From positions 1 through 35,873 of IMG/VR virus record IMGVR_UViG_3300043429_000072: a stretch of 35,873 nt of DNA; one strand, 5' to 3'. The notes under the pieces are model-generated. The model searched no databases and had not been told where the DNA came from. It saw only the letters and a program-made list of their open reading frames with translations. How positions within the stretch are numbered: the first letter of the stretch is position 1; each line of letters starts with the position of its first letter. Shown in pieces: positions 1 through 35,873 of this stretch. Both the position numbers and the translations under genes were made by a program. Source of the stretch: a virus.

Positions 1-1265
1 TAAATATCAAGCCTGAGTTCTTGACTCAGAGTGAACGTTATACCGTCATGGAGAACTACAACTTTATCGATGAGTATCGTGACTGGGCAACCAGTAAAAC
101 AGATGGTGCTATCGCTTACCAGAATGCATCCGCTTGGACACTGCTTTCATGCGTGTTCTCGGATGTTGGCTATGCTGTGCCAAAGTTCGGCAGAATGGGC
201 TTGAACCTATGGTTCATGGTGCTTGGTGAGACAACACTTACTCGTAAGTCAACCAGCCGTAACCTGATGCTTCGTGCTGTACGCCAGTATGAGAAGTTCT
301 CAGGCTACCAGATTGACATCGGTTCGGATGCAACACCAGAAGGTCTTACATCAATCCTAGCAGAGCGTGATGGTCAGACATCATTGCTTCACCGAGATGA
401 AGTCCAGGGTATGTTCAAGGACTTTATCAACAAGACCTACATGGCATCTGCAGCGGAACGCTTTACCGAATTGTACGATGGGCATGTTCCAGTAACTATC
501 CGTTCATCAAAGGGCAAAACTCAGACTGAGCGAGCAACGACTAACTTCATCATGTACCTAATGGGTATCACGAGCAAGACTGCCGATGTTCTCACAACTG
601 AGTATTTCCGTTCTGGTTTCTTGGCACGTTTCATCTACGTCACCGCACCTACTCCTCCTCGCACAAGAGAGTCTGAGGACATTCAGCAGGCTGAGGAATA
701 TGAAGTAGTAGTTCGTGATGAGCAACTAGAGCACATGATGAAGTCACTATCTGAATCGGTAATGTGGTGGCAGAAGAAGGGCGTTAACGGACCGGTTCCA
801 GTTCGCCTAAGCCAGCCAGCACTAGAGCGATTCAACCAGTTCAAGTGGGAGATGGGTAACTTTGCCGAGACTCACCCAGAGAAGGAATCAATTGAACCAT
901 CTCGCCAGCGTTTGGCATTGTCAGTTTGGAAGTGTGCGGTATTGCTTGCAATGTATGACAAGTCAGAAGAAGTGCAACTACGACACCTACTAACTGCAAT
1001 CATGTATTCAGAAGAGTGGTTCTGGAACCTAACTCAGATGGCAGGAGCAATCTCTGCATCCGAATGGCAGCGAGATGTTGACCGTCTTGAGACACTCATC
1101 ATGGACAAGGGTGGCCGAATCAGATACGAAGAGGCCTACAAGAAGTTCAACAACAAGCGTAAGCGTGAGTTCGATGAGATGGTTCAAGCACTTCACTCTC
1201 AGGCTAGGGCGCAGATAGTTGTAGAAGAACGTAAGACATATTTGGAGGTGATTGTAAATGGATAG
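1..1265 (+). CDS. DUF3987-type helicase/primase ATPase, 5' truncated
   Basis: The reading frame is open from base 3, so the true start lies outside the window; the first possible internal start is TTG at 21. Counting from that TTG, a degenerate P-loop, GETTLTRKST, lies at residues 69-78, with Arg where a Walker A motif has Gly. An acidic DEVQG stretch follows at 126-130, and FRSGFLARF at 196-204 resembles the arginine-bearing segment of DUF3987 proteins. Such proteins act as superfamily-3/4-like helicase domains, often behind a primase domain, in phage and plasmid replication. The missing N-terminus may hold a primase module. It overlaps the next gene by 8 bases, and the downstream resolvase and exonuclease fit a replication operon. 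The family call is by motif and context only. Confidence 0.7.
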   Translation, partial: NIKPEFLTQSERYTVMENYNFIDEYRDWATSKTDGAIAYQNASAWTLLSCVFSDVGYAVPKFGRMGLNLWFMVLGETTLTRKSTSRNLMLRAVRQYEKFSGYQIDIGSDATPEGLTSILAERDGQTSLLHRDEVQGMFKDFINKTYMASAAERFTELYDGHVPVTIRSSKGKTQTERATTNFIMYLMGITSKTADVLTTEYFRSGFLARFIYVTAPTPPRTRESEDIQQAEEYEVVVRDEQLEHMMKSLSESVMWWQKKGVNGPVPVRLSQPALERFNQFKWEMGNFAETHPEKESIEPSRQRLALSVWKCAVLLAMYDKSEEVQLRHLLTAIMYSEEWFWNLTQMAGAISASEWQRDVDRLETLIMDKGGRIRYEEAYKKFNNKRKREFDEMVQALHSQARAQIVVEERKTYLEVIVNG

Positions 1266-1659
1266 ACTGCAAGAGATTAAGATTGCCGAGGCATTGAACT
1301 CTGCAATTTGGCTTCGTGACAATCACGAAATGCTAAATGATATCGAACTAGTTGCTCAGATAGTTGTTCTTGGTAACTTTAAGGTATTTTCTAGCAGGCA
1401 GATATCTGCAATTGTCAATGGTAAAGTATCGCATAGCGTTATTACAAAACTAATTGGAAAGACTGATAAGACTGGAGGTAATCTAAATGCTGGAACTCTT
1501 GATATACTTCGTAATATCCTTCTCAATCGTGCTGATGATGGCACTGATTACAAACTCATCGCTACTGCTGTTGGTATGGGTACATCTCAAGGGATGGTAT
1601 CAAAGCTTACTGGAGTACCGCAAGGCTCGATTAGCAAGAAAATAAGGAGTAGCAAATGA
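1258..1659 (+). CDS. Small putative DNA-binding protein
   Basis: This 133-residue protein is not assignable to a family by eye. Two segments look like helix-turn-helix units: one around residues 46-66 (SSRQISAIVNGKVSHSVITK) and one near the C-terminus (MVSKLTGVPQGSISKKIR), which reads like a recognition helix for sequence-specific binding. It starts inside the end of the helicase gene behind a GGAGG-like site (ttggagg), so the two are translationally coupled. A role in regulating or assisting replication is plausible from context but unproven. Confidence 0.6.
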   Translation: MDRLQEIKIAEALNSAIWLRDNHEMLNDIELVAQIVVLGNFKVFSSRQISAIVNGKVSHSVITKLIGKTDKTGGNLNAGTLDILRNILLNRADDGTDYKLIATAVGMGTSQGMVSKLTGVPQGSISKKIRSSK

Positions 1660-1874
1660 CATTAGGTGAATGGCTTGAGATTGGTATTGCTAATAAGTGG
1701 TGTGGCCCAGCAATTTGCTACACGCATGATGGCCTGCCAACGTCACGAGAAGAGGACCTAGAGTTTGAGGAGGGTGACCCATGCATTCATATTGCAAGAC
1801 TTTATGAGTCACCAGAGCAGGCCTTGGATATTGAGGAGAACCACTCTCCTAGCATCTGGAGGAAGAATGGTTAA
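1656..1874 (+). CDS. Conserved small actinophage protein, unknown function
   Basis: The product has 72 residues and is acidic. It has the pattern MTLGEWLEIG near the N-terminus, then CYTHDGLPT and EEGDPCIHI, which I recognise from many actinophage genomes as a conserved uncharacterised protein. Two Cys residues lie in the first 21 residues and one more in DPC. The start overlaps the preceding stop by 4 bases behind an AAGGAG site, and the end overlaps the next gene by 8 bases, so it is in the same operon. No function is claimed. Confidence 0.75.
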   Translation: MTLGEWLEIGIANKWCGPAICYTHDGLPTSREEDLEFEEGDPCIHIARLYESPEQALDIEENHSPSIWRKNG

Positions 1875-2058
1875 TCTACTAGACCGCAAGGCAAAATTCG
1901 ACTCTGTAAAGTATGACCTAAAAGCAGTTCAGTTCCATATGCAAAGATACGACAATGGGTCAGTAGATGTTTTGGCAAAGCAATGCTTTCAATATTGGCA
2001 GCAGTTGAAGAACAATCCAAAGTATAAGGCATTGACCGAGAAGATGGAGGCAGAGTAA
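1867..2058 (+). CDS. Small hypothetical protein
   Basis: I take the ATG at 1867 as the start because TGGAGGAAG lies just before it. This gives a 63-residue protein; the same frame stays open upstream to 1765, but that region is inside the preceding gene. The protein is charged and probably helical, with a QYWQQLKNNPKYKAL stretch near the C-terminus. No family is recognised. It overlaps its left neighbour by 8 bases, and its stop shares one base with the resolvase start (TAATG), a tight coupling that supports its reality. Confidence 0.65.
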   Translation: MVNLLDRKAKFDSVKYDLKAVQFHMQRYDNGSVDVLAKQCFQYWQQLKNNPKYKALTEKMEAE

Positions 2059-2498
2059 TGGCACTAGTACTGAGCCTTGACCCTGGTGGCACAACCGGAT
2101 ACGCAATAAGTTCTATTGATGACAGTGGACCGATGTACATTGGGCTTAGTGGTCAGGTAAAGAATGGCTTGCAGGGTTTTCTTGACTTTCACTGGGATGT
2201 CCTAGAGGACTATGATTTTGCTAAGATTATTTGCGAATCCTTTACTCTTCGTGAGGGAATTTATGGTGCAGACTTATCACCAGTTTATATTATCGGTGCA
2301 CTTGAGGCACTATATCCAACAACTGAAATTGTCTACCAAGAACCAAAGCTAAAGCCACTGTGTGATGATGACCGACTCAAGAAGCTAAATATCTTTGAGC
2401 CGGGTAAGCCACACAGAAATGATGCAGTACGTCACGCCGTGATATACTTGCGTAATAATAAACACATGCCAACCCTAGAGGCTGGATGGAAGGAGTAA
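2058..2498 (+). CDS. RuvC-like Holliday junction resolvase
   Basis: This is a 146-residue protein of the RNase H-fold resolvase family. The first acidic catalytic residue is D8 in LSLDPGGTTGY, the second is E60 in IICESF, and the C-terminal HRNDAVRHA (residues 119-127) supplies the last acidic position, D122. RuvC-type enzymes nick branched DNA symmetrically; in phages they resolve recombination or replication junctions before packaging. The gene begins at the base where the previous stop ends (TAATG) and is followed one base later by the exonuclease. The length is slightly short for RuvC but normal for phage versions. Confidence 0.88.
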   Translation: MALVLSLDPGGTTGYAISSIDDSGPMYIGLSGQVKNGLQGFLDFHWDVLEDYDFAKIICESFTLREGIYGADLSPVYIIGALEALYPTTEIVYQEPKLKPLCDDDRLKKLNIFEPGKPHRNDAVRHAVIYLRNNKHMPTLEAGWKE

Positions 2499-2499
2499 C

Positions 2500-3231
2500 A
2501 TGAAGGTTCTATTTCTAGACCTGGAAACAAGTCCTAACCTAGCCCACGTATGGGGTCTATGGGACCAGAACGTAGCCATCAATCAGTTAGTGGCATCAAC
2601 AGAAGTAATCTGCTGGGGTGCACGCTGGCTTGGCGAGAAGAAGGTTCACTTTAAATCAGTTCACCACCACGGTAAGAAGGAGATGCTAGATGCGCTTCAC
2701 GAACTTATGGAAGAGGCTGACGTTCTCGTTGGTTGGAACTCACAAGCATTTGATAGTAAGCACATTAAGAGAGAGTTCCTTGAGAACGGTTATCTTCCGC
2801 CTTCACCATATAAAGAACTTGACCTCATGCGAGTGGTGCGGAGTCAGTTCAAATTCCCAAGTAACAAACTTGACTACGTTTCACAAAAGCTTGGGGTCGG
2901 GGCCAAGGTAAAGCACTCTGGTTTCCAGCTATGGATTGACTGCATGGCTGGTAACAAGAAGGCATGGAAAGAGATGAAGGAATATCAGATTCAGGATGTG
3001 AATCTGCTGATTGACCTTTACGATATCCTATTGCCGTGGATTAAGAACGGCCCACACGCCGGTCTACATGATGACATCGATGGCTGCCCTAACTGTGCCT
3101 CAACTAATCTAGAGCGCCGAGGGGTGTCAAGGACAACATCAGCAACTTACCAGCGTTACCAGTGTAAGGATTGCGGTAAGTGGATGCGAGGTGGAAAGCA
3201 GATTGCAAAGACTACTTATAAGCCTATCTAA
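2500..3231 (+). CDS. DnaQ-like 3'-5' exonuclease with C-terminal zinc ribbon
   Basis: The 243-residue protein has the DEDD exonuclease motifs: FLDLETSP (D7, E9) for Exo I, WNSQAFDSKHI (D85) for Exo II, and YQIQDVNLL (Y162, D166) for Exo III, which makes it the DEDDy type. Near the C-terminus CPNC (196-199) and CKDC (222-225) form a likely zinc ribbon for DNA binding. Enzymes of this family remove nucleotides from 3' ends by a two-metal mechanism, for proofreading or repair. It lies in the replication operon right after the resolvase. A polymerase is not present in the window, so whether it proofreads or acts alone cannot be told. Confidence 0.87.
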   Translation: MKVLFLDLETSPNLAHVWGLWDQNVAINQLVASTEVICWGARWLGEKKVHFKSVHHHGKKEMLDALHELMEEADVLVGWNSQAFDSKHIKREFLENGYLPPSPYKELDLMRVVRSQFKFPSNKLDYVSQKLGVGAKVKHSGFQLWIDCMAGNKKAWKEMKEYQIQDVNLLIDLYDILLPWIKNGPHAGLHDDIDGCPNCASTNLERRGVSRTTSATYQRYQCKDCGKWMRGGKQIAKTTYKPI

Positions 3232-3568
3232 TTTTATAGACCGCTTCATCAAGAAGCCGGAACCTGAAGTAAAAGAAGAAGAGTTTAATCTAGGCGGTAA
3301 GCCGGTGGGGTTCTTTATAAATCAAGTTAGAACCCCACTGGAGTACTATGTAGATTCAATCTTTGATGAAGAGGAAAACTACTTTATCAAGGTTCAGTAT
3401 ATGTGCGCCTGCGGTGCTCCGGTGTTCAGGTCCCTTAGCGATGAATACGGCTTCGGCTGTGACCACTGTGACTCCATCTGCAATAGCGAGGAAACCTGCG
3501 AAGAATGCTATAATTTATTTAGTATTGATTTCGGTGCTCCGGGCGGTGAGTTCAATTCCGGTATATGA
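3191..3568 (+). CDS. Small Cys-rich putative zinc-binding protein
   Basis: The frame starts at a GTG at 3191 inside the exonuclease gene; a TTG at 3203 is an alternative, spaced better behind aggtgg, so the start is uncertain. After a charged linker (KKPEPEVKEEE) the protein has a Cys-rich half with CAC, CDHC, a single C and CEEC, enough for two zinc sites. It overlaps the following zinc-ribbon gene by 23 bases in another frame. No enzyme motif is seen. It may be a DNA- or protein-binding adaptor, but function is unknown. Confidence 0.6.
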   Translation: MESRLQRLLISLSNFIDRFIKKPEPEVKEEEFNLGGKPVGFFINQVRTPLEYYVDSIFDEEENYFIKVQYMCACGAPVFRSLSDEYGFGCDHCDSICNSEETCEECYNLFSIDFGAPGGEFNSGI

Positions 3569-3737
3569 ATACAGGTGCCCACTATGTCAAGCAACTTACG
3601 CTGAGACACGTGGCATCACTACACAAGAAGTTATAAAACAATGCGAGAACTGTAAGATTGATTACATTAGGGTATTTAATACCCCTGTAATAACCTTCAA
3701 TGGTTCAGGGTTTTACGCAAATGACAAGAAGGGCTAA
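3546..3737 (+). CDS. FmdB-like zinc ribbon protein
   Basis: I place the start at GTG 3546, giving 63 residues that begin MSSIPVYEYRCPLC. PVYEYRCPLC followed by CENC about 23 residues later is the signature of the FmdB zinc-ribbon family, whose N-terminus is normally M-P-x-Y-E-Y. The frame is open further upstream, but that part reads as non-protein-like sequence antisense in character to the previous gene. The C-terminal end (FNGSGFYANDKKG) matches the usual tail of the family. The role in phages is unknown; the fold suggests nucleic acid binding. Confidence 0.75.
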   Translation: MSSIPVYEYRCPLCQATYAETRGITTQEVIKQCENCKIDYIRVFNTPVITFNGSGFYANDKKG

Positions 3738-3738
3738 T

Positions 3739-4254
3739 ATGCCATATTACATTAGCAAAACACAAGAGGGTTGTAAAAACCGATGGGCTGTTATTGATGC
3801 AGCTAAGGACATAAAGGGCTGCCATGGAACTAAGGAGCAGGCAATCGCACAAATGGTTGCTATCTCTATAGCAGAGAAGGTCGAGCCAGGTGGGACTTGG
3901 CCAGGCGACAAGAAGAAAGAGTCGCTGGCTATTGCAGAGGCTGATTCGTATGACCCACCAGCTGGAGTTGTCGCTGCTGCAAAACGAGCACTAGTTTGGA
4001 TTGCAGAAGGTAAGGCTGGGTCTGGATTTACAGATGTTGGTCGTAGGCGTGCAAGTCAACTCGCATCAGGTGCTGCAGTTAGTCGTGAAGTTGTTGGCCG
4101 AATGAAGTCTTACTTTGCTCGTCACGCAGTAGACAAGCAGGCAACTGGATTTAGCTCAGGCGAAGAAGGCTTCCCAACTCCGGGTCGTGTTGCTTGGGAT
4201 GCATGGGGCGGAGACGCTGGCAAATCTTGGGTTGACAACATCAAGTTAGATTAA
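3739..4254 (+). CDS. Conserved phage protein with ARHxVDK/GRVAWDxWGGD motif
   Basis: The ATG at 3739, two bases after the preceding stop and behind AAGAAGGG, gives 171 residues. The N-terminal part (MPYYISKTQEGCKNRWAVID, then CHGTKEQAIAQMVA) is one conserved module. The C-terminal part has GRRRASQLASG, then YFARHAVDK, GEEGFPTPGRVAWDAWGGD. Both halves are familiar from many phages, where they can occur near or fused to head proteins; here the gene sits far from the head genes, in the DNA metabolism operon. The biochemical function is not known to me. The strongly conserved Arg, His, Asp and Trp residues suggest a defined binding or catalytic site. Confidence 0.7.
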   Translation: MPYYISKTQEGCKNRWAVIDAAKDIKGCHGTKEQAIAQMVAISIAEKVEPGGTWPGDKKKESLAIAEADSYDPPAGVVAAAKRALVWIAEGKAGSGFTDVGRRRASQLASGAAVSREVVGRMKSYFARHAVDKQATGFSSGEEGFPTPGRVAWDAWGGDAGKSWVDNIKLD

Positions 4255-4263
4255 GGAAAATAA

Positions 4264-4689
4264 ATGGGCAAACATGTATTAGATGACTACAATTTAAATA
4301 CGATTCACAACCACCTGGATGAGGTGACTGAAGAAATCAATCGTAAGTTAGAGATTCAGAATATCATTCAGTCAATTAAGAATCATCCAGCAGGCAAGCA
4401 AGTTCCAATTGTGCCATTTGATGAAATGGTTTATAAGTATTTTGGAGATAGCGCAGACCTGCTACTTCGTAAACACAGGGACTATGGTGCAAAGAATATC
4501 TCTTGGTCACCAGGTGGTCCACTAAACGGATTGCGTGTACGAATGTGGGATAAGATGGCTCGCATCAATAATCTAATTGAATCAGGTGCAACACCAGAAA
4601 ATGAATCATTGAAGGATTCCTTTCAGGACCTAGCAAATTACTCGATAATCGCAATGCTGGTCCTAGATGGCAAGTGGCCTAAGGAATAG
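4264..4689 (+). CDS. Nmad1/DUF1599-like nucleotide-associated protein
   Basis: This 141-residue, all-helical-looking protein has HRDYGAKN at 71-78, RVRMWDKMARI at 91-101 and NESLKDSFQDLANY at 113-126. That spacing fits the DUF1599 family, also called nucleotide modification associated domain 1, thought to act on nucleotides or modified bases in phages. It starts 9 bases after the previous stop behind AAGGAAA and is the last gene of the rightward operon, directly before a bidirectional terminator. No other base-modification enzyme is visible here, so a link to modified DNA is only a possibility. The family call rests on motif memory. Confidence 0.68.
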   Translation: MGKHVLDDYNLNTIHNHLDEVTEEINRKLEIQNIIQSIKNHPAGKQVPIVPFDEMVYKYFGDSADLLLRKHRDYGAKNISWSPGGPLNGLRVRMWDKMARINNLIESGATPENESLKDSFQDLANYSIIAMLVLDGKWPKE

Positions 4690-4700
4690 TCTGGATAAAG

Positions 4701-4740
4701 CAAAACCCGGTAGTCACCTCTGCTACCGGGTTTTGTCTTG
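4701..4740. terminator. Bidirectional intrinsic terminator between convergent operons
   Basis: A perfect 12-base inverted repeat, AAAACCCGGTAG (4702-4713) and its complement (4723-4734), encloses a 9-base loop. It has T-rich sequence after it on the plus strand and a run of T on the minus strand from the AAAA. It lies in the 59 bases between the stop of the rightward operon and the stop of the leftward lysis genes, so it can end both. Confidence 0.92.
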
Positions 4741-4748
4741 TCGGGTAA

Positions 4749-4988
4749 TTACGGCATGAAAGCTGAAATAGCTGATACTAGAACTGCAAGAACTGCAATT
4801 GCAATAGCAACCTTATTACTCTTATCGTCACGCTGAGTCTTTAGTTCCTTGACATCGAGCTCGATTTCATTAATACGGATATCCTGGGCATCGAATTTCT
4901 TTTCCATACGTTCTTGAGATTCACGCATATTGCGAACGCTCTCCTCAATCCTTCCAAGGGTTACATAAAGCTCTGGTGACTCTGACAT
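4749..4988 (-). CDS. Holin-like membrane protein with coiled coil and one C-terminal TM
   Basis: The product has 79 residues. Residues about 8-52 are heptad-rich and charged (a likely coiled coil) and residues 60-78 (VAIAIAVLAVLVSAISAFM) form one membrane span. The order, soluble coiled coil then C-terminal TM, is typical of small phage lysis proteins next to a holin. Its start overlaps by one base the end of the two-TM holin candidate, so they are coupled. It may be a second holin, an antiholin or a holin partner. It is the last gene of the leftward operon. Confidence 0.7.
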   Translation of the reverse strand: MSESPELYVTLGRIEESVRNMRESQERMEKKFDAQDIRINEIELDVKELKTQRDDKSNKVAIAIAVLAVLVSAISAFMP

Positions 4989-5251
4989 TAGATTTCTTCG
5001 CTGCCCTTTTCATCTTTTGGCTCATGCTTGTCAGCAATTCTACCAAATGTACGGTTAATTTCATCGATGTCAATCTTGCCATCTGCAAGGTAAGAGCGTG
5101 AAAGTTCCTGAGATACATCAATAATACCCGCAATAGCAGCCAATGCAGCTACCTTCCAGGTGTCAACCTCAATCACTACACCACCAACAAAGATACCAGA
5201 GACCTTCAGGATGATTACGGCGAATGTACGGCGGATGATATCAAAAATCAT
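4988..5251 (-). CDS. Holin
   Basis: This 87-residue protein has two hydrophobic segments, roughly 8-28 (TFAVIILKVSGIFVGGVVI) and 32-47, followed by a charged tail. The N-terminal half, with KVSGIFVGGVV, resembles holins of actinophages. Holins form lesions in the cytoplasmic membrane at a set time so that the endolysin can reach the peptidoglycan. The gene lies directly after the endolysin gene and before a one-TM lysis protein, the usual lysis cassette order. The gap to the endolysin stop is 49 bases. Confidence 0.75.
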   Translation of the reverse strand: MIFDIIRRTFAVIILKVSGIFVGGVVIEVDTWKVAALAAIAGIIDVSQELSRSYLADGKIDIDEINRTFGRIADKHEPKDEKGSEEI

Positions 5252-5300
5252 GTTATACCAATCTCGCCCACTGTGTATTATAGAATCTATTTTATCTTAT

Positions 5301-6119
5301 CTAGTAAAGTTTAATTACGTCACCAGGATGTAGAGCTTTATTTGAATTAAGCTCCTGAAGCTTTTTAACGCAGTCAAGCTGGCTCTTGCCTGCCACGGGG
5401 TGGGCCTGAGCGATTGCCCAGTATGAGTCACCTGGCTTTACTGTGTAAGTCTTCCCTGGAGCGGCCTGTGGCTTCTCAAGCACTGCTACTGGAGCTACTT
5501 TAGCAGCGGCCTTGGCCTCAAGGCGCTTTGCTTCTAGTGCATCCGCCTCCGCCTCGGTGTGGTTAGGTGCAGGTGCAACTGGGTCGTTCTCGGTTGCTAC
5601 ATCTGCAGCGGTTGCCGCAATTGCCTGAAGTTTAATTGCAGCAGACATAAACTTGATTGGCTCAACATAGTTCTTGCCGTTTGCATCCCAGATGTGCTGC
5701 TTGCCTTTGCGAAGCTCCCAGTGTAGGTGAACACCAGTAGACATACCGGTAGTTCCCATCTTGCCAAGAACGGTTCCAGCCTCAATCTTCTGGCCAGCCT
5801 TGACCTTTAGTGAGCCCTTCTGCATGTGAGCATACAGAGATGTGTACCATTCTCCATTAATTTTGTGAAGCAGCACAACATAGTAGCCAAAGCCATCTGG
5901 CTCGCCATTTGCTTTCTTTAGCTTTGATGGGCCAGCGTGTAGAACCTTTGAGTCGGCAATCGCCTCGATGTAGTGAGGACCTGCACCGATACCAAAAGCG
6001 TCAGTGCCATTGTGATGCTTCTTCTTGCCAGTTACTGGGTGAACTCGCATACCCATGTATGACGAGACCTTCCAGGTCTTGCCTAGTTTGCCGTCAATCG
6101 GCATCTGATAGTTAGCCAT
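5301..6119 (-). CDS. Endolysin: M23 peptidase domain plus LysM
   Basis: The ATG at 6119, sharing one base with the previous stop (TAATG), gives 272 residues; an in-frame start 15 bases further upstream lies inside the preceding gene and is less likely. The M23 metallopeptidase motifs are HNGTD (H36, D40), H98 in YAHMQ and HLHWE (H131, H133), the zinc-binding and catalytic set. A linker rich in Ala, Glu and Pro (about 165-220) leads to a LysM domain at about 223-272 (YTVKPGDSYWAIA) for peptidoglycan binding. It should cut cross-links in host cell wall at lysis. No signal peptide is seen, so export must rely on the neighbouring holin. Confidence 0.9.
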   Translation of the reverse strand: MANYQMPIDGKLGKTWKVSSYMGMRVHPVTGKKKHHNGTDAFGIGAGPHYIEAIADSKVLHAGPSKLKKANGEPDGFGYYVVLLHKINGEWYTSLYAHMQKGSLKVKAGQKIEAGTVLGKMGTTGMSTGVHLHWELRKGKQHIWDANGKNYVEPIKFMSAAIKLQAIAATAADVATENDPVAPAPNHTEAEADALEAKRLEAKAAAKVAPVAVLEKPQAAPGKTYTVKPGDSYWAIAQAHPVAGKSQLDCVKKLQELNSNKALHPGDVIKLY

Positions 6120-6493
6120 TATTTTGCCATCCAATGTAATTTGAGCGATTCCGCTGTGGAGCCATCTAGTCTATAAACACGTGCCACAAAGCTGCTTAGG
6201 CTAGGGCTTCCATACACAGTGGCAACATAAGATGAGTTGCCCTGGACCGCAAGATTAATAACCGGAGCAGATAGGAATGCAGTTGGAAAGGTCACGGTCA
6301 CAGTAACAGAACCGTCTGCTGCTGCTGGACCAGTAAAGGTCTGGACACCATACTTAATGGTAGACCCAGCGCCACCAGTGACTTCATTAATTGCAGTGTT
6401 TACTGAGTTTGCCAGATTTGCGAAATGAGTTTCGAGTGGGGCTATGTTGTCTCCCGATGTCGGGTAGATAATGCCGTTAGAAGTAGTTGCCAT
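6119..6493 (-). CDS. Small tail fibre-like / minor tail protein
   Basis: The 124-residue product begins with an MATTSNGIIYPTSGD module seen in phage fibre proteins. It ends with a beta-rich domain containing VTVTFPTAFLSAPVINL, a pattern typical of receptor-binding or fibre C-terminal domains. It lies after the minor tail genes and is coupled by one base to the endolysin. A tip or fibre protein is the best reading; the exact position in the virion cannot be told. Confidence 0.6.
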   Translation of the reverse strand: MATTSNGIIYPTSGDNIAPLETHFANLANSVNTAINEVTGGAGSTIKYGVQTFTGPAAADGSVTVTVTFPTAFLSAPVINLAVQGNSSYVATVYGSPSLSSFVARVYRLDGSTAESLKLHWMAK

Positions 6494-6514
6494 TATACTA
6501 TTATACCTTATCTT

Positions 6515-7117
6515 TTAGAGTACTAGCCAGGTCACAGAAGCGGAAATCTGGACCTTATATGATGACGCAGCCAGACTCGCAGCCTTAGTTACCAATGTAT
6601 CTACTGTAAATGTAGAACCTGGAGTGAATGAGCGTGAAAATACTTGAACCGCAGTTGTTGGCTGGTTATCCGAATAGGTGCTGATATCGTTTGATGATAT
6701 TGCACCACCCTGGTCCTGAGATGCAGTACCGGAAATAGATACATTCATCGTGCCAACAATTGGAGATGTAGTTTGATTTGTTGTCTTAGAAATAACAACA
6801 CCAGTGCACGTCACACGGGCATAGTTAGCCCATGATGGCTTTGTGAAAGTTAGCGATGCTAGGCTTTGATTGCTCTTTGAGCCATCTGCCCCAGAAACTG
6901 ATACGGTTAGCGATTGGGTCTCAGTGGCTTGAGCGCTGTTTACAACGGCAACCGTTGTCTGGTCAAGACGGTTTGCAGAGTTAGCAATTGATTTATCTCT
7001 TGCTCGGTTATTGACCTTCTCTGCAGCAATATAAGCCTCGGCTGATTCCATTCGCTTTTGAATCTCACGACCCCAGGGCTGGGCTGCAGCTGGCAGATTG
7101 CTAATTGGTAATGTCAT
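6515..7117 (-). CDS. Minor tail protein
   Basis: The 200-residue protein has a helical N-terminus with Arg/Glu-rich heptads (residues about 15-50), then a Thr/Ser/Val-rich beta domain to the end. This N-terminal anchor plus beta domain is the layout of small baseplate or tail-tip proteins. The start shares one base with the stop of the preceding minor tail gene (7117). No enzyme motif is seen. The call rests on position and composition. Confidence 0.6.
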   Translation of the reverse strand: MTLPISNLPAAAQPWGREIQKRMESAEAYIAAEKVNNRARDKSIANSANRLDQTTVAVVNSAQATETQSLTVSVSGADGSKSNQSLASLTFTKPSWANYARVTCTGVVISKTTNQTTSPIVGTMNVSISGTASQDQGGAISSNDISTYSDNQPTTAVQVFSRSFTPGSTFTVDTLVTKAASLAASSYKVQISASVTWLVL

Positions 7118-8712
7118 TAGTTTGCGCTTCCTAGTGGTATTACTGTGAACTCATTAAACTTTAGTGTCTGTTCGGGCATTTCAAGTGGGTCAAGTGTGAA
7201 GTCAATAAAGTCAGCAAAAGTACCACCGCTCCAGACATTATTAAAATCCGCTATTGTTGCAGCAGCATCCAGCTTTAACTGAGTATCACCCATTGAGTAA
7301 TTCGCAGATGCTATTCTAAATCTATTTTTGTTTGTATACTCAGTCACACCAAGTGTTTGACCAAAGCCTAGGCTCTGTGTAATTGTTCTTGATGTAGTTA
7401 CACGAGGACCACAGGCAGCTTGAGCAGCAGCAACCCCACGAGAACTAGAGATTGCCTTGCTGATAATAAATGGATTATCAATCGTGCTGGCAGCATCCCT
7501 AGATGTAAAGTCATTTGATGCTCCGGTCAAGAACTTTTCTTTTTGCTTATTGAAAAATACGCCAGTTCCAGTAAGCCAGAACGCAGGGTACTCCTCATCT
7601 CCAGAGGACTCAACGCCAATCTTGTAAGGCGCTAACCCTGTGCCACCGGCAGCAAGTTCGATTTCTGACACCGGCGGTGCAGTAACTGTTACCTCAACCT
7701 CACCTGGAACGCTAGTTAGATTTACCGATAGGTTTCCACCAAGCGCAACCCATTGGGTTGGTGATACCGGTAGGTTATCTGTTCCAACAATAACGTACTG
7801 ACCAGTCTTACCATTATATGGATTCGGATATACGATATCAATTGTAGAAACACAAACTGGCTGATTGATTGTTTCAAGAGTTGCATCCATTTTAAAGATT
7901 CTTGTTACTGTTTCGCCAGCCTCAACCTGCATTGGGTCATCGATGCTTGCTTTAAATGTCTTTGTCGGGTCTGCATTTTCTGCATAGTTCGACTCTTCAT
8001 AAAGCACCTTATCGACACCATAGACAGTATTATAGTTATAAACATCAACGCTCTTTGCGCTGTTAAATGTATCTACCTCGATTGATTCTGCAGTTGTCAA
8101 TCGTGAGAAATCTTTTACATCTGTCATGGCTTCACGGAAGTGAAGATTGTCCTCATCGATGTACATTTCAATTCCCTGAAATGTGGTATTGCTTGCACTG
8201 GTAACAGAGCATAGCATCTTAAGGTGGTCCCAGACATTTCCAACCCACCCAATATAGTTTACTGGAATAGTGGAAATCTTTGCGGCAAGTGCAGCATCAA
8301 TGATTGGCGTAATGCTAACCAAGCTACAGTAGTAAAGTATTGCACTGAGAACAGTCGCATTTGCGCCACCATGGGGAGATGCTGTCTTTTCTACATTTAG
8401 GCGAGACTGAATAGTATCACCCGTTACGGCAACAATGCCATCGCTAGATGATACTTTTTTTACGGTAAACTCTACCAAGCCATTGTCATCATCGAGTAAA
8501 CTAATTTTATTGTTAATCATTAGTTTGCTGTTGTGGTGATTTGTGCCAGGGTCAGTACCCTCTATACCACGAGCAGAAAAATTTACTTGGCCAGTTCCAC
8601 CGGCAGTATCAGATGGCTCTAGCGGTGTTACTTCCTCAGAGTACGAGTAACTAAAGATGCTTTTACCAACGATGTGACCATTGCCATCGTTGCTAACAAT
8701 TTTATAACCCAT
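7117..8712 (-). CDS. Minor tail protein, probable tail hub (Tal-like)
   Basis: The 531-residue protein is the third gene after the tape measure. In siphoviruses the first two genes after it usually encode the distal tail and tail-hub proteins; this one follows one such gene. It begins with a beta-rich segment (MGYKIVSNDGNGHIVGKS) and carries a WDHLKMLCSVT segment near residue 161, common in hub-like minor tail proteins of actinophages. A hub role is inferred from order and size. One base separates it from the preceding stop. Confidence 0.68.
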   Translation of the reverse strand: MGYKIVSNDGNGHIVGKSIFSYSYSEEVTPLEPSDTAGGTGQVNFSARGIEGTDPGTNHHNSKLMINNKISLLDDDNGLVEFTVKKVSSSDGIVAVTGDTIQSRLNVEKTASPHGGANATVLSAILYYCSLVSITPIIDAALAAKISTIPVNYIGWVGNVWDHLKMLCSVTSASNTTFQGIEMYIDEDNLHFREAMTDVKDFSRLTTAESIEVDTFNSAKSVDVYNYNTVYGVDKVLYEESNYAENADPTKTFKASIDDPMQVEAGETVTRIFKMDATLETINQPVCVSTIDIVYPNPYNGKTGQYVIVGTDNLPVSPTQWVALGGNLSVNLTSVPGEVEVTVTAPPVSEIELAAGGTGLAPYKIGVESSGDEEYPAFWLTGTGVFFNKQKEKFLTGASNDFTSRDAASTIDNPFIISKAISSSRGVAAAQAACGPRVTTSRTITQSLGFGQTLGVTEYTNKNRFRIASANYSMGDTQLKLDAAATIADFNNVWSGGTFADFIDFTLDPLEMPEQTLKFNEFTVIPLGSAN

Positions 8713-8713
8713 G

Positions 8714-9583
8714 CTACACCTCTACCCAAGTAGCTGACATACCAATCTGCCCATTGTTAATTGCCGATGAGTAGTAATCAATTGTCGGGCTTGCTGCAAA
8801 GTCAAGTCCAGTTGTTCCCTTACCTGCAATAAATCCACCAGCAGCAACGGATGCTGTAGTTGGAATGATTTGGGCAATCATTGCTGTAATGTTTACTGTA
8901 GATGCGGTGGTTGTTGCTAGGAAAATCTCAACACGTGAGTAAGTAGTCCCACTCACAATCGTATTGGTTCTTACTGTTCCGCCTGCTGTAATCTTAGTTG
9001 GATTAATTGCAGTGTCGGCAAGACCATCCGCACGCTTGTAGGGCACAATGCGGATACCGGTCGATGAACCAGCAGATGGGCCATGCCAGCCAAACGCAAG
9101 CTTGTATCCAGTTGGAATAATTAAAGTAATCTTGTCTTCGCTAATAAAGTCATCGGTAGTTACGTAGCTTGCGTACTTAACTGGGAACTGATTGTTTATT
9201 GCAGCAGCAGTAAAGGTTGGGTCAATATCTTCAGTAAGGGTTAGCCAGCCCTTTTCCGCAAGCATTGGCGCAGCCCAGTGTGGCGGCATTACGTTCTGGT
9301 CTGCCGCAAATGGGTCAACAAAGTAAAAAGGTCCATCGCCATAGAGCCCATCAGCAAAGTTCTTGATTGTCTGTAGTGAGGTGCTAAGGTCTGAGTCATT
9401 TAGAGAACCAACCCAGGTAGCATCGTACTGACGGTGAGATTGATTTGAACGGCGAACATAGGCACGACCATCTAGTAGCTGACTTCTGGTTCCCCAAGAG
9501 TTGCTTGATGCCTTCATGCCGGTAGCAGGAGCCTTAATCCAGGTCTGCTTATCTGCGGTGCCGAAATAAACTTGGCCTGCCAT
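8714..9583 (-). CDS. Minor tail protein, probable distal tail (Dit-like)
   Basis: This 289-residue protein follows the tape measure directly, sharing one base with its stop (TAATG). It contains FADGLYGDGPFYFVDPFAAD, which matches a conserved stretch in first minor tail proteins of actinophages. The C-terminal half is beta-rich and looks like a carbohydrate-binding-type domain. Position and the YGDGPFYFVDPF motif support a distal tail protein that joins the tube to the tip. No detailed homology is claimed. Confidence 0.72.
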   Translation of the reverse strand: MAGQVYFGTADKQTWIKAPATGMKASSNSWGTRSQLLDGRAYVRRSNQSHRQYDATWVGSLNDSDLSTSLQTIKNFADGLYGDGPFYFVDPFAADQNVMPPHWAAPMLAEKGWLTLTEDIDPTFTAAAINNQFPVKYASYVTTDDFISEDKITLIIPTGYKLAFGWHGPSAGSSTGIRIVPYKRADGLADTAINPTKITAGGTVRTNTIVSGTTYSRVEIFLATTTASTVNITAMIAQIIPTTASVAAGGFIAGKGTTGLDFAASPTIDYYSSAINNGQIGMSATWVEV

Positions 9584-12500
9584 TAGTTAGAGCCTCTCTG
9601 TGCCAGCAGAACATTGCCAGCATTAGCGGTTGTTGCAATCTTAGTGCTATCTGCGTATAGGTTAACTGGTCGCTCGATAGCTGCACGAAGTAGTGCTCGG
9701 TCATCTGGTGATAAGTATACCATATTAGAAGACTGACCGGTCTGTACGGTGCTAAGACCAGCAGGAACAGAACTTGATGGTCGCATGTTATTTAGCGAGT
9801 TCATAAACTCAACACCATATGTCTTAACAGCAGCAGCACTCATTACGAACTCACCATTAGAAAGCTGTGCCGGGATACTGTCGCTAGTTGATGTACCAGG
9901 ACCAGTTACATAACCACCGCTTGCGGCAAGCAGCTTCTTAGTGCTTACAGAAAGGTTAACCGGTGCAGACTTTGCTGTTATTGTAGGTGCCTTAGTGGTG
10001 CTAGGTGCAGCCTGGCTTTCATAAACGCTTACATATCGAGTAGTAATTGTTACGGTCTTACCCGTAATGCTATTGATGTTGGACTTAAGGGCATTAACAT
10101 CGGCATTTGCAGTCTTGGTGTCAACGTTAATTTTTGGCACCTTTTTAATTGCTGTTGTAAGGTCGGTCTTAATCCTACCGGCGAGCAAGGCAGCTTCCTT
10201 TTCAGATAGGCCAGCCTGAATTGCTTGGTCGTAGTAGAGCTTTGTCTGCTCGTTAACCCAAACACCCATCTCTGTCTTGGTCTTATTCCCCTCAGCAAGC
10301 ATACGGCTAAATGCTCCGTAGATATTGTTAGCCTGAGACTCAAGAGTATTCAGCAACATAAGCTGAGACTCTGCTGTGGTTGGAGTAAGCGCCTGCTGAG
10401 CTTCCTGCATATTTGCAGTCTTCTCATTGATTGAGGTCTGTGCCTTATCAATCTCTGCACGAATCTTATTCGCACGAAGTGTGTCACCATACTTGATGGC
10501 AATTCCAAGCTGATACTCAAGCACTGCCTTATCTGCAGTTAGCAAATCAATCTCTGCTTTAATCTTACTAATCTGCTCACGTGCTTCACTTGCACGCTTA
10601 GCCATTTCTTCATAGCCAGCAGCAAGTTCCAGGTTAGCTTTGCGGCCAGCAATAGTAGATGCAAACAAAGCACTAAGTCTATTCTGTAGATTAGATGCCG
10701 CTTCGCTAACTGCAAGAAGAGAGCCATCACCAACTGAATCAAGTGCTGCAACAAATTGCTTTACCTGACTTGCGGATGCCTTAGCAGTAACACCAAGTTT
10801 TCCTAGTTCTTTGTCAATTAGCTTGATTGCTGATGCAGGAGCACCGATATCCTGAAGAGCTTTTTTTAGAGAGGCAAGGCTAGTTGCAAATACTTTTACG
10901 TCACCATTTGACTTAACTGCAAGTTCATCGATAACACCGATTAATGAGTCAATGTTTTCACGGCCACCTTCAGAGAATGATGTGAATGCATTTCCATTAT
11001 CTGCCATTGAATCTCCAAGCCCCTTGAGTGAGTCTTGTAGATTGTTTAAGTTTGTTGTACCCTTAAAGGTTTTTTCAATCTGGTCTTGTAGTTTCTCAAG
11101 AGCAGTCTTTGCTCTGCCGGAAGACTTTTCAACCTTAGTAAGGCCATCTGTCAATGAGCCAGTTGCAAGTGGAACGAATGGGCCAAGCTTGCTTAGCTTA
11201 GGCACAAGACCATCAAGCACTGTGCCAATATACTCCATGCCCTCAGCGGTCATTAGACCCTGGGCCTGCATTGAAGCCATCAAGCTATTTATGTCAGAAT
11301 AAATCTGGTCAGCGTTTGAGCCACCACGAGCAACGATTGCATCAATGACACCCTCAAGGGCGGACATGTTCTGACGGCCCTTCTCGCTAAAGATATCAAA
11401 ACCCTTGCCGTTGTCCTTTAGAGATTTTCCTAGGTCAAACAGCGAATCTTCAACAGCACGATTAGCATTAGGTAGCTTCTTCATGTTGTCAACAAGTTCT
11501 TTAATTGCAGAGGCAAGCTCGTCAACGGTTGGGGCAGCATCGCCCATCTCGTCTTTCATATCCTTTGTGCCATCTGCGGCATCTTGTGACTTGTTAAAGA
11601 AGTCAATAGTTGCCTCTGTCAAGAAGCCAACAGCAAGAAGTGCTAGACCAATTGGGCCCATAGCAGCCTGCATGACACGCAAGCCAACTGCTGCTGCACG
11701 AGCGCCTACTCCGGTCGCAGTAAGGCCAGTACCGGCAACAACACCAGCTGCTCCAGTTTTAGCTAGGCTCGCTGCAGCAACATCAGATGATACCTTTACT
11801 CCAGAGAGTGCAGTAATTAGACCAGCCAAGCGACCGGCCAAGCCCATATCAAGTGCCTTAGCTGCTGCCACTCTAAATGCAAGGAAGCCACCAACGCCAA
11901 CCATCAGGGCGGCTGCAACTGCTGTTACTATAGCAGCAAGAGCAACAAGTGCACTTACCATGCTAAGAATAATCTGACCGACCGTAGAGTTCTCGACCAG
12001 TTTTCTTAGGCCATCATTAAGTAATGTGATGCTGTCAATAATTACACCCATAACAGCAAGAGCTGGTGCTCCTCCGGACATTGCAGCAAATAGGTTATCA
12101 AATGAGCTCTTCATCATTTCTAGCTTGCTTGCAACATCGTCAAGAGTCTTAGCAAATGATGCGTCTAGGAAAGTTCCGGTATCCATTGATGAGATAGCAT
12201 CAGCAATTTGCTGTCCAGCAAACTCAGCACTGTTACCAAGTGCAGTCAGGCCCTTCGATGTTCTAATACCATCTAGTCCAAGCTTTTCTAGTGCAGCCCC
12301 TGCATCTGTGTTACCAAGCCCAGCAATGAATGACTGGAATGCAGCACTTGCTCCACCGCCAGTCTTGTCTCCCCACTGGGTAACAAAGTCTGCTGCAGTT
12401 GTTCCTGCAACCTGAGAAAAAATCTTTAGCTTTTCACTGCCCTCGCCAGTGGTCTCATTAAAGCTGCGAACGGCAGCATCAATTGCCTGGAATGTTGGGA

Positions 12501-13611
12501 TAAGAACACCACGAGCCTCTTCTGGGCTAATTGAAAGTGATGCCATTGCAGACGAAAGACCGATTACTTCAGCAGCAGAGAAACCAGCGGCACTTGCTAC
12601 TGCAGCAATCTGCTTAGCGGTGCTTAGGATTTGTTCTTCTGTGGAGGCAGATGTGTTACCCACAAATGCAATTGCTGAGCCGAGCTTATTAAAATCGCTA
12701 GGCATAACCTTAAGCGTGGTTGCAAGTTTACCAAATGCTAATGAGGCATTCTCAACACTAACACCAGTGACCGCAGAGAACTTAGCAACTACACTTGTAA
12801 ACTTGCCGATGTCTTCGGTGCCAATACCCAGCTGGGCACCAAGCATACCAATCTTAGCAAGCTCATCAAATGTTTTTGGAATCTGAGTGCTCAGGGTTAA
12901 AAGTTCTGAACGCAGGGCAGCTATTGGACCGGCACCGACACCAACCTGAGTCTTTTCAATCTGAGAGAACGCCTTTTGCTGGGCAATGGCTACGCCAATA
13001 GTTGCCTGATTATATGCAATGAATCCACGAGAAGCGTTTTGTAGTCCAGCAGCAACGTCATAGAGTGCATACCTCAAAGAAATTGAGGTATTAATCATGT
13101 TCTGATTTTCCCGGGCTAGAGCCTTCTGGGTGGCAATCAGTTTCTTTTCTTCAGTATTAGTCTCGTTTAGAGCTTTTCTGATTTCAGCATTAGCATACTT
13201 TACGGCATCTGCATTCTGCTTGTTGCCCTTATTGGACTCAGCAAATGCCTGCTTTTCAGCAAGTGACATTTCATCAATTGCTTTTTTCTGTTCTTTGTAA
13301 AGTGCTGTCTTAGTTACGTTACCAAGATTATCAGCAAACTCAATTGGCTTCTGAGTCCCCAGGATATTCTCACGTGGGGTGACATTCTTCTTAGTTGCAA
13401 GACGGTCAAGCTGAGCAAGTAGTTTTTCAGCATCCTTGATAGACTGCTTGAAGGCATCGCCCATGACACCGGTAGTAGGAAGTGCCTTTAGTGCCTTACG
13501 GATTGATTCCGCCATTACACCAAAGTCACCCTTGGCATCCTTGAGCGACTTCTTTAGTCCATCAACGTTTGCTGTTAGGAGTATTCTTAGCTCTTGCTGG
13601 TTCTGTGCCAA
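9583..13611 (-). CDS. Tape measure protein
   Basis: At 1342 residues this is the longest gene here. It is largely helical, with hydrophobic stretches around residues 510-580 and 650-680. It ends with GGYVTGPGTSTSDSIPAQLS followed by NGEFVMSAAAV, a C-terminal motif common to tape measure proteins of actinophages. It sets tail length and helps DNA entry; at about 0.15 nm per residue it predicts a tail near 200 nm (inference). The start is a TTG with a modest GGCGG site 8 bases upstream; no ATG lies nearby. It follows the two chaperone frames by 36 bases, as expected. An internal repeat is described in the findings. Confidence 0.93.
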   Translation of the reverse strand: MAQNQQELRILLTANVDGLKKSLKDAKGDFGVMAESIRKALKALPTTGVMGDAFKQSIKDAEKLLAQLDRLATKKNVTPRENILGTQKPIEFADNLGNVTKTALYKEQKKAIDEMSLAEKQAFAESNKGNKQNADAVKYANAEIRKALNETNTEEKKLIATQKALARENQNMINTSISLRYALYDVAAGLQNASRGFIAYNQATIGVAIAQQKAFSQIEKTQVGVGAGPIAALRSELLTLSTQIPKTFDELAKIGMLGAQLGIGTEDIGKFTSVVAKFSAVTGVSVENASLAFGKLATTLKVMPSDFNKLGSAIAFVGNTSASTEEQILSTAKQIAAVASAAGFSAAEVIGLSSAMASLSISPEEARGVLIPTFQAIDAAVRSFNETTGEGSEKLKIFSQVAGTTAADFVTQWGDKTGGGASAAFQSFIAGLGNTDAGAALEKLGLDGIRTSKGLTALGNSAEFAGQQIADAISSMDTGTFLDASFAKTLDDVASKLEMMKSSFDNLFAAMSGGAPALAVMGVIIDSITLLNDGLRKLVENSTVGQIILSMVSALVALAAIVTAVAAALMVGVGGFLAFRVAAAKALDMGLAGRLAGLITALSGVKVSSDVAAASLAKTGAAGVVAGTGLTATGVGARAAAVGLRVMQAAMGPIGLALLAVGFLTEATIDFFNKSQDAADGTKDMKDEMGDAAPTVDELASAIKELVDNMKKLPNANRAVEDSLFDLGKSLKDNGKGFDIFSEKGRQNMSALEGVIDAIVARGGSNADQIYSDINSLMASMQAQGLMTAEGMEYIGTVLDGLVPKLSKLGPFVPLATGSLTDGLTKVEKSSGRAKTALEKLQDQIEKTFKGTTNLNNLQDSLKGLGDSMADNGNAFTSFSEGGRENIDSLIGVIDELAVKSNGDVKVFATSLASLKKALQDIGAPASAIKLIDKELGKLGVTAKASASQVKQFVAALDSVGDGSLLAVSEAASNLQNRLSALFASTIAGRKANLELAAGYEEMAKRASEAREQISKIKAEIDLLTADKAVLEYQLGIAIKYGDTLRANKIRAEIDKAQTSINEKTANMQEAQQALTPTTAESQLMLLNTLESQANNIYGAFSRMLAEGNKTKTEMGVWVNEQTKLYYDQAIQAGLSEKEAALLAGRIKTDLTTAIKKVPKINVDTKTANADVNALKSNINSITGKTVTITTRYVSVYESQAAPSTTKAPTITAKSAPVNLSVSTKKLLAASGGYVTGPGTSTSDSIPAQLSNGEFVMSAAAVKTYGVEFMNSLNNMRPSSSVPAGLSTVQTGQSSNMVYLSPDDRALLRAAIERPVNLYADSTKIATTANAGNVLLAQRGSN

Positions 13612-13646
13612 AACCTATACCGCCATATCCTATAAAGTCCTTTTTA

Positions 13647-14066
13647 TCATTCTATCTTATCTGATAGGCCTTGATAGTAAGATTTCCTTGTAGGCATTGG
13701 GCTATCGTCATAAGTATAAGGCAAGATGTACGGCAACTCACCATAGCTCTTCTTGCTAGACTTGCTCTTTTCCTTTTTCTCTTGCCACTTTTCCATCTCA
13801 GCAGATGCATGGCAAACGCTAGTCTTTACCTTAAAGCCAACATGGGTAGCAGCATCATTACGACAAATCCAGATAGGGTTTCCGCATTTACCACAGGTCT
13901 CATCTTCTAGAATCTGGAGAGCCTCAACAAGCATGAAGTCAAACTTGTTCCATGGGTCAGTCGGCTGTTCGTGAAACAGCATAGCAACCGGTCTTATTCC
14001 TGCACGAAGGGCCGCCTTTATCTTCACGACATACTGGCGGTTATATTCCCAGGTCAGGACTTCGGT
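13647..14066 (-). CDS. Tail assembly chaperone, frameshift extension (gpT-like part)
   Basis: This frame has no strong start of its own; a GTG at 14027 exists, but the open frame reaches back to the slippery site at 14066-14072. Read by a -1 shift it continues the upstream chaperone as TEVLTWEYNRQYVVKIKAAL and on for 139 residues. A Cys cluster, CGKCGNPIWIC, follows, then a Lys/Glu-rich segment. In long-tailed phages the fused product, made in minor amounts, binds the tape measure and helps tail tube assembly. The fused protein would be about 330 residues. Confidence 0.82.
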   Translation of the reverse strand, partial: TEVLTWEYNRQYVVKIKAALRAGIRPVAMLFHEQPTDPWNKFDFMLVEALQILEDETCGKCGNPIWICRNDAATHVGFKVKTSVCHASAEMEKWQEKKEKSKSSKKSYGELPYILPYTYDDSPMPTRKSYYQGLSDKIE

Positions 14067-14638
14067 AAAAAACCCGCATCAGTCAGACCCTTAAAGTAGC
14101 CTGTCGCAAGGGTAAGTTTTTGCATTGTTTCAGTAAGTGCTGACCAGGCTTCAATCGGAAAGCTGCCTCGCCACTTCTTAGCGTCTTCAATAGTAAATAC
14201 AGAGTCATCTACATTACCATCTGCATCTTCAACCTTAAAGACATTCGATGCGATTAGCGCACAGAAGTAGTCAATAATCCAAGCATCTTCGTCTGGATTG
14301 TTTTTGTTTGCCTCTTGTGCCTGCTTCTCAATAAGCTCGATGGCGCTCTGGTCAATTCCACGCATGTGGAAGACTAGCTTTGACTTCAGTATTTCTGCCT
14401 TTAGGGCATCTGCCTCGGCCTCTAGCCTGACAAGTTCTTCTGGGTTTACTGTGGATGCTAACTCATCAGATAGTTTTGATAGTTTATATCCAGCATCGGA
14501 GTTTAGATAAACTTCTACGATGTCCTCTGGGTGACCCTGACCCTTGATTACTTCTTCTAGCTTGAAGGTGCCCTTAGATTGTGCACGCTCAACTAGGTCA
14601 ACTACTTCTTGTAGTTTCTCAGAATTGATTTCGCTCAT
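14054..14638 (-). CDS. Tail assembly chaperone (gpG-like)
   Basis: The 194-residue helical, acidic protein lies between the major tail protein and the tape measure, the fixed position of tail assembly chaperones. The start is ATG 14638 behind AAAGGCAACAA. Five codons before its stop the frame reads GGT TTT TTA, containing the -1 slippery heptamer TTTTTTA, so a share of ribosomes should enter the frame of the following extension. It acts on the tape measure during tail assembly and is not in the finished virion in known systems. Confidence 0.86.
   Translation of the reverse strand: MSEINSEKLQEVVDLVERAQSKGTFKLEEVIKGQGHPEDIVEVYLNSDAGYKLSKLSDELASTVNPEELVRLEAEADALKAEILKSKLVFHMRGIDQSAIELIEKQAQEANKNNPDEDAWIIDYFCALIASNVFKVEDADGNVDDSVFTIEDAKKWRGSFPIEAWSALTETMQKLTLATGYFKGLTDAGFLPKS
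14066..14072 (-). other. Programmed -1 frameshift site (TTTTTTA)
   Basis: On the minus strand the zero frame reads T TTT TTA, an ideal X XXY YYZ heptamer. After a one-base slip the next codon is ACC and the frame joins exactly that of the downstream open frame; I checked both registers. The site lies at the end of the first chaperone, just before its stop. No clear stimulatory stem was found by eye downstream. Confidence 0.85.
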
Positions 14639-14667
14639 TTGTTGCCTTTCGCCTATTTATACGCCAT

Positions 14668-14717
14668 TTTAAAAATAAGGCCGAGGAGGGTAAATGGGCG
14701 CAAAACCCTCCCCGGCC
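14668..14717 (-). terminator. Intrinsic terminator after the major tail protein
   Basis: On the minus strand an inverted repeat (14679-14691 against 14705-14717, with one A-C mismatch inside GGCCG/CGGCC and a perfect GGAGGGT/ACCCTCC inner part) is followed by TTATTTTTAAAA. It sits between the major tail protein and the chaperone genes. It probably reduces, rather than abolishes, transcription into the tail assembly genes, which are needed in smaller amounts. Confidence 0.82.
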
Positions 14718-14727
14718 AGTCTATTTA

Positions 14728-15804
14728 CTAGTCAGCGATAACAGTAGAGTTTACAGCCAACTTGCCCTGAGGCTGGAAGTTAACCATGAACTTAACTGAG
14801 TCTTCACCTTCGGTGTTATCCATGAAAGCGTCAGCGATAAACTTGAATACGTTTACCTTCTGGCCAGCTGCAACTGCAGTAGTTGCTGGAATACCAATAC
14901 GTGTAACTAGGTAACCCTGTGGGCGGGTGCCGTCAGTTGCAGCCTTGAAAGCAGCAAATGCATCAGCATACGCACCAGTGGTCTCTGATGTGATACCACG
15001 GAAGAAGGTTAGTGAGCCAGTGAACTGGGCAAAGCCACGCTCCTGTACAGCACCTTCGTCAACAATTCCACGGTCATCAATCTTGTTTGAGTCAGTTGCA
15101 CCTAGGTCGTAACCATCCCACGCAATTGCTGAGGTTAGGTCTAGCCCAAGGCCAATCTGGTAGTCGGTTGGTGCAGATAGGAACTGCTCTTCATCAGTGA
15201 TGTCATCAGCAGCAACCCAGTAAACTTTAATCTTACCGTTTGACTGTGACTTGGTACCAACGGTTGCAGCAAGAGCTGGACCTGCGCCTGCAGTTCCGGC
15301 AGCAACAGCAACGTTAACCTTTACTTCACCAGTGGTCAAGAAGCGAGCACCAATGCGAAGCATCTCACCGTCACCCATAAGGTCAACAGGGAAGTCGGTC
15401 TTTACACCGTAGATGCTGATTTCGTCACCAGCAGCAAATGCTGCATCGTGAGTCTTACCAACACGCTTGATTAGGTAGTACTTAACGTCAGCAGCAGCGA
15501 ATAGGTCACGGAACTTGTTGTAAACCGAGGTAGCTGTAGCATCTGCGTCACGGAAGCCATCTAGAGATGCTTCGTAGTTGTAGTAGGTTGGGGTTGAAAC
15601 CGATGCGTTGTCAACGACAGCCAATGAGGTGTCAGTTGCAGAGTCGGTCATGTTTAGGGTATAGTCGTCTGTAACAGCTGGAGAGATGTTGAAGACCTTA
15701 GTAGCATTGGTGATTTCAGTCAGCGTTGGGGCTGTCCAGTCAGCAAATGCGTCTGCAGTCGCAACATAAATACCAACGTTAGGGCGAAGCATCTTTGTAG
15801 ACAT
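14728..15804 (-). CDS. Major tail protein
   Basis: The 358-residue protein is upstream of the tail assembly chaperones, the standard position for the tail tube subunit. It is rich in Ala, Thr, Asp and Val and beta-strand-like, with a YNYEASLDGF segment near residue 74 and FQPQGKLAVNSTVIAD at the end, typical of actinophage tail tube proteins. A strong terminator follows, as expected for a gene expressed at a high level. Three bases separate it from the small gene upstream. The length is larger than a minimal tube protein, so an extra surface domain is likely. Confidence 0.85.
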   Translation of the reverse strand: MSTKMLRPNVGIYVATADAFADWTAPTLTEITNATKVFNISPAVTDDYTLNMTDSATDTSLAVVDNASVSTPTYYNYEASLDGFRDADATATSVYNKFRDLFAAADVKYYLIKRVGKTHDAAFAAGDEISIYGVKTDFPVDLMGDGEMLRIGARFLTTGEVKVNVAVAAGTAGAGPALAATVGTKSQSNGKIKVYWVAADDITDEEQFLSAPTDYQIGLGLDLTSAIAWDGYDLGATDSNKIDDRGIVDEGAVQERGFAQFTGSLTFFRGITSETTGAYADAFAAFKAATDGTRPQGYLVTRIGIPATTAVAAGQKVNVFKFIADAFMDNTEGEDSVKFMVNFQPQGKLAVNSTVIAD

Positions 15805-15807
15805 GCT

Positions 15808-16020
15808 TTATTCCTCGTTCTCTTCAATGTTGATTTCTGGCTCAGGCTCAATAGCCTCAACCACTGGAGCAGGCTGCTCCTTGATTTTTGTTTCTTTCTT
15901 TGGTGCAGCCTGAGCCTCGTCTGTTGCCAGAACAAGGTTCTTGCCCAAAACTGGGTGACCAATATAGTGGTCAGGAACGCTAACCGTGATACCGGTGCGC
16001 TTATTAGTAGCTAGAGCCAT
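15808..16020 (-). CDS. Small conserved protein upstream of major tail protein
   Basis: The product has 70 residues. Its first half (KRTGITVSVPDHYIGHPVLG, then KNLVL) matches a short protein that I recognise next to tail tube genes of several actinophages. The second half is a Glu/Pro-rich tail (PAPVVEAIEPEPE) that is likely disordered. The start is ATG 16020 behind GGAAGGATTCTA. It is coupled to the major tail protein by a 3-base gap. The function is unknown; a tail assembly role is likely from position. Confidence 0.6.
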   Translation of the reverse strand: MALATNKRTGITVSVPDHYIGHPVLGKNLVLATDEAQAAPKKETKIKEQPAPVVEAIEPEPEINIEENEE

Positions 16021-16046
16021 TAGAATCCTTCCATGCTATTTCTATT

Positions 16047-16472
16047 TTACCATACGGTGTTGACTGGGAACCTAAATGCGAGCTCAGCAACATAGCGATT
16101 TGAACGCTGATTTGCAAGGGTGAACGCCTGTCCACCACCAGATAGAACTAGCTCGCCAGCATCTGCTGGGATAAATCCAGCCAGCTTTAAGCGAACTTCA
16201 TTTGCAACTTGCCTAGCAGAACGCTCTGTTGGTCCAATGCAAAGAACAACAATGTATGATTCTTTGACATCGTATATGCTAGAGATGATTCCGCCATTAT
16301 TTAGAGAGTCATACATATCTGCAAATTCAACAACGATGTATGGAAGCAGGATACCGTTAGAGTCAAATGGTAGCTTTGAATCCTCAGGTGCAGCAGTCTC
16401 ATAGACAGACTGTGGTAATTCTCGCAGCTTAGCTGTGATTTCATCTTGTACTGCTAGTAAGTTTAGGCTCAT
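16047..16472 (-). CDS. Tail terminator protein
   Basis: The 141-residue protein is the last connector gene before the tail tube genes and has the size of siphovirus tail terminators. It shows a helical N-terminus (QDEITAKLRELPQSVYETA), a central LPYIVVEFADMY strand and a C-terminal RYVAELAFRFPVNTVW strand, in keeping with the ferredoxin-like fold of gpU-type proteins. Its role is to stop tube growth and present the surface that joins the head. The call rests on order, size and secondary structure pattern. Confidence 0.75.
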   Translation of the reverse strand: MSLNLLAVQDEITAKLRELPQSVYETAAPEDSKLPFDSNGILLPYIVVEFADMYDSLNNGGIISSIYDVKESYIVVLCIGPTERSARQVANEVRLKLAGFIPADAGELVLSGGGQAFTLANQRSNRYVAELAFRFPVNTVW

Positions 16473-16474
16473 AA

Positions 16475-17086
16475 TTATTCCTTAAATCCGCCGCCCTTTG
16501 TTGATTTACGCACAAGTTCAGACATTGCCCTCTGCACCTGCGGGGCTACTTCTAGATAGGTTCTTAGTATAGAGTGCATAGGGCTGATGGTCTTTGTGCC
16601 TTCTTCTTGGTAGCCAAAGTACTTGTACCATAGGTCTAGCCATCCAGCTCGTGAAACTACCTGGCCTTTAGACTTAGATGTTCTACCGTAGATAGAACCC
16701 TTCATGTCACCAGTCTCTACACGAGAACCGATGTACTTCTTGATTGTATCCTTTGATAGTGCCGAGATACCCTTGCCAGCTCTATAGACTACATTATCTA
16801 TGTCTTTTGCTTTTGGTATTAGTATATCAGCAGAAGTTGTTGTGTAGGACTTTTTAAAGTCGCTCTTGGCATAAACAAAGTATGTACCCTTTTCAGTATT
16901 TACACCCTCCATCGAATCCTTAAGCTCCTTGCCAAAATCAGCAATCATATTTCTTGCTTCCTTCATACCAAGCTCAAGGCTAGAGTAATCAAGAGTAAAG
17001 ACTACTTGGTTGTCAAAAGTATCTTTGCTAGTAGTATCGTAGCCATCTCTACCGGCAGTTCTTAGGGCCTCGAATTTCCCAGCCAT
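16475..17086 (-). CDS. Tail completion / HK97 gp10-like neck protein
   Basis: The 203-residue protein lies between the stopper and the tail terminator, where HK97 gp10-like proteins occur. The sequence YFGYQEEGTKTISPMHSILR near the C-terminus is the family's typical end motif, with Y-x-EEGT and SPMHS. The N-terminal part is a long charged helix. It should help join head and tail. The start shares one base with the previous stop (17086). Confidence 0.8.
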   Translation of the reverse strand: MAGKFEALRTAGRDGYDTTSKDTFDNQVVFTLDYSSLELGMKEARNMIADFGKELKDSMEGVNTEKGTYFVYAKSDFKKSYTTTSADILIPKAKDIDNVVYRAGKGISALSKDTIKKYIGSRVETGDMKGSIYGRTSKSKGQVVSRAGWLDLWYKYFGYQEEGTKTISPMHSILRTYLEVAPQVQRAMSELVRKSTKGGGFKE

Positions 17087-17568
17087 TATGCACCAGTAAA
17101 TGTAGGGTCTAGCTCTGTATCAACCTTGCACAATAGGGTACGCTCCCAAGCGTTGCTTGAGTTAAGGACATCGGTAACAACATATAGAAACTTTGTAAGT
17201 GATTGATTGTTAGATGCAGTTACTCGCATACGGTCGTTTGGGCGAATGTCTGGAATCTCAGTAGTTGCGCCTTCGACAGTATTTGAGTTGTAAGAAAGTT
17301 GAACTCTAACAGTCTTCAAGAATGTAGGGTTGTAAGTATCTGAAGTTTCAGTAATCGCAGTCACTGGCTGGATTCGGGCTGGACCAGAAAATACTAGCGA
17401 AGCAGTTGATGTCCATGTTCCGGTAGTTGCATCGTATTCCTGGCTTGCTCCATTGCCAGTTGAAATTTCAACAGTAGACAATTGGAGTGCACGAAGTACC
17501 CCACGGTTATGAGTTAACCAGCGAGGGTCTACTGAGCCACGAGAGTTTAGAGCCAAGAGTTGTCCCAC
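17086..17568 (-). CDS. Head-to-tail stopper (DUF6093-like)
   Basis: This 160-residue beta-rich protein starts at a GTG (17568) inside the end of the adaptor gene, overlapping it by 22 bases; a TTG at 17556 is an alternative. DPRWLTHNRGVL near the N-terminus and IPDIRPNDRMRVTAS in the C-terminal half match stopper proteins of actinophages. Stoppers plug the portal channel after packaging. The assignment is by order and motif memory. Confidence 0.72.
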   Translation of the reverse strand: MGQLLALNSRGSVDPRWLTHNRGVLRALQLSTVEISTGNGASQEYDATTGTWTSTASLVFSGPARIQPVTAITETSDTYNPTFLKTVRVQLSYNSNTVEGATTEIPDIRPNDRMRVTASNNQSLTKFLYVVTDVLNSSNAWERTLLCKVDTELDPTFTGA

Positions 17569-17954
17569 TTAGCTGTGTAACCAACTACAATGAAGGACTC
17601 GTCATAAGCATCTGCTAGGTCGTCTTTATCCGCCTCTTCAAAAAGCTGCTTAGCCTGAGCACGAAGCTCAGCACCCAGTTTAGCGCCATCTGTGGTGTAG
17701 TCCGATGTGCGGATTACTTTATTAATCAAAGCCTCAGATGTAGCAAGCACAAGCTTGGCCTGTGCCGCTGCACGCTTTACGTTATTTCCGTAAAGAGTTG
17801 CAAATGCCTGCATCTGGTGGTCATCAAAAATATACGCAGCTTCAGCCGTAGGGTCAGCTAGATTATCTAGCTGCTCTACGTCTGGTACGAGTAGACGAAT
17901 CTGCCCGATAACCGTTGCGTAGTCCGGCGGGTAGATGTCTGGAATGTGAGCCAA
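17547..17954 (-). CDS. Head-to-tail adaptor
   Basis: This 135-residue helical protein is the first of the connector series adaptor, stopper, neck and tail terminator. It has an early YATVIGQIRLLVPDVEQLD helix and then a long Ala-rich helix (VKRAAAQAKLVLATS), typical of gp6-like adaptor proteins that dock on the portal. It lies right after the fibre cassette rather than after the capsid gene, which is unusual. A TTATCC-containing gap of 8 bases follows the upstream gene. Confidence 0.78.
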   Translation of the reverse strand: MAHIPDIYPPDYATVIGQIRLLVPDVEQLDNLADPTAEAAYIFDDHQMQAFATLYGNNVKRAAAQAKLVLATSEALINKVIRTSDYTTDGAKLGAELRAQAKQLFEEADKDDLADAYDESFIVVGYTAKWDNSWL

Positions 17955-17962
17955 TTTTTATC

Positions 17963-18295
17963 CTATTCAGCGTTTGATATTGCCGCCCAGGAAAGAGACT
18001 GCTCATCCCAGACATAGGCTTTTCCATCTGTTGGGTAAGCTACCTTAGACTCCCATAGGCTTGTTTTATCATTCCAAGTCCATGATGGCCATGGAGATGG
18101 TGGAATAAATTGCTTCCCATCCCACGTTCCACCCATAAAGGCCATGCCGTTAGCGCAACAGTCCACCGCTTTATCAGCACCCGAGTTCTTTGCTAGTAAG
18201 TTTGCAAGTTCGTCATCGTGGTCAGCAAAAATACAGATGTTTTCAACAGAGTTGCCCCTTACAAAGGCATAAGTGTGTTCTTCAAAATGAGTCAT
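17963..18295 (-). CDS. Virion accessory protein with PSWTW/YPTDGK repeat-end domain
   Basis: The 110-residue protein ends with PPSPWPSWTWNDKTSLWESK, then YPTDGKAYVWDEQSLSW. I recognise this Trp-rich module from small proteins next to fibre genes in cyanophages and other aquatic phages. The first half, with MTHFEEHTYAFVRGNSV, is a different variable domain containing two adjacent Cys (DCCANG). It follows the longer glycine-rich fibre gene by 8 bases. A fibre chaperone or attachment role is plausible; nothing proves it. Confidence 0.6.
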   Translation of the reverse strand: MTHFEEHTYAFVRGNSVENICIFADHDDELANLLAKNSGADKAVDCCANGMAFMGGTWDGKQFIPPSPWPSWTWNDKTSLWESKVAYPTDGKAYVWDEQSLSWAAISNAE

Positions 18296-18303
18296 TTTTC
18301 TCC

Positions 18304-19635
18304 TTAAACAGCATACTTAACGTAAATAACGCCAGAGCCACCATTACCACCTGGATAGTTGCTGCCGTTTCCAGCACCACCACCTCCGGAGCCAGTATTG
18401 GCTGTTCCAGATGTCATGTTGACCTGATTATTATCTGCACCACGACCCGCACCAGGGCTTCCTGCGGCACCACCAGTTGCTGACGCAGCACCACCACCAC
18501 CACCAGCAGCGACAAACGCACTTAAACTTGACGCAAAATTGTTAAGGGCATAGCCAGCACCGCCGGCAGCACCGTTATTATTGGTCGAGTTGTTTGAAGT
18601 TCCAGCAGCTGAGAAGCCACCACCACCAGCGCCACCGTCATAGCTGGTATTAGGCGAGTGGTCTCCACCCTTATTACCCTGCCCAGCAGTTCCAGCAGCA
18701 CCAAGGCTGGCTGTTGCTGTACCAGCCGCACCACCACCAGAACCACCGGTCTGTTGAGTAGTGCTGTAAGCAGCGCCACCACCACGGCCTCCACCAGTAG
18801 CGGTTATTGAACCAAATACTGAGTTTCCACCGCTATTACCAGGCTGATTTGAACCGGCACCACCAGCGCCAATTGTATACGCAATTCCTTGACCAGGAGT
18901 TACGGCAAGGCTATTATTTATTACTAGACCACCAGCACCGCCACCGCCACCGGCACCAGCGGAGTTTCCTCCAGAGCCACCAGAACCACCACCAGCAACA
19001 ACTAGAACACCAATTGATGTCACGGCAGCTGGAACAGTAAATGTTCCACTAGAGGTTAATTGAATAACGTTTGTGTTAAGCAACGATGATGGGGTGGTTA
19101 GAACCTGACCAGCGCTCTCGACACCAATTGCGTTTTTGTGCACAATGGTAGCCGTTCTAGTTTGGCCACTAGAAGTTACAAAAGATTTTGGCGTTACATC
19201 AGCACCGCTTGTTATAACCTCATTTGTGCCATCTTCCCAATATACTCTAGTAGAGACTACACCCGATGGAACAGTAAAAGTAAATTTACCAGTTGCATTT
19301 CCAGATGGATTTGCATTCCATGCAAAAGTTGCAGCTGGAGTCTCCGGTAAAGTAAGATTCATCTTCTCAAATCCAAGGTTGATTGGATAGGTTCCTGCTG
19401 GAGCAATAATAGATGCCACGGTTACTGGGACATAAACACGACCACGGCCACCACGCATTGTAAATTCAAATCTGTATCCTAAGGCATTTATAAGTATAAA
19501 TGTAAGCGTCTGAGTAGAGTCACCGGTAATAGCATATGCGCCAGCTTGAATAGGGGTACTAAGAGTATATGTACCAGCAGAATCAATTGGCTGATAAATA
19601 GTTGAAGACGCTGCGCCTATTGTTGAAATTGCCAT
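18304..19635 (-). CDS. Glycine-rich fibre / adhesin protein
   Basis: The 443-residue protein has a beta-rich N-terminal half (about 1-190), then FTVPAAVTSIGVLVVAGGG and a glycine-rich domain to the end. It closes with GGNGGSGVIYVKYAV. Such Gly-rich domains can fold into bundles of polyglycine II helices in phage adhesin tips, where they bind receptors. Here glycine is mostly coded by GGT/GGA, unlike its paralogue at 20798. It is coupled by one base to the preceding 110-residue gene, forming a module also present in the neighbouring copy. Host binding is inferred. Confidence 0.72.
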   Translation of the reverse strand: MAISTIGAASSTIYQPIDSAGTYTLSTPIQAGAYAITGDSTQTLTFILINALGYRFEFTMRGGRGRVYVPVTVASIIAPAGTYPINLGFEKMNLTLPETPAATFAWNANPSGNATGKFTFTVPSGVVSTRVYWEDGTNEVITSGADVTPKSFVTSSGQTRTATIVHKNAIGVESAGQVLTTPSSLLNTNVIQLTSSGTFTVPAAVTSIGVLVVAGGGSGGSGGNSAGAGGGGGAGGLVINNSLAVTPGQGIAYTIGAGGAGSNQPGNSGGNSVFGSITATGGGRGGGAAYSTTQQTGGSGGGAAGTATASLGAAGTAGQGNKGGDHSPNTSYDGGAGGGGFSAAGTSNNSTNNNGAAGGAGYALNNFASSLSAFVAAGGGGGAASATGGAAGSPGAGRGADNNQVNMTSGTANTGSGGGGAGNGSNYPGGNGGSGVIYVKYAV

Positions 19636-19967
19636 TAGCTAATCTCACTTCCAAATGCCATAAATGTTAGCGCATTTGCAATGCTAGTACGGACAGTGAT
19701 AATATCTGTTGCCTCTAGCGTGATACCAAAGGTGATGCCGGTTGTTGAGTTTGCGGCAAAACTTGTATCATACACAAGGGCATTGGTTAGGCCTGCTGCT
19801 GCTCCCGCCTTGCGAATAAATATTCTAGCATTAGCTGGAGAAGCAGTATCGTTAGTAATCGAGAGCGTGCTAATTACAGCCTGCTTGCCAGCCCCTACTG
19901 TATACAGGTCTGCGTTGTTAGTATCCGTTGGAGCTGATTGTCCAAGAATTTTGTAAGTCGTAGCCAT
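19635..19967 (-). CDS. Small fibre-cassette structural protein (paralogue 2)
   Basis: The 110-residue protein has the same length as the protein at 21598-21930 and is identical to it at about 68 of 110 positions by direct alignment, for example ILGQ.AP.DTNNA.LYTV.AG and TF.AFGSE at the ends. Both precede a glycine-rich fibre gene. It is beta-rich with no signal peptide. I infer a trimeric or oligomeric fibre base or collar protein. The function is unknown. Confidence 0.65.
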   Translation of the reverse strand: MATTYKILGQSAPTDTNNADLYTVGAGKQAVISTLSITNDTASPANARIFIRKAGAAAGLTNALVYDTSFAANSTTGITFGITLEATDIITVRTSIANALTFMAFGSEIS

Positions 19968-19971
19968 TTGG

Positions 19972-20532
19972 CTATGCTCCCATCATCATAAAGGTAGTAG
20001 GTAGTGGTGCATCAGGCTGAGTATTTACCCATTTAGTACCGTCATACATCATTATATCACCAACAATAGGAGAACCCGAAAGTTGGACATCTGTTAAGCC
20101 ATCAAGGCTAAGCGGGCTATTGACCCAGGCTGTACCATTCCAGTAAATTGTATCACCGGTCGATGGGGATGCTGCGGAAACGTTTGTCACATCATCAAGC
20201 GTAATTCCTGCAAAGCTTAGTGTCGATGTGCCTGAGTTGTAAAGAATCGGAGATGTTGCCTGTAGGTTTGTTAGGTTCCCTGGAGGGCCCTGAGGTCCAG
20301 CTGGAATAACAAAGTTAATTGTCTGCTCCGGTGACTCACCAGTAATTGTTACCTCAGCATCATTACCATCTACAACAGTTGTTACTGTACCAACACTAAG
20401 CTCATTTGCTGGGCCTGGTGCCTGAATGGTGCCTTTAGAATCCCATGCTGTTCCGGTCCAAATCCAGGTACGATTACCAGAAGTAAACTCCTGGTTTACC
20501 GTAGGGTTATTTGGAAAATCAATGCTAGGCAT
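19972..20532 (-). CDS. Fibre protein with short collagen-like linker
   Basis: The 186-residue protein begins MPSIDFPNNPTVNQEF, closely similar to the start of the C1q-like fibre at 22853 (MPAIDFPNSPVLNQEF), followed by a W-rich RTWIWTGTAWDSKG. A short GPQGPPG collagen-like stretch lies near residue 79. The remainder repeats YWNGTAWVNS and YDGTKWVNTQ, small beta units. It ends TTFMMMGA, similar in style to the MHPFMLG ends of the other fibres. The shared N-terminus probably attaches both to the same virion site. Confidence 0.65.
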   Translation of the reverse strand: MPSIDFPNNPTVNQEFTSGNRTWIWTGTAWDSKGTIQAPGPANELSVGTVTTVVDGNDAEVTITGESPEQTINFVIPAGPQGPPGNLTNLQATSPILYNSGTSTLSFAGITLDDVTNVSAASPSTGDTIYWNGTAWVNSPLSLDGLTDVQLSGSPIVGDIMMYDGTKWVNTQPDAPLPTTFMMMGA

Positions 20533-20534
20533 TA

Positions 20535-20798
20535 TTAAACTGCTTCCTCGATTGCTAGTGGTTCTGAGATAATCTCAACTGCTTCGATAACTGGTGAAAT
20601 AAACTCATCAAGTGACTCATCGTAGGTATCACCAATTGCTGCATACTTACCACGGATATTACCGTTGTAAGATGTTTGCACCCAAGTGCCATCAAGGCCA
20701 AGTGAGTCTAGGTAAGCTTCACCATTGGCTTCGTGCTCGTTGTCAACTACAACAACCTGAGTGACAATGCCTTCTTCAATCTTTGCAAAGTGTGCCAT
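20535..20798 (-). CDS. MAHFAKIE-type virion accessory protein
   Basis: I set the start at ATG 20798, sharing one base with the preceding stop, which gives 87 residues. MAHFAKIEEGIVTQVVVVDN, then WVQTSYNGNIRGKYAAIGDT, is a module I recognise from cyanophage and other aquatic phage small virion proteins, where it is often followed by a PSW-type C-terminal module. Here the end is instead an acidic stretch (VIEAVEIISEPLAIEEAV), while a PSW module is found in the gene at 17963. A fibre-associated role is likely from its place behind a glycine-rich fibre. Confidence 0.65.
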   Translation of the reverse strand: MAHFAKIEEGIVTQVVVVDNEHEANGEAYLDSLGLDGTWVQTSYNGNIRGKYAAIGDTYDESLDEFISPVIEAVEIISEPLAIEEAV

Positions 20799-21598
20799 TA
20801 TAGTGCGCTCCAATACTTAATAATACAGACACCAGAGCCACCAGCCGCACCCGTTCCAGCAGTAGAACCACGACCGCCACCACCGCCGCCGAAGTTTGCT
20901 GATCCAGCAGTAGGGGCAGTTGATACAACGCCACCATCTCCGGCATTAGGCCCACCAAAACTAGGAAGGCTTGCGTTATCAGAACCTCCGCCACCGCCAG
21001 CACCAAAACCACTTATACCCTGATTACCGCTTTGCTGTCCTACGCCTGCTTGGGTTGCGTAGCCGACAAAGCCTTGGACAAGAGTATTAGAGCGTTCTTG
21101 TACATACGGAAGACTTGTGCCAAGTCCGGGAAAACCGGGGACCCCGGCACCGCCGCCACCGCCGGCTCTTCCGTGGCCACCTTGGCCACCTGTAGAGGCA
21201 AGTTTTACGGTGTCAAGGCCCCTTCCAGTAGTTGAACCATTGCTAGAAGCGCCGCCGCTACCACCACGAGAAATAACTAAAGAGCCGAAACTACTTGCTG
21301 AACCGTCGCCGCCCCAACCTGCGCTACTAGCACCCGCCGAACCGCCAGCACCAATTGTAATTGTATAGGCGGTGCTAGGTGTTACGGCTAATGAAGTTTG
21401 GATAACTCCGCCGCCGCCGCCACCGCCAGCGGAGTTAGTTCCGCCGCCGCCACCGCCACCGCCGCCACCACCGACAAGCATAATGTCTACGGAAGTCACG
21501 TCAGCAGGCGCAGTCCAAGACTGAGTTGACGTAATAATTGCAGTGCGCTCCCATTTTGCAGCAGGTGCACTAGGGGTTGGGTAAATAGTAATTCCCAT
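20798..21598 (-). CDS. Glycine-rich fibre / adhesin protein (paralogous module)
   Basis: The 266-residue protein has a short N-terminal segment, then SWTAPADVTSVDIMLVGGG and long glycine-rich tracts, including 11 and 7 consecutive Gly (residues about 43-65). It ends AAGGSGVCIIKYWSAL. The N-terminal beta strand and the closing strand match those of the longer glycine-rich protein, so the two share a fold. Glycine is coded largely by GGC here, giving GC-rich simple repeats unlike the neighbouring genes, which suggests separate origin or transfer. It is coupled to its neighbours by one-base overlaps on both sides. Confidence 0.7.
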   Translation of the reverse strand: MGITIYPTPSAPAAKWERTAIITSTQSWTAPADVTSVDIMLVGGGGGGGGGGGTNSAGGGGGGGVIQTSLAVTPSTAYTITIGAGGSAGASSAGWGGDGSASSFGSLVISRGGSGGASSNGSTTGRGLDTVKLASTGGQGGHGRAGGGGGAGVPGFPGLGTSLPYVQERSNTLVQGFVGYATQAGVGQQSGNQGISGFGAGGGGGSDNASLPSFGGPNAGDGGVVSTAPTAGSANFGGGGGGRGSTAGTGAAGGSGVCIIKYWSAL

Positions 21599-21930
21599 TA
21601 CGCTACCTCACTACCAAATGCTGTAAAAGTAAGTGCCGAGCCAGTTGCAGAACGAACAGTAAGTACGTCTGTGGCAGCAAGGGTAATTCCCTCACTTAGT
21701 GCAAAGAGTGAGTTAGCAGCAATGCTTACATCGTAAGCAAGCGCATTTCCAACACCGGCTGCTGCTCCTGCGATTCGCACAAAGATTCGGGCATTAACTG
21801 CTGCGCCAGTTACATTGGCGATGTGGATGGTTGAAACAACTGCACTAGTACCAGCCGGGACTGTATACAGGTTAGCATTGTTTGTATCGGCAGGTGCTAC
21901 CTGGCCTAGTACTTTATATGAGAATGCCAT
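21598..21930 (-). CDS. Small fibre-cassette structural protein (paralogue 1)
   Basis: The 110-residue protein is the paralogue of the one at 19635-19967, with about 62 percent identity and equal length. It shares VLGQVAPADTNNANLYTV and the LTFTAFGSE end. It is beta-rich with no enzyme motif. It lies directly upstream of a glycine-rich fibre gene, coupled by one base, so the pair behaves as a module. Its role may be to link the fibre to the particle or help its trimerisation. Confidence 0.65.
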   Translation of the reverse strand: MAFSYKVLGQVAPADTNNANLYTVPAGTSAVVSTIHIANVTGAAVNARIFVRIAGAAAGVGNALAYDVSIAANSLFALSEGITLAATDVLTVRSATGSALTFTAFGSEVA

Positions 21931-21938
21931 TATTTTCC

Positions 21939-22823
21939 TTAACTAAATGCCAACATAAATGGGTGCATTGCTGGTTCACCATCAATACCTTGAGGCCCTT
22001 GCGGTCCCTCATTAAATTCAAAACTAATTACCTGATTTGGGAATGTTCCTGAAATTGTAACAGTCGGAGTTTCTCCCCATGGAAGAGATGCAACTGTTCC
22101 AATGCTCAAGTTTACACCCTGACCATCAGCGCCATCCTGGCCCGGGTCACCCTTTGGACCCTTAGGTCCAACTGGGCCAGCAAGGTTAACGGTAGACTCA
22201 ATCCAGAAGTTATCGTAGTATACATATAGTCTACCAGATGTTTCATCAAACCATGCATCACCAGTGGTTAGTGGCTCTTCTTCGCCAGTTCCATATGTTG
22301 GTGGGGTTGGGCTTGAGAAGAAGCGACCACGAAGGCCCTGATAACCCTGGGGGCCACGAATGTACCAAACACCATCAGAACCAGCAACCGGTGCTACAAG
22401 TGTAAGGTCGGTAATTTGACCGCCCGGAACCTCAATGTCGTGAGTTGGAATACCACGAACAGCAACATCATCCTGGTCTGTAAGGCGGTAATCTACCTGC
22501 CAGGTCCAGTCAGCTGGGTTTAGGTCTGGGTCATCGGTCGCAACAAGACGAACTCCACGAGTGCCATCTGAACCAAGTAAGTAACCATCCGAGTCAAGCG
22601 AGCACTGAATGGTTGCTGGAAGAATTGTAACCGGTGTTGGTATTGTACCAACAACTGCAGTTGCATCCTTAATGTTAGCTGGAGCTGGCGTAAAAAGAAT
22701 TGTACCCTTAGCCGGTACGCCATCTGGATACTGGTCAGAGTCAACTCCATCAGCATATGCCAAAAGAAAGCGACCGACAACGGTGCCGTAGCTTACATTT
22801 GAAGGGAGGTCATTGACTGCCAT
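21939..22823 (-). CDS. Fibre protein with collagen-like segments
   Basis: The 294-residue protein starts with TVVGRFLLAYADGVDSDQYP, a domain typical of actinophage minor tail or fibre proteins, including LLGSDGTRGVRLVATDDPDL. A short collagen-like part (GPVGPKGPKGDPGQDGADG) lies around residue 215, and another near the end ([19 protein letters not shown]). A GDAWFDETSGRLYVYYDNFW module is shared with the long collagen-like fibre. It ends like that fibre, so both may pair or sit at the same site. The gene is separated from the upstream fibre by 29 bases. Confidence 0.7.
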   Translation of the reverse strand: MAVNDLPSNVSYGTVVGRFLLAYADGVDSDQYPDGVPAKGTILFTPAPANIKDATAVVGTIPTPVTILPATIQCSLDSDGYLLGSDGTRGVRLVATDDPDLNPADWTWQVDYRLTDQDDVAVRGIPTHDIEVPGGQITDLTLVAPVAGSDGVWYIRGPQGYQGLRGRFFSSPTPPTYGTGEEEPLTTGDAWFDETSGRLYVYYDNFWIESTVNLAGPVGPKGPKGDPGQDGADGQGVNLSIGTVASLPWGETPTVTISGTFPNQVISFEFNEGPQGPQGIDGEPAMHPFMLAFS

Positions 22824-22852
22824 AATATCTCTATTCTATCATACAAAACTTG

Positions 22853-23536
22853 TTATCCAACAAGTACGCCCTGAAATCCCGTATAGTTTGCATCTGTGTA
22901 CATTACGCCAGTACCCTGCTCATATCTGACCGTTACGTAATCTCCAGCAGCTAAGTAAAACATGCCATTACAGTGCCCAGTGAACCATGTATTTGCTGTC
23001 TTTTGAAAAATCCATCTGGCACCCTCTATGCCAGAATTATTTTTATAAAAAGCTAATCTATATTCTCCAGAGCCAGCATTATTTAAAAGATTCCAAAACC
23101 TAAAGTCATAGACACCGGCTATTGGTGCAGTAAATCTGCCATTGGTTGAATTATATGCATTACCTATATTTCTATTAACTGTATTAAATATAATATCGCT
23201 ACCAGCAGCTACTGCACTTGTAGCATTCTGTGCACTAAAATATGTCTGGTCTGGTGTTTTTACATTTCCTGCAAAACTTGGAGATGACACTATTGAAAGG
23301 TTTGCAGAGCTAGATGTGCCACTATTTGCTATTGGTGTATTTACTGCTATAATTCCGCTGGACCCAGCTGCACCAGTTGCCCCCGTTGCTCCGGTAGCTC
23401 CAGTAGCTCCGGTTGCCCCAACAATAGCGGTACTACCCTTAGACAGCCATTTAGCCCCATCATAAACCCAGGTTCTACCATTTGCTGTAAACTCTTGATT
23501 TAGTACTGGTGAATTTGGAAAGTCAATCGCTGGCAT
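22853..23536 (-). CDS. Collagen-like fibre with C1q-like head
   Basis: The 227-residue protein has an N-terminal anchor (MPAIDFPNSPVLNQEF, RTWVYDGAKW), a short collagen-like stalk of GAT repeats (about residues 40-58), and a C-terminal domain (about 99-227). The latter has GRFTAPIAGVYDFRFW, AAGDYVTVRYEQG and the closing YTGFQGVLVG, the pattern of the C1q/TNF fold, which forms trimers at the end of a collagen stalk. It is likely a receptor-binding fibre head. It is coupled one base after the long collagen-like fibre gene. Confidence 0.75.
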   Translation of the reverse strand: MPAIDFPNSPVLNQEFTANGRTWVYDGAKWLSKGSTAIVGATGATGATGATGATGAAGSSGIIAVNTPIANSGTSSSANLSIVSSPSFAGNVKTPDQTYFSAQNATSAVAAGSDIIFNTVNRNIGNAYNSTNGRFTAPIAGVYDFRFWNLLNNAGSGEYRLAFYKNNSGIEGARWIFQKTANTWFTGHCNGMFYLAAGDYVTVRYEQGTGVMYTDANYTGFQGVLVG

Positions 23537-23537
23537 A

Positions 23538-25397
23538 TTAAACTCCTAGCATAAACGGATGCATCGCTGGGTCACCAGCAGCACCTTGAAGATTTGGTGT
23601 CGGTTCAATCCAGAATGAATCATAGTAAATAAAAATTCTAGCGGTACTTGAGTCGAACCAAGCATCGCCATTTACAAGAGTTCCGGTTGGTGGGGTTGCT
23701 CCAGTATAGAATCTTCCCGGCTCACCCTGGGGTCCAGTCGGGCCGGTTGCCCCAGTTGGACCAATCTCACCCTGGGGACCCTGAAGACCCGCAACATTCG
23801 GACTAGGCTCCACCCAGAACCCATCGAAGAAAACATACTGACGGCTATTGGTTGAATTAAACCAAGCATCACCTTCAGTAGCACCGGTTGGAGCAGTTGC
23901 TGATACTGTATACTTACCCGCTGGCCCCATTGGGCCGGTTGGTCCAGCTGCACCAGCCGGAGGTGTTCCCGGCTCGTACAGATTAGTAGTGCTATTCCAG
24001 ATTAATACCTGACCATTTGATGGAGCAGTAGATGCAACATTGTGAAGCTCCTGTATTTCATAGCCGTTTTGAACCTTGACATATGCTTTGCCGTTATTCT
24101 GCTGAGAACGAATAAGCACACCAAGGTATACGCTATGGGCTGGCTTTGCTGGCGGAGCACCGTAAACAACACCACCAGGAGTTTCGCTTAGCCAAATTGA
24201 CTGGCCAGCAGTTACTCCATTAGTATTAATGCCCTCAAGCATACCCTCAGTAATTACCCAGCCAAAAGCATCGGGTGCTAGGTCTTGCTTTAGACGGCCG
24301 ATTGTTTTTGAGGATGTGGCCTCTACTGATGCACTTGCCAAAGCAAGTCGTGGCGTATCACCACTGTTGTCAGCACCAGCAATATAAACAACCTGACCCT
24401 TATACATGGTTGAGGTTGTTTGGTTCTTTGCGTAGACCTCTACGTTTGGTGCAAAGTTGTCAATCCAGGTTGTGTTGTAGTCTGTGCCATCAATCTTGGA
24501 TAGAATCTGTCCAGCAGTTCCACCAGCAGCCACACCAGGCCCTGTAGCGCCCGTAGCGCCTGTTGCACCAGCCGGACCCTGAAGTCCTTGTGGGCCAACA
24601 ATTTGCCCAGCGGAGTACCATCCTGTGGTTGCCCAGACCCAAATATCGCCATCTGAGTCAACTATATAAGCATCATTTACTTCATTACCAGTTGCTGGTA
24701 AATCTGCTGGGGTTGGCACAGAACCAATAAGTGTAATAGAAACACCCTGTGGGCCCATTGGTCCGGTTGCGCCTTCAAGCGATGCAACCCATTCTTCCTG
24801 GGTTCCAGCGAAGCCCTCCAACTGCGCTACTTGATAAGCCGATAAACCGGTATAGCCCTGAGGCCCTTGCTCACCCTGGGGGCCAGTATTGCCCTGAGGT
24901 CCCTGAATACCTTGAATACCCTGCAGGCCTTGTTCGCCCTGCGGCCCAGGCTCGCCTTGAATACCCTGGATGCCCTGGTCACCCTGGTCACCCTTTAGTC
25001 CCTGAATACCTTGCTCGCCCTGGATTCCTTGCGGCCCAGCGTCACCCTGAATGCCCTGAGGACCCTCTGGGCCCATTGGTCCCTCTGGACCTATCGGCCC
25101 TTCTGGCCCCTGAATGCCCTGCTCTCCTTGGATACCCTGAATACCTTGGTCACCTTGTGGACCTTGGATTCCCTGTAAACCCTGTTCTCCTTGTGGGCCT
25201 TGCTCTCCTTGCGGCCCCTGAGCACCATCAGCACCAGCTGGACCCTGTGGTCCCTCTGGCCCCTGAGGGCCTTGAGCGCCATCTCCGCCAGCTCCTCCAC
25301 CGCCACGCTTCTTATCAAGCTTCTTGATTTCAAGTTCAACCTTATCTCCCCAGTCAGCAGACTGGCGAGGAAGGTTGTGGTCTGGGAAAATAATCAT
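23538..25397 (-). CDS. Long collagen-like fibre protein
   Basis: The 619-residue protein starts with a charged N-terminal segment (about 1-36, [18 protein letters not shown]), followed by about 49 Gly-X-Y triplets (residues about 38-184) rich in GPQG, GIQG and GEQG. Then come a [20 protein letters not shown] linker, a beta domain, and two copies of a GDAWF...FW.EP.PN module near the C-terminus with collagen-like linkers between. It ends [11 protein letters not shown]. It should be a long trimeric stalk. The start is ATG 25397 with a weak AGGA site. Confidence 0.82.
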
Positions 25398-25431
25398 TGT
25401 CCTACTATTCTATCTTACTTTACCCACAATA

Positions 25432-25471
25432 AGCGAAAACCCCCGGAGCAAACCAAGAGCTCAACGGGGGT
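25432..25471 (-). terminator. Intrinsic terminator after nrdH
   Basis: On the minus strand the repeat ACCCCCG/CGGGGGT (25439-25445 with 25465-25471), with an inner GAGC/GCTC, is followed by TTTTCGCTTATT. It ends the NrdH transcript 35 bases after its stop. The long fibre gene then begins 35 bases past the terminator. Confidence 0.85.
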
Positions 25472-25476
25472 CTTCT

Positions 25477-25497
25477 TGCGACAAGGAGGAAGTCGCA
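25477..25497 (-). ncRNA. Stem-loop exposing CCUCC, possible 3' UTR regulatory RNA
   Basis: Between the nrdH stop and its terminator the minus-strand transcript can form a perfect 6-base stem UGCGAC/GUCGCA with the 9-base loop UUCCUCCUU. The loop is complementary to Shine-Dalgarno sequences (GGAGG). Together with the following terminator hairpin this is the layout of Gram-positive small RNAs that pair through C-rich loops. Only the structure is seen; the RNA is hypothetical. Confidence 0.4.
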
Positions 25498-25505
25498 TTT
25501 CTATT

Positions 25506-25727
25506 TTATTTTGCTAGACTCATAATCATGTCTGGTCGGAAACCGCTCCAGTGTCTGTCTCCAGCAATCACAACTGGCGCTGACTGATAGCCAAGCGCTT
25601 TAACCTTTTCGTGTGCTATCTCATCTTCCGATAACATTACTTCTGAAAATTCATAACCCTCCCTCGCCAAAAGCTTCTTGGTCTGAATGCATTGCACACA
25701 AGCGGGCAGGCTATAAACTGTAATCAT
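25506..25727 (-). CDS. nrdH: NrdH-type redoxin (glutaredoxin-like)
   Basis: The ATG at 25727 behind GAAGGATTACTTT gives 73 residues; a longer frame upstream crosses a terminator and is not used. CVQC at 10-13 is the redox site, SAPVV (49-53) holds the cis-Pro, and HWSGFRPD (59-66) is the NrdH end motif. NrdH passes electrons from thioredoxin reductase to class Ib ribonucleotide reductase, helping make deoxynucleotides. It stands alone between the secreted peptidase and the fibre genes, with its own promoter and terminator, away from any reductase gene in this window. Confidence 0.92.
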   Translation of the reverse strand: MITVYSLPACVQCIQTKKLLAREGYEFSEVMLSEDEIAHEKVKALGYQSAPVVIAGDRHWSGFRPDMIMSLAK

Positions 25728-25766
25728 AAAGTAATCCTTCAAGGTTTCATATTGAGTTGGAGGACC

Positions 25767-25775
25767 ATTATAGCA
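25767..25775 (-). promoter_or_regulatory. Extended -10 promoter for nrdH
   Basis: The minus strand reads TGCTATAAT, a perfect extended -10 element. The region 17 bases upstream has only a weak -35 (TTTTCT), formed by the T tract of the preceding terminator. The transcript would start about 33 bases before the nrdH ATG. Its place directly after a terminator supports it. Confidence 0.6.
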
Positions 25776-25782
25776 TTGTGCA

Positions 25783-25832
25783 GAAAAAGAGAAAACCGGA
25801 AGCCCCTCTGATTTCTCAGACAAACTTCCGGT
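25783..25832 (-). terminator. Intrinsic terminator after the NlpC/P60 gene
   Basis: The minus strand forms ACCGGAAG/CTTCCGGT (25795-25802 with 25825-25832) with an inner TCTGA/TCAGA helix and then TTTTCTCTTTTTC. It lies 17 bases beyond the stop of the secreted peptidase, and the NrdH promoter follows at once. Confidence 0.85.
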
Positions 25833-25848
25833 TGGTATTTCTATTATA

Positions 25849-26376
25849 CTACACGGTATCCACAACATGCCTGTAAGACACGACACTGTATTTACCTGCA
25901 AATTGTTTTACAGATTCAATGATAGTTCGATGGCCCTTCTTGGGGGCATGAATCATCTTGCCATCTCCGACATAAACCCCAACGTGATACGCAGAGTTAT
26001 ATCCTTTGTATTTAAAGACAACTAAGTCTCCAAGCTTTGGGTTCTTAGTTGCAACCCCAGCCTTTGCTTGCTTAGATGCTCGGTGCTCAAGTTCAACACC
26101 AACTTGTTCGTAGAACCACATTGTCAATCCTGAACAATCCCATCCCGCAGGAGTGGCGCCCGAGAATACATACCAGGTTTTATTAACGTGTTTCTTTAAT
26201 TGCTTTACTGCTTGTTTTACTGCTACGGTATTTTCAAATAAGACCTGCGTATTTTTAATTAGCATAGCCTTTTCAGGAATTACCTCTTGTGTCTCAATCA
26301 TTTGCGCCGACACTGGTGTCGAACTAAATGTAATAGCAAGGGTAATTAATCCCGTTGCAATGAGCCTCTTTACCAT
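25849..26376 (-). CDS. Secreted NlpC/P60 peptidoglycan hydrolase
   Basis: The ATG at 26376 with AGGTGG eight bases upstream gives 175 residues; a GTG three codons earlier is less likely. Residues 1-24 are a Sec-type signal peptide: MVKR, a hydrophobic core LIATGLITLAI, then PVSA before the cut. The mature part is an NlpC/P60 domain with C81 in GWDCSG, H131 in AYHVGVYVG and H143 in MIHAPKKG as the catalytic set. Such enzymes cut D-Glu/diaminopimelate-type bonds in peptidoglycan. It has its own promoter and terminator. A secreted lysin, an envelope-modifying protein or a superinfection factor are all possible. Confidence 0.9.
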   Translation of the reverse strand: MVKRLIATGLITLAITFSSTPVSAQMIETQEVIPEKAMLIKNTQVLFENTVAVKQAVKQLKKHVNKTWYVFSGATPAGWDCSGLTMWFYEQVGVELEHRASKQAKAGVATKNPKLGDLVVFKYKGYNSAYHVGVYVGDGKMIHAPKKGHRTIIESVKQFAGKYSVVSYRHVVDTV

Positions 26377-26443
26377 GGCGACCACCTTTCACTTTAGTTT
26401 AGTTTTGGTCGTTACTCTATTTGCCCTATTCAGTTGTCCAACT

Positions 26444-26452
26444 AGTATAGCA
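26444..26452 (-). promoter_or_regulatory. Extended -10 promoter for the NlpC/P60 gene
   Basis: The minus strand reads TGCTATACT, an extended -10 element, with no good -35 at 17 bases. The start would lie about 60 bases before the ATG. It is the only convincing -10 between the capsid terminator and this gene, and the repeat block at 26502-26578 lies just upstream of it. Confidence 0.5.
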
Positions 26453-26501
26453 CACTTTCCTGCAAAAGTACCATTCTGAGTGATACTTTTATAGCATGAG
26501 A

Positions 26502-26578
26502 TTCGTGCGTACGAACGAAAAGGGACAATTTGTGGAGGTTCTAAGGGACAATTTGTGGTTTTTTCGTGCGTACGAACG
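26502..26578. repeat. Palindrome and direct-repeat block, likely operator or cis-acting site
   Basis: Two identical 16-base copies of TTCGTGCGTACGAACG (26502-26517 and 26563-26578) flank two identical 16-base copies of AAGGGACAATTTGTGG (26520-26535 and 26543-26558). The outer repeat contains the perfect 5-base inverted pair TTCGT-N4-ACGAA; the inner contains ACAA-T-TTGT. The outer copies are 61 bases apart and the inner copies 23. The block lies between the capsid gene terminator and the promoter of the secreted peptidase gene. Binding by a regulator is the simplest reading. Confidence 0.75.
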
Positions 26579-26590
26579 GATTTCAGGGAA

Positions 26591-26623
26591 ATAAGAAAAC
26601 CCCCTCCGAAGAGGGGGCTTTCT
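26591..26623 (-). terminator. Strong intrinsic terminator after the major capsid gene
   Basis: The minus strand forms CCCCCTC-TTCG-GAGGGGG, a 7-base stem closed by a UUCG tetraloop, followed by TTTTCTTAT. It is 18 bases past the major capsid stop. The A/T runs on both sides could let it work in the other direction too. Confidence 0.92.
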
Positions 26624-26640
26624 TTTAATGCTTGGAGCTA

Positions 26641-27744
26641 TTATGCACCTGCACCAGTTGAAGCTACAGTACCAGCAGGTACTAGGAAGCCACCGGTTGC
26701 AATGTGACGAATACGCATCTCGAAGTCATCGTTGTCGAATGAGCCATCACGAGCAGGTACGTCTCCGCCACCTAGGAAGGTTCCACCGTTCATCTTGATG
26801 CGAAGCTCTGGAGTCTCGTAACCACGTAGGAAGCCAAGGGCAACTGATGGGTTTAGTGACTGTCCAGGAACTGGAATCAAGAACCAGTAAGCTGAAGCGC
26901 CTGAGTTAATCTTAGTAATCCAGTCGTTAACAACGATTTCAACCTGTGAACCAACTGGGTTACCAGAAATGGTCTTGGTTACAACGCCACCAACAGTAGT
27001 TGAAGTCTCAACTGACTGAGTTGCTAGAATCTTCTTAGCGGTTAGCTCTAGTGAGCGTGGGATAACAAGTGCAAAGCGTGATACAGGAGCAATTAGGTTG
27101 CCGTTGTATGACTGCTTGTTAGCGAACTCGATTGCCTTCTCTAGGTTCTCTAGAGTTAGAGCCAAGTTGCCTGATAGCAAGTTGCCGTTACCAGATGAGA
27201 AGTTAGTAGCGTTTAGACCTGAGCCAGAAACTAGCTGCTTGGTAACTTCTTCGTCTTCCTTACCGGCTGCCTTCTGAGCAAGTTCGATAGGTAGACGCTC
27301 TAGCAATGAGATGTTTCCATCGTTTACGATAGACTCCCATGAGAAACGGATGCGCTGACCCGACTTCTTAACTGCTAGGCTCTTCTCAGTAACTGAGAAC
27401 CAGCCAGCGGTTGGGTACTCATCGTACTCGCCAACGGTAGGAAGTGAACCTTCACGGAAGGTGTCTCCTGCGTTGTCCTTGCCGTCATCTTCGTAACGTA
27501 GGTTTAGGAACTGCTGTGGGCGGAAGTCATCCATAACCATCTTGGTTGCGAACTTGTCCCATACCTTTGGCTGTACTGCATAGTTCTCAAGAAGAATCTT
27601 GTTTACAGTAGGAGCCAACTGTACTGGAAGGTCTGATGTAGAGATACCTTCCTGTAGCTTTAGCTTATCCTGACGGTCACCACGAAGGGCACCCTCAAGA
27701 ACTTTTGCTGCCTCAATGTGGCGTGAAGTAATGTTTTCAGTCAT
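26641..27744 (-). CDS. Major capsid protein (HK97 fold)
   Basis: The 367-residue protein follows the protease/scaffold and decoration genes and precedes a strong terminator. FREGSLPTVGEYDEYP and WFSVTEKSLAVKKSGQRIRF in the N-terminal half, a central PVSRFALVIPRSLEL, and the C-terminal MRIRHIATGGFLVPAGTV are typical of HK97-fold capsid proteins of actinophages. The N-terminal 40 or so residues may be a delta domain cut by the phage protease. Codon use is strongly GC-leaning toward C and G in third positions relative to fibre genes, in line with high expression. Confidence 0.9.
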   Translation of the reverse strand: MTENITSRHIEAAKVLEGALRGDRQDKLKLQEGISTSDLPVQLAPTVNKILLENYAVQPKVWDKFATKMVMDDFRPQQFLNLRYEDDGKDNAGDTFREGSLPTVGEYDEYPTAGWFSVTEKSLAVKKSGQRIRFSWESIVNDGNISLLERLPIELAQKAAGKEDEEVTKQLVSGSGLNATNFSSGNGNLLSGNLALTLENLEKAIEFANKQSYNGNLIAPVSRFALVIPRSLELTAKKILATQSVETSTTVGGVVTKTISGNPVGSQVEIVVNDWITKINSGASAYWFLIPVPGQSLNPSVALGFLRGYETPELRIKMNGGTFLGGGDVPARDGSFDNDDFEMRIRHIATGGFLVPAGTVASTGAGA

Positions 27745-27756
27745 TTTCTATCTTCC

Positions 27757-28098
27757 TTACGCAGCCTGAGTTAGACGAACGTAGATATCGCCAGCTGAGG
27801 TGCCAGCCTTTGCGGTTACAGCGTGTCCGATGAACTTGTTACCTGAAGCGGTAACGTTCACAACACCAGCTGAAGTCAAGTATACTGCTGCGCCAACAGT
27901 CACTGCTACAGATGTGGTAAGCTTTGCAACGCCGTTGAACTTAAGAGTGGTGTAGTAGTTACCATCTTCGCCAGCTGCTGCATCTTTTTGCGCTAGGCCA
28001 ACAAGTGCACCAACCTGAACCAAGTCGCCTGATTTAACAGTGCTTGCTACAGGAAGGACAAGCTCATTGCCGTCTTTGTAAATCTCGTTAAGAGCCAT
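27757..28098 (-). CDS. DUF2190 head decoration protein
   Basis: The 113-residue protein lies between the scaffold and the capsid gene. PVASTVKSGDLVQVGALVGL near the start, with a C-terminal FIGHAVTAKAGTSAGDIYVR, matches the DUF2190 family of small beta-rich head decoration proteins. It would bind at capsid vertices or threefold sites and stabilise the shell. The start is ATG 28098 with AAAAGGAAAAG just upstream. Confidence 0.85.
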   Translation of the reverse strand: MALNEIYKDGNELVLPVASTVKSGDLVQVGALVGLAQKDAAAGEDGNYYTTLKFNGVAKLTTSVAVTVGAAVYLTSAGVVNVTASGNKFIGHAVTAKAGTSAGDIYVRLTQAA

Positions 28099-28114
28099 TT
28101 ACTTTTCCTTTTCT

Positions 28115-28546
28115 TTACTTGTTGCCAGCGATGCGACCAACGATAGCGTTGAAGTCATCAATAGCAGTTGTGGTTGAGGCTTCGCTGATGACACCAGTGG
28201 TCTCTACAGCAACAGCCTTTGAAGCAGACTCAGAAACTGCTGATACGTATGACTTCTCGTCAGCAATTAGTTCGTCTACAGTCTTTGTGTTAGTCTCTGA
28301 CTTCATCGCTTCAGCAACACGCTTTAGTGAGATAGTCGGTAGACCTGATTCGTTAAACTTTTCAGCTACTTCTACAGGGTCCAATGCTTCAACTTCTTCT
28401 GCTGCCTCTTCGGTAGCCTCTTCAGTCTCAGCAGGAGTTGCAGACTCTACAAGAAACTTTACAGATTCCTCTAGGGTGCCGAAAGCAACAGTGAAAGATT
28501 CTTTTAGTTCTGCAACAGCAGCGTCTAGCTCTTCCTTAGTTAGCAT
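28115..28546 (-). CDS. Nested in-frame scaffold protein (internal start in the protease gene)
   Basis: An ATG at 28546, codon 184 of the protease gene, has GGAAGG (28554-28559) placed 7 bases upstream. Starting here gives a 143-residue, acidic, helical protein (KEELDAAVAELKESF; EEATEEAAEEVEAL) with the look of a phage scaffold. Lambda makes its scaffold Nu3 this way inside gene C. Both products would share the C-terminal half. Confidence 0.65.
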   Translation of the reverse strand: MLTKEELDAAVAELKESFTVAFGTLEESVKFLVESATPAETEEATEEAAEEVEALDPVEVAEKFNESGLPTISLKRVAEAMKSETNTKTVDELIADEKSYVSAVSESASKAVAVETTGVISEASTTTAIDDFNAIVGRIAGNK

Positions 28547-29095
28547 TTCATTTCCTTCCGATACAGACTCCGACAGCACAGTTGCCTCATCGTCTTTTCT
28601 TGAGTAGCTTTCAAGAAGCGACAAGAATTTGCCACCCGCTCCGGCTACAGTTACAACATCTACACTTGTCATAGGGTCATGCACAAGTGATTCGATGATA
28701 GGACCCTGGCGGCCCTCTGCCTCACCAACACGGGATTCACCCAATGCTCGGATTGACAAACCTACGTCTCCAGCCATCTCTTTGATGATAGGAGCAAAGT
28801 GTGAGTAAAATTCTACTTCGGCTGTTAGGCCGGTGCCATCGAACTTGGCATCTGAAACCAACTTACCAGCAAGCTGGTTAACGTCACGCTCTGGGCGGTC
28901 GTTTTCTTCGTGGATTGATGGGTGGTTCATAAATACTTTGGTGCCCTTCTTGAACACCTTTGGGCCGTACTCAGCCAACATTTCTGCTGGGTAGTAACCA
29001 GATGAACCCCAACCAGATTCGATAACTTTAACTTGCCACTTCTTGCCAGTGCTGGTCGCACTGAAGGCAATTGATTCGTTTAACGAAACGCTCAT
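28115..29095 (-). CDS. Capsid maturation protease with scaffold domain
   Basis: The 326-residue protein has a protease half (about 1-165) with FMNHPS (H58), VGLSIRALGES (S114) and a conserved VHDPMTSVDVV near 138, in the order His, Ser, Asp/other typical of HK97-type prohead proteases. The C-terminal half (about 184-326) is acidic and helical and acts as a scaffold. It should cut the capsid protein N-terminus and itself in the prohead. It lies between portal and decoration genes; an internal start gives the scaffold alone. Confidence 0.88.
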   Translation of the reverse strand: MSVSLNESIAFSATSTGKKWQVKVIESGWGSSGYYPAEMLAEYGPKVFKKGTKVFMNHPSIHEENDRPERDVNQLAGKLVSDAKFDGTGLTAEVEFYSHFAPIIKEMAGDVGLSIRALGESRVGEAEGRQGPIIESLVHDPMTSVDVVTVAGAGGKFLSLLESYSRKDDEATVLSESVSEGNEMLTKEELDAAVAELKESFTVAFGTLEESVKFLVESATPAETEEATEEAAEEVEALDPVEVAEKFNESGLPTISLKRVAEAMKSETNTKTVDELIADEKSYVSAVSESASKAVAVETTGVISEASTTTAIDDFNAIVGRIAGNK

Positions 29096-29127
29096 AAATT
29101 CTCCAATAAGTTATCTTGCTAAATATT

Positions 29128-29138
29128 ATTATACCACA
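29128..29138 (-). promoter_or_regulatory. Extended -10 promoter before the protease gene
   Basis: The minus strand reads TGTGGTATAAT, identical to the element before the portal gene. The start would be about 26 bases before the protease ATG at 29095. The -35 region overlaps the end of the portal gene and is weak. It may give extra head-gene transcripts. Confidence 0.5.
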
Positions 29139-29144
29139 AATGTA

Positions 29145-30575
29145 TTACGCAACAGGTGCGTTATCAGCAGCTCGCTGGTCATTTGCATTATCCTGCATTG
29201 AACCGACAGCACCCGAGTTGCCCTGCGATGGAATTGCAGAACCGCTGTTTGCAGTATCGCTAGAACCTGTGCCATCATCAGGTGGTAGTAAGTGCAAACG
29301 AGGAACGTCTAGAACCTCGATAATTGCTGCACGATACTCATCCTGGTGGATTGCCTTTGACTCAAATGCAAGAGCAAGAGCCTGAGTCAAACGCTGTGAT
29401 GGCTCGGTCTCAATCTTCGGCCAGTTAACCTCAAGGGCATCAGCCTTTGCGCCAAGGAAAGCAAGAACACGCTTGTAGAACAAAGTCCAAACCTGCTGGC
29501 GTGCTTCCATTGCCTTAACGGTTGGAACATCCAAGGTCTGTGCGGTTCCGTAAGCACCAGAAGTTCCTGGGTCAGATAGCAAGGCTACAACTGAAACCTC
29601 AAGTGCTGATGCAACCATTGAACCAAGTGGGCGGCCATCGGTTAGGTTGATGTTGTTTCCACGAGGCATGGCATTTAGGTCCATGTCAGCACCGGTCACT
29701 GCAACAGAACCGGCAGTCTTTGGGCTTGCAATTTGTGCAGCGGCATTTACTGCACCAGTCTTAGTCTTTGACTTTAGCTGCCAAGCAAACATGCTTAGCG
29801 CCTTTAGCATACGAGAGCCATCCTTTAGGTACTCGTTGTATGCGTGTGCCCATGGCAAAGCTGGGAATGCGTCTGGTACTCCAAGAACCTGACCAGCTCG
29901 GCGGTTCACAATGAAAGGGAACATGCGGAAGTTTACATCAACAGGCTTACCCTGGATTGTTGGAACATAGCGACCACTCTCTGGAGTGTAAGTGTCAACC
30001 GGGTACCAAACTTCTTTGATAGTTTCTTTTGCTGCACCAGATGCAAGTTCCTGGACTTTGCTGGTCCAAGTACGGCGGATGTAGCGAATACGCTCTGCAT
30101 CATCTGGGTCAGTTACGATTGCAGTAATCTCAGCAAATGGGATACGCTGAAACTGCTTGGTTGAAACATTTGCAAGTAGGAAGAACTGGCCATCGGTGAA
30201 GTTGGCACGTTCGTTTACAGTCTGAGCATCAGGTGAGAATAGAACTTCCTGGTTGCGTGGGTCCTGAATGTATTTCTGAATACGAGGAGGCTGGTCTGAG
30301 AATGAAACTCCACGACCGAAAATGTAAGAAGTGCGAAGGCCGCATCCACGCTTTAGTAGCGGGTTACCTTCGGTGTGCTCACGAATACGCTTAGCAGCAT
30401 CCTTGAGTTCATTTAGGGTAAAACCATCTCCGGTGCCAGATGCGTTAGCGGTATTCCAGCCAGCATCATCAAAGGCAAGAACAGCCTGAGCCATTGAGGA
30501 GTAAGATTCTCGCAGCAACTCATTCTCTGCAATCATCGCTTGCAAATTCTCAGTCAAAAGCTCTGGTTTCTCCAT
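29145..30575 (-). CDS. Portal protein
   Basis: The 476-residue protein lies between large terminase and the protease, the fixed place of the portal. It has RTSYIFGRGVSFSD near residue 80, then a YRAAIIEVLDVPRLHLLPPD stretch near the C-terminus and an acidic, Ser/Asn-rich disordered end. These features fit the SPP1/HK97-like portal family of actinophages. Twelve copies should form the ring for DNA entry and exit. The ATG 30575 has AAGGAC upstream. Confidence 0.88.
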   Translation of the reverse strand: MEKPELLTENLQAMIAENELLRESYSSMAQAVLAFDDAGWNTANASGTGDGFTLNELKDAAKRIREHTEGNPLLKRGCGLRTSYIFGRGVSFSDQPPRIQKYIQDPRNQEVLFSPDAQTVNERANFTDGQFFLLANVSTKQFQRIPFAEITAIVTDPDDAERIRYIRRTWTSKVQELASGAAKETIKEVWYPVDTYTPESGRYVPTIQGKPVDVNFRMFPFIVNRRAGQVLGVPDAFPALPWAHAYNEYLKDGSRMLKALSMFAWQLKSKTKTGAVNAAAQIASPKTAGSVAVTGADMDLNAMPRGNNINLTDGRPLGSMVASALEVSVVALLSDPGTSGAYGTAQTLDVPTVKAMEARQQVWTLFYKRVLAFLGAKADALEVNWPKIETEPSQRLTQALALAFESKAIHQDEYRAAIIEVLDVPRLHLLPPDDGTGSSDTANSGSAIPSQGNSGAVGSMQDNANDQRAADNAPVA

Positions 30576-30604
30576 GAAAAGTCCTTAAAGTAAGTATAAA
30601 GTTA

Positions 30605-30615
30605 ATTATACCACA
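30605..30615 (-). promoter_or_regulatory. Extended -10 promoter before the portal gene
   Basis: The minus strand reads TGTGGTATAAT, a TG-N-TATAAT extended -10 box, in the 53-base gap after large terminase. The start would be about 23 bases before the portal ATG. The same 11 bases recur before the protease gene, so I take it as a phage promoter class. Confidence 0.55.
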
Positions 30616-30628
30616 GGGAAACTTAAAA

Positions 30629-32134
30629 CTACCAGTTCCAAGCCGATAGGAAGGGGTCCCTTTGGTCAATCAAGTTTGTGTCGTAGGTGATTCTATCGCC
30701 TGGCGAGTGCTGTGCGTAAGGCGCATTTACAATGTGGTCAAGGTCAGCGGTAGCATACACAAGTGCATCGAGGCTGTCGGGAGACTTTACACCACGAGAA
30801 CGCATGTCATCCTTAGATTCAATCTGGATTGCACCCTTTGCAGAGAACTTATATTGAATCATCAGCATCTCATCGAGCAGCAGCTTGTCATCTGGGTCAA
30901 TGTCAAGCTTACCCTCAAGCATCGCCTCACGAAGTGTGTCATAGTTGTGAGCACGAGCATTCAACCAGCGGGTGTTATCTGGACTGGCTGCAGAACCAAG
31001 CATTGAAATTACAATGTATCTATCTTCGGCCAGTGCAACTACCTGGTCCACAATCGGGCCACCAAGACCCGCTGCGTCAATACGGACCTGTGTAACGCCA
31101 TGCTCGATTGCTAGGTTGTGGATTCTTGTTGCAGATTCAATCGAAGTTGCTTTTGTCCAAGTTTCTAGCAGGCGGCAGCGACCGCCTCGATTAATATAGA
31201 CTTTTGAATCGTCTTCACCGAAGCGGGCAAGGTCGACACCCAGTACGGCATCGTTATTAAAGTCTTCTGGAATCTCGCAGTCAATGGCTCGGTCAATGGC
31301 ACTTTGTGAGAAGAAGGTGTTGTCGGCTTCATCTGGAAACTCTGCCAGAATCTTTGACTTATACCTGGCTGACTCTACACCCCAAGATATCTTTTGACGC
31401 TCGACCCAAGCTGGCTGGATAAGAAGCGGTTTAAGTTCTTCCGGGATTTCTTCGCCAGTAAAGTTAGGAGTATCAAAAGCAGATATCTTAATCTTATGCC
31501 AAGTAGGGTCTTCCCTAAAAATTTTATGGAAGGGGGTACCTCTCGAGTCTGGGTTACCAATTGCCAGCACTCGAGCACCTTCAGTATTCGTGACAGCTTC
31601 CGTTGCTGTATATAGGTCCTCAGGAATACCACCGGCCTCATCCAACACAACCAAGACGTAACGGCGGTGAATACCTTGGAAGGCAGAAACGATATCCTTA
31701 TCAGCAGGTCTACGACCCCATGCCATAACCGTACCATCATCTAGCTTCCATTCCTGGGACTGGGTAATGTATCCAGGCAGTGTCTGGCCATGCTCCTTGG
31801 CAAGCCGGAAGTTATCCTGGATTTCTTTAAATAGAACTCGGGCAATCTGAATGTAAGTAGGGGCAGAACAAATCACCGCAACATCTCGTGGGTCGTGAAC
31901 TGCAATCCACCAAGTGGCAATCATTCCAGCTAGACCGGACTTACCCGCACCGTTGCAAGATACAACGGCGGTGTGAGTGTTGTCAACTAGCGATTGTGCA
32001 ATCTCTTGCTGCTTTGACCAGAGGTGCTTACCGAGAACTTCCTTGGCCCACAAAGCAGGGTCAGTTAAGTATTCGGCCTTCTTTGAACGTGCTCGAATAT
32101 CAGCAATTACCGCATCAAGTACGTTATCAATCAT
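30629..32134 (-). CDS. terL: Terminase large subunit
   Basis: The 501-residue protein has an ATPase domain with Walker A SCNGAGKS (59-66) and Walker B YVLVVLDEAG (159-168). Its RNase H-type nuclease domain has GVDLARFGEDDS (D301), RIDAAGLGG (D353) and SPDSLDALVYA (D456). It cuts concatemeric DNA and drives it into the prohead through the portal. Its start overlaps the end of the metallopeptidase-like gene by 8 bases. Confidence 0.96.
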   Translation of the reverse strand: MIDNVLDAVIADIRARSKKAEYLTDPALWAKEVLGKHLWSKQQEIAQSLVDNTHTAVVSCNGAGKSGLAGMIATWWIAVHDPRDVAVICSAPTYIQIARVLFKEIQDNFRLAKEHGQTLPGYITQSQEWKLDDGTVMAWGRRPADKDIVSAFQGIHRRYVLVVLDEAGGIPEDLYTATEAVTNTEGARVLAIGNPDSRGTPFHKIFREDPTWHKIKISAFDTPNFTGEEIPEELKPLLIQPAWVERQKISWGVESARYKSKILAEFPDEADNTFFSQSAIDRAIDCEIPEDFNNDAVLGVDLARFGEDDSKVYINRGGRCRLLETWTKATSIESATRIHNLAIEHGVTQVRIDAAGLGGPIVDQVVALAEDRYIVISMLGSAASPDNTRWLNARAHNYDTLREAMLEGKLDIDPDDKLLLDEMLMIQYKFSAKGAIQIESKDDMRSRGVKSPDSLDALVYATADLDHIVNAPYAQHSPGDRITYDTNLIDQRDPFLSAWNW

Positions 32135-32480
32135 TTGAGAGTAAGAACTCCATTAGTTCGGGATTATCCTTTAGGACCATCAGTAGCGGCTCTTCGTAGA
32201 TTCCAATGAAGTAGTGTTCCCACTCTTCGTAAGATGTGGTCTTGGCTGGCTTGAATGAGCCGCCGAAAATAAATCTAATTGCATGTAGCAACTCGTGCAG
32301 CAAGGTTACTCGTCTAACCGAGTTAGCCATCTCAGCATCTAGCACAATGGTGTTGTCCTTGTCTACGGTGTAGCCGTAGGTGCCATCTAGAAACTCAGAG
32401 TTGTGCTTACGCTTCTGCTCGGTAATCTCCCAGGTCTGGGTGCCAATCTTAATCTTCTTTGGAAGTGCGGGTGTTGCCAT
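32127..32480 (-). CDS. Putative zinc metallopeptidase (HELLH)
   Basis: The 117-residue protein contains TLLHELLHAIRF, an HExxH zinc site (H62, E63, H66), and downstream acidic residues in EEWEHYFIGIYEEPLL that could give the third ligand. The form (early beta hairpin, then an HExxH helix) resembles the small ImmA/IrrE or SprT-like peptidases found in many phages. It lies inside the terminase operon, between the two subunits, with overlaps on both sides. The substrate is unknown. It may process a host regulator or a virion protein. Confidence 0.75.
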   Translation of the reverse strand: MATPALPKKIKIGTQTWEITEQKRKHNSEFLDGTYGYTVDKDNTIVLDAEMANSVRRVTLLHELLHAIRFIFGGSFKPAKTTSYEEWEHYFIGIYEEPLLMVLKDNPELMEFLLSND

Positions 32481-32992
32481 TACTGCTGCTCCTCTTCCAT
32501 TAGTTGATACTTAGCCTGCTGCAGGCCATCTGCTACTAGTTCCTCTAGTTCGCTTCGGGTAATCTGTGGGTACCGCTCTTGAAGCTGGTCCTTGGCGAAG
32601 GTCAATGCTGCATCCATCGCACGAAGTAGAACCGACTGCTGGTACTCTGACAGCTTGATGACGTTCTCATCTAGGGTTGCCTGCTGTGAGTCAAGGCGCT
32701 TGCCGATTACCTCTAGGGATTTCAGGAGCAGGCGGGCTGAGTCTAGGTCTCCGGCTTTAAGGGCTTGCGCTCGCAGTGAGTCTTTGAGCTCATGAAGTTC
32801 GCTAAGTAGCAGCTGTCTCTGCTGGTGCTCTGACCAAACGTCTCTGCTATCTAGTAGTTGCTTGACATGCTGAACTGCCTGGGCTGCAGGAATACCGCTA
32901 ATGCGTTCCATTTCCATGGGGCTGCGACCATCGGCTGCTGCCTTTAGTAAGACATCATCGAGTACGCTGGAGCCACGGACAGGTAAGGACAT
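32480..32992 (-). CDS. terS: Terminase small subunit
   Basis: The 170-residue helical protein precedes the large terminase. The N-terminal region has DGRSPMEMERISGIPAAQAV, a helix-turn-helix-like segment (about residues 22-40) that would recognise the packaging site, followed by a long coiled-coil-like helix (DSRDVWSEHQQRQLLLSELH) for oligomer formation. Position, size and domain layout support the call. It is coupled by one base to the next gene. Confidence 0.8.
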   Translation of the reverse strand: MSLPVRGSSVLDDVLLKAAADGRSPMEMERISGIPAAQAVQHVKQLLDSRDVWSEHQQRQLLLSELHELKDSLRAQALKAGDLDSARLLLKSLEVIGKRLDSQQATLDENVIKLSEYQQSVLLRAMDAALTFAKDQLQERYPQITRSELEELVADGLQQAKYQLMEEEQQ

Positions 32993-32995
32993 GGA

Positions 32996-33235
32996 CTACA
33001 AGCCCCTCTTCCAGAACTTACGGTCTGCTGCTTCTACCTCTGCGCTGGCTTCTTCTTTGGTCATCTCGCATTTGCAGTTCTCGCACTTGCAGGTCTTGTG
33101 GTCGTTCTTGCGTTCAAGGTCAACTAGACGGTCGTGTAGCATGTTCTGTCCTCTTATCAGTTGGCGGATAGCGTCTTCTACTTCGTTATCTTGCGATGCT
33201 GGCTGAACCGGCTCGTCAGTTAGTCCACGTGACAT
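32996..33235 (-). CDS. Small hypothetical protein with CKCENCKC cluster
   Basis: This 79-residue protein has a helical N-terminal part and a tight CKCENCKC motif (Cys 49, 51, 54, 56), which could hold one metal ion. It starts at ATG 33235 behind AAGGAGTACAA, and is followed 3 bases later by the small terminase. No family is recognised. The placement suggests a packaging-related or regulatory role, without proof. Confidence 0.6.
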   Translation of the reverse strand: MSRGLTDEPVQPASQDNEVEDAIRQLIRGQNMLHDRLVDLERKNDHKTCKCENCKCEMTKEEASAEVEAADRKFWKRGL

Positions 33236-33258
33236 TTGTACTCCTTGTTTTCATTATC

Positions 33259-33287
33259 TGAAAAGTATTTTACATTTATTGAAAAGT
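33259..33287. repeat. AT-rich direct repeats next to the small terminase operon
   Basis: Two copies of TGAAAAGT (33259-33266 and 33280-33287) lie 21 bases apart, two helical turns, in an AT-rich 85-base gap upstream of the Cys-rich gene and small terminase. They may be binding sites for a regulator or for the terminase itself. No clear promoter pair was found there. Confidence 0.4.
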
Positions 33288-33320
33288 TTAAAATTTTATA
33301 GCGAAAAAAATTTTGGGTGC

Positions 33321-33557
33321 CTATTCTGGCAGGATTTGTTCTCTGTAGGAACGGATGGCTTCATCGATTAGGTCCCAGGCCTCGTAGTCTGTGCCCATCT
33401 CAAAGAATACGATGTCGCAATCTTCGTTAGAATCGTCACAGAATGTGGCACGCCAGACCTCTACCTCATCCAGGTCATCTGGATTCGATGGGTCTACTAG
33501 GTCAAGGGTCATGGTGAATTTACCGATGCCTGACATATTTACAATGATTTCGCTCAT
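33321..33557 (-). CDS. Small acidic hypothetical protein
   Basis: The 78-residue protein is very acidic, with DLVDPSNPDDLDEVEVW and CDDSNEDCDIV, and has no recognised motif. Its ATG at 33557 is the leftmost point of the divergent region. It is separated from the packaging genes by an AT-rich gap of 85 bases. An acidic mimic or inhibitor role is only a thought; nothing shows it. Confidence 0.55.
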   Translation of the reverse strand: MSEIIVNMSGIGKFTMTLDLVDPSNPDDLDEVEVWRATFCDDSNEDCDIVFFEMGTDYEAWDLIDEAIRSYREQILPE

Positions 33558-33711
33558 GTCCTATATCCTAGCATATGAAATATTCTGAAAGTTGCTACAA
33601 ATTGGATGCGGGTGTCCCCCGACCAGAAAGCCCGTAATTGCGGGGATAAAATGATTTGTTTCGGCCCGTTTCGATTTGCGCTTTGGGTAAAAAAATGTAA
33701 GGATTTACTTA

Positions 33712-33728
33712 GTTCGGAAATGCCGAAC
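33712..33728. promoter_or_regulatory. Inverted repeat GTTCGG-N5-CCGAAC in the divergent region
   Basis: A perfect 6-base inverted repeat (33712-33717 and 33723-33728) with a 5-base centre lies 15 bases before the rightward ATG at 33744 in the 186-base gap between divergent genes. A second CCGAAC-like half (gGAACGG) follows. It has the form of an operator for a dimeric regulator. I could not assign a confident -10/-35 pair to either direction in this gap. Confidence 0.45.
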
Positions 33729-33743
33729 GGAACGGATTAGGAA

Positions 33744-34013
33744 ATGTTAGACGGAACTTATATCAAAAAGGGCGAGACCTTTATCCGCCTAGAGACAACC
33801 GAGGGCTATTGGGTAGCCATAAACGAGATTAGTTTTGACTCAGTTCGAGATGGCGAAATTGTCGGAATCTGGACAGACCCAGAGACTGGGAAAATCTGGG
33901 TTGATGAAACCCGTTTCGTGCTTGACCGTAGCCACGCCGTTAGACTTGCCAAGACTTATGACCAGATAGCCATCTGGGACAACCGCAACCAAACAACTAT
34001 CAAGACCAACTAA
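33744..34013 (+). CDS. Hypothetical protein, first gene of right-hand early operon
   Basis: This 89-residue protein starts behind TTAGGAA and has no recognised family. It is beta-rich at first (FIRLETTEGYWVAINEISFD) with an IWTDPETGKIWVDETRF stretch and a charged helical end. It opens a run of small rightward genes. The opposite strand upstream is the packaging operon, so this looks like the start of an early or regulatory unit. Confidence 0.6.
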   Translation: MLDGTYIKKGETFIRLETTEGYWVAINEISFDSVRDGEIVGIWTDPETGKIWVDETRFVLDRSHAVRLAKTYDQIAIWDNRNQTTIKTN

Positions 34014-34022
34014 GGGGACACC

Positions 34023-34103
34023 GTGAACGAACTAATCGAACTAATTGACATAATCAACGAGTCCGGCAACTTTGACTCAGACGATTATTTTGAAATTGAC
34101 TAA
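34023..34103 (+). CDS. Microprotein, 26 residues
   Basis: A GTG at 34023 with AAGGGGA five bases upstream opens a 26-codon frame ending TAA at 34101-34103. The product is acidic (NELIELIDIINESGNFDSDD). The strong ribosome site, tight spacing after the previous gene (9 bases) and the 84-base gap before the next gene support translation. Function is unknown. Confidence 0.5.
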   Translation: MNELIELIDIINESGNFDSDDYFEID

Positions 34104-34114
34104 CTAATGCCCTT

Positions 34115-34140
34115 GATTACCAGACTAGTTTCTGGTAATC
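34115..34140 (+). promoter_or_regulatory. Perfect 10-base inverted repeat, hairpin in mRNA leader
   Basis: GATTACCAGA (34115-34124) and TCTGGTAATC (34131-34140) are exact complements around a 6-base loop. They lie in the gap before the next small gene. No T run follows (the next bases are TTGGGGG), so this is not a plain terminator. It could be an attenuator, an RNA stability element or an operator. Confidence 0.5.
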
Positions 34141-34187
34141 TTGGGGGTGTGTTAGCACTCACAACAACAAACAAAGGAAAAAGGAAA

Positions 34188-34418
34188 ATGACCGCAACTT
34201 ACAACCAAATCCCTGCCCTATTGGCAACACGGACACCATTCAAAGGGAACTCGTGCCACGCCTATATCTCAGCCAGTAATGCTTATGTTGTAGTTTCTTA
34301 CGGGACAGATATCGGCACTTGGCTAGAAAACGGCGTGAAAATCGTGAACAACCAAAAGTATTCAGTGACAACTTCACGCCTTCAGAATCTAGTCCGCAAG
34401 GCTTGGGAACTGAACTAA
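34188..34418 (+). CDS. Small conserved phage protein (YSVTTSR type)
   Basis: The ATG at 34188 behind AAAGGAAAAAGGAAA gives 76 residues; the open frame further upstream covers the hairpin and is not used. The C-terminal VVVSYGTDIGTW and YSVTTSRLQNLVRKAW match small proteins common in actinophages (DUF8033-like by memory). Function is unknown. It shares one base with the next start (TAATG). Confidence 0.65.
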   Translation: MTATYNQIPALLATRTPFKGNSCHAYISASNAYVVVSYGTDIGTWLENGVKIVNNQKYSVTTSRLQNLVRKAWELN

Positions 34419-34543
34419 TGACAACACTTAGACAACTCTGGGCAATCACTGGCAGACTCATCGGCTTGGCACTTACTGGGATATTTTGGTATTTGCTACT
34501 CATCGGCACAATAGCCATTCTTGAACTAATCACTTCATTCTAA
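34418..34543 (+). CDS. Single-span membrane microprotein
   Basis: The ATG at 34418 overlaps the previous stop by one base and gives 41 residues. Residues about 11-36 (GRLIGLALTGIFWYLLLIGT and onward) are one membrane span with a short N-terminal segment. A longer frame upstream is in a different gene and is not likely. It may be a host-interfering or anchoring protein; function is unknown. Confidence 0.6.
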   Translation: MTTLRQLWAITGRLIGLALTGIFWYLLLIGTIAILELITSF

Positions 34544-34560
34544 ACAAAGGACAAAACAAA

Positions 34561-34833
34561 ATGGGTTCACAATTCGTTAGAGACATTCAAGACACCGACC
34601 TATCACTTAGAGACCAAGTTGCCATTCACTTCCGGTCAAACTGCTATCCACCTATCCCCTTGACGATGCTAGACACCTGCCTAGAGGCTATTCAACTCTG
34701 TGAGGAGGGCTTGCCGAATAATGAGGTAGACCTGCCCGAGGGTGTCCGCTATCGCAACTATGACTCTGCGCCCGCTTGGGCTATCGTAGACTCACACCGA
34801 CTAGAGGGCTTTATTCAAGGAGAGGAGGACTAA
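34561..34833 (+). CDS. Small hypothetical protein
   Basis: This 90-residue protein has an ACAAAGGAC ribosome site 10 bases upstream. It is acidic, with a helical QVAIHFRSNCYPPIPLTMLD segment. No known family is recognised by eye. The gap to the membrane microprotein gene is 17 bases, and it ends just before the next small gene, with no space. Confidence 0.6.
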   Translation: MGSQFVRDIQDTDLSLRDQVAIHFRSNCYPPIPLTMLDTCLEAIQLCEEGLPNNEVDLPEGVRYRNYDSAPAWAIVDSHRLEGFIQGEED

Positions 34834-34935
34834 ATGCCACGCCCAGACTCAACCCGAACTATCCAAGCAAAGGCTTACACTATGCTATTACGCAAGGCAC
34901 GCAAGACCAAGCAACTAACAGGCAGGGGAATCTAA
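34834..34935 (+). CDS. Basic microprotein, 33 residues
   Basis: The ATG at 34834 directly follows the previous TAA and has AGGAGAGGAGG upstream, a strong ribosome site. The 33-residue product is basic (LLRKARKTKQLTGRG), and may bind nucleic acid. Its stop overlaps the next ATG by one base (TAATG). Both couplings support it. Confidence 0.55.
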   Translation: MPRPDSTRTIQAKAYTMLLRKARKTKQLTGRGI

Positions 34936-35051
34936 TGGACTGGAAACTTACAGACGATAAAGACATTTCATTTGAACACTGTCAAAGACCTGCCTATTGG
35001 GAGGGTGAACAGGTTATCTGTTCTAAGTGTCAAGAGGTAATGCCAGACTAG
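34935..35051 (+). CDS. Zinc-knuckle-like microprotein
   Basis: The ATG at 34935, sharing one base with the previous stop and behind AGGGGAATC, gives 38 residues. A single Cys (EHCQRPAYW) and a later CSKC could form a small metal site. The same frame is open upstream, but only inside the previous genes. It ends the run of small genes before a 549-base non-coding block. Confidence 0.55.
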   Translation: MDWKLTDDKDISFEHCQRPAYWEGEQVICSKCQEVMPD

Positions 35052-35065
35052 CAACAACAGCCAGA

Positions 35066-35098
35066 CCAGCAGAGACCGGTGTGCGACTCACCGGCTGG
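35066..35098 (+). terminator. Hairpin after the small-gene operon (no T run)
   Basis: CCGGTG (35076-35081) pairs with CACCGG (35089-35094) and an outer CCAG (35066-35069) with CTGG (35095-35098), leaving a bulge. It lies 14 bases after the last small gene and before the first array promoter, the place of a terminator, but no T tract follows. It may work with a protein factor or just insulate the promoters. Confidence 0.4.
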
Positions 35099-35104
35099 CA
35101 CGAT

Positions 35105-35133
35105 TTGACAAACGGATAAAAATCTGTTAGACT
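35105..35133 (+). promoter_or_regulatory. Promoter 1 of array
   Basis: TTGACA (35105-35110), a 17-base spacer and TAGACT (35128-35133). The -35 is consensus. Upstream is the GC-rich hairpin and not the repeated element found before promoters 2 to 4. Transcription would start near 35140. Confidence 0.75.
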
Positions 35134-35221
35134 AATCTTACAATTCAAAAGAGAGATAAAGAGTTCAGTCCGGAGGCTTGGTAAAACAACGGAAGAGAAC
35201 CGACCCTACCTGAAATCGATT

Positions 35222-35272
35222 TATAACGATTTGGTAAATGGACTTGACAAGCCAAAAGTTTTCTGATAGACT
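35222..35272 (+). promoter_or_regulatory. Promoter 2 of array with upstream element
   Basis: TTGACA (35244-35249), 17 bases, TAGACT (35267-35272). The 17-base upstream element at 35222-35238 begins TATAACGATTTGGTAA and ends 5 bases before the -35. The 31 bases from the -35 match promoter 5 at 26 positions. Confidence 0.75.
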
Positions 35273-35294
35273 TAGTTTGATACCCAATTTATTG

Positions 35295-35345
35295 TATAAC
35301 AATTAGATAACAAGACTTGACAAAGCGCTCGCCGTATGGTATGCC
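35295..35345 (+). promoter_or_regulatory. Promoter 3 of array with upstream element
   Basis: TTGACA (35317-35322), 17 bases, TATGCC (35340-35345). The upstream element at 35295-35311 reads TATAACAATTAGATAAC, again ending 5 bases before the -35. The -10 is weaker than in the others. Confidence 0.65.
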
Positions 35346-35353
35346 AAACTATT

Positions 35354-35404
35354 TATAACAATTTGATAACAACGCTTGACTTTTGGAATGTTTTGTGCTA
35401 AGTA
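35354..35404 (+). promoter_or_regulatory. Promoter 4 of array with upstream element
   Basis: TTGACT (35376-35381), 17 bases, TAAGTA (35399-35404). The upstream element at 35354-35370 reads TATAACAATTTGATAAC, with the half ATAAC twice, 11 bases apart, ending 5 bases before the -35. The -10 is poor, so it may depend on an activator. Confidence 0.6.
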
Positions 35405-35444
35405 TTCTCAGTTTATTTCGTTATTATTTTGTTATAAAAATAAC

Positions 35445-35473
35445 TTGACAAGGGCAAAGTTATCTGATAGAGT
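35445..35473 (+). promoter_or_regulatory. Promoter 5 of array
   Basis: TTGACA (35445-35450), 17 bases, TAGAGT (35468-35473). Upstream is a degenerate TTATAAAAATAAC directly against the -35. It is followed by GTTATCACATAAC, an inverted repeat of GTTAT. The core matches promoter 2 at 26 of 31 positions. Confidence 0.7.
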
Positions 35474-35545
35474 TATCACATAACAACAAAGCGATATCGA
35501 AATATAGCAAGTCAAAAGATATTTCAAAAGATTTTGAATTACGAT

Positions 35546-35574
35546 TTGACATATGGATTTTAGTATGCTAGACT
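35546..35574 (+). promoter_or_regulatory. Promoter 6 of array, nearest the gene
   Basis: TTGACA (35546-35551), 17 bases, TAGACT (35569-35574), with TATGC just before the -10, giving an almost extended form. Transcription would begin near 35581, about 20 bases before the ATG at 35601, so this promoter alone would suffice to express that gene. Confidence 0.8.
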
Positions 35575-35600
35575 TGCGATATCACAACAAAGGAGATTCA

Positions 35601-35873
35601 ATGACTATCGAAATCGGGACACCTGCTACTTACTACATCGGCTCAGACTGCTATGCCGAGGAGGTTGTAGAGGTTCAGACATTCAAGACCGGCAAGCGTG
35701 CCGGAGAGCCAAAAGTGATTACAGTCCGCCGTGTCAAGGTGAACTGGGATTACGGTCAGAACTATGGTGTTCAAGACCAAGAGGCCTTTACACCAGACCC
35801 AGACGGCAGACTCACAAGGTTCACCGTCAGAAAAGACGGTAAGTTTCGCCGAGAGGGTTCAGAATATGGCTCA
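35601..35873 (+). CDS. Conserved hypothetical protein, 3' truncated by window end
   Basis: The ATG at 35601 behind AACAAAGGAGATTCA, the best ribosome site of the region, opens a frame that runs off the edge after 91 codons. The N-terminus (MTIEIGTPATYYIGSDCYAE) and the RFTVRKDGKFRREGSEYG end match a short protein common to phages and plasmids, with no known function. The six promoters ahead imply strong or tightly timed expression. It is probably one of the first early genes of the operon that continues beyond the window. Confidence 0.75.
   Translation, partial: MTIEIGTPATYYIGSDCYAEEVVEVQTFKTGKRAGEPKVITVRRVKVNWDYGQNYGVQDQEAFTPDPDGRLTRFTVRKDGKFRREGSEYGS

Follow-up and report, generated by a model that had tools for sequence, protein, structure and literature searches.

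The non-coding stretch in front of the gene at 35601 of a 35,873-bp viral record is best read as a conserved early-promoter hub of a clade of actinobacterial phages. We hold this reading at a probability of roughly 0.7; initiation and timing are inferred from the sequence. The DNA analysed, in the following called the window, spans all 35,873 bp of the record. Six tandem promoter sites point rightward within the array, three of them with regulator-like boxes at a fixed distance upstream, and a tRNA-like element (TLS) directly precedes the first. If the reading is correct, a large and little-studied group of actinobacterial viruses gains an early-promoter consensus that applies genome-wide, early transcription of the phage becomes linked to a regulator of host signalling, a claim open to direct testing, and a recurrent tRNA-like element of 3'-UTRs, unreported by ARAGORN and Rfam, comes to light.

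Genome context of the array

The virus is a phage of Actinomycetota. Its closest terminase and portal matches are found in phages of Arthrobacter, Clavibacter and Microbacterium (35-44% identity), and the actinobacterial family WhiB is present in 13 of the 17 clade records, so that the hosts are likely actinobacterial. Leftward genes form the structural set (4.7-33.6 kb), while rightward genes encode the primase and other replication functions (1-4.7 kb) and small proteins from 33.7 kb on. The array is placed in this rightward arm, with the small genes on one side and the following early gene on the other. Since neither a tyrosine nor a serine recombinase (integrase, resolvase) was found in 16 records of relatives, whose completeness is uncertain, the phage is probably lytic. 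No DNA-level similarity to phage records was detected for the array or for most of the window, and the search for prophage relatives in cellular genomes returned a single distant match, in Nocardioides. The cultured phages nearest by terminase and portal, Amigo and Clavibacter CN1A, carry neither the array nor the TLS within the first 50 kb of each.

Upstream of the array, the gene for a 33-aa basic protein (MPRPDSTRTIQAKAYTMLLRKARKTKQLTGRGI, 34834-34935, + strand; alignment A1) serves as a landmark, with 56-94% identity in 11 relatives by tblastn. This protein (RPDSxRT...AK) is kept in at least 20 viral loci despite varying neighbours. Another stop-proximal, structured-looking element, GCTAGC...GTTAGCACTCACAACAACAAACAAAGG, which is unlike the TLS, lies between early genes at about 34102-34160 of the window and around position 173 on the - strand of contig L005. 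On the downstream side, a ribosome-binding site, AAGGAG, is read directly at 35590-35595 (+), followed by the first gene behind the array (35601-35873, +; PHROG 33370), which runs past the end of the window.

Six extended -10 promoter sites in tandem

The first-pass annotation had described six same-direction promoters with identical 17-bp spacers in non-coding DNA. We verified six + strand TTGACW boxes, at 35105, 35244, 35317, 35376, 35445 and 35546, their box-to-box distances of 139, 73, 59, 69 and 101, the identical 17-bp spacers at all six sites and the claimed likeness of P2 and P5, which share 26 of 31 bases; no credible ORF was found from the 35051 stop codon to the 35601 ATG. The description of the -10 elements as TAGACT-like is accurate for four of the six (TAGACT in P1, P2 and P6, TAGAGT in P5) and does not fit P3 (TATGCC) or P4 (TAAGTA).

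An extended -10 had been missed. TG-N precedes the -10 at every site, giving the pattern TTGACW-N14-TGN-TA, and TGNTA occurs at offset 20 in six of six boxes and at each other offset tested (8-29) in none. Dinucleotide shuffles of 35052-35600 yielded a mean of 0.0024 pattern sites, and six sites were reached in 0 of 20,000 shuffles. Beyond the array, the pattern is absent from both strands of the whole 35.9-kb window. A generic promoter scanner picked up only four of the six sites.

The features of a SigA/sigma70 extended -10 promoter (TTGACA, 17-bp spacer, TG-N, TANNNT) are complete in P1 (TTGACA-N14-TGT-TAGACT, 35105-35133, predicted +1 A35140), P2 (TTGACA-N14-TGA-TAGACT, 35244-35272, predicted +1 G35279), P5 (TTGACA-N14-TGA-TAGAGT, 35445-35473, predicted +1 A35480) and P6 (TTGACA-N14-TGC-TAGACT, 35546-35574, predicted +1 A35581, with a 20-nt leader to the ATG), all on the + strand and on paper strong. 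P3 (TTGACA-N14-TGG-TATGCC, 35317-35345, +) and P4 (TTGACT-N14-TGC-TAAGTA, 35376-35404, +) are without the final T of the -10 and on paper weak. At the predicted +1, 7 nt after the -10, a purine is found in 84% of 115 distinct sites, compared to 30-55% at the two neighbouring positions; in the window this applies to five of the six sites, P3 being the exception.

Further elements accompany individual promoters. A D element (TTTGATACCC, 35276-35285, +) spans the P2 start point and is conserved in relatives, and an A-rich UP-like element (GCAAGTCAAAAGATATTTCAAAAG, 35507-35530, +) upstream of P6 is conserved in alignment A2 and also present in L031. The motif GCGCTCGCCG / CGGCGAGCGC recurs around P2 and P3, at 35321-35335 in the window and in L011, L031, L034, L046 and L080; in L031 it is palindromic (GCGAGCGCTCGC). 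The stretch behind P1 that would be transcribed (GAGTT..GTCC...ACCGACCCTACC, 35134-35214, +) is conserved in alignment A5 and occurs in two variants, GGTTCAAAATCCACCCTACCC or GAGANAACCGACCCTACCC, in the window, in L090 (4848-4926) and in L044, L070, L083 and L019. As a structured RNA it was rejected, with no consensus fold and single folds no better than shuffles; a protein-binding or antitermination signal is possible.

Conservation of the array in related phages

Relatives were assembled from 80 portal relatives and 20 loci of the upstream 33-aa protein gene. Close relatives have the array in the same location, with order and spacings retained. P1, P2, P3, P5 and P6 lie at +0, +139, +212, +340 and +441 in the window and at +0, +137, +210, +289 and +390 in L090. 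The P1-P2 distance is thus 139 or 137 bp, P2 and P3 are 73 bp apart in all four aligned phages, and P5 and P6 are separated by 101, 101, 90 and 90 bp. Hexamers, TG, U boxes (described below) and the D element are constant in the alignment, and the intervening sequence varies. P1 is aligned in relatives, and P4 coincides with a gap in the aligned sequences of the three nearest ones. The -10 of P3 is also poor in the aligned relatives (TAGGAA, TATAAC and TATAAC), with the U box and the -35 retained.

Near-complete relatives hold up to 16 pattern sites per record on both strands, mostly pointing with the early genes, while the pattern read backwards, used as a control, gave 0-1 sites per record. 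The search of related phages that the first-pass annotation had proposed recovered the array and not the gene: no homologue of the gene at 35601 was found behind it, nor elsewhere in the relatives or viral contigs searched. As this gene is not conserved, the switchboard appears older than its first client. The proposal of tandem early promoters as such is supported by the boxes, spacings and place kept in relatives, by the purine preference across the 115 sites and by promoters of this type in front of other early genes.

Divergent back-to-back promoter copies were also observed, with TTGACA starts about 37 bp apart and an inverted box shared between them (L011 5001/4965, L019 5747/5710, L044 951/914, L070 4734/4697). 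LexA/SOS-like boxes (e.g., TTCGAACAAATGTTCGAA) lie close to promoters in L019, L044, L047 and L070, and none is present in the array of the window.

Phased boxes upstream of the promoters

P2, P3 and P4 are each preceded by an RTAAC-N6-RTAAC box, here called U, which ends exactly 5 bp before the -35. The boxes of P3 (TATAACAATTAGATAAC, 35295-35311, +) and P4 (TATAACAATTTGATAAC, 35354-35370, +) are exact, and that of P2 (TATAACGATTTGGTAAA, 35222-35238, +) is imperfect, its last base being the one mismatch to the class consensus. An inverted copy lies ahead of P5 (ATAACAAAATAATAAC, 35420-35435, - strand). The window contains three exact RTAAC-N6-RTAAC boxes, at P3, at P4 and inverted before P5, and all three are within the array.

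At 25 of 121 distinct promoter sites, a TAAC-N7-TAAC repeat ends exactly 5 bp ahead of TTGACA; other gap sizes between TAAC halves within 100 bp of promoters occur 0-2 times in all. The consensus of the class is TATAAC(G/A)ATTTG(G/A)TAAC; flanking and spacer bases outside the TAAC halves, which were used to select the class, are nearly fixed as well. More than half of the distinct boxes (57 of 110) lie away from pattern promoters.

GlnR boxes have been described as GTnAC-n6-GTnAC in S. venezuelae and as t/gTAAC-n6-Gc/aAAC in M. smegmatis (PMC10704036), and the MtrA box as GtnAcC-n5-GTnAcn (PMC13189361). U has the 11-bp period of these and a direct repeat close to (G)TnAC. It differs in that it resides in phage DNA, in its nearly fixed spacer and in a first base that is frequently A instead of the G of the published half-site. 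With no OmpR-type DNA-binding domain found in the 17 phage records, any protein of that family reading U would come from the host. We tentatively propose from this resemblance that U is a box for a host OmpR-family regulator, with MtrA or GlnR as the best candidates, a proposal that we regard as somewhat less probable than its opposite. P3, with its recurrently poor -10, may need an activator or may be a binding site only.

A tRNA-like element behind stop codons

Directly before P1, a TLS of about 42 nt (35060-35101, +) starts 8 nt past the stop codon at 35051. It consists of an acceptor stem (35060-35064/35095-35099) and a T-stem (35076-35081/35089-35094) closed by the T-loop TGCGACT, one base off the tRNA pattern TTCRANY, and has an 11-nt linker in place of the D and anticodon arms. 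Two size classes are seen in relatives: one has a 5-bp acceptor, an 11-nt linker and a 6-bp T-stem, and the other a 6-bp acceptor, a linker of 17-18 nt that possibly forms a short D-arm-like hairpin, and a 5-bp T-stem.

Across ten sequences, a founding set partly collected by a search that itself demanded pairing, 95.5% of cells are paired and 7 of 11 pairs show two-sided changes, values far above those of shuffles and slid controls. A covariance model matched sequences outside its training set in L034, L066, L011 (two), L092 and L031, with E values from 6e-6 to 2.5e-3, and scanning by DNA pattern added the further phage contigs L129, L131, L133-L135 and L137. Carriers of the TLS belong to several phage groups, among them mycobacteriophages able to grow in M. 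smegmatis mc2 155, and some phages have several copies (L011 5189-5230, 5834-5880 and 6598-6645; L134 at 180, 1297, 3479 and 4072), with others at L090 4777-4818 and L121, which is Cuco, 738-780. In all 26 copies examined, an open frame stops 3-21 nt before the TLS begins, mostly 6-8 nt. Among random nearby positions, 19.8% have a stop within 21 nt and 2.8% have one at 6-8 nt. The preferred distance of 6-8 nt may also hint at readthrough of the stop codon.

A tRNA gene at this place was rejected, as there is no anticodon arm or cloverleaf and ARAGORN calls none. True tRNAs followed by TTGACA occur in L110-L112, L114, L116 and L117 and were told apart from the TLS by ARAGORN. Rfam gave no match over 34900-35650 up to E=5; at the TLS sites of the window and its relatives it returned two sub-threshold hits, a tRNA-Sec (24.2 bits against a cut-off of 47, E 2) and an implausible one. 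A partial literature search found no published description of such an element. The TLS may represent an undescribed 3'-UTR RNA family, with a likely role in RNase P/Z processing between cistrons, in 3'-end protection or in insulation of the next promoter.

A model of the proposed hub and alternative explanations

According to the proposed hub, host RNA polymerase with its housekeeping sigma factor would read the near-consensus P1, P2, P5 and P6 as well as the weak P3 and P4. All six would direct transcription to the right, along the early arm, and the resulting nested transcripts would start at ~35140, 35279, 35480 and 35581. A host OmpR-family response regulator, MtrA or GlnR being the best candidates, is predicted to bind the phased boxes of P2-P4 and the inverted copy at P5 and to raise or gate output, so that early expression would track the state of the host. 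P6 with its A-rich UP-like element would drive the next gene directly. The TLS can be brought into the same scheme: undescribed anticodon-less tRNA mimics behind stop codons would act as RNA punctuation, and the hub would be wired through GlnR/MtrA-type boxes to a host two-component regulator sensing nutrient or envelope state. We put this joint proposal at odds a little short of even.

The main rival, which we judge less likely than not, is a plain constitutive battery in which U serves the alpha subunit as an UP element, no regulator takes part and the promoters merely add output. The AT-rich U, at about -57 to -41, occupies the position expected of an UP element, and P6 has a different A-rich element upstream. 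A mere UP element accords poorly with the base-specific nature of U, nearly fixed in flanks and spacer outside the selected TAAC halves, with the preference for an exact 11-bp period over every other gap, and with copies that are inverted or free-standing. Far less probable is that promoter-like strings arose by chance and go unused; AT-rich intergenic DNA is prone to such matches, but the shuffle test, the phylogenetic footprint and the reversed-pattern control are all contrary to it.

Two further explanations assign the repeats to protein binding, and both appear improbable. U, D or the TTGACA-flank repeats could be operators of a phage repressor or anti-repressor, like the stoperators of cluster A. 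Repeated asymmetric elements do overlap promoters, and in Cuco the tandem TTGACA-N17-TAGACT promoters lie inside its repeated TTGACAACGGACA-type sites; against this, none of the 16 relatives has an integrase or resolvase, and TTGAC sites elsewhere in the window are without the flanks of the array and without TGNTA. Slightly less probable still is a decoy, as already raised in the first-pass annotation, in which the boxes together titrate a regulator of the host and the weak P3 and P4 are binding sites rather than promoters. The confinement of all exact boxes of the window to the array agrees with that suggestion, as does P3, which in every aligned relative has a defective -10 but retains its U box and -35. 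An array contains just three to four boxes, however, and their phasing to the -35 suits regulation better than titration. The string of short RNAs that had also been suggested was not borne out, as there is no + strand intrinsic terminator within the array and no consensus fold behind P1.

Comparison with known systems

The nearest known analogue of the array would be the Pleft locus, the early lytic locus of cluster A mycobacteriophages such as L5, D29 and StarStuff, temperate phages with repressor stoperators and an abundant, toxic non-coding RNA of ~500 nt (PMC5712189, PMC6550527). Both loci are long non-coding stretches that head the early arm and contain near-consensus TTGACA promoters. 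The likeness extends to Cuco (A5), in which a TLS-type element sits behind gp87, right after the stop of that gene, and upstream of tandem TTGACA-N17-TAGAGT/TAGACT promoters. These are located at 966 (TAGAGT) and 1057 (TAGACT), the latter resembling P1 of the window. In contrast to Pleft, integrase was not found in the 16 relatives and U boxes take the place of stoperators. TTGAC sites of the window outside the array, inspected by eye for stoperator-like dispersal, have no common flanking consensus. The array is not filed as a Pleft member because integrase and stoperators, the hallmarks of that system, were not found.

Phage T7 likewise places several strong host-sigma promoters, A1-A3, in a row before its early genes. 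The array shares this tandem arrangement and differs from it in having six sites, an extended -10 in each, phased regulator-like boxes and conserved weak members. Like tRNA-like RNase P substrates and viral tRNA mimics, in which an acceptor stacks coaxially on a T-arm with a T-loop, the TLS combines these two parts; unlike them, it is intercistronic, begins 3-21 nt past stop codons, has no anticodon arm and is present in multiple copies in some phages. Taken together, the array is a variant of already known tandem early promoters, and what raises it above the routine is its phased, regulator-like boxes together with the tRNA-like element.
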